In this document: piece by piece, positions 1 to 41,676 of the stretch | Layout: every line of letters begins with the position of its first letter | How positions within the stretch are numbered: the stretch's first letter is position 1 | Origin: Anaerolineales bacterium | GTDB lineage: Bacteria; Chloroflexota; Anaerolineae; Anaerolineales; Villigracilaceae | DNA length: 41,676 nucleotides | NCBI GenBank assembly: GCA_014379595.1 | Contig: JACMLM010000024.1 | Coordinates: 1-41,676 of the forward strand | Reading direction: 5' to 3' | Position numbers and translations under genes: made by a program | The notes under the pieces: model-generated | The model's database searches: none | What the model was told of the DNA's origin: nothing | What the model saw: the letters and a program-made list of their open reading frames with translations, nothing else

Positions 1-649
1 ACTCATCGAAGATAAACTCTACACCTGCTCCACGATCATGTTCTATTGGGGCGTGGATAAAGAATATTCACAGATCGCACATCACAATGTATTTCTTGGC
101 GGCGAGTACAAAGCTTCCTTTAAGCAGATATTCAATGAACATACGTTGCCTGAAATTCCATCGTTCTATGTCCATGCACCCAAACGTACAGATCCAGCCG
201 CTGCTCCAGATGAACAGGACACACTTTATGTTTTAGTACCAGTTGGTCACCTCGATGCGCGCAGCCATCAGGATTGGGATGTAATGGTCGCCCGTGCCCG
301 CCAAACTGTGCTTACTCGTCTCGCCAAAGAGATGGGCGCAACAGACCTCGAGAGTCATATCAAGTTTGAGATCGTGTATCAGCCGAAAACGTGGAAAGAA
401 CGTTTTAATTTGGTCAATGGTTCAGCGTTTGGGTTGAGTCACAACTTTTGGCAGGTTGGTTACCTGCGCCCGCATAATCGTCACAAGAAATATAAAAATC
501 TATATTTCGCAGGCGCATCCACTCACCCCGGCACAGGTCTGCCAATTGTTCTCCTTTCAGCTCGCTTAACAACTGAACGAATTCTCAAAGAAATGGGTAC
601 AATATCTGTACAAAATATGGCAAGGGCCGCACTTGCAGCCGCCAAATAA
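1..649 (+). CDS. crtI: CrtI-type phytoene desaturase, C-terminal part (5' partial)
   Basis: The reading frame is open from base 2 and has no start inside the window, so this is the C-terminal ~215 residues of a longer protein (CrtI proteins are usually about 490-510 residues). The visible part starts with the CrtI-like stretch LYTCSTIMFYWGVDKEY, continues with AHHNVFLGGEYKASF, and ends with the C-terminal FAD-domain motif LYFAGASTHPGTGLP followed by VLLSARLTTERIL. CrtI enzymes are FAD-dependent desaturases or isomerases that convert phytoene to lycopene at the membrane. The gene lies 24 bp upstream of a B12-type light regulator and in the same orientation as a photolyase, a P450 and a lycopene cyclase, which supports a carotenoid role. 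A related carotene desaturase or ketolase of the same fold cannot be excluded without the N-terminus. Confidence 0.9.
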   Translation, partial: LIEDKLYTCSTIMFYWGVDKEYSQIAHHNVFLGGEYKASFKQIFNEHTLPEIPSFYVHAPKRTDPAAAPDEQDTLYVLVPVGHLDARSHQDWDVMVARARQTVLTRLAKEMGATDLESHIKFEIVYQPKTWKERFNLVNGSAFGLSHNFWQVGYLRPHNRHKKYKNLYFAGASTHPGTGLPIVLLSARLTTERILKEMGTISVQNMARAALAAAK

Positions 650-673
650 ATCGTGTTCACTTCGGAGTAAAGA

Positions 674-1999
674 ATGACGCTTAGCAAGAATCCCGCCTTC
701 AACTTAAAAGCTGTTCTGCAAGAAACCAATATTGCAGCAGATACTTTGCGCGCCTGGGAACGACGATATGGTTTGCCCATGCCGCAACGCACAGCGGGCG
801 GTCATCGTTTGTATTCGCAATATGATATTGAAACTGTCAAATGGTTGATCGCCCGTCAGAGTGAAGGGCTTTCGATCTCACGCGCAGTGGATTCATGGAA
901 TGAAAAGATCGCATCCGGTGCGGACCCGTTAGCCGATGTGGCGCCATCTGCATTTTCAGCATCACAAGCAGCACTTGCCATTTCCACTTCAACCAATACG
1001 AGTCTCGATACTTTACGCACACAATGGATCACAGCCTGTATAAACTTTAAAGAATCAAATGCTGAACAAATTTTGAATCAAGCATTTTCCATCTTCCCTG
1101 TTGAATCTGTTTGTACAGAAGTTTTACAAAAAGGGTTGGTTGAAATTGGCAGCCTCTGGTATCAAAATCGTGCATCTGTTCAACAGGAACACTTTGCTTC
1201 TGGTTTGGCAATGCGCCGTCTCGACGCATTACTGAGCGCATCCCCCGCTCCATCACGAAATAAAACTGTCCTTGTAGGGTGCCCGCCCAATGAATGGCAC
1301 ACATTCACACCTTTATTAATTTCACTTCTCCTGCGCCGTCGTGGATTAAATGTGATCTATCTTGGTGCAAATGTCCCCACCCAAAGATTTGCTGAGACGA
1401 TCACAACCGTGAAAGCCGATCTAGTGATCCTTGTTGCACAAACGTTAACCAGTGCCGCCACACTGCAGAATACTGCATTGGCTCTTAAAGAGCTCCACCT
1501 GCCCATCGGTTTTGGCGGACGAATATTTAATTTGCAATCAAACCTCGTGGAACATATCCCAGGGCATTATCTGGGAAATGAAATTTTCTCGTCGCTTGAA
1601 GAGGTGGAAAGACTCTTGAAAGGCAAAGTTAATGAGAATAAATTCAAAGCTACTCCGCAGCAGTACCTGGTGGCACATCGCGCCTTTATTTCCAAACGCA
1701 CCCATATAGAAAGCACATTCAAAGAATTAACTCAACATTTTTCGGCCAACCCGGAAGATAGCAACACAGGTATCCAATTTCTTGGTGACAATATAATAGC
1801 TGCTTTGCAGCTTGGTGATATGGCACATGTTTCAGAAGAAATCGAATGGTTGAAAACTTTGCTTCAATCTCACGAAAGGCCAGTGCAGGAATTGGCAGGC
1901 TTCATGCAAAACTATTCTCGCGCAGTAGATCAGCACATCAACGGGCATGGCAATCCGCTCAAAGATTGGCTGAAAATGCAGCTTCAGAGCATAAATTAA
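674..1999 (+). CDS. MerR-family regulator with B12-binding domain (CarH/LitR-like light sensor)
   Basis: Residues 10-75 form a MerR winged helix (DTLRAWERRYGLP, GGHRLYSQYDIE). Residues 110-190 are the helical B12-cap domain with W162 and the pair E172-H173, spaced as W131 and E141-H142 in Thermus CarH. Residues 197-315 are a Rossmann-like cobalamin domain with E207-W208-H209, whose His fits the lower axial ligand, though the usual Gly of the ExHxxG motif is Thr here. Known family members repress carotenoid genes in the dark with adenosylcobalamin bound and fall apart in light. The position of the Thermus light-state ligand H132 is Tyr163 here. Residues 318-441 are an extra helical tail of unknown function. 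The ATG is preceded by GGAG at a good distance. It sits inside the cluster rather than divergently. Cobalamin binding is very likely; light sensing is inferred. Confidence 0.88.
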   Translation: MTLSKNPAFNLKAVLQETNIAADTLRAWERRYGLPMPQRTAGGHRLYSQYDIETVKWLIARQSEGLSISRAVDSWNEKIASGADPLADVAPSAFSASQAALAISTSTNTSLDTLRTQWITACINFKESNAEQILNQAFSIFPVESVCTEVLQKGLVEIGSLWYQNRASVQQEHFASGLAMRRLDALLSASPAPSRNKTVLVGCPPNEWHTFTPLLISLLLRRRGLNVIYLGANVPTQRFAETITTVKADLVILVAQTLTSAATLQNTALALKELHLPIGFGGRIFNLQSNLVEHIPGHYLGNEIFSSLEEVERLLKGKVNENKFKATPQQYLVAHRAFISKRTHIESTFKELTQHFSANPEDSNTGIQFLGDNIIAALQLGDMAHVSEEIEWLKTLLQSHERPVQELAGFMQNYSRAVDQHINGHGNPLKDWLKMQLQSIN

Positions 2000-2075
2000 A
2001 AAATACGTCTACCTTCGTGAATTAATCGCTGGCGGCCTGCCGGTTTCTATCGTAATAACAGTTTAGGAAAACATC

Positions 2076-2951
2076 ATGGATATCAAAGATAAGATTGTCG
2101 TAATCACCGGCTCTTCGCGCGGATTTGGATTCGCTATTGCTGAATCTTTATTGGAGGCAGGAGCAGTCGTCGCCATTACTGGAAGAAGCCAAAAGGCAGT
2201 CGATGGCGCATTGACCAATTTACGATCCAAAGGTCGTGTGAGCGGATTTGTGATGGATGTTCGTGAAGAAGGACAAGTTTATAAATTAGTCGAGAGTGTC
2301 ATCAAAGAATTTGGCCATATCGATATTTGGATCAACAACGCAGGCTACTCAAATGCTGCGGGTATGATATTGGATATGAACCCAAAAGATGCCTTGGATA
2401 TGTTCCTCTCCAATGACCTCGGTGCATTGTATTGCATACAAGCGATCGTGCCTTATATGCTCTCACGCAAGCAGGGGTTGTTAGTCAACTTATACGGCAA
2501 TGGAAGTTTCCTGCGCCCAGCGTCACCCACTGGACTCTATGGTGCAACAAAAGCATGGCTGACATCCTTCACGCGCACTCTCGCGAAAGAACTCAAAGGC
2601 AGCGGCGTGCAAATTTTGGGATTCAACCCAGGCATGTTGTTAACCGATATGCTCACAAACCCAATTGTAGTTGGCAAGCGTGGCATGGAAATGATGAAGA
2701 ATTTCGGCTTCGTTCTGCGTTTTCTTGGCAGACCCGCCGAATATGCAGCCAAAGAGTTGGTGAAAACAATTGCCAGCAATCGCAAAGAATTCAAAGAAGT
2801 TCAATTGCTCAAACCCTGGACTCCTTTATTGGGCTTGATTCGCGTCAATTGGGAAAACCTGACCAAAACTGGAAAAACGCCCGAGTTTACATTGCAGTAT
2901 CAGGAAGTTTATCAATCAAAATTTAACTCATCTGCAATCAAAAAAGAATGA
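2076..2951 (+). CDS. Short-chain dehydrogenase/reductase (SDR)
   Basis: A classical SDR of 291 residues: the nucleotide-binding motif TGSSRGFG is at residues 11-18, NNAG at 87-90, and the catalytic YGATK at 155-159 (Tyr155, Lys159). The usual catalytic Ser is not at the standard spacing; the nearest candidate is Ser144. Such enzymes reduce or oxidise ketones and alcohols with NAD(P)H. The C-terminal 60 residues extend a little beyond the core. The start follows a 76-bp gap after the regulator, and the stop overlaps the photolyase start by 4 bases, so it is co-transcribed with light-protection genes. The substrate is unknown. An oxidoreductase acting on a carotenoid or isoprenoid alcohol is possible, but that is inference from context only. 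Confidence 0.85.
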
Positions 2952-4315
2952 CAACTTCGATCTGGTGGATTCGCCGCGACTTAAGATTAACAGATAATTC
3001 AACGCTTCATTCCGCGCTTGAAGCTGGCGATGTTATCCCAGTCTTTATCATAGACCCGGCATTTTCTTCTCAATCTCCACGCCGAAAAAATTTTCTTTAC
3101 GAAGGGCTTCAGGCTCTCGATCAGGAATTAAGAAAACGCAATTCATATCTCATCATCCGTAACGGAAAGCCTGCTGAAGTATTACAGCAAATTATCAATG
3201 AAACAAAAGCTGAAACCATCTTCGCTGAGGAAGATTACACACCCTACGCCCGCAAACGTGACACGTTAGTGGCAAGACAACTCCCTTTGCAACTAATTTT
3301 TGGCCAAACCGTTCACCATCCTGAATTCGTCAAAAAAGCAGATGGCAAACCTTACACGATCTACACACCTTATTCAAAAATATGGAAATCTCTGCTTACT
3401 GAAATAAAGCTTTTCCCCCCACCTGAAAAAATAGAAACACCTGCGAATATTTTTTCGGAATCAATTCCCGAGCGTGAGACCAATTATCTTTTTCCCGCCA
3501 ACGAAGCAGAAGGTCTGAAAAGATTAATAAATTTCACCTCTGAGAGAATATTTTCTTATGGTGAACACCGCAATCGCATGGACCTGAATGGCACATCATC
3601 CCTTTCGCCATATCTGCGCTTCGGAATGCTCGGGCTGCGACAAGCCGTCAGTGCGGCGAGGCAGGCCCAAATGAATGGAAGAAGCGTAGATGAAAAAATT
3701 AATGCAGAAATATGGCTCAATGAATTAATCTGGCGCGAATTTTATATCCAAATTCTTTATCACTTTCCACATGTCAGAAAAGAGTCATTCAAATCATCTT
3801 TGGCAAATATCCGCTGGCGAAATGATATAGATGATTTTGAAAGTTGGAAAACAGGCAAAACTGGTATGCCAATTGTAGATGCGGCAATGAGGCAGCTTAA
3901 ACAAACAGGCTGGATGCATAACCGCGCACGCATGATCGCCGCATCATTTTTAGTAAAAGATTTATTGATCGATTGGCGCTGGGGTGAGGCATGGTTTATG
4001 GAAAATTTACTGGATGGAGATGTAGCATCCAACAATGGCGGCTGGCAATGGACAGCAGGCACAGGCACAGATGCCGCGCCTTATTTCAGGATTTTCAATC
4101 CTGTTTTGCAGAGTAAAAAATTTGACCCAAATGGAGATTACATACGCCAATGGGTTCCTGAATTAAGAGAGTTGCATGCAAAAGACATTCATGCGCCTTG
4201 GGAAAAGAATATAAAAATTGACGGGTATCCTGAAAAGCCCATTGTGAATCGAGAAATTGTAAAAGAAAGAACGTTGAAAGCATATAATATTTCGAAAGAG
4301 AAACTTAGATCATGA
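2948..4315 (+). CDS. phr: Deoxyribodipyrimidine photolyase (cryptochrome/photolyase family)
   Basis: 455 residues, the normal length for a class I photolyase. The N-terminal antenna-binding domain begins [19 protein letters not shown]. The FAD domain carries [46 protein letters not shown], the [17 protein letters not shown] block, and [24 protein letters not shown], all diagnostic of FAD-binding photolyases. The enzyme uses blue or near-UV light to split cyclobutane pyrimidine dimers in DNA. The start overlaps the SDR stop as ATGA, and the stop overlaps the next start as ATGA, so translation is probably coupled through the operon. Placement beside a CarH-like regulator matches light-induced phr genes in other bacteria. 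CPD photolyase is preferred over a pure photoreceptor cryptochrome, but sequence reading alone does not settle this. Confidence 0.95.
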
Positions 4316-4845
4316 TCGAAAATAAACGCGACCTTTCCGTATCCATGGCGCGCGCCAATATTATGGTGCTGTTTATAGCTATTCCTGTAGTAATTTTGCA
4401 GATCGCCTCTTTCAGCTATTTACACGGCTCCGAGAAAATGAACAATATAGGAAATTTCCTTCTTCTCTTTTCTCTCGTGATTGTAGGCGTGGTAGTGCAT
4501 GAGTTGATTCATGGGATTACATGGGCGGTCTTTGGGCGCAAGCCATTCTCTGCGATCAAGTTTGGCTTTCAATTAAAGACCCTAACACCTTACGCACATT
4601 TGAAGGAACTAGTAGAAGTGAATGCCTATCGAATCGGTACATTCATGCCAGGCTTTATTTTAGGAATACTGACATTTATTTTCAGCTTAGTGCTTGGTGA
4701 TGGAAATCTTTTCTGGTTCAGTCTTGTACACACATCCGCCGCAGGCGGAGATTGGTTGATTTTATGGCTGCTCCGTCACGTAAAAGCTGGTACATTAGTA
4801 GAAGACCATCCCACCAATGCAGGCTGCTACGTGATTGAATCATAA
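4312..4845 (+). CDS. DUF3267 family membrane zincin-like protein
   Basis: 177 residues with about four membrane segments (roughly residues 17-37, 46-66, 108-130 and a C-terminal one). HELIH at residues 63-67 in the second segment is an HExxH zinc-binding motif, followed by the block [17 protein letters not shown] and a MPGFILG motif, the pattern of DUF3267 (putative zincin peptidase). Family members are presumed membrane-embedded metalloproteases, but no substrate is established. The ATG overlaps the photolyase stop by 4 bases, and the stop is followed after 21 bp by the next membrane protein, so it is part of the light operon. Why a protease-like protein is coupled to a photolyase is unclear. 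Confidence 0.8.
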
Positions 4846-4866
4846 AGTAACAAAATAAGGATAATC

Positions 4867-5883
4867 ATGAATCAGGAAACACTTTCAGATCCACGCGCTG
4901 TAAAATTCGCCCTTTGGGGAGGAATAATTTTTGCGTTGGTCTTCACAACAATTATCTGGCTGGCAAACCCATTGCTGGAAAGATTTGAATTGATCACCAC
5001 GAACGAAGGTGTCATTTATGACTGGCAACTGCTTGAGCCAACATTTGCAGGTCAAATTACATATTGGGTTTTTTACGCCGCCCATCAAATTATTTTATGG
5101 GGCTTGATTTATTATGCCCAAACCAGAGTTAAAAAATATGCAGCTGGGGTACATCCAGTAAACATCTGGGCATTGGGAGTGAATGCTTTTTTTATTCTTC
5201 TGCATTTCATTCAGACTCACATTTGGTATGACGGTATTGCCCAAGACATGGCATCATGGACATCGCAAGGCGCTGTTATTCTCATGCTCTGTGCAATTCT
5301 CGTCATGGAAAATAAACGGCGCGGTATGTTCTTTGGAACAAAAGCACCCTTCTCAGAGCGCATCATTTCCTTTGCACGCAAATATCATGGCTATCTTTTC
5401 TCATGGGCAATTGTTTACACTTTCTGGTTTCACCCCATGGTCAGTACACCGGGGCATCTTGTGGGTTTCTTTTACATGTTCCTGCTCATGCTGCAAAGCA
5501 GCATCTTCCTCACACGCTTGCATGTCAACAAATGGTGGACAATTGTGCAAGAAGTAACTGTGCTTTTTCATGGAACGCTGGTAGCGATCTATCAAGCCAA
5601 TAGCCTCTGGCGAATGTTTGCATTTGGATTTGCCGCCATGTTTGTCGTCACTCAAATGCACGGTCTCAATTTATCACGCCTCACTCGCTGGCTCATTGGT
5701 TTAGGATACGTCGCGGCCATGCTCTTTGTCTACAACTCAGATTGGGCACGCCTCAATGAAGTCATTCGCATTCCCATTATCGAATACCTAGTTGCATTCG
5801 TCATCGCAGGGTTGATCGGGCTTGGGCTTTGGATTTCAGATCGTTTCAAGCAATCAAAAACTGAATCACAAACCAATTCATGA
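4867..5883 (+). CDS. Unrecognised polytopic membrane protein, His-rich
   Basis: I do not recognise a family for this 338-residue protein. It has about ten hydrophobic segments (near residues 14-34, 65-84, 98-121, 133-150, 173-192, 197-218, 223-245, 248-266, 271-291 and 309-330). Histidines recur in or at the edge of these segments: AAHQIILW, LLHFIQTHIWYD, KYHGYLF, TFWFHPM, PGHLVGF, TRLHVNKWW, VLFHGTLV and QMHGLNL. Such a pattern can mean metal or haem ligands, but no standard oxidase, desaturase or rhodopsin motif (no Lys retinal site) was recognised. It starts 21 bp after the DUF3267 gene, and its stop overlaps the P450 start as ATGA, so it belongs to the light/carotenoid transcript. A role in carotenoid modification, electron supply or photoprotection is inference. 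Confidence 0.8.
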   Translation: MNQETLSDPRAVKFALWGGIIFALVFTTIIWLANPLLERFELITTNEGVIYDWQLLEPTFAGQITYWVFYAAHQIILWGLIYYAQTRVKKYAAGVHPVNIWALGVNAFFILLHFIQTHIWYDGIAQDMASWTSQGAVILMLCAILVMENKRRGMFFGTKAPFSERIISFARKYHGYLFSWAIVYTFWFHPMVSTPGHLVGFFYMFLLMLQSSIFLTRLHVNKWWTIVQEVTVLFHGTLVAIYQANSLWRMFAFGFAAMFVVTQMHGLNLSRLTRWLIGLGYVAAMLFVYNSDWARLNEVIRIPIIEYLVAFVIAGLIGLGLWISDRFKQSKTESQTNS

Positions 5884-7193
5884 AAAAAAATATTTCTGCT
5901 GAAACAGGCCGCGCTGCATTATTGGCACTGTTCAAGGAAAGGTCTCCTCTAGGACCTTTAAAAATAATGGCACAGCATGTGGGTAGATTTTTTCAAATCC
6001 CACTGCCGATGTTCAAGCCTTATGTCGTCTTTGGACCCGAATCAGTTCGCAAAGTCCTTGTCAGTGAACGTGAAAAAGTTTTATGGCGCAATACAGACCC
6101 TGTCACAGATTTACTAGACCAGGGTGTGCTTGTCGTAGATGGAGAAATACATAGTCACTACCGTAAGCTGATGGAACCCTCGCTTCATCCTTCGCGGTTA
6201 CCTGATTACACAGAAATGATGATCTCCCAAGCTGACAGAGTCTCCGCACAATGGAGAGATGGCGAAATTGTGGATATGTTGACCGAAAGCCGCAAGATCG
6301 CACTGCTAATCATCATGCAAACATTATTCAGCAAAGATGTGTGGAATGACCTGCCAAAAATCTGGAAGCCAATTCTCAAATCCATCGAATATATCTCCCC
6401 CGGTGCATGGATATTGTGGCGAAAAATTCCAAGATTTGGGTTTAAGAAACCATTGGCTGGATTAGATAAATATTTGTTTGGAATTATTACAGACCGTCGA
6501 CGATTTATGGAGTCAGCCAGCTTGCTGGTGAATTCGCAGGAGCACCCACAGGGCACACGAGCTCCTGCACTCCAAAAAAATGACCTGCTTCAGCACTTAA
6601 TTGATGCGGGATTAACAGACAAAGTCATCCGCGATCAAATGCTAACAATGTTAATTGCAGGGCACGACACGTCCACTGCTTTATTGGCATGGACATTTGC
6701 TTTGCTAGGTCAACATCCTGAAACGCATAAACAGATATTAAATGAATTAAATACTTCAGGAAAATCACAATTGCTCGATCATGTCATCAAGGAAAGTTTG
6801 CGTCTTTATCCACCCATTCATATTGGCAACCGACTTGTGACAGAGGAAATGGAATTTACAGAAGGCAGTGTGCCTGCTGGAGAAAGATTGTTTTATTCCA
6901 TTTATCTCACCCAGCGTGACCCAGAGATTTGGGAAAATGCAGAAGAATTTTGCCCCGAACGTTTCGCCCATGGAAAAAAAACTCCGCCTATGAGTTACAT
7001 CCCATTTGGCGGAGGTCCACGTGTATGTATTGGCGCGGCATTTGGTCAGGCAGAAGCACGGGTCGTGCTGACTTGGCTTTTACAAAATTTTACATTTGAA
7101 TTTACAAATCACAAGATCCATACTCATATGGGCGCAACATTGGAACCGCGCCCTGGGGTGATGATGAAAGTAACACGTAGGTCATGCTTGTAG
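5880..7193 (+). CDS. Cytochrome P450, possible carotenoid hydroxylase
   Basis: 437 residues with all P450 landmarks: AGHDTS in the I helix (260-265), the ExxR pair E305-R308 in KESLRLYPP, and the haem loop FGGGPRVCIG with Cys383. There is no N-terminal membrane anchor, so it is probably a soluble bacterial type needing a ferredoxin or similar partner, which is not nearby. It overlaps the upstream membrane protein by 4 bases and lies directly before a lycopene cyclase, an arrangement that fits beta-carotene hydroxylation as known for CYP175A1 of Thermus. The last codons (RSCL and stop) are read from a small palindromic repeat at 7177-7199, so the native C-terminus may have been altered by the repeat. 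The P450 call is firm; the substrate is inferred. Confidence 0.93.
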   Translation: MKKNISAETGRAALLALFKERSPLGPLKIMAQHVGRFFQIPLPMFKPYVVFGPESVRKVLVSEREKVLWRNTDPVTDLLDQGVLVVDGEIHSHYRKLMEPSLHPSRLPDYTEMMISQADRVSAQWRDGEIVDMLTESRKIALLIIMQTLFSKDVWNDLPKIWKPILKSIEYISPGAWILWRKIPRFGFKKPLAGLDKYLFGIITDRRRFMESASLLVNSQEHPQGTRAPALQKNDLLQHLIDAGLTDKVIRDQMLTMLIAGHDTSTALLAWTFALLGQHPETHKQILNELNTSGKSQLLDHVIKESLRLYPPIHIGNRLVTEEMEFTEGSVPAGERLFYSIYLTQRDPEIWENAEEFCPERFAHGKKTPPMSYIPFGGGPRVCIGAAFGQAEARVVLTWLLQNFTFEFTNHKIHTHMGATLEPRPGVMMKVTRRSCL

Positions 7194-7241
7194 CATGACT
7201 TGCTTCATAAACAAGGTTGTCACGCTACAAGCGTGACCTAC
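7177..7241. repeat. Inverted pair of ~23-bp palindromic repeats
   Basis: Two copies of one short element face each other: 7177-7199 (begins GTAGGTCATGC, ends GCATGAC) and its near-complement 7219-7241 (begins GTCACGC, ends GCGTGACCTAC), separated by 19 bases. Each copy is itself a small palindrome around CTTGTAG or CTACAAG, and together they can form a long hairpin. The first copy encodes the last residues and stop of the P450. Related copies lie at 20157-20179 and 24922-24944, so this is an interspersed repeat rather than a gene-specific terminator; there is no T-run. Confidence 0.8.
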
Positions 7242-7260
7242 AGATTTACGGTAAAAAAAT

Positions 7261-8070
7261 ATGACCTACTTCGGATTTCTCTTACGGTTTCTAGTACTTC
7301 CCATTATTATTTTCCTTACAATCACTTATTGGGATAACAAAAACAATATATCAAACAACGGCTTCAAAAATGGCCGATCTGTATGGATCGCTATTGGAAT
7401 TCATATATTACTCGCAGTTGTTTACACTACTCCATGGGATAACTATCTCGTCGCGACAGGTGTATGGTATTACAACCCTGCGCTTGTCACAGGCATAGTC
7501 TTTGGGTACGTTCCAATTGAAGAATATACATTCTTTGTATTAGAAACAATTCTTTCAGGGCTATGGTGGTGGTATTTAGTTAGAAGAATAACTCCCCCCC
7601 CAGAAGAATTTAAGCCAAACAAAACGATTGTCTACATCTCTACCTGTGTACTTGCCTTACTGTGGATACTTTTTACAACTATTTTTTTCAGCGACAACCA
7701 ACCACTAACCTATTTATCCATCACTTTATTCTGGGCACTTCCCGCGATTTTCCCCCAACTACTATACGGCGCGGATATTCTTTGGCATTATCGTAAACTT
7801 GTTTTTTTCAGCATTCTTGTCCCCAGCACCTATCTCTCGCTGATGGATGTTTTCGCATTGAGTGATACAACCTGGTCAATTTCGCCTAATCAAACGACGG
7901 GGATTCTATTCTTTGATATTTTGCCTCTGGAAGAGGTTGTATTTTTCTTTATCACAAATATTCTCATCACGTTTGGGATGACACTTTTTCTGGCAAAAGA
8001 AAGCCCATCAAGGCTGGCAACTATTAAGGCACTGCTTCAACATTTACGAGGTCGTGAATCCACTTCTTAG
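7261..8070 (+). CDS. crtYcd: Lycopene cyclase, fused CrtYc-CrtYd type
   Basis: 269 residues and about seven membrane segments, with two copies of the lycopene cyclase domain. The first holds TTPWDNYLVATGVWYY (PWDN at 58-61) and PIEEYTFF (85-92); the second repeats the pattern with SLMDVFALSDTTW and PLEEVVFF (222-229). Acidic pairs in the PxEE motifs are typical of the CrtYc/CrtYd cyclases that are separate subunits in actinobacteria and fused in archaea and fungi. The enzyme closes the ends of lycopene to beta-rings without a Rossmann domain. It follows the P450 after a 67-bp gap occupied by the inverted repeat, and no clear Shine-Dalgarno is seen. Its 3' end overlaps the convergent MATE gene by 47 bases. 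A beta-cyclase beside a P450 predicts hydroxylated beta-carotene-type pigments. Confidence 0.92.
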   Translation: MTYFGFLLRFLVLPIIIFLTITYWDNKNNISNNGFKNGRSVWIAIGIHILLAVVYTTPWDNYLVATGVWYYNPALVTGIVFGYVPIEEYTFFVLETILSGLWWWYLVRRITPPPEEFKPNKTIVYISTCVLALLWILFTTIFFSDNQPLTYLSITLFWALPAIFPQLLYGADILWHYRKLVFFSILVPSTYLSLMDVFALSDTTWSISPNQTTGILFFDILPLEEVVFFFITNILITFGMTLFLAKESPSRLATIKALLQHLRGRESTS

Positions 8071-9394
8071 ATTTGAATCTCCAGGCGCTGACAAAGGCTT
8101 TGGCAACTTCTTCAATACTTACAGCTAAATATACATAATAAACTGGCAAATGGAATACAAATGCGGCAATATACGCTGCAGGAACACCGATCAGCCAAAT
8201 GGAGCATATTTCCATGAGGAGGGCAAAGCGCGTGTCACCACCTGCACGTAACGCGCCAATAAATGTCGAAAAGTTGAACATACGAATCCACAACGTGCAA
8301 GCCATCATTAACATCAACATGCGAACATTGTTCTCGCCGCTGGCAGAAAGATCGTAACGTGCAACAACAAGATCACGCACAGAGATAATAATAACGCCAA
8401 CGATCACTGCAAAACTAACGCCCAGGATGATCACACGGCGAACGATTTCATAGGCTTCATCTTTCTTCTTTGCACCAATACGGTTGCCTACCATCACGGC
8501 ACAAGCATTGCCGAGTCCCATAAAAACGACGAAGCCTAGTTCTTCGATTGTTGCATTGATGTTGACTGCCGCAATAGAGTCAGTACCGATGTGGGCATAA
8601 ATTGCATAATACGTTGTAATTCCAAATGACCAGAACAATTCGTTGGCAACAGCAGGCCAGACAGTTTTAATAACCCGCCCAAAGAAAGCTTTATCGAACG
8701 AGAAAAATGTTAGCGGGCTGGCAGCGAGAGGAGTCTTATGGGTGTAGATCAGGATGAGAAGCAGAATCAGCTCCAAGGTCCAGCCTGATGCGGTGCCAAT
8801 CGCGGCGCCTCTCACTCCCAGAGCAGGGAGTCCAGCTATGCCGAAGATCAGGCAATACCCTAAAATTGTTTTAAAGATTAAAGCAGAAACAGTGGCAATG
8901 ACAGTTAAACGGATCAATTGAATGCTTCGTAACACTGCAATATAGGAAGTGGCAATGGCGACAGGAATATAAGTGAAGCCAACGATGCGAAGATAACTAC
9001 TACCAAGGTTTATAACTTCAATATCATTCGTATAAAAACCAAGAACAGTTTCGGGCATGAGTGTTGCCGCAAGAGTGAAGATAAGTGCAATACCAACAGC
9101 CACAATGAGACTCATCCCCAGCACTTTGCGAATTGGCTCGATCTCTTGCTTGCCCCAAAATTGAGCAGTAAAAATTGCCATGCCGCTGGTTGCCCCAAAG
9201 AGGATAAGAATCAGCACAAAGAAAACTTGATTCGAAAGACCTAATGCTGCGATGGCGGTTTCACCCAGCTGCCCCACCATGATCACATCTATCATGTTGA
9301 GCGAGGCATTGATCAGTTGTTGAAAAGAAATGGGGATCGCTATAGTCAAAAGTTCGCGCAGGAAAGTACGGTCACGCAGGAAGGATAGGCTCAT
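8024..9394 (-). CDS. MATE family efflux transporter
   Basis: About 456 residues with twelve hydrophobic segments arranged as two similar halves. Typical MATE features are FQQLINASLNMIDVIMVGQLGETAIAALGLSNQ near the N-terminus and LGNACAVMVGNRIGAKKKDEA at the start of the second half. MATE proteins export cationic drugs or metabolites using Na+ or H+ gradients. The frame is open to a TTG at 9412, but the ATG at 9394 (MSLSFLRD) is preferred, since a start further upstream would come within two bases of the hairpin at 9414-9445. The 3' end runs 47 bases into the convergent lycopene cyclase gene. The substrate is unknown, and there is no adjacent regulator. Confidence 0.9.
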   Translation of the reverse strand: MSLSFLRDRTFLRELLTIAIPISFQQLINASLNMIDVIMVGQLGETAIAALGLSNQVFFVLILILFGATSGMAIFTAQFWGKQEIEPIRKVLGMSLIVAVGIALIFTLAATLMPETVLGFYTNDIEVINLGSSYLRIVGFTYIPVAIATSYIAVLRSIQLIRLTVIATVSALIFKTILGYCLIFGIAGLPALGVRGAAIGTASGWTLELILLLILIYTHKTPLAASPLTFFSFDKAFFGRVIKTVWPAVANELFWSFGITTYYAIYAHIGTDSIAAVNINATIEELGFVVFMGLGNACAVMVGNRIGAKKKDEAYEIVRRVIILGVSFAVIVGVIIISVRDLVVARYDLSASGENNVRMLMLMMACTLWIRMFNFSTFIGALRAGGDTRFALLMEICSIWLIGVPAAYIAAFVFHLPVYYVYLAVSIEEVAKAFVSAWRFKSKKWIHDLVNVEAVP

Positions 9395-9410
9395 AAGAGG
9401 TAATTGTATC

Positions 9411-9445
9411 AAAAGACCCCAACGGTCTAAAGACCGTTGGGGTCT
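9411..9445 (-). terminator. Perfect 15-bp hairpin, likely terminator of the GT2 operon
   Basis: The arms AGACCCCAACGGTCT (9414-9428) and AGACCGTTGGGGTCT (9431-9445) are perfectly complementary with a 2-base spacer (the real loop is larger). Read on the minus strand the hairpin ends in TTTT, so it can act as an intrinsic terminator 18 bases downstream of the glycosyltransferase stop and just ahead of the MATE gene. The right side has five A residues, so it may also resemble a mobile palindrome rather than a dedicated terminator. Confidence 0.65.
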
Positions 9446-9463
9446 AAAAAGTTAGATTGACAT

Positions 9464-10393
9464 TCAATCTTCAGGCGCTTCTCTGACAACATAGAGAGGC
9501 CTGCCTTTGGCTTCATCATACAGGCGGCCAATATATTCGCCTAAAACTCCCAGCGAAATCAATTGCACACCACCAAAGAAAAGCACTGCGATCAATGTTG
9601 TAGCCTGACCTGTGAAAGCACCTGACCCCATAATACGCATGTAAATAACAACAGGAATGGCAAGCACAGAAAGACCAGCAGAGAAAAATCCAAAGTAAGT
9701 TGCCATTTGTAATGGAAAATATGAAAAGCCTGTAATCGCATTCAATGCCAGTTTGAGCATCTTGCTAAATGGATACTTCGTAACGCCTGCGGTGCGTGCC
9801 GCACGTTTATATTCCACGCCAATTTGTTTGAAACCTACCCAGGCAGACATGCCGCGCGGAAAGCGATGACGTTCCTTCATTTGTTTAAGTACATTCACCA
9901 CCTTGCGATCCATCAGACGGAAGTCGCCTGTATCAACGGGAATTTCTACATCTGTAATCCAATGGATCAGCCTGTAAAACATGGCGGCTGTAAATTTCTT
10001 AAACCATGATTCGCCTTCCCGTTCACCGCGCACGGCGTATACCACCTCATATCCTTCCTTCCACTTCTTAGAGAGTTCAAGGATGATCTCAGGTGGGTCT
10101 TGTAAATCTGCATCAATGATAACGATGGCGTCACCGCGCGCATAGTCCCAACCGGCAGTGATCGCAACCTGGTGACCAAAATTGCGTGCAAAAATAACAG
10201 GACGCACAGTTTTATCATTTTGCGCCAGCTCGCGAATCTTTTCTGTTGAACCGTCAGTAGAGCCATCATCCACAAGAATAAGCTCCCAAGACTCGCCAGA
10301 AGAATTCATTACTTCTTTCACACGACTAACGAGGCTGGAGATGTTATCTATTTCGTTATAGATAGGAGCAATAACAGAATATATAACTTTCAT
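9464..10393 (-). CDS. GT2 family glycosyltransferase, DPM1/GtrB-like with two C-terminal TM helices
   Basis: 309 residues. The GT2 fold starts YSVIAPIYNEIDNISSL; the nucleotide-sugar motif DDGSTDGS and the DADLQDPPE block (a DxD-type metal site) follow, then DTGDFRLMDRKV. Two membrane helices lie near residues 230-250 and 262-285, ending with LGEYIGRLYDEAKGRPLYVV, which is characteristic of polyprenyl-phosphate glucosyl- or mannosyltransferases (GtrB, DPM1). It most likely transfers a hexose from a nucleotide sugar to undecaprenyl phosphate at the inner membrane face, making donors for GT-C enzymes such as the one encoded at 18132. Its start overlaps the AI-2E permease stop by 4 bases, so it is the last gene of the thrC operon. 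The precise sugar is unknown. Confidence 0.92.
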   Translation of the reverse strand: MKVIYSVIAPIYNEIDNISSLVSRVKEVMNSSGESWELILVDDGSTDGSTEKIRELAQNDKTVRPVIFARNFGHQVAITAGWDYARGDAIVIIDADLQDPPEIILELSKKWKEGYEVVYAVRGEREGESWFKKFTAAMFYRLIHWITDVEIPVDTGDFRLMDRKVVNVLKQMKERHRFPRGMSAWVGFKQIGVEYKRAARTAGVTKYPFSKMLKLALNAITGFSYFPLQMATYFGFFSAGLSVLAIPVVIYMRIMGSGAFTGQATTLIAVLFFGGVQLISLGVLGEYIGRLYDEAKGRPLYVVREAPED

Positions 10394-11589
10394 GAATCCT
10401 TTTCCTGATTATCTTCTACTTTCTCTTCAGCACGAATTGAAAGCCGACGACGAGGAGGCCTTACTTTTTCTGGAGGAGCTACGAATTGTTTGCTGCCGTC
10501 ATCGCCAAAGGGAGGTAATCCCAACACACGGCGGCGCAAATATTCCATCAGCACAGAAACAGATGCCATGACTGGGACAATTAATAATGCACCCATAATT
10601 CCTTCAAGAATGGTTGCAATCATAATGGCAATGAAGATCAAGCCTTCATTCATATGCAAACTTCGACCCATAATAATTGGGCGAACCAAAGCATTTTTCA
10701 AATTAATTAACACAATGTAAGTAACCAATACAATGCCAGCCACAATTAAATTATTCATGCTTGGCACATCAGACAATCGTATCCATGATGAGCCTTCGAG
10801 CAAAGCGACTGCAACTGCAATTAACGCCGCCACAGTGGGTCCAACATCTGGCACTAATGTAAATAAGCCAGCAATCACACCTAACACCAATGCGCCTGGA
10901 ATTCCAATCACCAACCATGCAATGGTAAAAACAATCCACACTACAATCATTAAAACAATTTGTCCACGCAGGTATGCCATCCAAACATTTCGTAAACGTC
11001 TGTATAACTCACGCACATCATCATGATAATTTTCGGGCGCGAAGCTTAACATCCAATCTTTAATGCGTGGCCACTCCATCATAAAAATATAGACGCTTAC
11101 TAAAATAATCAAAAACCATAAAATATTAATCGATGTGGTTTCAAGCAAAGCCAATGCTTCTTCAGGCAATGGAGTCAAAACTGTATCTTGCAAATGGGCA
11201 ACACTCTCCCCTAATTGTTCAAAATGAAATTCCATACCAGCCAATTGAATCGGCTTGGAAAGCATGTTACTTAACTCAGTAGATAAATCCAACAAGTCTC
11301 TTGCAACAATTTGAATCTCGTCAAAAAATATGGGGGTCAATGTTGCAGGCACGCCTACCAGAAAAATCAATGCAGAAAAGTAAATTACATTCACTGCAAC
11401 AGTGCGCGTCAACTTTGTTTTTTCTATTAAGAATGCAACTGCAGGGCTGATCAAATATGCAGCGAAGCCTGCAATTACCAACATTTTCACCGCTTCACGT
11501 GCATAAATTAAGAATGCAATCGTTGCAATAAAAATAAATATCCCGGCCACATAACGAAAAGATAAACTCCATTGATTTTGTTTTTTCAT
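10390..11589 (-). CDS. AI-2E family transporter (PerM/TqsA-like)
   Basis: 399 residues with eight hydrophobic segments and the family hallmarks: MLVIAGFAAYLISPAVAFLIEK near the N-terminus, IPGALVLGVIAGLFTLVPDVGPTVAALIA in the middle (the conserved IP..G motif) and RPIIMGRSLHMNEGLIFIAI near the end. Family members are poorly defined permeases linked to AI-2 export, Na+/H+ antiport or other efflux. A charged, basic 45-residue tail ends the protein. It overlaps the threonine synthase stop and the GT2 start by 4 bases each, showing translational coupling, but there is no obvious functional link to threonine synthesis. Confidence 0.88.
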   Translation of the reverse strand: MKKQNQWSLSFRYVAGIFIFIATIAFLIYAREAVKMLVIAGFAAYLISPAVAFLIEKTKLTRTVAVNVIYFSALIFLVGVPATLTPIFFDEIQIVARDLLDLSTELSNMLSKPIQLAGMEFHFEQLGESVAHLQDTVLTPLPEEALALLETTSINILWFLIILVSVYIFMMEWPRIKDWMLSFAPENYHDDVRELYRRLRNVWMAYLRGQIVLMIVVWIVFTIAWLVIGIPGALVLGVIAGLFTLVPDVGPTVAALIAVAVALLEGSSWIRLSDVPSMNNLIVAGIVLVTYIVLINLKNALVRPIIMGRSLHMNEGLIFIAIMIATILEGIMGALLIVPVMASVSVLMEYLRRRVLGLPPFGDDGSKQFVAPPEKVRPPRRRLSIRAEEKVEDNQEKDS

Positions 11590-12854
11590 AATATTTTTTT
11601 CACCGCTGATAAAGTTGGTTCAATGATCGGAGCAGATTGGACTGCCTGCATCGCCGCGCGAACATCTTTGAGGCCGCTGCCTGTATTTAACACCAGAATT
11701 GGATCATCGCTTCCCACCACGCCCAAGCCTGCCGCTTTGACCAAACCCGCATAAGCCGCAGCCCCGGCAGGTTCGGCAAAGACTCCCATGCTGCCCAATT
11801 CCGCAATAGACTTGATGATCTCTTCATCTGATACAGTGATATACGTACCATTCGTTTCCTTTGTTGCACGCACCGCACGGACTCCGTCGCGAGGGTAATC
11901 TACTGAAATACTGTCTGCAATTGTTTTGGCAGACACTGGTGTAATGGTTTCAGTGTTTGCATGGAAAGCATTTGCAATCGCGGCTGACCCTTCTGCCTGC
12001 ACCCCAATGATGCGCGGCATGTTGGGAATCCAGCCAAGTGTGAGCAAATCTTTAAATCCCTTATGGATGCCCGAGATAATATTCCCATCTCCCACGGAGA
12101 CATAAATATTCAGCGGCGCATGATCATCCAGCGGACTATCTTCCTTATGCCAATCGTGATGAGCCTTCATCCACCATTCCCAAATCTCAAAAGCTGCAGT
12201 TTTCTTGCCTTCAAGCGTAAACGGATTATAGCCTGTGTTACGACAATACCAGCCAAACTCTTCGGAAGTTTTAATACTTAACTCAAATGCATCATCATAA
12301 GTGCCATCTACTAAAATAACCTTCGCACCAAAAACAAGCAGCTGCGCCACCTTCGCTTGCGGCGCGGACTTGGGCGCAAAGATGACAGACTTTTGTCCCA
12401 CCGCGGCAGACATCCCCGCCAATGCCGCACCTGCATTACCTGTTGATGCAGTGACCACAACATCCACTTTGATTTCACGCGCGCGAGTCACAACTACTGC
12501 ACTTGCTCTATCTTTAAAAGAAGCAGTGGGATTCCGTGACTCATCCTTCAGCCAGAGATGTTTGAGGTTTAGTTTTTCTGCCAATCGTGGCAGAGCAAAT
12601 ACGGGCGTCCACCCTGCGGCGTGTAAAGGAGTCGAATTCCCTTCTGGCTCATCTACCGGCAAAAGAGGCAGATATCTCCAAAGCGAAGCCTCTGTCCGCG
12701 AGGTAATATCTTCAAGCTGATATTTCTTTTTTATCGAATCAGTATCGAGGACAACATCTAAATTCCCACCATCTTTAAGACAAATGTAAGTAACCTGGCC
12801 CGGGAGATATTCTTCGCCGCAAATTGAACATTTATAGCCAGTGAATTTTTTCAT
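11586..12854 (-). CDS. thrC: Threonine synthase
   Basis: 422 residues, PLP fold type II. The pyridoxal Lys is K114 in LKDESRNPTASFKDRA; the phosphate-binding loop is VTASTGNAGAALAG and a second conserved block is VSVGDGNIISGIHKGFKDL. The N-terminus has a small zinc-ribbon-like segment (C9, C12, C25), common in the long bacterial or archaeal threonine synthases. The enzyme makes threonine from O-phosphohomoserine. Other members of this fold (cysteate synthase, threonine dehydratase) are less likely given the overall pattern. It is the first gene of a three-gene operon with the AI-2E permease and GT2. The upstream 90 bases carry a hairpin repeat at 12878-12912. Confidence 0.9.
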   Translation of the reverse strand: MKKFTGYKCSICGEEYLPGQVTYICLKDGGNLDVVLDTDSIKKKYQLEDITSRTEASLWRYLPLLPVDEPEGNSTPLHAAGWTPVFALPRLAEKLNLKHLWLKDESRNPTASFKDRASAVVVTRAREIKVDVVVTASTGNAGAALAGMSAAVGQKSVIFAPKSAPQAKVAQLLVFGAKVILVDGTYDDAFELSIKTSEEFGWYCRNTGYNPFTLEGKKTAAFEIWEWWMKAHHDWHKEDSPLDDHAPLNIYVSVGDGNIISGIHKGFKDLLTLGWIPNMPRIIGVQAEGSAAIANAFHANTETITPVSAKTIADSISVDYPRDGVRAVRATKETNGTYITVSDEEIIKSIAELGSMGVFAEPAGAAAYAGLVKAAGLGVVGSDDPILVLNTGSGLKDVRAAMQAVQSAPIIEPTLSAVKKIL

Positions 12855-12877
12855 AACGATGCAATTTTACTCGAAAG

Positions 12878-12912
12878 CAGACCTCCGAGTTCTCGAAGAA
12901 ATCGGAGGTCTG
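12878..12912. repeat. Hairpin repeat CAGACCTCCGA / TCGGAGGTCTG
   Basis: Arms of 11 bp (12878-12888 and 12902-12912) are perfectly complementary with a 13-base loop. The element lies between the stop of the ABC permease operon and the thrC start. No T-run follows on either strand, so it looks like a small interspersed palindrome rather than a clean intrinsic terminator. Confidence 0.65.
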
Positions 12913-12947
12913 AAATGTTCATCTTTTGCAATCTGCTCTGAACTCCA

Positions 12948-13916
12948 TCATTTACCCCGTTCCCCGCGCACATAAGGATTGCCCAGTGCAGCAGGCGCAC
13001 CAATCCGTTTCCGCATGGCTTCGCGTGAGCCTATCACCAAAACGAAAACTGTAAAAAGATAAGGCAGCATTTGCAGGAAGAAACCAAGATAAGGGTTGTA
13101 ATAAAAAGGATTATCAAAACCTAATAAAAGAAGCGGGCCTTGAATATCGAGAATTAAGCGGCGCAGAGCACCAAAGGCATAAGCACCAATCGCCGCGCGG
13201 ATCGGATCCCACTGAGCAAAAATTACGAGTCCGATTGCAATCCAACCTTGCCCGCCTGTGGTTAATTCACTGAACCATCCCGGTGACACTGCAAGGCTGA
13301 TCGTCGCACCTGCCAAGCCAGCCAACATGCCGCCCACAAAAACATAAAAATATCGCATCCGAAACACATTGATTCCCAATGCATCGGCTGCAGATGGATA
13401 TTCACCCACTGCACGCAAATGCAAGCCCGGACGGGTGCGATTTATGTAATACCATGCCAGCGGAACAAACAAATAACCCACATATACCAATATGCTTTGA
13501 TCTGTAAAAAATATTTTTCCAAGAATCGGAATTTGTGCAAGAAGCGGGATAGAAAAATTTGGCAGAAGTGAAACTGTGCCTGCTTTGCTCAAGCCCTCGC
13601 CTAATACCAGGCTGATACCTGTCCCTACAAAAGTAAGCGAGAGTCCGCTGACAACTTGATCCGCTTGTAATGTAATCACAATAAAAGCATGGATTTGACT
13701 GATAAGGCCTGCGAAAAACATAGCCACCAGTACACCTAGCCATGGATTACCAGTTGCAATTGCTGTGCTAAACGCACTCATTGCACCGATCAACATCATC
13801 CCTTCAACGCCAAGGTTCATAACCCCAGAACGTTCGGCAAATAATTCACCAAGTGTGGCGAACAATAATACAGTTCCGCTTGCAATGCCTGCCTGTAAAA
13901 TAATTGTGAAGTCCAT
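12948..13916 (-). CDS. ABC transporter permease, BMP/nucleoside type (NupQ/YufQ-like)
   Basis: 322 residues with about eight to nine hydrophobic segments. The block GELFAERSGVMNLGVEGMMLIGAM near residues 27-50 is the signature of the second permease in nucleoside and BMP-type importers. Other family features are LRAVGEYPSAADALGINVFRMRY and GQGWIAIGLVIFAQWDPIRAAIGAYAFG. It starts 2 bp after the other permease ends and is the last gene of the four-gene importer. It forms the membrane channel with the neighbouring permease and probably imports nucleosides or purine-like compounds into the cytoplasm. Confidence 0.92.
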   Translation of the reverse strand: MDFTIILQAGIASGTVLLFATLGELFAERSGVMNLGVEGMMLIGAMSAFSTAIATGNPWLGVLVAMFFAGLISQIHAFIVITLQADQVVSGLSLTFVGTGISLVLGEGLSKAGTVSLLPNFSIPLLAQIPILGKIFFTDQSILVYVGYLFVPLAWYYINRTRPGLHLRAVGEYPSAADALGINVFRMRYFYVFVGGMLAGLAGATISLAVSPGWFSELTTGGQGWIAIGLVIFAQWDPIRAAIGAYAFGALRRLILDIQGPLLLLGFDNPFYYNPYLGFFLQMLPYLFTVFVLVIGSREAMRKRIGAPAALGNPYVRGERGK

Positions 13917-13918
13917 GA

Positions 13919-15034
13919 TTATTCTTCTCCCCTAACAATACGAATTCGATAACGCAATAGAAAGTCACTGGCGATGAGACATACCAGAATAATTCCTTGT
14001 ATCATTTTGGGTATCCCTGATGGCTGAATTTCACGACCAGCAAGGATCAATGCTCCAAATAATACTGAAACAAATATGATCGCCAGCGGATTCAATTTTG
14101 CCAGCCATGCTACAATGATTCCCGTAAAGCCATATCCAGCGGCAATTGGAGCAGTCTGCAAACGATGCACAACACCTGCAATTTCAGACATCCCACCCAA
14201 ACCTGCAAGTGCTCCTGATAGCATCATCACCAGGATCGTGTTCTTTGTAATATTAATACCCGCATATTGCGCGGCATGAGGGTTATCCCCGATCAAACGA
14301 ATCTCATATCCCCAGCGGCTGCGAAAAATAATGAACCATATAATGATCGCGGCTACAATTCCAATGACAAGACCCAAGTGAGTGGTAAGCCCGCGAAAGA
14401 TCGGGAACGCCTTGGCATAATCTGCCAAACGCGGCAGCCATGCGCCATCCGGAAACTTAGGTGACATTTGGAATCCGCCTTCAGTCCACACACCGAAGAT
14501 CCAAAAGTTGACCCATGCTATTGCCACATAATTCAACATCAATGAGCTAATAATTTCGCTTACATTAAACTTTGCTTTTAGATAACCGGGAATAAATCCC
14601 CACACAGCGCCGGCGGCCATACCCGCTATCATCATCACCGGAATAAATATCCAACGCGAAGTTTCAGCAGGTAAAACAGGCGCAAGCACAATTGCACTCG
14701 CACCAAATGCACCCATGATGAATTGTCCCTCGGCGCCGATGTTCCATAACTTCATCCGAAATGCCACAGAACAGGCCAAAGCCGCCAATATGATCGGAGT
14801 TGCTTTCACGATCGTATCTGACAACACACCCGTATCCCCAAACGAAGCCTTCGCAATATGCTGATATGAACGGAATGGATCACCACCAGCCAATGAAATT
14901 AATACGCCTCCCAAAATCAATGCCACAATAATCGCGCCAAAAGATACTACAGATGGATACCATGCGGGAGGTTCATTCAAGCGCGGCTCAACCCGAAAGG
15001 ATAATTTTTGCTTTATGGATTTCGACTCAGCCAT
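13919..15034 (-). CDS. ABC transporter permease, BMP/nucleoside type (NupP/YufP-like)
   Basis: About 371 residues with nine or ten hydrophobic segments. It contains AFRMKLWNIGAEGQFIMGAFGA, the partner signature to NLGVEGMM in the second permease, plus RLIGDNPHAAQYAGINITKN and GLGGMSEIAGVVHRL. The frame is open to 15067, but the ATG at 15034 is preferred because a GAGGA Shine-Dalgarno lies just upstream, inside the end of the ATPase gene; the two genes then overlap by 8 bases. It works with the adjacent permease and ATPase to import a substrate delivered by the lipoprotein at 16710. Confidence 0.9.
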   Translation of the reverse strand: MAESKSIKQKLSFRVEPRLNEPPAWYPSVVSFGAIIVALILGGVLISLAGGDPFRSYQHIAKASFGDTGVLSDTIVKATPIILAALACSVAFRMKLWNIGAEGQFIMGAFGASAIVLAPVLPAETSRWIFIPVMMIAGMAAGAVWGFIPGYLKAKFNVSEIISSLMLNYVAIAWVNFWIFGVWTEGGFQMSPKFPDGAWLPRLADYAKAFPIFRGLTTHLGLVIGIVAAIIIWFIIFRSRWGYEIRLIGDNPHAAQYAGINITKNTILVMMLSGALAGLGGMSEIAGVVHRLQTAPIAAGYGFTGIIVAWLAKLNPLAIIFVSVLFGALILAGREIQPSGIPKMIQGIILVCLIASDFLLRYRIRIVRGEE

Positions 15035-16628
15035 TTGCCGCAATTTCCTCTTCCTGGATTTGATCAAGCGGAGTACCCGTCATCATCTGACCTATCGTAT
15101 CGATCAACGCCTCATCCTGCTTCTCACTATTGACCATTACCTCACCCATAATTTTTCCTTCGTAAATCACATAAATTCGGTCACACAGTGAGAGTAACTC
15201 TTCCAACTCTTCAGAGATGAGCAGAACCGCCGCGCCAGCTTCCCGCTGTGCTAATAATAAACGGTGGACTCCTTCAATCGCGCCCACATCCAGCCCACGG
15301 GTAGGTTGAACCGCCACCATAAAAGTTGGCAATCCTGAAATCTCGCGTGCGAGGATCACGCGTTGAAGATTCCCGCCAGAAAGTAATCGCACTGGTGTGG
15401 AAACATTTGGAACAATAATGTCGTAAGCTGACTTGAGTTCATTTGCAAGTTTTGTAGCTGCTTTCATATCCAACAAACCATTCTTTGAAATTGGCGGCTT
15501 GCGATAATTTTTCATGATGACGTTATCTGTCACACTAAGATTGGGCGCACTGCCAACATGCGTACGATCTTCAGGGATATAAGCCATACCATGTTGAATA
15601 CCAAACAAAGTAGTACGGTTGCTGACCATGTCTCCGTTCAGCAGCACCTGTCCCTTTATACATTTACGCATCCCAGCGATAACTTGTGAAAGTTCGCTTT
15701 GCCCGTTACCTGCCACACCTGCCACGCCAACAATTTCACCTGCGCGCACATTCAAAGAGATACCACGTAATGCAGGCAGGCCTTTATCACTTTCAGCATG
15801 AACATCGATGGCATTCAGCACAACACCAGCAGGCTTACCTGGTTTTTTATCAAGCGCAAAAATTACATCACGCCCCACCATCAACCGCGCCAACTCCTGA
15901 CGTGAAACTCCCTTTGAAGACACACCAGATGCTGTGACAATGCCGCGCCTTAAAACGCTTACACGATCTGCAATCGCGCTGACTTCCTGTAACTTATGGC
16001 TGATAAAAATAACGGATTTCCCCTGTGCGATCATGGCGCGCAAAGTAATAAATAAGCCTTCGATCTCCTGCGGTGCGAGCACCGCAGTTGGCTCATCCAT
16101 AATAAGTACATCTACACCACGATAAAGCATCTTAAGAATTTCTACACGCTGCTGCTCCCCTACTGATAACTGCCATATCTTTGCACACGGATCCACTTTT
16201 AGACCAAAGCGTTCGCCTAATTCCGCGATTTTCAAATCATATTCTGGCAAACGCAAAAGAAAACGCGGCTCATCAAGCCCGAGCAAAATATTTTCAGTCA
16301 CTGTTTGTGATGGCACCAACATAAAATGCTGATGCACCATGCCAATCCCAGACTTGATCGCATCACGCGGGGATGAAAATACTTTCGGCTCCCCATTGAC
16401 CAGAATCGTGCCCGCCTCTTGATGATACAAACCAGCCAGCACATTCATTAATGTACTCTTGCCAGCACCATTTTCTCCAAGCAAGCCATGGATCTCGCCG
16501 CGCTGCAATTCAAAATTAACGTGGTCATTCGCCAATACACCGGGAAAGCGTTTGACAATTCCACGCATTTCAACAATGAGGGGAACCTGCGAAGAAGAAT
16601 TAGCTGTTGAGGAGATTGGATCGGTCAA
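15027..16628 (-). CDS. ABC transporter ATPase with two nucleotide-binding domains (NupO/YufO-like)
   Basis: 533 residues containing two ABC domains. Domain 1 has Walker A GENGAGKS (51-58), the signature LSVGEQQR and Walker B VLIMDEPTAVL. Domain 2 has a degenerate Walker A GVAGNGQS, the signature LSGGNLQRVILAREI and PTRGLDVGAIE. This double-domain arrangement with a degenerate second P-loop is normal in sugar and nucleoside importers. It powers the permeases encoded downstream. It follows the lipoprotein gene after 81 bp and overlaps the next permease start by 8 bases. Confidence 0.93.
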   Translation of the reverse strand: MTDPISSTANSSSQVPLIVEMRGIVKRFPGVLANDHVNFELQRGEIHGLLGENGAGKSTLMNVLAGLYHQEAGTILVNGEPKVFSSPRDAIKSGIGMVHQHFMLVPSQTVTENILLGLDEPRFLLRLPEYDLKIAELGERFGLKVDPCAKIWQLSVGEQQRVEILKMLYRGVDVLIMDEPTAVLAPQEIEGLFITLRAMIAQGKSVIFISHKLQEVSAIADRVSVLRRGIVTASGVSSKGVSRQELARLMVGRDVIFALDKKPGKPAGVVLNAIDVHAESDKGLPALRGISLNVRAGEIVGVAGVAGNGQSELSQVIAGMRKCIKGQVLLNGDMVSNRTTLFGIQHGMAYIPEDRTHVGSAPNLSVTDNVIMKNYRKPPISKNGLLDMKAATKLANELKSAYDIIVPNVSTPVRLLSGGNLQRVILAREISGLPTFMVAVQPTRGLDVGAIEGVHRLLLAQREAGAAVLLISEELEELLSLCDRIYVIYEGKIMGEVMVNSEKQDEALIDTIGQMMTGTPLDQIQEEEIAANG

Positions 16629-16709
16629 AGAGGATTCCTACTATAAAGTCAACATATTACAAAATGAGCCAGAACTTTGAGAGTCCTAGCTCATTTATTT
16701 TAACGATCT

Positions 16710-17999
16710 TTATTCAGGTAATTCAGCGGTAACGCCCTCAGCCCACCACTTCATACAAACATCAATACTGCATGGCAAACCAAATTCAGGGAAGGCATCA
16801 AGATCGACCTGCTCAAGAGATTGTCCGGCAGGCAAAACTACATTGCCTTTGTTGTCATTGATCGGGCCAGTGAACACGTCAAAGCGGGTAAATTCACCAG
16901 CAAGCATCTGTGCAAGTGTATCCTGCACCATCGTGATCACTGCAGGGTTAAGATCAGCAACACCGGGCTGCATCTCTTCACCTTCCATGAAACCATACAA
17001 GCCCAACGCACCAGTCTCAGCATCGAAGTAATCGTACCCCGGCTTATAAGTGCCGGCAATAACGCCTTCGGTAATGCGGGCATATTCAGTACCCCACAAC
17101 CAATATGGAGCAGTAAGACAGGCATCCACTTTGCAGGAACCGTACCAGTCATAGGTCACGCCATACTTGCCCTTTTCCTGAGCAACATCAGCCACGGCGG
17201 GAGTATCCGCACCGGTGAAGACTACATAAGCACCAGCATCAAACAAAGATGCCGCTGCATCTTTTTCAATGATGGGATCATGCCAGGTGTTGATCCAACG
17301 GACATCCAAAGTACATTCAGGACAGGTCTTGCGCATGCCCAAAGCAATAGCATTACCTAAACGAATTTCTTCTGGAATTGGGAAGGTGGCCATATAACCG
17401 AGTTTGGTCTCGCCGTCTTGTTGAGCGCGAGCACCACCCAGCATACCAGCCAAATACTTCATATTTTCCATGGCGCCCATCAGGTTACCAAAATTTTCAA
17501 AATTGGATTTGATGCCGGTGAGATGAATGAACATTGCATCAGGGAATTCACCTGCCACAGTTTCCATCGGGTCGCCAAAGCCAAACGATGTACCTATGAT
17601 CAAGTTAAAACCCTTGCGTGCCAAACTGCGGAAGACCTGTTCTGAATCAGCGCCTTCAGGCACGTTTTCAATATACGCCACATGCGTATTCTCTACATTC
17701 TCTTCCACATAGAGCAAGCCTTCATAATGAGCTTGAGACCAGCCGCCATCATCGTGTGGTCCGATCAAAACCATGGCAACGTTAAATTTACCTTCTTCAA
17801 CTTCAGGAATTTGGAAGCCGCCAGCTTCTTCAGCGGCAGGGGCTTCAATAACAACAGTGACTTCGGGGATAGCGGGGATTTCAGCAGTGTCAGCAGGGGC
17901 CGCGGGTACTAGGGGTGCTGAAGGCGCGCCACCACAGGCAGAAAGGACGAGCACGAGAGCCAACGCGAAAACCGCGAGGCGGGAAAGATTTTTATTCAT
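16710..17999 (-). CDS. BMP family substrate-binding lipoprotein of the nucleoside importer
   Basis: 429 residues. The N-terminus is a lipoprotein signal peptide with the lipobox LSAC (Cys22), followed by an Ala/Pro-rich linker to about residue 65. The mature part has the BMP pattern: FNVAMVLIGPHDDGGWSQAHYEG, YIENVPEGADSEQVFRSLARKGFNLIIGTSFGF, YLAGMLGGARAQ, and ADTPAVADVAQEKGKYGVTYDWYGSC. BMP proteins such as PnrA or YufN bind nucleosides outside the membrane and feed an ABC importer. SD AAGGAG lies 6 bases before the ATG. It is the first gene of the importer operon, and a palindrome, TTGTCTGGACAA, sits about 75 bases upstream. Confidence 0.92.
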   Translation of the reverse strand: MNKNLSRLAVFALALVLVLSACGGAPSAPLVPAAPADTAEIPAIPEVTVVIEAPAAEEAGGFQIPEVEEGKFNVAMVLIGPHDDGGWSQAHYEGLLYVEENVENTHVAYIENVPEGADSEQVFRSLARKGFNLIIGTSFGFGDPMETVAGEFPDAMFIHLTGIKSNFENFGNLMGAMENMKYLAGMLGGARAQQDGETKLGYMATFPIPEEIRLGNAIALGMRKTCPECTLDVRWINTWHDPIIEKDAAASLFDAGAYVVFTGADTPAVADVAQEKGKYGVTYDWYGSCKVDACLTAPYWLWGTEYARITEGVIAGTYKPGYDYFDAETGALGLYGFMEGEEMQPGVADLNPAVITMVQDTLAQMLAGEFTRFDVFTGPINDNKGNVVLPAGQSLEQVDLDAFPEFGLPCSIDVCMKWWAEGVTAELPE

Positions 18000-18071
18000 T
18001 CTTCTTCTCCTTATGAAATTTGAGTTTACATATAAACCACAAGATTAATTTGTAACTGAGCTCCTTTCAAT

Positions 18072-18083
18072 TTGTCTGGACAA
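18072..18083. promoter_or_regulatory. Palindrome TTGTCTGGACAA upstream of the BMP importer operon
   Basis: A 12-bp perfect palindrome apart from the central TG, lying 73 bases upstream of the lipoprotein start, next to a possible -35 (TTGAAA on the minus strand, with TAATCT 17 bases further on). The form GT-N4-AC matches operators of GntR regulators of the HutC subfamily, and a GntR/UTRA regulator is encoded at 24948. An 11-bp relative, TTGTCTGACAA, sits upstream of the amidohydrolase gene at 28551. Binding is inference. Confidence 0.35.
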
Positions 18084-18131
18084 TCTTACCAAGAAGAGCA
18101 ATTCTTGTGAAGAAAAATACATTATAAACTT

Positions 18132-20153
18132 CTAACGCTCACAATCAAAGTTATTTTTTACTTCCATTTGGGTGATTTTCTGTTCTTCCGTACTTTGCGT
18201 CTCGCGCACTATTCTCTCCCATAATTTACAAAGAGGTGGACCAACAAAATTCTTCGATATCTTATAGGAAGTCTGGGATAATTCTAACGCTTTTTCCCAA
18301 TCTGTCATATGAGCATAGCCTTCAATAAAAACGAAATATTCAATGGGATCATTGGGATGATCTTCCAAGGCAAAAGCCGCATCTCCCAAAGCCGACACCT
18401 GCTCCCAATCCCCCAGCTGACGTGCCGCCTCAGCCTTTTCAAAATAAAAACACCAACCATGCGCTGGCTCGTTGGCATAAAATTGATGAGGCAACTCAGC
18501 CTCTTGGTCAAACCCAATTACATTTTGATTAGAGTATTTTGTAATATCACGTAATGGTTCTGGGAGCAGCCGATTCTCTCCATCGATTTCAGGGTCGATC
18601 ACACGTAAGCAGCCAGGGGGCTCAAAATTAAATAACAAGATATTAGATGTATTCCCATAAAATGTTGGGCCAATATAGTACAACTGATGTGCCTGACCGG
18701 GCTCTAAATTCGGCAAAGTCTTCCCCACACGAATAGAAGCGAAATATAAAATTGCATTCATCTCGCCCGGCGGGCTATAGATCCAGTTTAACGGGCCAGA
18801 TAATGAATTATCTGAAAAATATGTAACGGGAATATCATTTGAAATTAAGATCGTCCCTTTTTCCAAGGCAGGTATACGCCACGACATTTGCCAGAATAAA
18901 TTTTGCTGAGTTATCCAATCACTACGGTAGATTTCTTCCAAGCGGAATTGTCTGCTTACTGCAAAACCAACTAACAAAGCCAGCAAGATCATTTGAGTCC
19001 GCTGGTTTTTGATCAAGGCGATTAAACAAGCTAACAAGAGACTCGCTCCCAGCATAAAGGGCAGCATGAAACGGTCAATTGAAAAATTGAGTTGGGGCAC
19101 AATACCAATTACCCAGATCGATCCGCCTGATAATCCCCAAAATATCAATCCAATAAAGCCAGCTTGCTTTGCAAAATCCCGGTCATTTGATTCAGTTGCC
19201 GCAAATTTGAATAGATACAATCCAACCAGTAAAATGACCGAGAATAACAGAACCAGCATCAAGGTCAGTGTGAGCGGACCAAAACCAGTTGTCCCAATTG
19301 TCAGGAATGGATATAGCCATACTTCAAACACCGTCCGCCAAAAACTGATGACGACATTGGTTATCAACATCCATATGCCAGAGAAAAAGTCTGCGCGGAT
19401 GGCATCGAGCAAAACATATTTATAGCTTGCATTCTGGAACGTGAAGAAGAATGCACGCCAGAATGTCACACCGAGAAAAATCAGCAGGTAGGGAACGAAA
19501 TGTAAAATTGCTTTTTGTATTCGTTCCTTGTTCGTGCCCGGCAATATTTGCCAAAACAAAAACACTCTTGCAAATTCAAGGAAATAAAAATATTCCATCG
19601 TCAGTAAGTTGACTGCCGCCAATAGATAAGAAGCAATAAACAGAACCAGGGAATATTTTTTTGATCGTAGAGCAAGAAGAGACAGATAAAGCGACAACAA
19701 ATAACACGACAGCACAATATAAAAATGGCTGTACATCATTGAAATAAAATGCTGCCCCATACCCGGATAAACAAGAAAAAACAAACTGGCCCACAATGCC
19801 GGGCGTGGATGCTGAGGCCATAACACTCTTAAGATCGCCCAAAATAAAAGAGCCGTTACCCAGCGCAGGAACACAGCGATCAATTGCCAGATCCAGGGAT
19901 TGGGCCCAATGATCGGCAAGGTAAGTTGATAGATCATTCCCCAAAATGGACGGCTGGTGGAAAAAGTTTTTGTGAGCATATCTGGGCCGAGACGAAAATA
20001 TATCCAGGCCCACGGGAATTCATCCCAGTAAAAACCGCGCTCCCAAAAGAATAATCCATAGGTCAGCACGGCGATAAAAAGTAAAAACCAAATCGCACTA
20101 CGTTGTATGAATTGTAAATTGTTTAGTTTATCGAAAAATTTTTTCATAATCAT
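18132..20153 (-). CDS. GT-C-like polytopic membrane protein with C-terminal TPR-like tail
   Basis: About 673 residues. The first ~420 hold about eleven hydrophobic segments. A first-loop acidic motif, FYWDEFPWAWIYFR (Asp-Glu), resembles GT-C glycosyltransferases that use polyprenyl-phosphate sugars. The following part is soluble, probably periplasmic, and the last ~100 residues (AEAARQLGDWEQVSALGDAAFAL, GYAHMTDWEKALELSQTSYKISK) look like two or three TPR-type helical pairs. The frame is open to a GTG at 20165, but that codon lies inside an interspersed repeat; ATGs at 20153 and 20147 (MKKFFDKL) are better. It follows the HEAT-repeat gene closely. A surface or glycan role is inferred from fold only; no acceptor can be named. 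Confidence 0.7.
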   Translation of the reverse strand: MIMKKFFDKLNNLQFIQRSAIWFLLFIAVLTYGLFFWERGFYWDEFPWAWIYFRLGPDMLTKTFSTSRPFWGMIYQLTLPIIGPNPWIWQLIAVFLRWVTALLFWAILRVLWPQHPRPALWASLFFLVYPGMGQHFISMMYSHFYIVLSCYLLSLYLSLLALRSKKYSLVLFIASYLLAAVNLLTMEYFYFLEFARVFLFWQILPGTNKERIQKAILHFVPYLLIFLGVTFWRAFFFTFQNASYKYVLLDAIRADFFSGIWMLITNVVISFWRTVFEVWLYPFLTIGTTGFGPLTLTLMLVLLFSVILLVGLYLFKFAATESNDRDFAKQAGFIGLIFWGLSGGSIWVIGIVPQLNFSIDRFMLPFMLGASLLLACLIALIKNQRTQMILLALLVGFAVSRQFRLEEIYRSDWITQQNLFWQMSWRIPALEKGTILISNDIPVTYFSDNSLSGPLNWIYSPPGEMNAILYFASIRVGKTLPNLEPGQAHQLYYIGPTFYGNTSNILLFNFEPPGCLRVIDPEIDGENRLLPEPLRDITKYSNQNVIGFDQEAELPHQFYANEPAHGWCFYFEKAEAARQLGDWEQVSALGDAAFALEDHPNDPIEYFVFIEGYAHMTDWEKALELSQTSYKISKNFVGPPLCKLWERIVRETQSTEEQKITQMEVKNNFDCER

Positions 20154-20156
20154 TTT

Positions 20157-20179
20157 GTAGATCACGTTTGTAACGTGAC
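20157..20179. repeat. Palindromic repeat, copy at the end of the HEAT gene
   Basis: Begins GTAGATCACG, ends AACGTGAC, with centre TTTGTAA. It is a copy of the element found at 7177-7241 and 24922-24944, with compensating changes in the stem (C/G pairs replaced by T/A). It supplies the last five residues and stop of the HEAT-repeat gene and contains the most upstream possible start of the next gene. Confidence 0.7.
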
Positions 20180-20908
20180 GTTTTCAAGTTCATGCAAAGC
20201 CATCTTTACATTATCCTGAATATCTTTAAATGGGTCATTTAACAATTCTCGAAGATGTGGAATCGCTTGTAAATTTCCTAAGTGCATGAGGCCTAATACT
20301 GTGCCTTCTCTAACCTCAGCATTTGGGTCTTTCAATGCGTCCAAAAGGTAACCAAAAACTTGTTCATCCTTTGAGTGACCGAGTAATTCCAACAGATTTT
20401 TCTTCATTGGCGGGGTAGCATTCGGCAAGTAATCATATATTAATCTGACTGAACTTTTATCAACAATGCCTCTTAAAGCTGAAAAGTAAATATTGTCGTG
20501 ATAAATATATTCGTTGTCACCATATTCGCACATCTTCTTCAACAAAGATTCTACAAAACGAGTTTCTCCAGAATAGCTTAGAACACTTGCAGCATAGCTG
20601 CGAACATAATATTCGGCAGAGTCTAGACATAAAAACAATTCGTCCCAAGCTTTATTACTTTGTAATACGTAAATTAAGTGTTTTACGACAACTTGGTTTG
20701 ATTCTTGTTGCAAAATATTAAACACAGGGGTGATAACTGCCTTGTCAGGAAGGTTATCAAGAAAATCAGCCGCATCCCAGCGTATCTCCCAATTTGGATT
20801 TAAAAGAAATTTAATTAGAGCACTCGGTTTAGCAAAGCCAAGCTTTATTCTAATCACGCATCCAAATAATTTCACATAATTCCACAAACTACTTAACTGA
20901 TTCATCAT
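20162..20908 (-). CDS. Small HEAT-repeat protein
   Basis: 248 residues, soluble. Repeated ~31-residue helical pairs are visible: LLNPNWEIRWDAADFLDNLPDKAVITPVF, QESNQVVVKHLIYVLQSNKAWDELF, LDSAEYYVRSYAASVLSYSGETRFVESLL, GHSKDEQVFGYLLDALKDPNAEVREGTVLGLMHLGNLQAIPHLRELLNDPFKDIQDNVKMAL. Such PBS-lyase/HEAT proteins are usually protein-binding scaffolds; no enzymatic function is seen. The final residues VTLQT are encoded by the interspersed repeat at 20157. It lies directly upstream of the GT-C-like gene and downstream of a hairpin (20926-20956) that separates it from carbamate kinase. Confidence 0.82.
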   Translation of the reverse strand: MMNQLSSLWNYVKLFGCVIRIKLGFAKPSALIKFLLNPNWEIRWDAADFLDNLPDKAVITPVFNILQQESNQVVVKHLIYVLQSNKAWDELFLCLDSAEYYVRSYAASVLSYSGETRFVESLLKKMCEYGDNEYIYHDNIYFSALRGIVDKSSVRLIYDYLPNATPPMKKNLLELLGHSKDEQVFGYLLDALKDPNAEVREGTVLGLMHLGNLQAIPHLRELLNDPFKDIQDNVKMALHELENVTLQT

Positions 20909-20925
20909 ATCATTCTGTATAGATT

Positions 20926-20956
20926 TTGTAAGTCACGGTAAAAGCGTGACTTACAA
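20926..20956. repeat. 12-bp perfect hairpin between carbamate kinase and HEAT genes
   Basis: Arms TTGTAAGTCACG and CGTGACTTACAA with a 7-base loop, GTAAAAG. It starts two bases after the carbamate kinase stop on the minus strand. Three further A residues (minus strand) precede the stem, but there is no strong T-run after it, so termination is possible but weak. The stem shares GTCACG/CGTGAC with the interspersed repeat and may be a diverged copy. Confidence 0.6.
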
Positions 20957-20958
20957 TT

Positions 20959-21912
20959 TTAAGGAACAATCCAAGTGCCTGTTTCTTTTTTCAAGGCACG
21001 GCCAATATTTTCAGGATTGGTAATCAATGCCTGTTTCCCGCCGTTTTCAAGGTACCAAATGGCAGCTTGGATCTTTGGAGCCATGGAGCCTTTTGCAAAA
21101 TGTTTACCTTCATCAAGATAAGCCCTGGCTTCAGCCACAGTCATTTTATTAAGCCATTTTTGTTCAGGCTTGCCAAAGTTGATGGCAACTTTTTCGACAG
21201 CAGTTGCAATCAGTAGCATGTCAGCCTTGATCTCTTGAGCAAGCAGCGACGATGCAAAATCCTTGTCGATCACCGCTGCTGTTCCAATCAGTTCGCCATC
21301 ACCGCGATCAACAACAGGAATCCCGCCGCCGCCAACCGTGATGACTATTTGCCCGGCATCCAATAACAATTTGACAGCATCCAACTCGACAATTTCTTTC
21401 GGCAACGGGGATGCAACGACTCTTCTCCAGCCGCGGCCTGCGTCTTCGACCACAGACCAACCCATCTCCTTTTCACGGCGTTTTGCTTCGGCCTCATCCA
21501 TGAAAGAGCCAATTGGTTTGCTTGGCTTTTGAAAAGCGGAATCATTCTGATCCACGCGGACTTGAGTCACAATTGTACAAGCCTGCTTGTTTATTTTACG
21601 CTTGAAGAATTCATTTCGTAGAGCTTGTTGCAATTCATAACCAATCGCACCTTGCGAATCCGCACCACAAACATCCAGCGGAACTTCGTGCATTCCCTCA
21701 GTTTTTGCGGCAATCTCAGAACGGCGCAAAATAAACCCCACCTGCGGACCATTTCCATGGCCGATTGCTAAATTCCAACCTGCCTCGATCATATCCACAA
21801 GATGCACGGACGTTTCCCGAAGTGCAATTTCCTGATCTTCCACGGTGACATGTTTGTCATCTTTAATCAGTGCATTACCACCAATAGCAACGACTGCGAG
21901 TTTGTTTGTCAT
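20959..21912 (-). CDS. arcC: Carbamate kinase
   Basis: 317 residues, normal length. Amino acid kinase fold with AIGGNALIKDD at the N-terminus, IGHGNGPQVGFILRRSE, QGAIGYELQQALRNE, QVRVDQNDSAFQKPSKPIG, the VVASPLPKEIVELDAV block, VITVGGGGIPVV and DKDFASSLLA. It makes ATP and carbamate (then CO2 and ammonia) from carbamoyl phosphate and ADP, the last step of fermentative arginine, ureide or purine breakdown. It lies downstream of a YgeW-type carbamoyltransferase on the same strand, which can supply carbamoyl phosphate, as yqeA accompanies ygeW in E. coli. The 86-bp gap between them holds an inverted repeat. Confidence 0.95.
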   Translation of the reverse strand: MTNKLAVVAIGGNALIKDDKHVTVEDQEIALRETSVHLVDMIEAGWNLAIGHGNGPQVGFILRRSEIAAKTEGMHEVPLDVCGADSQGAIGYELQQALRNEFFKRKINKQACTIVTQVRVDQNDSAFQKPSKPIGSFMDEAEAKRREKEMGWSVVEDAGRGWRRVVASPLPKEIVELDAVKLLLDAGQIVITVGGGGIPVVDRGDGELIGTAAVIDKDFASSLLAQEIKADMLLIATAVEKVAINFGKPEQKWLNKMTVAEARAYLDEGKHFAKGSMAPKIQAAIWYLENGGKQALITNPENIGRALKKETGTWIVP

Positions 21913-21936
21913 ATATAAGATCTCCAGAATTAGCCT

Positions 21937-21991
21937 CAGAGACCACAGAGTTCTCTGAGCTTTTTCTCAAAGGTCTCTGTGAACTCTGTGG
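21937..21991. repeat. Inverted repeat CCACAGAGTTC / GAACTCTGTGG
   Basis: Perfect 11-bp arms (21943-21953 and 21981-21991) within longer imperfect arms that begin CAGAGACC and GGTCTCTG. The element fills the gap between the carbamoyltransferase stop and the carbamate kinase start. The motif CACAGAGTTCACAGAG is widespread as an intergenic repeat in environmental bacteria. Confidence 0.7.
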
Positions 21992-21998
21992 CAAATGA

Positions 21999-22979
21999 CT
22001 AAGACATGGTAAGAGCCATCACAGCTTTCTGTGCATGCAGACGATTCTCAGCTTCATCATACACAACCGAATGCGGACCATCGATCACTCTATCGGTGAC
22101 TTCAAGGCCACGGTCTGCGGGCAGGCAGTGCATGTAAATGCTGTCTTCTTTGGTTAACTTCATACGGCGCTCGTCCGTGATCCATGACTTGTACTTGTCA
22201 ATCAAAGCCTTGCCTTCGTCCTTGCCAGTTGTCGTCATCATTGGACCCCAGCTCTTTGGATACACAACATCTGCATCTTTAAAGGCTTCGTCCATATTAT
22301 CGGTCACGTCAAAACCAACGCCATATTTTTGGGCGTTATCTTTTGCCTGCTGCATAATATCAGGCATGAGCTTAAATTCTGGTGGATGAGCCAGCACCAC
22401 GTCACAACCGAAGCGGGTCATTTGCAGGATCAAAGATTGGGGCACGGAGATCGGTTTGCTATATGAAGCCGCATAGGCCCATGACACAACAACCTTCTTG
22501 CGTTTGAGGTCGCGACCTTTCTTCTCATGAATAGTCATCAGATCCGCTAAACATTGAAACGGATGATACACATCACATTGCATATTTAAGACTGGCGCGC
22601 GACTGGCTTTGGCAACTTCATTGATATATTTGTTACCAAAATCCCAATCACATTGACGAATGGCAATGCCATCGAAGTAACGCCCAAAAATTTCACCAAT
22701 TTCCTTGGCAGTATCGCCATGGGAAATTTGTGTCGTTTCGCTGTCAATGAAAGCTCCATGACCACCAAGCTGTGCCATGCCTGCTTCAAATGACCCGCGT
22801 GTGCGCGTGGATGTGAAGAAGAACAACATAGCTAAAGTCTTATCACGCAACAAAGCATGAGGTTCGCCTAATGCACGTTTGCGTTTCAAATCCCAGGCTA
22901 CATCTAAAACTGTTTCGACTTCCTCTTTGGTGAAGTCCAAATCACCGATAAAATCTCTTCCTCTAAAGTTTGTTTGCAT
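21999..22979 (-). CDS. YgeW-like carbamoyltransferase (aspartate/ornithine transcarbamylase family)
   Basis: 326 residues. The carbamoyl phosphate site has S57-T-R-T-R61; H139-P-F-Q142 and H284-C-L-P are the other two family motifs. Blocks such as SWAYAASYSKPISVPQ, MTRFGCDVVLAHPPEFKLMP and DADVVYPKSWGP resemble the YgeW/knotted transcarbamylase group more than standard anabolic ArgF; E. coli YgeW is longer (about 396 residues). The start is an ATG with GGAG about 7 bases upstream. Neighbours are carbamate kinase, a YgeY-like hydrolase and an 8-oxopurine deaminase-like enzyme, matching a catabolic role: phosphorolysis of a carbamoylated intermediate to carbamoyl phosphate. The substrate (a ureido compound, oxamate or citrulline) is not readable from sequence. 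Confidence 0.88.
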   Translation of the reverse strand: MQTNFRGRDFIGDLDFTKEEVETVLDVAWDLKRKRALGEPHALLRDKTLAMLFFFTSTRTRGSFEAGMAQLGGHGAFIDSETTQISHGDTAKEIGEIFGRYFDGIAIRQCDWDFGNKYINEVAKASRAPVLNMQCDVYHPFQCLADLMTIHEKKGRDLKRKKVVVSWAYAASYSKPISVPQSLILQMTRFGCDVVLAHPPEFKLMPDIMQQAKDNAQKYGVGFDVTDNMDEAFKDADVVYPKSWGPMMTTTGKDEGKALIDKYKSWITDERRMKLTKEDSIYMHCLPADRGLEVTDRVIDGPHSVVYDEAENRLHAQKAVMALTMS

Positions 22980-23011
22980 ATTTCATCTCCTTCTTTATAT
23001 TTTTATATCAA

Positions 23012-23136
23012 GTGGTGGTCGAGTAGGGTTGAGCGATAGCGAAGCCTGTATCGAGACCACAGTATGAAATTTCTTTTTCACTTGTTATTGATGGTTTCGA
23101 TACGGGGCGGAAATGCACCACCCCTACTCAACCATC
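23012..23136. repeat. Two head-to-head copies of a TGGTYGAGTAGGG...GTATCGARACCA element
   Basis: Copy A (23012-23060) runs from GTGGTCGAGTAGGG to TGTATCGAGACCAC. Copy B (23090-23136) is the same element on the other strand, starting GATGGTTTCGATAC and ending CCCCTACTCAACCATC. Each copy has complementary ends. They fill the gap between the carbamoyltransferase and the histidine phosphatase genes. Elements of this sequence are common intergenic repeats. Confidence 0.7.
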
Positions 23137-23140
23137 AGAT

Positions 23141-23665
23141 TTATTTAGAAACTCTCAACACTTCGCCTTTTATAAACCCGCCATCTTCCCAATACAATCT
23201 TGCGCCTTCACAATAATCTACAGCGTCACCCCACGTTGAAAAATCATAATCGGGCAGGCAGGCAATAACGCCCATTTCAACGACACCACCGTGATTGACA
23301 ATCAATGCAGAACGTCCCTCTGAAATAAATTCCATCACGCCTGCGTAATGCTTGACCAGTTTATTTGCATATGAAGTAGCCGCGCCACCTTGTTTAATGA
23401 CTTCTGCATAAATAGGAAACGAAAGAGGCCACGGCGCTTCTCTTTCCACACTGGTTCCGGTTGTGCTCATCAATTCATTTTGCTCATCGACAGCAAAGCC
23501 CATTGCAATAGCAGTCTCAAAAGCGCGTGGGAGCGTGGAGGTGACCACACGATCAAATGGACCGATGTTCTGGCCTACCAGGCGAGCCAGCTTTACACCC
23601 GTTTGATTAAGGTGATCGCCGCCTTTTGAACGAATGGAGTGTCTTCTGATTTCTAAAGTTTTCAT
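23141..23665 (-). CDS. Histidine phosphatase family protein
   Basis: 174 residues. The N-terminal catalytic motif is LEIRRHSIRSKG, where the usual RHG is RHS, followed by HLNQTGVKLARLVGQN, VVTSTLPRAFETAIAMG (the S/T-xxxRxxxT motif) and the second His in ALIVNHGGVVEMG. The family includes phosphoglycerate mutase-like phosphatases acting on small phosphorylated molecules. The ATG start overlaps the stop of the M20 hydrolase by 4 bases, so it is co-translated with it. The substrate is unknown; a link to the purine/ureide locus is inferred from coupling only. Confidence 0.85.
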   Translation of the reverse strand: MKTLEIRRHSIRSKGGDHLNQTGVKLARLVGQNIGPFDRVVTSTLPRAFETAIAMGFAVDEQNELMSTTGTSVEREAPWPLSFPIYAEVIKQGGAATSYANKLVKHYAGVMEFISEGRSALIVNHGGVVEMGVIACLPDYDFSTWGDAVDYCEGARLYWEDGGFIKGEVLRVSK

Positions 23666-24861
23666 TTGATCAAACTCGGCAGAATCGCATAAAACTCTGT
23701 CGCTTTAACCATATCTTCCAATGAAACTGAATCAAGAACTGTGTGTGCAGTCTCCTCGTCGCCGGGGCCGAATCCAATAGATGGAATTCCAGCTTTACCT
23801 GCCCAATAGATTCCATTTGTGGAGAAATTCCACTTGCTGCTCTTTGCATCTGGCAAACCGATTTGGTTGCGTGCTTCCTGCCCCGCTTGAACAAGCGCGT
23901 GATCTTGATCCAATGCCCAGGCTGGGAAATATTTATCAACAGGAAAAACAAATCCCGTATAGGATGGTTCATCATAAAAAAGTTCTTCAAGTTTGACAGT
24001 GTCTTTATACTCAACAGGAATTAACGCTTCAACCTGCGCCCGAACCTGCTCCTTCGTTTCACCAAACGTCATGCGCCTGTCGATAAAGATCACGGCCTCA
24101 TCTGGCACAGCATTGATGGATGGAGTCTTGACATGCATATCTGAAACCGTGATCTTGCCGTGACCCAAAAATGGATGATCGCCAAGTTGAGGCTCAAGGT
24201 CGCGGATACCTGCAATCACAGGCAACAATTTATAAATTGCATTGTCACCCAAATGATTACTTGCCGCATGAGCGGATTTTCCTTTTGATGTAATCTTCAT
24301 CTCGAGGCGGCCTTTATGTCCCCGATAAGTTAACATTTTGGTTGGCTCGCCGATAACAACAAAATCAGGTTTTATTTTCGGGTCAACTTCCACGAATGTA
24401 TTGGGAGCAATGCCGTCACACCATTCTTCCATGTTGCCAAAGTAATAAGCTGTCCAGCCATCTAATAGACCTAAATCTCGCGCCATGGCGAGGCCATAGA
24501 TCATGCCAGGAGTGGAACCTTTCTCATCACATGCACCTCGTGCATATAAAATGCCATCTTCGATCTTGCCTTTGAATGGATCCCATTTCCATTCGCTTGG
24601 GTCCCCGACTCCGACTGTATCAATATGTGAATCATAAACAATGACTCGCTTGCCATTTCCAATTCGGCCGATCGTATTGCCCATCTTGTCAAAGCGGACT
24701 TCATCGAAGCCAAGTTTCTTCATCTCCGCTTGAACTCGTTCCCCCACTTCACCAATCTTAGAATCCATGCTTGGGATCTCGCAAATTTCCAACATGAATT
24801 GAATCATATCTTCTCGTGCGGCCTGCACACGTTTTTGTATTTCTTGTATATTGTCTGTCAT
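23662..24861 (-). CDS. ygeY: M20 family metallohydrolase, YgeY-like
   Basis: About 399 residues from the ATG at 24861, chosen over a GTG at 24897 because GGAG lies 6 bases upstream. M20 metal ligands are visible: H79-x-D in VYDSHIDTVGVGD, D112 in ARGACDEKGSTPG, the E145-E146 pair in NMEEWCDG, the acidic residue in VVIGEPTKM and the terminal His in DEETAHTVLDSVSL. RGHKGRLEMKITSKGKSAHAA is the dimerisation-domain start. The pattern, including CDEKGSTPGMIYG, matches the YgeY branch, which in E. coli sits with ygeW, ygeX and ssnA. Known M20 enzymes cleave peptide or carbamoyl-amide bonds. Here it probably opens a ureido or amido intermediate of purine breakdown; this is inference. Confidence 0.88.
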   Translation of the reverse strand: MTDNIQEIQKRVQAAREDMIQFMLEICEIPSMDSKIGEVGERVQAEMKKLGFDEVRFDKMGNTIGRIGNGKRVIVYDSHIDTVGVGDPSEWKWDPFKGKIEDGILYARGACDEKGSTPGMIYGLAMARDLGLLDGWTAYYFGNMEEWCDGIAPNTFVEVDPKIKPDFVVIGEPTKMLTYRGHKGRLEMKITSKGKSAHAASNHLGDNAIYKLLPVIAGIRDLEPQLGDHPFLGHGKITVSDMHVKTPSINAVPDEAVIFIDRRMTFGETKEQVRAQVEALIPVEYKDTVKLEELFYDEPSYTGFVFPVDKYFPAWALDQDHALVQAGQEARNQIGLPDAKSSKWNFSTNGIYWAGKAGIPSIGFGPGDEETAHTVLDSVSLEDMVKATEFYAILPSLIK

Positions 24862-24921
24862 ATCAACTCCATTGAGGGCGGCCAGTGCCATTGGCACAGT
24901 GTAACCCGCCGCGCTTAATTT

Positions 24922-24944
24922 GTCAGGCTACAAGCCTGACCTAC
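24922..24944. repeat. Palindromic repeat copy between the M20 hydrolase and GntR genes
   Basis: Begins GTCAGGC, centre CTACAAG, ends GCCTGACCTAC. Same element as 7219-7241 and, with compensating stem changes, 20157-20179. It lies just downstream of the GntR gene stop (minus strand) and upstream of the M20 gene. Confidence 0.75.
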
Positions 24945-24947
24945 TTT

Positions 24948-25667
24948 CTAACTATTATTTCCAACCCGTCTCACGATATGAAAATTGAAATACCCGGGAA
25001 TAAAGTAACTTAGTGAATAATCCACAATCTTTCCCTTTGCATCGAATAATTGCGAATAGAAATGCAATAAGACATCACCACGCTGTACCTCAAGTGCTTT
25101 GGCAACTTCAGCAGTTCCGCCGATGGCGCTGACATTGGCGCGGGAAGATGTTAGAGAATCGCCGCGAGCCAGCAAAAAGTCAAGAACAGAGCCGTGGAAG
25201 TCGGCAGGCAGATCATCTACATGCAAAACATCATCAGGCAATGTATCCACAAGATAAGCAACAGGCCTATTCTCAGCACGCACCACACGGCGGACTCGTG
25301 TAAGAGGTTTCCCAGCAGAAACATTCAAGGCCGTTGCAAGTTCACTGTCGGCTGTGACAGACTCGATGCTGAGATCACTGACCGAAACTTCAAGCCCCAA
25401 ACGTTTTGCCATCGTATCAAGGCTTTCAAGCACTTCAAGCCCGCTATCAAGGGCTTGCACTTTACCGACCACAAAAGTACCAGAGCCTTGCCTGCGACGG
25501 ATAAGACCCTGCGTTTCAAATGTACGCATGGCCTCACGCAATGTGGCACGCGAGACACCCATCTGCTTCGCAAGCTCTGGCTCTGAAATCAAACGCTGAC
25601 CCGCTGGTGTTTTATTGATCAATGCGGCAAGATCAACTTGTAAACGTTGAAAGGGAAAATTTGACAT
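24948..25667 (-). CDS. GntR family regulator with UTRA domain (HutC subfamily)
   Basis: About 239 residues. Residues ~8-75 form the GntR winged helix: RLISEPELAKQMGVSRATLREAMRTFETQGLIRRRQGSGTFV. Residues ~95-235 are a UTRA ligand-binding domain: KPLTRVRRVVRAENRPVAYLVDTLPD, VQRGDVLLHFYSQLFDAKGKIVDYSLSYFIPGYFNF. Such regulators are usually repressors released by a pathway metabolite. The ATG at 25667 is preferred over the TTG at 25676 because GGAGG sits 10 bases upstream. It stands directly before the M20 hydrolase and likely controls the purine/ureide genes. Candidate operators are the palindromes at 18072 and 28551. Confidence 0.9.
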   Translation of the reverse strand: MSNFPFQRLQVDLAALINKTPAGQRLISEPELAKQMGVSRATLREAMRTFETQGLIRRRQGSGTFVVGKVQALDSGLEVLESLDTMAKRLGLEVSVSDLSIESVTADSELATALNVSAGKPLTRVRRVVRAENRPVAYLVDTLPDDVLHVDDLPADFHGSVLDFLLARGDSLTSSRANVSAIGGTAEVAKALEVQRGDVLLHFYSQLFDAKGKIVDYSLSYFIPGYFNFHIVRRVGNNS

Positions 25668-25725
25668 GTAGCTCAATCCTCCAAATATAATTATGTCATT
25701 GCGAACAAACTAGATAAGTGACAAT

Positions 25726-26292
25726 TCATCTATGATATTTACCTTGAGACAATTGAATCTCAGATAAAGGCTTTAAAACAATATTCTCTTTTGTAACAAA
25801 GTCGAATACCTTTGCAAAGTTTTCATCCAGCGGGTTGACCGAGTCAATAAATAACGCTGTATCTGGTTCCCATTCGCGAAAATGCTCGCGCTGATGTTGA
25901 ATGCGTTCCCAAGTGGCGACATCTTTGTTATTCATTTCATGATAACGTGCCGTCACGCGCTCTTCCCAAATTTTTTCGTCAGATACAAAGACATAGATTG
26001 GTAAAAAGCGGATGCCATATTTATGAGCAAGCTCCTGTGTATGATGGCGATCCATGTTCATGAAAACAGAATCGACAATAACATCCAAACCTAAATCCAA
26101 TTGCGTATTGACGAGATCGAGCAGAATATCTACTTTCGAATCCCAGAATGCAATGCCTGGGTCTTCGGGCACGTCACCAATCACATCGTCTATTCGTAGC
26201 AACGGCCAGCGGAGCTTGCGTGCCAGTTTATCTGCCAGTATGGATTTTCCCGTGCCAGGCAAGCCAGAGAAGATAACAAGTGTCGTTTGCAT
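25726..26292 (-). CDS. P-loop kinase (AAA_33/Zeta-toxin-like small-molecule kinase)
   Basis: 188 residues from the ATG at 26292; the longer frame upstream runs through the neighbouring membrane protein gene and is not credible. The start MQTTLVIFSGLPGTGKS holds a Walker A at residues 10-17. LRIDDVIGDVPEDPG, VIVDSVFMNMDRHH and an Arg-rich lid (EERVTARYHEM) complete a gluconate-kinase or AAA_33-type kinase fold. It probably phosphorylates a small metabolite; the substrate is unknown. It follows two small membrane proteins 14 bp downstream on the same strand. Confidence 0.8.
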   Translation of the reverse strand: MQTTLVIFSGLPGTGKSILADKLARKLRWPLLRIDDVIGDVPEDPGIAFWDSKVDILLDLVNTQLDLGLDVIVDSVFMNMDRHHTQELAHKYGIRFLPIYVFVSDEKIWEERVTARYHEMNNKDVATWERIQHQREHFREWEPDTALFIDSVNPLDENFAKVFDFVTKENIVLKPLSEIQLSQGKYHR

Positions 26293-26306
26293 ATATTCAA
26301 ACTTTA

Positions 26307-26609
26307 TTACACAGCAATCGCATTGATCAAGAGCCAGATCGTCATCAAGAATGGAACTACCATGATCCAGGCCCACATCTCGTGACCACGATAAAGAAGA
26401 TATGCTGAGCCAAAGAGTAGCAATGGTAGCAAAAACACAGGGGATCGAATGATCGGGAACCCGCTCAAAAACCATGAAAACGGTAGTGCAAGAATGGCTG
26501 CAGCAACCAGAAAACGGTGATCATTCCTGATCAAGCCAATAATCGCAAGGATGATGGTGACAATGATAGCGGGCCAGCCGAAAAAGGATGCAACCAGAAA
26601 ATCTATCAT
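26307..26609 (-). CDS. Small membrane protein (paralogue of 26752-27090)
   Basis: 100 residues, almost entirely hydrophobic with three or four membrane segments. It begins MIDFLVASFFGWPAIIVTIILAIIG. No family recognised. It aligns by eye with the neighbouring 112-residue protein: both have FxGWP near residue 11-17, a short charged loop with N-D-H or N-R-Y, then a long hydrophobic stretch with LxLPF and a further SG or AG before the next loop. A likely duplication, with the repeat element at 26639-26739 between the copies. Function unknown. Confidence 0.75.
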   Translation of the reverse strand: MIDFLVASFFGWPAIIVTIILAIIGLIRNDHRFLVAAAILALPFSWFLSGFPIIRSPVFLLPLLLFGSAYLLYRGHEMWAWIMVVPFLMTIWLLINAIAV

Positions 26610-26638
26610 GGGATTATTTTATATTCCTTATCATTATT

Positions 26639-26739
26639 ATGTCGTTGCGAGGAGGGTGTTCTTCCCGACGAAGCAATCTCCTTATTATGAGGGGATTGCT
26701 TCGCCGCCGAAGTACAAGAACGGCGGCTCGCAACGACAT
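26639..26739. repeat. 101-bp inverted-repeat element (MITE-like hairpin)
   Basis: Outer arms ATGTCGTTGCGAG (26639-26651) and CTCGCAACGACAT (26727-26739) are perfect complements. Inner arms CGACGAAGCAATCTCC and GGGGATTGCTTCGCCG form a second stem. The whole unit can fold into one long hairpin. It lies between two paralogous small membrane genes. It has no coding capacity; elements with these ends are common in intergenic regions of many bacteria. Confidence 0.8.
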
Positions 26740-26751
26740 GATGGATGACAT

Positions 26752-27090
26752 TCAGAACGGCATCAAATTAGTATACGTAAAGCTAATCATGAGCAGCCAC
26801 ACTCTTACAAGGATCGTTGGCGAGAACAAAACCCATGCCAGCCAATTATTTTCTTCTTTTACCGCCCATGCACAGCCAAGTTGAAAGAGCGGAATGAGTA
26901 TGGCAAAGATAAACAATGTCCGCGTGCCAGCCAGGTAATACACAAATGGAAGGATGAGTACAGTACCTAGAAGGACAAGCCCATATCTATTATTAAGAAT
27001 TCCCATGATCGATGTCAATACCGAAATAATAAATAAAGGCCAGCCAAAAATAAAGAAAGGAATAAAGAAGTCCAGAAACGATTGATTCAT
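26752..27090 (-). CDS. Small membrane protein (paralogue of 26307-26609)
   Basis: 112 residues with three or four membrane segments: MNQSFLDFFIPFFIFGWPLFIISVL, then IMGILNNRYGLVLLGTVLILPFVYYLAG, then FAILIPLFQLGCAWAV and a C-terminal helix. It resembles the neighbouring 100-residue protein in motif order (FGWP, LxLPF, (S/A)G). No family recognised. It starts 6 bp after the amidohydrolase stop and so is likely on the same transcript; a role in membrane passage of the purine substrates cannot be shown. Confidence 0.75.
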   Translation of the reverse strand: MNQSFLDFFIPFFIFGWPLFIISVLTSIMGILNNRYGLVLLGTVLILPFVYYLAGTRTLFIFAILIPLFQLGCAWAVKEENNWLAWVLFSPTILVRVWLLMISFTYTNLMPF

Positions 27091-27096
27091 AAGTGA

Positions 27097-28476
27097 TCAT
27101 CCATGTAATAAGTTTTTTGCGGCTTTGTTATGTTTCTCGATCAACGCATGTTCATCCACCGTTACCAGTTGACCTTCTTTCACAACGAACTTTCCATTCA
27201 CAACCGTGTAATCTGCTCGTACCGGTTGACCGAACACAATTGCGGAAACTGGGTCATGCATACCTGCATAGCCAAGTTGATTCAAATTGATCGCGAAGAA
27301 GTCACCGCATTTACCAGCTTCCAAGCTGCCGATGTCTTTGCGTCCGAGCACAGCCGCGCCGCCGCGTGTGCCAAGATGTAAAGCTTCTCTTGCAGTCATC
27401 AATTTACGATTTGGGTCATCTGATAACGAATAACCAGTAATCCCCTCTTTGACTCGCGAGACTAACATCGCGTTGCGGACTTCAGCCAATAGATGCGAAC
27501 CGTCGTTGGAAGCAGAACCGTCCACACCGAGGCCAACGTTGACGCCAGCCTTGAGATATTCTTTGACAGGTGCAATGCCAGAGGCGAGTCGCATATTCGA
27601 GGTGGGACAATGCGCTACGCCACAATTATGTTTGGCAAAGACTTTAATTTCTTCCGCATTGACATATACCGCATGAGCGAACCAAACGTCATCACCCACC
27701 CAATCGAGTTCCTGCATATATCCAACAGGACGATGACCAAACTTCTGTAAGCAGAATTGTTCCTCGTCTTCAGTTTCAGCGAGATGCGTATGCAGATGTA
27801 CTCCATATTCACGCGCCAGCTTCGCGGACTGTTTCATTAAGTCGCCAGTCACACTGAATGGTGAACATGGCGCGAGCACGATCTGAGTCATCGCGCCTGT
27901 TTTCGCATCGTGATATTTTTCTATGAGACGTTGCGAATCTTTGAGGATGTTATCTTCTGTATCTACAACTGAATCGGGCGGCAGCCCGCCAGCGGATTCG
28001 CCGAGGCTCATGGAACCGCGCGATGCTTGCAGGCGTAGTCCGATTTCGGAGGCCGCAGCAATTTCATCGTCAAGTTTTGAACCGTTTGGATATAGGTAGA
28101 GATGATCCGATGCGGTAGTGCATCCCGAAAGGGCAAGTTCTGCTAGTGCGGTCTGAGTCGAAGTAAAAATATCCTCAGGAGTGATACGCGCCCAAATGGG
28201 ATATAAAGTTTTGAGCCAGTTGAAAAGATTTGCATCCTGCGCGGCAGGGACGGCGCGTGTGAGGGTTTGATAAAAATGATGATGCGTGTTGACAAGGCCA
28301 GGCAGTACGATGTGACCTTTGAGGTCGAGCACTTCATCGGCTGTGGTGGGAAGTTCGCTCATCGGGCCAACCTCTTCGATGAGTCCGCGCCGAATAAAAA
28401 GACCACCTTCGGGAATCTCTCGTTGATGGTCGTCCATGGTGACTATGTATGCGTTTTTGATGAGGAGGGTGGACAT
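27097..28476 (-). CDS. Amidohydrolase, 8-oxoguanine deaminase-like
   Basis: 459 residues. The metal-binding motif is VNTHHHFYQTLTRAVPAAQDANLF (HHH 65-67), with LSGCTTASDHLYLYP, RGSMSLGESAGGLPPDSVV, VLAPCSPFSV, LHTHLAETEDEE, CGVAHCPTSNMRLASGIAP and LGVDGSASND. The pattern AAQDANLFNWLKTLYPIWA with GGLPPD is typical of bacterial 8-oxoguanine deaminases and the related hydroxydechloroatrazine hydrolases and SsnA. These zinc enzymes remove the amino group of oxidised purines. It heads a minus-strand transcript with the two small membrane genes. Together with the nucleoside importer and the YgeW/YgeY/carbamate kinase genes it argues for purine catabolism. No Shine-Dalgarno is obvious before the ATG. 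Confidence 0.88.
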   Translation of the reverse strand: MSTLLIKNAYIVTMDDHQREIPEGGLFIRRGLIEEVGPMSELPTTADEVLDLKGHIVLPGLVNTHHHFYQTLTRAVPAAQDANLFNWLKTLYPIWARITPEDIFTSTQTALAELALSGCTTASDHLYLYPNGSKLDDEIAAASEIGLRLQASRGSMSLGESAGGLPPDSVVDTEDNILKDSQRLIEKYHDAKTGAMTQIVLAPCSPFSVTGDLMKQSAKLAREYGVHLHTHLAETEDEEQFCLQKFGHRPVGYMQELDWVGDDVWFAHAVYVNAEEIKVFAKHNCGVAHCPTSNMRLASGIAPVKEYLKAGVNVGLGVDGSASNDGSHLLAEVRNAMLVSRVKEGITGYSLSDDPNRKLMTAREALHLGTRGGAAVLGRKDIGSLEAGKCGDFFAINLNQLGYAGMHDPVSAIVFGQPVRADYTVVNGKFVVKEGQLVTVDEHALIEKHNKAAKNLLHG

Positions 28477-28550
28477 AGGGTAAGAGAGTGGAGAGCAGAG
28501 AATAGGGAATAGTTATTAGTGGTTAGATAATGGTTAATGGAGGATTATAG

Positions 28551-28561
28551 TTGTCTGACAA
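28551..28561. promoter_or_regulatory. Palindrome TTGTCTGACAA upstream of the amidohydrolase gene
   Basis: An 11-bp palindrome with a single central base, 75 bases upstream of the amidohydrolase start and 104 bases upstream of the divergent TIR gene. It differs by one central base from the 12-bp palindrome at 18072. A shared operator for the GntR regulator is possible, but the one-base spacing difference is a point against it. Confidence 0.3.
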
Positions 28562-28664
28562 TTGTAGTTTAGCAAAAAAGGGAGAGGATGTCAATCAAAA
28601 GAATTTTTTTCAATATATCTGGCGGTAAAATTAGTTAGTTTAAATAATAGAAAGGTGGTGTATT

Positions 28665-29414
28665 ATGACAGGCGAATGGGAAAGCGATGAATTTATTGAC
28701 GAGATCGTTTTTGTCACAAGAGGCAAACATAAAGGTCGAATAGGCTATTGCGATGAATCTTATTCAAGAACATGGTGTATCGTTTACTTTGGTCATATGT
28801 TAACAGCACTTAGAATGGACTACAATATTTCTTATAAAAGTTTGCGGATAGCAAATGTAAATGATTTACTTAATCGACGCACAAAAATTGACCGCTTATT
28901 AATTCTCAATGAAATATTGGATGAAAAGCGCGTGACACTTCTTGAGGAGCTCATGTTAATTAAGGATATATTAAATGAAAAGGCAATAAGAGCAAAATTC
29001 TATCAAGCAGGTGAACAGAAAAAAGTATTTGTTTCACATTCATCTCAAGACAAGGCATTTGCAACACAACTAGCCTTTGACCTTTCCAATGCTGGATATC
29101 ATCCTTGGCTAGACAATTGGGAAATTTTCGCAGGAGATTCCATACCAAACAAAATAGCTGTGGGTATTAAGGATTGTGATTTTGTATTAGTTATATTATC
29201 CAAGAATTCAGTAAATTCGCACTGGGTTGAGCGAGAATGGGAAGCCAAATATTGGGATGAGGTTCAATCAGGCGAAATAAAAGTAATTCCTGTTTTACTT
29301 AACGAATGTGCTATTCCACAATTACTCAAGACAAAGAAATATGCAAACTTCACTTGGAATTATGCAAATGGTCTTGATGAAATACTCCTAGCACTAAATC
29401 GTACGCGAAGCTAA
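28665..29414 (+). CDS. TIR domain protein with an SH3/KOW-like N-terminal segment
   Basis: 249 residues. Residues 119-245 form a TIR domain: KKVFVSHSSQDKAFATQLAFDL, then GYHPWLDNWEIFAGDSI, VILSKNSVNSHW and EREW. Glu191 sits four residues after Trp187, the position of the catalytic Glu in NAD-cleaving TIR domains. Residues 10-48 (EIVFVTRGKHKGRIGYCDE, WCIVYFG) look like a small beta-barrel of the KOW/SH3 type, followed by a helical segment 66-115. The SD (AGGTGG) is clear. The gene is visibly more AT-rich than its neighbours, and with the repeat and DUF559 gene next to it may be acquired. Immune effector or signalling TIR is possible; no partner (STAND, SLOG, WD40) is adjacent. Confidence 0.82.
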   Translation: MTGEWESDEFIDEIVFVTRGKHKGRIGYCDESYSRTWCIVYFGHMLTALRMDYNISYKSLRIANVNDLLNRRTKIDRLLILNEILDEKRVTLLEELMLIKDILNEKAIRAKFYQAGEQKKVFVSHSSQDKAFATQLAFDLSNAGYHPWLDNWEIFAGDSIPNKIAVGIKDCDFVLVILSKNSVNSHWVEREWEAKYWDEVQSGEIKVIPVLLNECAIPQLLKTKKYANFTWNYANGLDEILLALNRTRS

Positions 29415-29450
29415 CATCCATTAAATCAGCATTCATAACGTGGCATTGCT

Positions 29451-29599
29451 ACCCCCACCCGTCCTCCCCCAAATTCCAAAGTGCGGAATTTAGGGGAGGA
29501 GAACTTTAAGTTGGGATGATACTAAAGTCGTTTCCTAACTTAGTGTTATCACCTCCCCCTTTTTGAGCTCTTGAAAAAGGGGGAGGTAGGAGGGGGTTC
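29451..29599. repeat. MITE-like element with two hairpins upstream of the DUF559 gene
   Basis: Outer ends ACCCCCACCC (left) and GGAGGGGGT (right) are near complements. Inside are two hairpins: TCCTCCCC...GGGGAGGA with AAATTCC/GGAATTT (29462-29500), and a 14-bp perfect stem ACCTCCCCCTTTTT / AAAAAGGGGGAGGT (29551-29587). The element has no gene of its own; the DUF559 reading frame begins just after it. The second hairpin could also stop transcription in either direction. Confidence 0.7.
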
Positions 29600-29618
29600 A
29601 AGAGGTAAAATCTCCCCC

Positions 29619-29972
29619 ATGCGCAAGAAACGGTCAACACCAAAAACAATGTTACAAGCCAAAGAATTGCGCCACGAGCCAACACCTGCCGAAGCAAAGC
29701 TATGGTCACAATTACGGGGCAATAGACTAAATGGAATCAGCTTTCGCAGACAACACGCCATCGGCCCATATATTGCTGATTTCTGCTCACCGAAAATAAA
29801 ACTCATTATCGAACTTGATGGAAGTCAACATCTCGAACAAGAACAATACGATACAGAGCGTACAGCATTCCTAGAGTCTCTGGGATATAAAGTAATTAGA
29901 TTCTGGAATAATGATGTAGTCAATAATATGGATTCAGTTCTTACATTCATTCTAAACGTTGTTCAAGAATAG
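29619..29972 (+). CDS. DUF559 domain protein (endonuclease-like fold)
   Basis: 117 residues from the ATG at 29619. The DUF559 pattern is complete: AKELRHEPTPAEAKLWSQLRGNRLNGISFRRQHAIGPYIADFCSPKIKLIIELDGSQHLEQEQYDTERTAFLESLGYKVIRFWNNDVVNN (given here as the recognised order: TPAE, FRRQ, DF, ELDG-QH, R-T-FLE, RFWN). The acidic residues in DF and ELDG-QH match a PD-(D/E)XK-type nuclease core related to Vsr. A further upstream start at 29571 lies inside the repeat and is not preferred. Such genes are scattered singly in many bacteria next to intergenic repeats; their biological role is unproven. Confidence 0.85.
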   Translation: MRKKRSTPKTMLQAKELRHEPTPAEAKLWSQLRGNRLNGISFRRQHAIGPYIADFCSPKIKLIIELDGSQHLEQEQYDTERTAFLESLGYKVIRFWNNDVVNNMDSVLTFILNVVQE

Positions 29973-30035
29973 GACTTTTCTTCACTTGGCAATGCACAAT
30001 AAAAACTCTATCATTCCCAACCAAAGGAGAAACTT

Positions 30036-30260
30036 ATGGCAAACACCGATACATGTCCCAAATGCGGTTCAACTGAAATCATATCTGAGCTTCAAATTCG
30101 CGGCGGCGATGGTCACCCACCGTATATTCAAATCTCCGAGCCAGAGCCGCCAAACCGTCCATTTATATGGTCACCGAAATTTGAGCGCAGTCAATTCACT
30201 GCCAGCGTCTGCGGGTCATGTGGGCATACAGAGTTTTATGCTGTCAATTACAAAGCTTGA
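30036..30260 (+). CDS. Small zinc-ribbon protein
   Basis: 74 residues with a strong SD (AAAGGAG, 7 bases before the ATG). Two CxxC pairs, CPKCGS at the N-terminus and CGSCGH near the C-terminus, would bind one zinc ion in a zinc-ribbon fold. Between them is a ~45-residue segment that is rich in Pro and Glu. No enzyme motif. Likely a small nucleic-acid or protein binding module; it has no close operon partner. Confidence 0.8.
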   Translation: MANTDTCPKCGSTEIISELQIRGGDGHPPYIQISEPEPPNRPFIWSPKFERSQFTASVCGSCGHTEFYAVNYKA

Positions 30261-30311
30261 ATGAAGCATCTAAAAAGGGATTCAAAAGCAAATAGTTACC
30301 TTTGCTAGCAT

Positions 30312-31169
30312 TTATTTCGAATAGCCTCTGATTTTTCTTCGTGTACGGTCTATCATTTTATAAAGAAACGCAATCACAGGATGAGTCCACACACCCATAG
30401 GCACGCCGCCCTGCAAAGCTGCCATCAAATCACTTGGGGAATTAATAGATCGAGCGGCTACCTCCACCCAGGCACTGCCAATGTCCGCGATCGTATGTGC
30501 ATCAGAACCAGCACTCATTAGGGCGCCTTTCTCTTCTGCCCATTTCACTGCGGCGCGGTTCCAGCGGGGGCGCGAGATGCGGGCATTAAATGTCTCAACA
30601 ATATCTATGGATGACGCAATCCCATTGCGGGCATCAATTCTCAAACGCGCGCGCTTTAACGGGTCAAATCCATGGGGTAATAGCACCAAGCCTCCCTGTT
30701 CTTTAATTTCAGCCACGGTTTTCTCTGCACTCAAACCTGCTTCGATCTTATGCGTTAAAAACAATCCAATGATTTCCCCTTCACTGGTGGTGATTTCTTC
30801 GCCTACGATAATGCTCAATGGAATGGCACCTTGGGCAAGCATGGTCTTCTGTAATTCCTGCGCCCCCCAAATTTGGTCGTGGTCGGTCATCGCTTGTATC
30901 CTGATCTGCTTTTCCACACAACGTTCGGGAATCTCTTTAAGCGGCGAGCTGCTATCCCATGAGGCCTCGCTATGACAATGCAAGTCGATCCGCATAGTAT
31001 CTGACTTGGGCTTATGCTCAGGCTGTGTAACCGCCCCTTCTTCTTCAATTTGCTCAACCTCTTTGGGGGTAAGCTCATCAGCAGGTTCAGTTTTACCTTT
31101 CGTGCTCATCACGAAGTTTCCAAACAAGGATTTACGTGGTTGGTTATGTGTCAACAATTGATATTGCAA
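30312..31169 (-). CDS. PHP domain phosphoesterase-like protein
   Basis: 285 residues. Metal-binding PHP motifs are visible: RIDLHCHSEASWDS, MTDHDQIWG, VGEEITTSEGEIIGLFL, LLPHGFDP and a late GSDAHTIADIGSAW. PHP proteins hydrolyse phosphoester bonds of nucleotides or small molecules. The ORF starts at a TTG (31169) with AAAGGAG only 5 bases upstream, so it probably is the real start despite the rare codon; the alternative is an ATG at 31109. Residues ~21-60 are charged and low in structure, before the domain. It follows the lipid kinase after 14 bp and is likely co-transcribed with it. Confidence 0.85.
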   Translation of the reverse strand: MQYQLLTHNQPRKSLFGNFVMSTKGKTEPADELTPKEVEQIEEEGAVTQPEHKPKSDTMRIDLHCHSEASWDSSSPLKEIPERCVEKQIRIQAMTDHDQIWGAQELQKTMLAQGAIPLSIIVGEEITTSEGEIIGLFLTHKIEAGLSAEKTVAEIKEQGGLVLLPHGFDPLKRARLRIDARNGIASSIDIVETFNARISRPRWNRAAVKWAEEKGALMSAGSDAHTIADIGSAWVEVAARSINSPSDLMAALQGGVPMGVWTHPVIAFLYKMIDRTRRKIRGYSK

Positions 31170-31183
31170 GATAGCTCCTTTAG

Positions 31184-32125
31184 TTAGGTTGTGACAGTCT
31201 TTGGCACCAGGAAATGAATGGCCTTGTGAATAAGCTCCACTTGAAGATATGGCTTTGAAACAGTGAGGAGATTTGGCTCCTCCATTGTAGGTTGATCATC
31301 ATCTTCCTCCCAATTCAACTTGGTAAGGACAGTCCCATCAAGTTGCAGCGGAAAGCCTCGCCACGCAATTTCAAGATTGCGTCCGCGGTGTATGCTCACA
31401 TCAGGCAGGTTTTCCAAAGTTCCCGTCAAAACCCCTCTCATAAAACTCAGATAACTTTCACGTTGGTTAGCATGGATCAATACCAGGTCAAACAAGCCAT
31501 CATCTGGCTTCGCATCGGGCGCAAGCGTCACATGGAAACTTAGTGTTGGCGTATTCATCACCTCGCACATAAGGTAGTTGTCCGAAAGGTCCTTCCCATC
31601 CACATTGATGTGAAAGTATTTTGGTTGATAATCATTCATTGTCTCCAAAATAGTCCCAATACCACGCGCGATACTCTTCCCTTCTTCAGGTTTGTAATTT
31701 TTCATTACATCTGCGAACATCCCGATTCCCATCGCTTCCAAAAAGTATTCCACACCATCAGGTGTGATCAAGCGGCCAATATCCATGTCGCGTTCGATTG
31801 GGTCCGCCAAACCAGCAATGATCTCAAGCGGCTTTGCGCTCAGCCCCAACATGCGCCCAATGTTGTTGGCAGTACCCATTGGCAAAGGCACAATACGGAT
31901 GTCGCGGTCTAAGAGTCGGGTGGCAACTGCACGGAGCGATCCATCTCCGCCGGCAACGACCACAAGTTCTTTGGCATTTGCCAACACCCCATCAAGTTCC
32001 TCTTCTGTCGAAGTAGGAATGTAGACAGCATCATGCCCAACCTGACGTAATGCTTCCACGATTTCATCCGCCGTGAGTTTCGATGTACTTCCAGCTTGTT
32101 CGTTATAGATTAAAGTGGCTTCCAT
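31184..32125 (-). CDS. Diacylglycerol kinase-like lipid kinase (YegS/DgkB family)
   Basis: 313 residues. Key motifs: LIYNEQAGS at the N-terminus, VVVAGGDGSLRAVATRLL (GGDGS) and PLPMGTANNIGRMLGL, the nucleotide-binding pattern of the DAGK catalytic domain; a second lobe contains GIGMFADVMKNY and LMCEVMNTPTLSFHVTLAPDAKPDDGLFDLVLIH. It phosphorylates diacylglycerol or a related lipid at the cytoplasmic membrane. It leads a two-gene operon with the PHP hydrolase, divergently from the L7/L12-like gene; the 215 bp between them (32126-32340) are AT-rich and should hold both promoters. Confidence 0.9.
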   Translation of the reverse strand: MEATLIYNEQAGSTSKLTADEIVEALRQVGHDAVYIPTSTEEELDGVLANAKELVVVAGGDGSLRAVATRLLDRDIRIVPLPMGTANNIGRMLGLSAKPLEIIAGLADPIERDMDIGRLITPDGVEYFLEAMGIGMFADVMKNYKPEEGKSIARGIGTILETMNDYQPKYFHINVDGKDLSDNYLMCEVMNTPTLSFHVTLAPDAKPDDGLFDLVLIHANQRESYLSFMRGVLTGTLENLPDVSIHRGRNLEIAWRGFPLQLDGTVLTKLNWEEDDDQPTMEEPNLLTVSKPYLQVELIHKAIHFLVPKTVTT

Positions 32126-32340
32126 AATTAATTCCTACACTATATGGATATGCGGGCACGAAGTCATGGTGTTGATTATATATCCGCTTATATGGGCTGG
32201 ATATAAATTAAATATATATTTTTGCAGCATGTAAAAGCAAAGAGTATTTACAAATAAACGTCCATACCTTTGGTGGATAACCTCCCCACTGCAAATTCAG
32301 TACACTAGAAAAAAATTTCAGTCAATAAGGAGAATATCAA

Positions 32341-32595
32341 ATGGTAACAGATCAGGATCTTAGCACGCTGCGCGCTCGCGTCATTCATTTGGAAGGTCAG
32401 GTCGCATTTTTATATAAACATCTGGGAGTCACCTTTGTGCCCGAGGTAGTTCCAGGTGATGATCCAAAAGTCATTGAAGCCCTCAAAAAAGGCAATCTGC
32501 TTGAAGCCATCAAAGTCTATCGCGGGATTACTGGCGCAAGTTATGAAGATGGCAAAAATGCAGTGGAGGAAATGAAAGGCAGGCTCGGAATTTAG
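32341..32595 (+). CDS. Ribosomal protein L7/L12 C-terminal domain-like protein
   Basis: 84 residues, start supported by AAGGAG 8 bases upstream. The N-terminal 25 residues suggest a short coiled coil (LSTLRARVIHLEGQVAFLYKHL). Residues ~40-84 (VIEALKKGNLLEAIKVYRGITGASYEDGKNAVEEM) follow the L7/L12 C-terminal domain pattern (GNxxEAIKxYRxxTG). It is far shorter than true L7/L12 (about 120-130) and lacks its hinge, so it is an orphan domain of unknown function, perhaps binding translation factors or another protein. A terminator hairpin follows at 32606. Confidence 0.8.
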   Translation: MVTDQDLSTLRARVIHLEGQVAFLYKHLGVTFVPEVVPGDDPKVIEALKKGNLLEAIKVYRGITGASYEDGKNAVEEMKGRLGI

Positions 32596-32605
32596 TTTCG
32601 GTATC

Positions 32606-32636
32606 AAACCTCGCTCGATGGCGGGGTTTATGTTTT
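32606..32636 (+). terminator. Intrinsic terminator after the L7/L12-like gene
   Basis: A 9-bp stem, AAACCTCGC / GCGGGGTTT (one G-U pair), with a 6-base loop, followed by ATGTTTT. It lies 11 bases after the stop codon. Confidence 0.7.
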
Positions 32637-32911
32637 AAACAGGATTCATAAAGCGATGTGCCTCTAGTGACTATGCGAAGATGATTGCGCCGTGTCTTCC
32701 TTAACCTTAGCTTGGCTATCTCCGAACTGCATTTTCCCACCTTTGAGCTGCCCCAGCTCTCCTTGCCACCTCGAGGCAGAGATAACCACACGAATTTACT
32801 GTCCCGTCTGTGGGCGGTATACGTGTTACACTCAAAGAGTAATAAATTGGATCTCTCTGTTGTACCTTGACCGCTGACCCTCTTAATTAATGGGGTTGCG
32901 GTCATTTTTTT
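32637..32911 (+). ncRNA. Candidate small RNA or long 5' leader of the RRM gene, ending in a terminator
   Basis: The 350 bases between the L7/L12-like and RRM genes have no convincing gene. They contain a tight hairpin (GAGCTG CCC CAGCTC), a long-range pairing (TATCTC with GAGATA) and at the end a strong intrinsic terminator (32868-32911). Because the terminator sits only 34 bases before the RRM start, the region is either a separate small RNA or a leader that controls read-through into the RRM gene. It does not match 4.5S, tmRNA or RNase P RNA by their conserved segments. The 5' end is not defined. Confidence 0.35.
32868..32911 (+). terminator. Strong intrinsic terminator just before the RRM gene
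   Basis: Outer stem TGACCGC / GCGGTCA (7 bp), inner stem ACCC / GGGT, then seven T residues (32905-32911). It lies upstream, not downstream, of the nearest start codon (32946), so it is either an attenuator or the end of a small RNA. Confidence 0.75.
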
Positions 32912-32945
32912 ATCATCCAGCCGAGCTGGAAAAGGAAGTAACAAA

Positions 32946-33197
32946 ATGGATACAAGAATTTATGTAGGAAATCTGAACAAGAGCACCACACAGGATGAAA
33001 TCAATACCCTGTTCGCAACCGCCGGAACCGTCACTTCGGTCGATCTCGTCATGGACAAAGCCAGCGGCCTGTCGAAGGGCTTCGCTTTTGTGGCCATGCC
33101 CGAGCCAGCCGATGCAGAAAAGGCGATCAGCATGTTCCATGCCTATTCCCTTTCTGATAGCACGCTCAAAGTTAATATCGCCAAGCCGAAAGTCTAA
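32946..33197 (+). CDS. RRM domain RNA-binding protein
   Basis: 83 residues, essentially one RNA recognition motif. RNP2 is RIYVGNL near the N-terminus and RNP1 is KGFAFVAM near residue 40; aromatic residues at the usual positions (Y in RNP2, F-F in RNP1) support RNA binding. Small single-RRM proteins of this kind are known from cyanobacteria and several other bacterial groups, where some are cold-induced. SD (AAAGGAAG) precedes the ATG. A long leader with a terminator lies directly upstream, and a bidirectional terminator follows. Facing it is the BLUF photoreceptor gene. Confidence 0.92.
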   Translation: MDTRIYVGNLNKSTTQDEINTLFATAGTVTSVDLVMDKASGLSKGFAFVAMPEPADAEKAISMFHAYSLSDSTLKVNIAKPKV

Positions 33198-33222
33198 GCT
33201 TGGTACAAATATAGCGCCTTAA

Positions 33223-33258
33223 AAAAGCTCCTCATTCCATTTGGAATGAGGAGCTTTT
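33223..33258. terminator. Bidirectional terminator between RRM and BLUF genes
   Basis: Stem with arms AAAAGCTCCTCATTCCA and TGGAATGAGGAGCTTTT, small loop, with A-run on the left and T-run on the right, so it works for both converging genes. It starts 25 bases after the RRM stop. Confidence 0.9.
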
Positions 33259-33286
33259 CTTTAATAATAATCAGAGCTGTTCAAAG

Positions 33287-33706
33287 TCAACGCATGTTAT
33301 CGCGAAATGTCAGGAGCATGATGTATGCCCGTAATGGATTCTTTCGATAAATTTCAGCCGTAAACTCATTATGCAGAAATTGACTGTACCCAGGTTCATT
33401 CTTAATATCAGAGTTATCCAGGTTTTGGAAAGCCATTCCCCATTCAGAGAATTGGCGCGATTGTATTTGTTCTTTGGAAATGATGGAGACATCTTTATGG
33501 CGCGGATCATTCCTGATCTTTTCATACAAGGCAGTCACAGTTTCGTCATCACCTTCAAGCACTTGCATGAAATTTCCGCCCTTATAGAGCAGAAGCCCGG
33601 TAATTTCGCTGGAGCCATTGTTCTCGCGGCTTACCTTCAAGATATCCAGCAATTCATCATTGCTCAAAAGTTTGATGGAGGTACTTACGTAAATAAGAGA
33701 TAGCAT
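33287..33706 (-). CDS. BLUF domain blue-light sensor
   Basis: 139 residues from the ATG at 33706 (AAGGAGA lies 6-7 bases upstream; the longer TTG start is not needed). The BLUF domain fills residues 1-95: LSLIYVSTS with the photoactive Tyr6, S26-R-E-N-N30 (the Ser and Asn contacting flavin), EITGLLLYKGGNFMQVLEG with Gln48, and FSEWGMAFQ with Trp89 and Met91. All residues of the flavin switch known from AppA and Slr1694 are present. The remaining ~45 residues are a short helical tail with no output domain, so it is a stand-alone BLUF protein acting through a partner. It converges on the RRM gene. No FAD pathway gene is adjacent. Confidence 0.92.
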   Translation of the reverse strand: MLSLIYVSTSIKLLSNDELLDILKVSRENNGSSEITGLLLYKGGNFMQVLEGDDETVTALYEKIRNDPRHKDVSIISKEQIQSRQFSEWGMAFQNLDNSDIKNEPGYSQFLHNEFTAEIYRKNPLRAYIMLLTFRDNMR

Positions 33707-34236
33707 GGGGTTTCTCCTTACTAGCAATTATATAAGCTAAGTTGTTGCCCGAATCGCTCCCATTCTGATTGGGAGTCTCTAATAGGGTGGCTAACAAAGT
33801 CGATTAGATGAGTGGCATAATTTGGAAAACGTTGTTTGTAAAGTTAGTTTTAATTGAAACAATAAGTGAATAAACGCAAAGTAGATACGAGAGTGTGAGG
33901 ACATCGTGAGAAACGTCGAGATTTAAGAGCCAAGCGCACAAGATAGTGACGAAGTTCGCTTTGCCACTTTATTTTGACAGCTTCCCTCTTTGCATTATAG
34001 CCAGATTAATTTCATGCCTCTATTGTAATCCATATTTTTATTCACTCCCTGAAATGGAGATATCCATAGAGGTGATATTATCCCTTAACAGAAACAGGCC
34101 AAAAGATGGAAAGAGGCGGGCAATTTATCCAATAAAAAGTCAGGTTCAATCTATCACCCAAAGGTTCTAATTCAGATTCAAATCATTAGCTATTTCCTTT
34201 TGTTCGTGTACAATTGTTAATAATAAAGGGTTAATC
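33707..34236. other. 530-bp intergenic region without a recognisable gene
   Basis: Between the divergent BLUF and metallophosphoesterase genes. It is AT-rich. A short palindrome, CTCCCA / TGGGAG, lies at 33757-33775. A 74-codon open frame at 33946-34170 has no SD, an odd composition and no family features, so it is not called. The promoters of both flanking genes should be here. Confidence 0.5.
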
Positions 34237-34986
34237 ATGCGTATTGCTTTTATTTCTGATATTCACGGGAATTACATCGCGTATCAAGCCGTTCTTGCGG
34301 ATATTAATTCGCAAAACATTGATCAAGTTATTTGCCTTGGCGATGTGGCAACTCTTGGGCCGCAGCCTAAAGAGGTATTAAATGCACTCAAGGAATCAAA
34401 ATGCGTGTTGATCAGAGGAAATCATGACGAGGCGCTGCTTGACCCCGAACAGGCGGAAAAATTTGAGATCGCAGAACATCTTGTTCCAGATTTATTCTGG
34501 TGCAGAGAACAGCTAACTGAAGAAGATTTAAAATTTATTGGTTCATTTCGATCCACTTATGAAATCACTCTGCCGAACGGAGTGAGCACGCTTTGTTTTC
34601 ATGGGTCTCCGCTTTCTGTCACCCATCTCATTCAATCCACCACTCCCACTGAGTTGTTGGATAAATATTTTGAAGGCCAGAAAGCCACAGTATTTATCGG
34701 CGGGCATTCACACATCCAAATGTATCGTCGGCATGGGGATGTTCTTGTTCTAAATTCTGGAAGCGTAGGTAATGCCTTTATGTACGCTTATGCGCCTGGC
34801 AGCATTCCCAGCCTGCTGCCTTGGGCTGAATATACGATCATCAGCCAAAACGGAAATTCTCTGGATGTAGACCTGCGCCGCATATATTTTGATACAGAAG
34901 ATCTCCAAAAAAAGGTTAGAGAAAGCGGCCTGCCTGGCACAGATTGGTGGCTCAGACAATATCCAAAAAAAGAGCACAACAAATAA
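34237..34986 (+). CDS. Metallophosphoesterase (calcineurin-like, YfcE/MJ0936-type)
   Basis: 249 residues. The metal motifs are in order: ISDIHGN (DxH) at the start, LGDVATLGP (GD), IRGNHDEAL (GNHD), CFHGSP, and GGHSHIQMYR (GHxH) near residue 155. This is the pattern of small soluble calcineurin-like phosphodiesterases that act on cyclic nucleotides or other phosphoesters. It is followed after 67 bp by a class III cyclase-like gene on the same strand, so a phosphodiesterase role for a nucleotide signal is attractive, but only as inference. The last ~40 residues are basic and rich in Lys. Confidence 0.88.
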   Translation: MRIAFISDIHGNYIAYQAVLADINSQNIDQVICLGDVATLGPQPKEVLNALKESKCVLIRGNHDEALLDPEQAEKFEIAEHLVPDLFWCREQLTEEDLKFIGSFRSTYEITLPNGVSTLCFHGSPLSVTHLIQSTTPTELLDKYFEGQKATVFIGGHSHIQMYRRHGDVLVLNSGSVGNAFMYAYAPGSIPSLLPWAEYTIISQNGNSLDVDLRRIYFDTEDLQKKVRESGLPGTDWWLRQYPKKEHNK

Positions 34987-34987
34987 T

Positions 34988-35017
34988 TAAGTGCAAAAAT
35001 TTAGGGCGTGCTATACT
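34988..35017 (+). promoter_or_regulatory. Likely promoter with extended -10 before the cyclase-like gene
   Basis: TATACT at 35012-35017 is preceded by TGC (an extended -10, TGnTATACT). The -35 region around 34988 is weak. The start codon lies 36 bases downstream. Position and context fit, so the cyclase-like gene and the 976-residue gene behind it may form their own transcript. Confidence 0.4.
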
Positions 35018-35053
35018 GTCTTGAAATTTAGGCAAATATTATCAAGGTAAAGT

Positions 35054-36136
35054 ATGGCCGAGACCAGACACGGTTATCTCGTTCTTGCAGATATCAGCGG
35101 ATACACAGGTTATCTTGCGCACGTGGAACTTGAACACGCGCACGAGATCCTTACTGATTTGCTTGAAACCATCGTGGGGCAATTTAAACAGGCACTTACC
35201 ATTTCCAAACTTGAAGGTGACGCGGTTTTCGCAAATGTAGATGAAGAAAAACTCCCTCGTCCGGAATCCCTGCTTGAATTAATTGAAAATACCTATGTTG
35301 CTTTCCGCCGCAGACGCGATGGCTCTCAGCGCTCCACTACCTGCACCTGCCGCGCCTGCCAAAGTATGAATTTGCTTGAATTAAAATTCTTTGTGCATTA
35401 TGGCGATTACATTGTACAAAATATTTCGGGAATTCGTGAACTCGTCGGGTCAGATGTCAACCTCGCGCACCGCCTGATGAAAAATCACGTCACTGAAAAT
35501 ACAAACTGGCAAGCCTACGCGCTCTTCACACAATCTGCAATGGAATGCACAGGACTGCAACTCGATGGATTGCACTCACAAGACGAAACATATGAACACC
35601 TCGGCACGGTTCAAACGTGGACCTTCAACCTGCTCCCGCACTACGAGGCTTTGGTCTCAGCCCAAAGAGTGACCGTCCCGCCTGAAGAAGCCGATATCAT
35701 CACCACACATGAATTCAATGCGCCTCTCTCCGAAATTTGGGATTGGATCATGGATATTCAAAAACGCAACGAATCAATGGGAGACATGGGACATTGGAAA
35801 ATCATCTCACGCAATAAGGGGCGGACAAGTGCAGGCGCAAAGAATCACTGCTCCCATGGCAAGGGTGCATCCACTGAAACAATTATTGACTGGCGTCCAT
35901 TTGAATATGCCACTGTGGAAACAGTGGACGGTATGGAAATGTTCCGCGAAATGACTTTATTCACGCCATTGGATGAAGGCAGGCGTACACATGTTGAATC
36001 TCGAATAAAACTGGTTAAACCCGTTCCATTATTTATTGCACGCATCTTTGCTAAAATGCAGTTCAGGAAGATGAATCCATACAAAATGTGGTTCAGCAAG
36101 ATCGAAAAGCTACTTAAAAAACAAAACAGCGAATAG
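35054..36136 (+). CDS. DUF2652 class III nucleotide cyclase-like domain fused to an SRPBCC domain
   Basis: 360 residues. Residues 6-190 resemble a class III adenylate/guanylate cyclase: the first metal Asp is D13 in LVLADISGYTGYL, the second is D56 in KLEGDAVFA, and the transition-state pair is N136 and R140 in GSDVNLAHRL. An insertion at 97-102 carries CTCRAC. Residues ~215-345 form an SRPBCC (START/polyketide-cyclase-like) domain beginning ITTHEFNAPLSEIWDWIMD. All main catalytic positions look occupied, though the family is usually annotated only as DUF2652. It is followed 17 bp later by a protein with a cyclic-nucleotide-binding domain and preceded by a phosphoesterase. Activity and product are unproven. 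Confidence 0.75.
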   Translation: MAETRHGYLVLADISGYTGYLAHVELEHAHEILTDLLETIVGQFKQALTISKLEGDAVFANVDEEKLPRPESLLELIENTYVAFRRRRDGSQRSTTCTCRACQSMNLLELKFFVHYGDYIVQNISGIRELVGSDVNLAHRLMKNHVTENTNWQAYALFTQSAMECTGLQLDGLHSQDETYEHLGTVQTWTFNLLPHYEALVSAQRVTVPPEEADIITTHEFNAPLSEIWDWIMDIQKRNESMGDMGHWKIISRNKGRTSAGAKNHCSHGKGASTETIIDWRPFEYATVETVDGMEMFREMTLFTPLDEGRRTHVESRIKLVKPVPLFIARIFAKMQFRKMNPYKMWFSKIEKLLKKQNSE

Positions 36137-36153
36137 TTGTTACCCAATATTTT

Positions 36154-39084
36154 GTGATTAACAAAATCCAATCTCTTCTCAACATCCGCGCAAATGAAGG
36201 CAAGCCTGCTTTGTTGCTTGTGGGCATCATGTTCTTCAGTACGGCAGGGTACAGTCTCGGTGGCACAGGCATTGAAGCTTTATATTTCGCGCGCTTTGGC
36301 ACAGACTTGCTACCCTATCTTTATATGGGACTAGGGATTCTATCTCTCATCACTACGCTTGCCATCACAGGTTTGCTCGGTCGTATCAAACGCGAACGTA
36401 TGTATGTGATCGTTCCATTCATTGCGGCGATCTTTCTTCTTATTGCATGGGGATTGTTATTCAGCAATTCCAAATTTATTTATCCAAGTCTCTGGCTGGG
36501 CAAAGAAGTATTGAATACAGTTGTTAGTATGATCGCGTGGAATACGGCAGGCGTGGTTTGTGATTCACGGATGGCAAAGCGGCTTTTCCCTCTTTTTAAT
36601 GCATCCCGCATTCTTGGCGCCGTGCTGAGCGGGCTTGGCACAGGTCTGTTGGTAAAGTTCATCGGCACACAAAACCTTGTCTTTGTGTGGGCGCTTTCAA
36701 TGGGCATGGTCTTTGTGATGACGAGAATATTGATGAGAGGAAAATACATTTCGGAGCCTCGCAGGCAAAAGCGGCGTGTGAAGCGTCGTTCTTCGTCATT
36801 CATAAATGAAATGGTAAAAGGCTGGCATTACGTGCGCGCCTCTGCGCTAATGCGCTGGATGTCGCTTGCGTCAATCCTTTTTTCAATATTATATTTTTCC
36901 ATCGCGCTTCCATTTTCACGCTCAACTGCAATGCAATATCCAAATGAAAATGAGCTTGTTTCGTTCCTCGGTTTATTTAATGGCTTAAGCACTGCGGCAG
37001 CGTTTATTACATCCATCTTTTTTGCCAATCGCCTGTTCGCGCGATACGGGATCATGAGCATGATTCTTGTATTCCCGCTCATCTATCTGTTTGGGTTCGG
37101 CGCATTAACCATCTTCAATGGTTTCGCGATCATCGTCGCGTTCCGCTTTGTGCAAACAATCTGGCTTTCCGGTATTGCTGATTCAGCCTATCAAACAGTG
37201 TTCAGCGCCGTGCCTCCAGAAAAACGCGATCAAGTTAACGCCTTCGTAAACGGTGTGCCCGAACAGGCAGGCGTATTTCTTGCGGGTGGAATTCTCATTA
37301 TCGGCGAGACATCATTTACAACCCAACAACTTTATCTCGTTGGGCTTGTCTCTGCAATTACGACAACGTTCATTATTTGGCGTGCATCATATGCATATCG
37401 AGTGGCACTTGTGACATCTTTGCAGGAAGGTCGCCCCACAATTTTTAGCGGACGCGCCACAACCCATGATTCAACATCGATTTCGGTTGCGCTTGAAAAT
37501 ATAAAACACCCCGACCCGCTTGTGCGACGTGTCTCTGTCGAAATGCTTGGAGAGATGAACAACGCTGGTGCGTTAATCCCTGCTTTACAAGATAATGATA
37601 TTGACGTGCGCATCGCGGCATTGAAAGGACTCGTTCATCACGTGCCAGCCCTTGTTGAAGTTAGCGCGCTTCTCACTGACTCTGAACCTGCTATACGACA
37701 ACAAGCGATTCGCACACTGAGAGTTTTATCTCCCGACCCACAGATCATGCATAATTTTATTGAACCTATACTGCATGATAAGGAAACACATGTACAAATT
37801 GAAGCCGCTCTAGGCTTATTGAAAATAGATGAACATCGCGAAGCACGCCAGTTGATACGCGATATCTGTGTGAACGGCTCACTCGACGAACGAGTCCATG
37901 CGCTGAATGCCATGTCTGAATTAGGTGACCGCGAAGCCTATGACCTAATTGCCGCACAATTACAAGATCACGATGCGTCCATCCGTCGTGCTGCTGCGTT
38001 GGCATTGGCTTCCTGTGGTGAACATGCGATTCCTGTATTAATTAACTCTCTCAATGATAAAAATTTATCTGTTCGCGAAGGAATTGGTCAGGCCCTTTCC
38101 AAAATTGGGAAAGAATCAACATTGCCTGCGATCACTGCATTAAATGATGAAACACGTGTTGACGGCGCATTGCTCGCACTTTCTTATTTGCCTGTCAACG
38201 GATACTCAAGCGAGATAAAAACTTTCGTTGCAGAGAAAATCAAATCTGCGCTTTATTATGATGATCTTGCGCGAAAAATAATCCCTGTCAACGAACGCCT
38301 CGGTCTGCTTGTTGATTCCATTCGCGCACATGCACAAAATGCTGGCACACAAGCCCTTCAGGCATTAAGCCTTCTCAATGACCGTGAGAGCATCAAAATT
38401 GCAATTGATAATTTACAAAGTAAAGAATCCACCCAACGCGCCAATGCCCTGGAAACTTTGGAAAGTATTCGTGACTCAAATTTGATTCGTCCACTGATTC
38501 ATTTATGGGAATCTTCAAAAGATGAAAATATTTTCCAGACTGACTACGCGCAGGAAGTATTACCAAAGCTCTTAATAGAAACTGATTCCTGGCTGCGAGA
38601 TTGTGCAGCTTTTGCATTAGAAAATACAAAAGGTGAACCTATGGATACTCGTCTCACACTACCGATCATGGAACGCGTTTTATTACTGCGTCATGTTCTT
38701 TTATTAGCTGACCTCACCCCCACTGACTTGCAGCGAGTCGCCACATTAGCTACAGAGCATCATGTGGATGATAATGAAGTCATCTTTGAGCAAGGTGATT
38801 CAGGTGACGAGATGTATGTGATCGTCCGTGGTGAAGTGAAAGTGATGATCAGCAATAATGGAGAAAACGAAAGAGAAGTTGCAAGGCGCAAAATGGGAGA
38901 TGTAGTCGGCGAGATGGCAATTATCAGCGGTGAGCCACGCATCGCCACGTTAATAGCAAACGGCGAGGTTCACTTATTATGTTTGGATCGTAAAAGCTTT
39001 GAGGGTTTGTTGCGAGAAAGACCAGAAGTTAGTCTGGCAGTGATGCGTGTGTTGTGTGCAAGGTTAAAAGAAGCAACGAATTAG
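36154..39084 (+). CDS. NTT/MFS-like transporter fused to HEAT repeats and a cyclic-nucleotide-binding domain
   Basis: 976 residues, start GTG at 36154, 17 bp after the cyclase-like gene. Residues 1-430 hold about twelve hydrophobic segments and resemble the nucleotide-exchange (NTT/TLC) or MFS transporters. Residues ~443-840 are HEAT repeats (for example PDPLVRRVSVEMLGEMNN and ALKGLVHHVPALVEV). Residues 850-976 are a cyclic-nucleotide-binding domain with the phosphate-binding loop VVGEMAIISGEPRIAT, where Glu920 and Arg929 occupy the sugar and phosphate contacts, as in CRP-type domains. This suggests a transporter or membrane receptor gated by cAMP or cGMP. It most likely pairs with the upstream cyclase-like gene. 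Transported substrate unknown. Confidence 0.82.
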   Translation: MINKIQSLLNIRANEGKPALLLVGIMFFSTAGYSLGGTGIEALYFARFGTDLLPYLYMGLGILSLITTLAITGLLGRIKRERMYVIVPFIAAIFLLIAWGLLFSNSKFIYPSLWLGKEVLNTVVSMIAWNTAGVVCDSRMAKRLFPLFNASRILGAVLSGLGTGLLVKFIGTQNLVFVWALSMGMVFVMTRILMRGKYISEPRRQKRRVKRRSSSFINEMVKGWHYVRASALMRWMSLASILFSILYFSIALPFSRSTAMQYPNENELVSFLGLFNGLSTAAAFITSIFFANRLFARYGIMSMILVFPLIYLFGFGALTIFNGFAIIVAFRFVQTIWLSGIADSAYQTVFSAVPPEKRDQVNAFVNGVPEQAGVFLAGGILIIGETSFTTQQLYLVGLVSAITTTFIIWRASYAYRVALVTSLQEGRPTIFSGRATTHDSTSISVALENIKHPDPLVRRVSVEMLGEMNNAGALIPALQDNDIDVRIAALKGLVHHVPALVEVSALLTDSEPAIRQQAIRTLRVLSPDPQIMHNFIEPILHDKETHVQIEAALGLLKIDEHREARQLIRDICVNGSLDERVHALNAMSELGDREAYDLIAAQLQDHDASIRRAAALALASCGEHAIPVLINSLNDKNLSVREGIGQALSKIGKESTLPAITALNDETRVDGALLALSYLPVNGYSSEIKTFVAEKIKSALYYDDLARKIIPVNERLGLLVDSIRAHAQNAGTQALQALSLLNDRESIKIAIDNLQSKESTQRANALETLESIRDSNLIRPLIHLWESSKDENIFQTDYAQEVLPKLLIETDSWLRDCAAFALENTKGEPMDTRLTLPIMERVLLLRHVLLLADLTPTDLQRVATLATEHHVDDNEVIFEQGDSGDEMYVIVRGEVKVMISNNGENEREVARRKMGDVVGEMAIISGEPRIATLIANGEVHLLCLDRKSFEGLLRERPEVSLAVMRVLCARLKEATN

Positions 39085-39151
39085 AACCCGTGAGGAGAAA
39101 ATAATAAGATGAAACACCGTCGCCAAGCGATCTATCCAATCAGGTGAAAAA

Positions 39152-39313
39152 TTAAAAATCAGTGAGCAGGTTGAGAATAGTGATAATTCCTACAAAGAGT
39201 CCTAACACACTAGTGACTATTCTTGGCTTATGGTTCCTCTTAAATCCTAATATTATAGAATAAGAGCTAAATATGATTAGCAAGCAGGCGCCAATTAGAT
39301 TAAACCAAAACAT
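39152..39313 (-). CDS. Small two-helix membrane protein, apparently leaderless
   Basis: A clean 53-codon frame (MFWFNLIGACLL..., two hydrophobic segments at residues 4-23 and 34-51 separated by KRNHKPR, ending LLTDF). No Shine-Dalgarno is present. Instead, TATAAT (39321-39326) and TTGACC (39345-39350), both on the minus strand with an 18-base spacer, form a near-consensus promoter whose transcript would begin about at the ATG. The charge distribution and membrane segments argue for a real gene. No family recognised. Confidence 0.6.
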   Translation of the reverse strand: MFWFNLIGACLLIIFSSYSIILGFKRNHKPRIVTSVLGLFVGIITILNLLTDF

Positions 39314-39320
39314 TTAAGAG

Positions 39321-39350
39321 ATTATAGGCGCTTGTGAAACCTTCGGTCAA
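39321..39350 (-). promoter_or_regulatory. Near-consensus sigma-70 promoter for the 53-residue membrane protein
   Basis: On the minus strand: TTGACC, 18-base spacer, TATAAT, then CTCTTAA and ATG. The last base of the -10 is 7 bases before the start codon, so transcription probably begins at or within a base or two of the ATG. Confidence 0.6.
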
Positions 39351-39526
39351 TGCTTGGCGGAGAGAAAGCCCAATTTCGAGGAGCAGGCTACAGATCAAGT
39401 ATGAAACAATGGAAAATTCATTCAATTTACCTTACAAAGTTAAAAGTTCATTGCAATTGAAATGGAGTAAAATACTCAACTAAACCTATATAAAACCTAA
39501 ATAATTGCCGCAGGAGGTAGGGCCCG

Positions 39527-40948
39527 ATGTTCGTTACAAAAAATCTTTACCAAAACGATGAAGCGTGGAAAGCAACCTCGTTGGGGAATTCCAGTGAAAC
39601 GATTGGCGGTTGGGGCTGCCTACTCACATCAGTCACCATGATGTTAAATGGAATTGGTTATAACGAAACACCTGTCACCGTCAACCAGAAGATGAAAGCT
39701 GCTGGCGGATTCCAAGGGGCGTTTTTTATCCCTAGCGTGCTGCCTTATGTTTGGCCCAATGCCGCTTACCGTGATATGCAGCCCTGCGAAGCGTCCCCTG
39801 CACCTATTGCTCAAATTGATGCAGCCGTTGCAGCTGGCAAGGCTGTTATCTTGCAAGTAGATTGGAACAAGCAAGCAGGAATTCAAACACATTTTGTTTT
39901 AGTGAAAGAAAAAAAGGGGAATGATTATTCAATTTACGATCCTTATAAATACGGCGGCGATGGCCCCGATAAAGATGTGTTACTCACCACACGTTATAAA
40001 TTCAATGGTGCAAAATTAGCGACCGAGATCAGCGCAGTATTATGGTTCGACTCGTACAGCAGCACTCCGCCTGAACCTCCCAAGGTTACAAAGGTAGCTG
40101 TGCCCGCAGAAAAATATATTATCTATGCCGGCGAAGATGATCTTGCCTTGCGCGCCGACCCATCTGTTGGCGGCTATTTGTGGAAGCGCATGTTAATGGC
40201 AACGGAGTTGATCTCTCTCGAACCTAAAGCACAAGCCAAAGCAAAAATTGGTGTGCAAGGCCAGTGGATTCAAGTACAAGATCCCAAAGGCGATCAAGGA
40301 TATGTAGCTGCCTGGTTTGTTTCCGAACAAAAAGGCAAGCCCGCTTCTTCCTCATCGACAACTGTTTCAGCTCCCACACCGGGGACAGCGCCGAAACCTG
40401 GTTCTGTTCCTGCTCCCAAGCCGGGGACAGCGCCAACGCCTGGATCTGCACCCGTCCCCGCTGGGGCAATGGCACTCTTCCCCACCGAAGAATTATCCTT
40501 CCGCTCTCAACCTGTAATTTCACCCGAAACTTTAATTCGACGCGTTCCCACAACCGAACAATTGATCAGCCTTGAGCCAGCAAATCAAGCCATTGCAAAA
40601 GTTGGTGTCCAAAATCAATGGATAAAAGTTCGTGATGCAAACAAGAAAGATGGATATGTCGCTGCATGGTATGTAAAATACGCCAGCGGATCAACCGCCC
40701 AAGCGACAGCCGCAGCCACCCCAGCGACAAATGGCGTTGCAAAAGTGAAGGCCGCCGCAGAAGGCGTGGCGCTCCGCAATCAACCAGTTGTTAATGACAG
40801 CACGTTAATCAAAAGAGTAGGGATCAACTACGAATTTACAGTTGCAGAACCAGGCGGCGAGGCAAAAGTCGGCGCGAATGATAAATGGATCAAAGTAAAA
40901 GATGCAACCCATGAAGGCTACGTTGCGGCATGGTTTGTTTCGCGGTAA
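39527..40948 (+). CDS. C39-like cysteine protease domain with three SH3-like repeats
   Basis: 473 residues, SD GGAGG 9 bases before the ATG. Residues 1-175 look like a Peptidase_C39_2 domain: Cys31 in GGWGCLLTSVTMML, His122 in THFVLVKEKK and Asp138 in YSIYDPY fit the catalytic triad. Three SH3b-type repeats follow at about 195-266, 313-383 and 405-472, each ending GYVAAW(F/Y)V. The first two are separated by a repetitive Pro/Thr/Ala/Gly linker. No signal peptide or membrane helix is present, unusual for SH3b cell-wall proteins, so it may act inside the cell or be exported without a classical signal. A TIR protein gene starts 21 bp downstream and is probably co-transcribed. Confidence 0.8.
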   Translation: MFVTKNLYQNDEAWKATSLGNSSETIGGWGCLLTSVTMMLNGIGYNETPVTVNQKMKAAGGFQGAFFIPSVLPYVWPNAAYRDMQPCEASPAPIAQIDAAVAAGKAVILQVDWNKQAGIQTHFVLVKEKKGNDYSIYDPYKYGGDGPDKDVLLTTRYKFNGAKLATEISAVLWFDSYSSTPPEPPKVTKVAVPAEKYIIYAGEDDLALRADPSVGGYLWKRMLMATELISLEPKAQAKAKIGVQGQWIQVQDPKGDQGYVAAWFVSEQKGKPASSSSTTVSAPTPGTAPKPGSVPAPKPGTAPTPGSAPVPAGAMALFPTEELSFRSQPVISPETLIRRVPTTEQLISLEPANQAIAKVGVQNQWIKVRDANKKDGYVAAWYVKYASGSTAQATAAATPATNGVAKVKAAAEGVALRNQPVVNDSTLIKRVGINYEFTVAEPGGEAKVGANDKWIKVKDATHEGYVAAWFVSR

Positions 40949-40969
40949 AAAAGACAGGCTACACAGATA

Positions 40970-41676
40970 ATGGAAGAAAAGAATAACGGATCGAGAAATA
41001 TCCGCATATTCATTTCATATTCGCGTAAAAATAAAGCTTTTGTGCGAAAATTAAATGGCGCAATGGAGGAGGCAGGTATTTCCTCCTGGGTGGATTGGGA
41101 GGGAATCCCCCTTAGCTCCGATTGGATGGCAGAGATCACAAGCGCCATCCAATCGGCAGATGCATTTATATTTGTGATTAGCCCGGATTCTCTCAGATCC
41201 CAATTTTGTATGGATGAGTTGGAATTGGGAATAAAATTTAACAAAAAGATCATCCCTGTTCTTTACATGGAACCTGATAAGGAACAGAAAATGCACCCAA
41301 AATTGGGATCAACTCATTGGGTGCATTTACGTACCAAAAAGGATGATTTCAAAGCAACAATTCCCAAACTGGTTGAGGCCATTCAAACAGACCTCGGCTG
41401 GGTGCAGGAACATACACGCTTGTTACAACGCGCTGCCGAATGGGAACATAAGAAACGCAACAAAAGTTATCTTCTGCAAGGCTCAGATCTTGAAGAAGGC
41501 GAACGCTGGATGACTGAATCAACTAAAGATGCTGCCCGTGTTGTTATACCCATTCAGGCAGAATATATCAGCACAAGCCGCAAGGAAGCTGTCCAACGTC
41601 AGCGCAATCTGACCATTGGTGTCGGGGCTGCATTGGTTCTTAGTATATTTCTTGGAATTTTCGCATTTATACAACG
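40970..41676 (+). CDS. TIR domain membrane protein, N-terminal part (3' partial)
   Basis: The frame is open from the ATG at 40970 to the window edge (235 codons), so the C-terminus is missing. Residues 10-130 are a TIR domain: RIFISYSRKNKAFVRKL, SWVDWEGIPLSSDW, and SPDSLRSQFCMDELELG, where Glu83 is the expected catalytic Glu. After a linker (VQEHTRLLQRAAEWEHKKRNKSYLLQGSDLEEGERWM) a membrane helix begins near residue 214 (LTIGVGAALVLSIFLGIFAF). The linker pattern is typical of TIR proteins whose missing C-terminus carries WD40, TPR or formylglycine-type domains. It follows the C39-like gene after 21 bp. Confidence 0.8.
   Translation, partial: MEEKNNGSRNIRIFISYSRKNKAFVRKLNGAMEEAGISSWVDWEGIPLSSDWMAEITSAIQSADAFIFVISPDSLRSQFCMDELELGIKFNKKIIPVLYMEPDKEQKMHPKLGSTHWVHLRTKKDDFKATIPKLVEAIQTDLGWVQEHTRLLQRAAEWEHKKRNKSYLLQGSDLEEGERWMTESTKDAARVVIPIQAEYISTSRKEAVQRQRNLTIGVGAALVLSIFLGIFAFIQ

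Follow-up and report, generated by a model that had tools for sequence, protein, structure and literature searches.

Does a bacterium of the Anaerolineales (Chloroflexota) carry a transporter that is switched by a cyclic nucleotide made by the product of the gene next to it? The question is raised by a stretch of 41,676 nt (assembly GCA_014379595.1, contig JACMLM010000024.1), which as a whole is referred to here as the window. An earlier note, made from its letters, had described a circuit for the ligand-controlled production, sensing, and removal of a cyclic nucleotide, and its coordinates, domains, and named residues were all borne out when they were checked again. The features of the locus are as follows (gene starts are the first in-frame start codons, and some overlaps are therefore artefacts):

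34237-34986, forward strand: P1, a calcineurin-like phosphoesterase of 249 aa (open reading frame; Metallophos_2, E 8.9e-22), as the earlier note had named it
35054-36136, forward strand: P2, a DUF2652 (class III cyclase-like) and SRPBCC-like protein of 360 aa (open reading frame, HMM)
35054-35668, forward strand: cyclase-fold domain of P2, aa ~1-205 (AlphaFold model, fold match, column counts)
35090-35092, forward strand: metal-binding Asp D13 of P2 (alignment)
35219-35221, forward strand: metal-binding Asp D56 of P2 (alignment)
35342-35359, forward strand: C97-x-C99-x-x-C102 motif of P2 (CTCRAC, aa 97-102), a mark of the DUF2652 family
35690-36088, forward strand: SRPBCC/polyketide-cyclase-like domain of P2, aa ~213-345 (PF10604, model)
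36154-39084, forward strand: P3, an NTT-type transporter with HEAT repeats and a cyclic-nucleotide-binding (CNB) domain, 976 aa, GTG start (open reading frame, HMM)
36181-37437, forward strand: NTT/MFS transporter domain of P3, aa ~10-428 (profile, fold match)
37471-38628, forward strand: HEAT-repeat solenoid of P3, aa ~440-825 (PF13646, model)
38665-39078, forward strand: CNB domain of P3, aa ~838-975 (PF00027, fold match)
38911-38940, forward strand: phosphate-binding cassette E920...R929 of the CNB domain (alignment)

The answer that we consider rather probable is that P2 and P3, which lie on the same strand with 17 bases between them, form a two-gene module, in which a probably ligand-gated cyclase makes a cyclic nucleotide that switches an NTT-type transporter. 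The locus is not a chance arrangement, since its DUF2652, HEAT, CNB, and phosphoesterase matches are far over their cut-offs and the gene order recurs. A scan of the locus for promoters and terminators gave counts under the shuffled mean. Control by light through the neighboring BLUF gene (33287-33727) was considered and dropped; among the fetched loci, a BLUF homologue was present at the window (L001) only.

P2 matches DUF2652 (PF10851) at E 1.9e-27, with 96.0 bits against a gathering score of 22.1. Its AlphaFold model (pLDDT 91.2) has the class III cyclase fold: for aa 1-199, Foldseek places class III cyclases first (1wc1, E 1.3e-9), and the VIA Z is 19.6 against CyaC (1wc1_C; rmsd 2.4 over 181 aa) and 19.4 against the guanylyl cyclase Cya2. 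A PDB sequence search with P2 alone as the query gave nothing useful. The residues D13, D56, N136, and R140 sit at the numbers first given for them, and P2 is class III cyclase-like with all of its catalytic positions. In alignment A2 (the window plus 56 of the 68 DUF2652 open reading frames from named loci), D13, D56, and R140 are invariant in all 57 rows and N136 is kept in 53. The larger family set (68 rows), a fairer measure of DUF2652 in general, has the two Asp in 68/68, R140 in 66/68, and N136 in 42/68. The A2 counts lean high because a degenerate copy (L132 9384-10250) is among the 12 open reading frames excluded for being short, partial, or duplicates.

K52 and E129, which the earlier note had passed over and which are each kept in 49/57 A2 rows, are likely the base-selecting pair to judge by the alignment, with Glu where the classic pair has Asp. 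Ten rows deviate at these positions; nine of them keep opposite charges and six have both sites changed, as expected of partners in base binding. The full set D-K-D-E-N-R is present in 20/20 A2 rows from P3-linked loci, and in the family set it is found in 19/19 rows from linked loci and 20/49 of the others (for the DUF2652 tree, both copies of tandem genes were scored as linked). A DUF2652 copy linked to P3 can do without the charged pair, since the one in G644 has Q/Q at 52/129. These counts also bear on whether P2 could be a noncatalytic cyclase homologue, a ligand-binding adaptor acting on P3 or on another cyclase. Some DUF2652 genes do form tandems of a degenerate and an intact copy (L131 8089-9156, L132 9384-10250), and a cyclase-like gene is sometimes found directly before DUF2652 (L061, L294, L319). 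Intact catalytic positions in P2 and in all of the P3-linked A2 rows, together with the retained charges at a deviating base pair, argue against an adaptor, and we regard this as improbable.

The CTCRAC stretch had been described as an insertion. It is present in P2 and is not peculiar to it, as all three Cys are found in 68/68 DUF2652 open reading frames of the family set (C97, C99, and C102 in 57, 56, and 57 of the 57 A2 rows). In the C-terminal part of P2, the PF10604 match has E 1.1e-4 and 23.0 bits, under the cut-off of 27.4, and the A2 profile gave weak SRPBCC matches only in the PDB (best 0.02). PF10604 is nevertheless matched at E<=0.01 by 46/57 A2 members, and the modeled order of strand, helix, helix, strands, and helix fits a helix-grip fold (the fold-search rows spanned aa 1-199 only). 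An NHCxHG motif lies in this domain at aa 264-269. P2 is probably controlled by a ligand, the SRPBCC-like domain being the sole basis for saying so.

P3 carries NTT, HEAT, and cNBD parts in one chain. Its transporter domain is of the NTT (ATP/ADP translocase-like) type, by homology and by a modeled fold of 12 helices. The A4 profile finds Chlamydia pneumoniae NTT1 (9j3n) in the PDB at E 2.5e-16, and the domain itself has a VIA Z of 29.3 against AtNTT1 (9j3l) and 28.2 against CpNTT1 (9j3n), followed by LacY at 25.8; against the outward-open CpNTT1 (9j3o) it is only 20.2. Among family models, MFS_1 is matched at E 3.3e-8, just under its cut-off, PF03219 matches 19/27 members at E<=0.01 with P3 itself not among them, and the TIGR00769 exchanger model gives P3 24.9 bits against a cut-off of 387.2. 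The HEAT region matches HEAT_2 (PF13646) in five stretches at E 1.4e-28, with helical repeats in the model. The CNB domain matches PF00027 at E 1.2e-20 and superposes on the cAMP-bound CRP of Mycobacterium tuberculosis (4a2u_H) with a VIA Z of 20.2 and an rmsd of 1.8 over 139 aa. E920 and R929 are, as previously claimed, the Glu and Arg of its phosphate-binding cassette, which is intact in 15/15 of the A3 rows that reach it (A3 has 19 rows). The last CNB helix ends in a short and variable stretch, at the site of the base-selecting residue in CRP, so cAMP as the ligand is not assured.

P3 loci were sorted by eye, on identity, into 21 P3a loci (at least 43%), 13 P3b loci (30-43%, measured on tblastn pieces), and the P3c loci (21-28%); a contig-edge fragment (G055:C42) and the other halves of split genes (G134:C90, G129:C174) stand outside the 21. 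Among 136 genomes of the host's family, 17/21 close P3 homologues come immediately after a DUF2652 gene in the same orientation, so the gene pair, whose conservation had been suggested as a check, is conserved. The four without an adjoining DUF2652 gene are in G093, G101, G056, and G129, the last having none in the genome. The 17 pairs are not 17 independent cases because they include near copies (G023/G121 and G092/G123). Counted per genome, 20 have both a close P3 and DUF2652, 1 has P3 alone, 24 have DUF2652 alone, and 91 have neither (Fisher 6.7e-11, uncorrected for kinship). A phylum sample added 4 new P3 loci, and at one of them, in G644 from another Chloroflexota family, a full DUF2652-SRPBCC gene (32% identity over 268 aa) abuts P3. 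G644 apart, and with G835:C92 and G672:C87 not included, a P3 neighbor was absent in all 40 DUF2652 regions fetched outside the family. The folds, the conserved catalytic and cassette residues, and this co-directional adjacency come directly out of the computation, and the repeated pairing suggests a transporter switched by its own dedicated signal.

The same genes could, of course, simply be expressed together, with cAMP from P2 feeding a general pool for CRP-like readers and P3 answering that pool or another ligand from within a shared operon. With 9 PF00211 matches and 12 CNB domains in the genome, crosstalk is possible, and most of the DUF2652 genes seen are without P3 (it lies downstream in 18/60 named DUF2652 loci and is not a neighbor in 42/60, some of them cut by contig ends). 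However, the P2-P3 pair recurs across genera and between differing flanks, namely MurJ/xseA-type genes, P1, and a cyclase, and the linkage to P3 goes with intact catalytic sets. Coexpression alone is thus an unlikely account, and it is made more so by P3 relatives that pair with a second type of cyclase, an indication in favor of the cyclase-CNB link as such.

That second type is the canonical class III cyclase. It directly precedes a P3 relative in G094, G101, and G098, and directly follows P3 in G356, which belongs to a different family; in G094 (L249), a cyclase, a P3b gene, a DUF2652-SRPBCC gene, and a P3a gene follow each other on one strand. A divergent arrangement (G133, G122) counts for less because its cyclase-like domain is without Asn and Lys at the expected places. 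With three arrangement classes counted (same strand before, same strand after, and divergent), 0.126 canonical cyclases would be expected by chance next to the 36 P3 loci, with P(3 or more) at 3e-4, or P(2 or more) at 0.007 without the divergent class; the estimates are rough, assuming 4000 genes per genome with kinship uncorrected. An adjoining cyclase was not detected at 8/13 P3b loci or in G463, G753, and G748 (G595 ends at a contig edge), nor in any of the 16 fetched P3c loci, by a search with seven query domains (blastp at E<=1e-6) or an HMM of them, which divergent cyclases can escape.

The removal arm of the circuit did not fare as well. P1 lies 67 bases upstream of the pair on the same strand, which speaks for a three-gene circuit of production, sensing, and removal. 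Its homologues (E<=1e-30) occur in 62/136 family genomes. The pair is absent from 48 of these and lies elsewhere in the genome in 10; in only 4 is P1 close to it, at 67 (G000) and 122 bases (G026) and at ~1.0 kb (G134) and ~1.2 kb (G103). At one other locus (L253), a P3 relative is preceded at a distance of 82 bases by a different gene, whose motifs, judged by eye, are metallophosphoesterase-like. P1 scores under every NCBIfam cut-off, with a YfcE-type model best, and the solved structures most closely related to it are YfcE and metallophosphoesterases that lack annotation; none of them is named a cyclic-nucleotide phosphodiesterase. With homologues away from the pair in 58 of the 62 genomes and near it in 4/136, P1 was rejected as a conserved third part; it is probably a neighbor, and the three-gene circuit is highly implausible. 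Putative production and sensing remain the best reading.

A cyclase beside a CNB protein also recalls the Pycsar antiphage systems, in which a class III-fold cyclase (PycC) stands beside a CNB-bearing effector (PycTIR or PycTM) (PMC11224242). In such a module, P2 would make its cyclic nucleotide on infection and P3 would be an effector in the membrane and damage the cell, for example by loss of ATP through the NTT domain. The outline is shared, including a membrane part. The CNB region of P3, and that region only, matches PycTIR and Pycsar TIR-effector models at ~1e-16 to 1e-15, and it matches a PycC model at 2e-13; 9/57 P2 homologues match a PycC model weakly (best 0.0042). P2 itself, however, has no PADLOC model match at E<=1, and where EaPycC has an aromatic residue two positions ahead of its first metal Asp (F100/D102; PMC11224242), 57/57 rows have L, I, or V (L11 in P2). 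Membership in Pycsar was dropped on these two points, the aromatic residue being a feature taken from EaPycC only. Furthermore, P3 is a full transporter with the 12-helix NTT fold in place of the TIR or short-pore effector of Pycsar (PMC11224242), and recurring flanks in several genomes are unlike those of a roaming defense cassette. Among phages, searched at 1e-5, P2 had no match; the plasmid collection gave just two for P2 at 1e-10, both distant, and none for P3. These searches give no sign of mobility. A defense role of this kind is very improbable.

Both kinds of protein are already known, and what appears to be new is their recurrent pairing. The prediction of DUF2652 as a class III cyclase, made without an assay, dates from 2016; the same work noted CNB genes close to certain mycobacterial members and a single fusion of DUF2652 to a polyketide cyclase, in Bradyrhizobium (Ramakrishnan et al., PMC4886424). 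The D/D metal pair, the Lys/Glu pair, and the Arg are common to P2 and the PF10851 family described there. The transition-state Asn, in contrast, is kept in 53/57 of P2's group and is listed for none of the entries in the 53-protein table of that paper, and a C-terminal SRPBCC-like domain is the rule in P2's group (46/57 at E<=0.01); Chloroflexi do not occur in the text of the paper, and the parts of it considered here name no NTT- or MFS-type partner (PMC4886424). NTT-HEAT-cNBD fusions with the architecture of P3 were reported in 2017, with cAMP from an adenylate cyclase guessed as the cNBD ligand (Major et al., PMC5381601). NTT-HEAT and NTT-HEAT-cNBD proteins reportedly have a wide distribution among bacteria and also occur in oomycetes and Chlamydia; the fusions treated there were still functionally uncharacterized in 2017, with the part played by their CNB domain an open question, and an adjoining cyclase gene, present at P3, is not reported for them in the parts of the paper considered here (PMC5381601). 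The earlier note's view that the arrangement had not been described therefore holds for the pairing, which was not found in print among open-license papers, and not for its two components. The sperm Na+/H+ exchanger SLC9C1 resembles P3 in outline only, joining a transporter and a CNB domain in one chain; TM-scores of its structures against the P3 model are 0.10-0.14, it is a different transporter, and no whole-chain homology is claimed. SLC9C1 has a voltage sensor where P3 has HEAT repeats.

For the two-gene module, activity, product, ligand, direction of control, and transported substrate are what we infer. A small hydrophobic ligand at the C-terminal SRPBCC-like domain would probably gate the soluble P2, and this member of the DUF2652 branch would then produce a purine cyclic mononucleotide. 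This would most likely be cAMP, because Lys52 and Glu129 sit where adenylyl cyclases have Lys and Asp. The cyclic nucleotide may bind the C-terminal CNB domain of P3, whose HEAT solenoid would relay the change to the NTT-type domain and so switch the exchange of a nucleotide or a similar phosphorylated metabolite.

More tentatively, one could consider NTT-HEAT-CNB proteins in general as nucleotide translocases gated by cyclic nucleotides, to which the Chloroflexota have repeatedly added a private cyclase of the DUF2652-SRPBCC or the canonical class III type. Nucleotide exchange across the membrane would then be set by a hydrophobic ligand that the SRPBCC domain senses. If this is true, the messenger would be made from the same nucleotide pool that the transporter exchanges. 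A cyclase 17 bases upstream of P3 provides a concrete pair for testing the control of a nucleotide-type transporter by cyclic nucleotides, and P3 in turn could serve as a partner in assays of the predicted DUF2652 cyclases, a family that is also present in mycobacteria.

Three co-directional genes occupy positions 34237-39084 of the window, which is the whole of contig 27 in a genome of 4.47 Mb and 72 contigs:

34237-34986, calcineurin-like phosphoesterase (P1)
35054-36136, DUF2652-SRPBCC protein of 360 aa (P2)
36154-39084, NTT-HEAT-CNB protein of 976 aa (P3)

The genes are separated by 67 (P1-P2) and 17 bases (P2-P3), and at this locus the closest relatives with a name are MAGs of Anaerolineales/Chloroflexota. 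The residues that the earlier note had named in P2 and P3 all lie where it placed them. Other genes of the window are:

2948-4315, DNA photolyase
28665-29414, + strand, TIR-domain gene (PF13676, 4.2e-31) that matches anti-phage TIR models (best 1.3e-18)
33287-33727, blue-light sensor consisting of a BLUF domain alone, oriented divergently to P1-P2-P3; the other fetched loci have none
39527-40948, C39-peptidase-like/SH3 protein, downstream of P3, as also in the nearest relatives G103 (locus L084), G134 (L203) and L126

The pairing of P2 with P3, which the earlier note had proposed as part of a circuit, is conserved among the close homologues of P3. Across 136 genomes of the host family, a DUF2652 gene is present in 44 and a P3 match (E<=1e-20) in 49. 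Grouped by identity, the P3 matches comprise close homologues (P3a, at least 43%; 21 loci), an intermediate group (P3b, 30-43%; 13 loci) and distant ones (P3c). A DUF2652 gene lies directly 5' of P3a on the same strand at 17 of the 21 loci; the P3a loci of genomes G093, G101 and G056 do not directly follow one, and the P3a genome G129 has no DUF2652 match. Seen from the other gene, P3 is downstream in 18 of 60 named DUF2652 loci. Mapping the linkage onto a tree of 57 P2 proteins requires nine changes, and all of 500 shuffles needed more, so the pair is spread over several branches and has been repeatedly lost or gained. Its flanks vary, with MurJ/xseA-like genes (named by eye) in some loci, P1 in four and a cyclase in others.

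A later test on a phylum sample of 400 genomes added four P3 loci in genomes new to the survey. In one of them, G644, the P3 match starts at the end of a DUF2652-SRPBCC gene, whose product is 32% identical over 268 aa, keeps D, D, N and R and carries the motif YHCIHG. No cyclase was detected at the P3 loci of the other three, G753, G595 and G748, of which that of G595 is at a contig edge. Apart from that of G644, the 40 DUF2652 regions fetched from this sample outside the family, which cover all but two of the matches, have no P3, indicating that DUF2652 has further partners.

The phosphoesterase had been put forward as the third arm of the circuit, and this did not hold. P1 homologues occur in 62 of the 136 genomes, near the pair in only 4, with the pair elsewhere in 10 and without it in 48; P1 was therefore rejected as a conserved part of the module and is probably an incidental neighbour. 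A metallophosphoesterase-like gene (by eye) of a different type lies 82 bases 5' of a P3 relative in L253 (5596-10000).

By fold and residues, P2 is predicted to be a class III cyclase. Its structure model, built from 57 homologues (pLDDT 91.2), superposes on the adenylyl cyclase CyaC (Z 19.6, rmsd 2.4, 181 aa) and the guanylyl cyclase Cya2 (Z 19.4). In a 57-row alignment, every row has D13, D56 and R140, 53 rows have N136, and K52 and E129 are each found in 49. Among 68 DUF2652 rows of the host family, D13 and D56 are kept in all, R140 in 66, E129 in 60, K52 in 54 and N136 in 42. All six residues are present in 19/19 rows of this set from P3-linked loci, compared to 20/49 of the others. K52 stands four residues ahead of the second metal Asp (D56), at the site of the adenine-binding Lys in adenylyl cyclases. 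The K/E and E/K pairs of the DUF2652 family have been described before (PMC4886424).

Ten rows of the 57 deviate at positions 52/129, with E/K in five, K/D in two, R/E in two and Q/D in one. The E/K rows (L163, L166, L167, L174, L178) come from Chlorobi/Ignavibacteria, Desulfobacterota-type and Rokubacteria MAGs; the pair is D/K in a paralogue from the same genome as P2 (L034, 6175-7389) and Q/Q in the G644 copy (L252, 4778-5809). Such swaps from K/E to E/K, D/K or Q/Q likely alter base preference. The CTCRAC insertion singled out in P2 is indeed there, but it is a family-wide DUF2652 feature. Three DUF2652 genes besides P2 are found in the same genome. Elsewhere, degenerate DUF2652-SRPBCC copies (L131, 8089-9156; L132, 9384-10250; L044, 445-1506) keep the metal Asp residues and have lost the base-recognizing pair and the Asn. 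In L131 and L132, the degenerate copy is directly 3' of one with the full set, a tandem that may work as in a heterodimer, with one half catalytic and the other regulatory.

In its second half, P2 resembles SRPBCC proteins; PF10604 falls below its cut-off in P2, and 46 of the 57 aligned members match it at E<=0.01. This domain holds an N-H-C-x-H-G motif (aa 264-269; window 35843-35860), conserved in the 57 rows at C266 (56), H265 (53), G269 (53), H268 (52) and N264 (46); the motif is a possible metal- or ligand-binding site. We infer that ligand control of P2 could act through this domain.

P3 joins an NTT-type transporter to HEAT repeats and a CNB domain. Searched against the PDB, a profile of 27 transporter domains retrieves the NTT1 structures of C. 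pneumoniae (E 2.5e-16) and of a plant (1.2e-9); the sole other entry up to E 1 is at 0.01. The P3 model matches AtNTT1 (Z 29.3) and CpNTT1 (28.2), with LacY lower at 25.8, and outward-open CpNTT1 at Z 20.2. P3 alone scores far under the cut-off of TIGR00769, so the NTT-type assignment does not fix the transported molecule. The CNB cassette (E920/R929) is intact in all 15 rows of the P3 alignment that reach it; superposed on CRP with bound cAMP, the domain gives Z 20.2 and rmsd 1.8. Downstream of the pair in L127 (11041-11406) is a separate CNB-only ORF (121 aa, 60% identity to the P3 CNB).

A second type of cyclase also accompanies P3 relatives. A canonical class III cyclase is directly 5' of P3b in G094, G101 and G098 (gaps of 49, 81 and 55 bases), and in G356, from another family, a P3 relative is followed 38 bases on by one. 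G094 carries canonical cyclase, P3b, DUF2652-SRPBCC and P3a consecutively (L249, 3183-14301), and G096 (L061) has cyclase, DUF2652-SRPBCC and P3a in order. The cyclase-like gene that diverges from P3b in G133 and G122 has neither the expected Asn nor the expected Lys, and none of the 16 P3c loci that were fetched, among them the copy at C51 of the genome that carries P2, adjoins a cyclase. Because canonical cyclases are common (133 of the 136 genomes), this adjacency lends support of medium strength to a cyclase-P3 pairing. Class III cyclase-like genes also stand directly 5' of DUF2652-SRPBCC on the same strand in L319 (2890-5372; overlapping by 4 bases), L294 (2579-5358) and L061 (6095-10030).

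The earlier note held the arrangement to be undescribed. This stands for the gene pair, on which no paper was found in the open-licence literature, but not for its parts. DUF2652 proteins have been predicted as cyclases, with CNB neighbors listed in mycobacteria (PMC4886424), and NTT-HEAT and NTT-HEAT-cNBD proteins have been described, with cAMP control suggested (PMC5381601). The pair is thus a new combination of known parts whose linkage is recurrent. What is shown of it is fold, residues and gene order; in the working that is inferred as most likely, P2 would make a purine cyclic nucleotide under ligand control, the CNB domain of P3 would read it, and the signal would pass through the HEAT repeats to the transporter.
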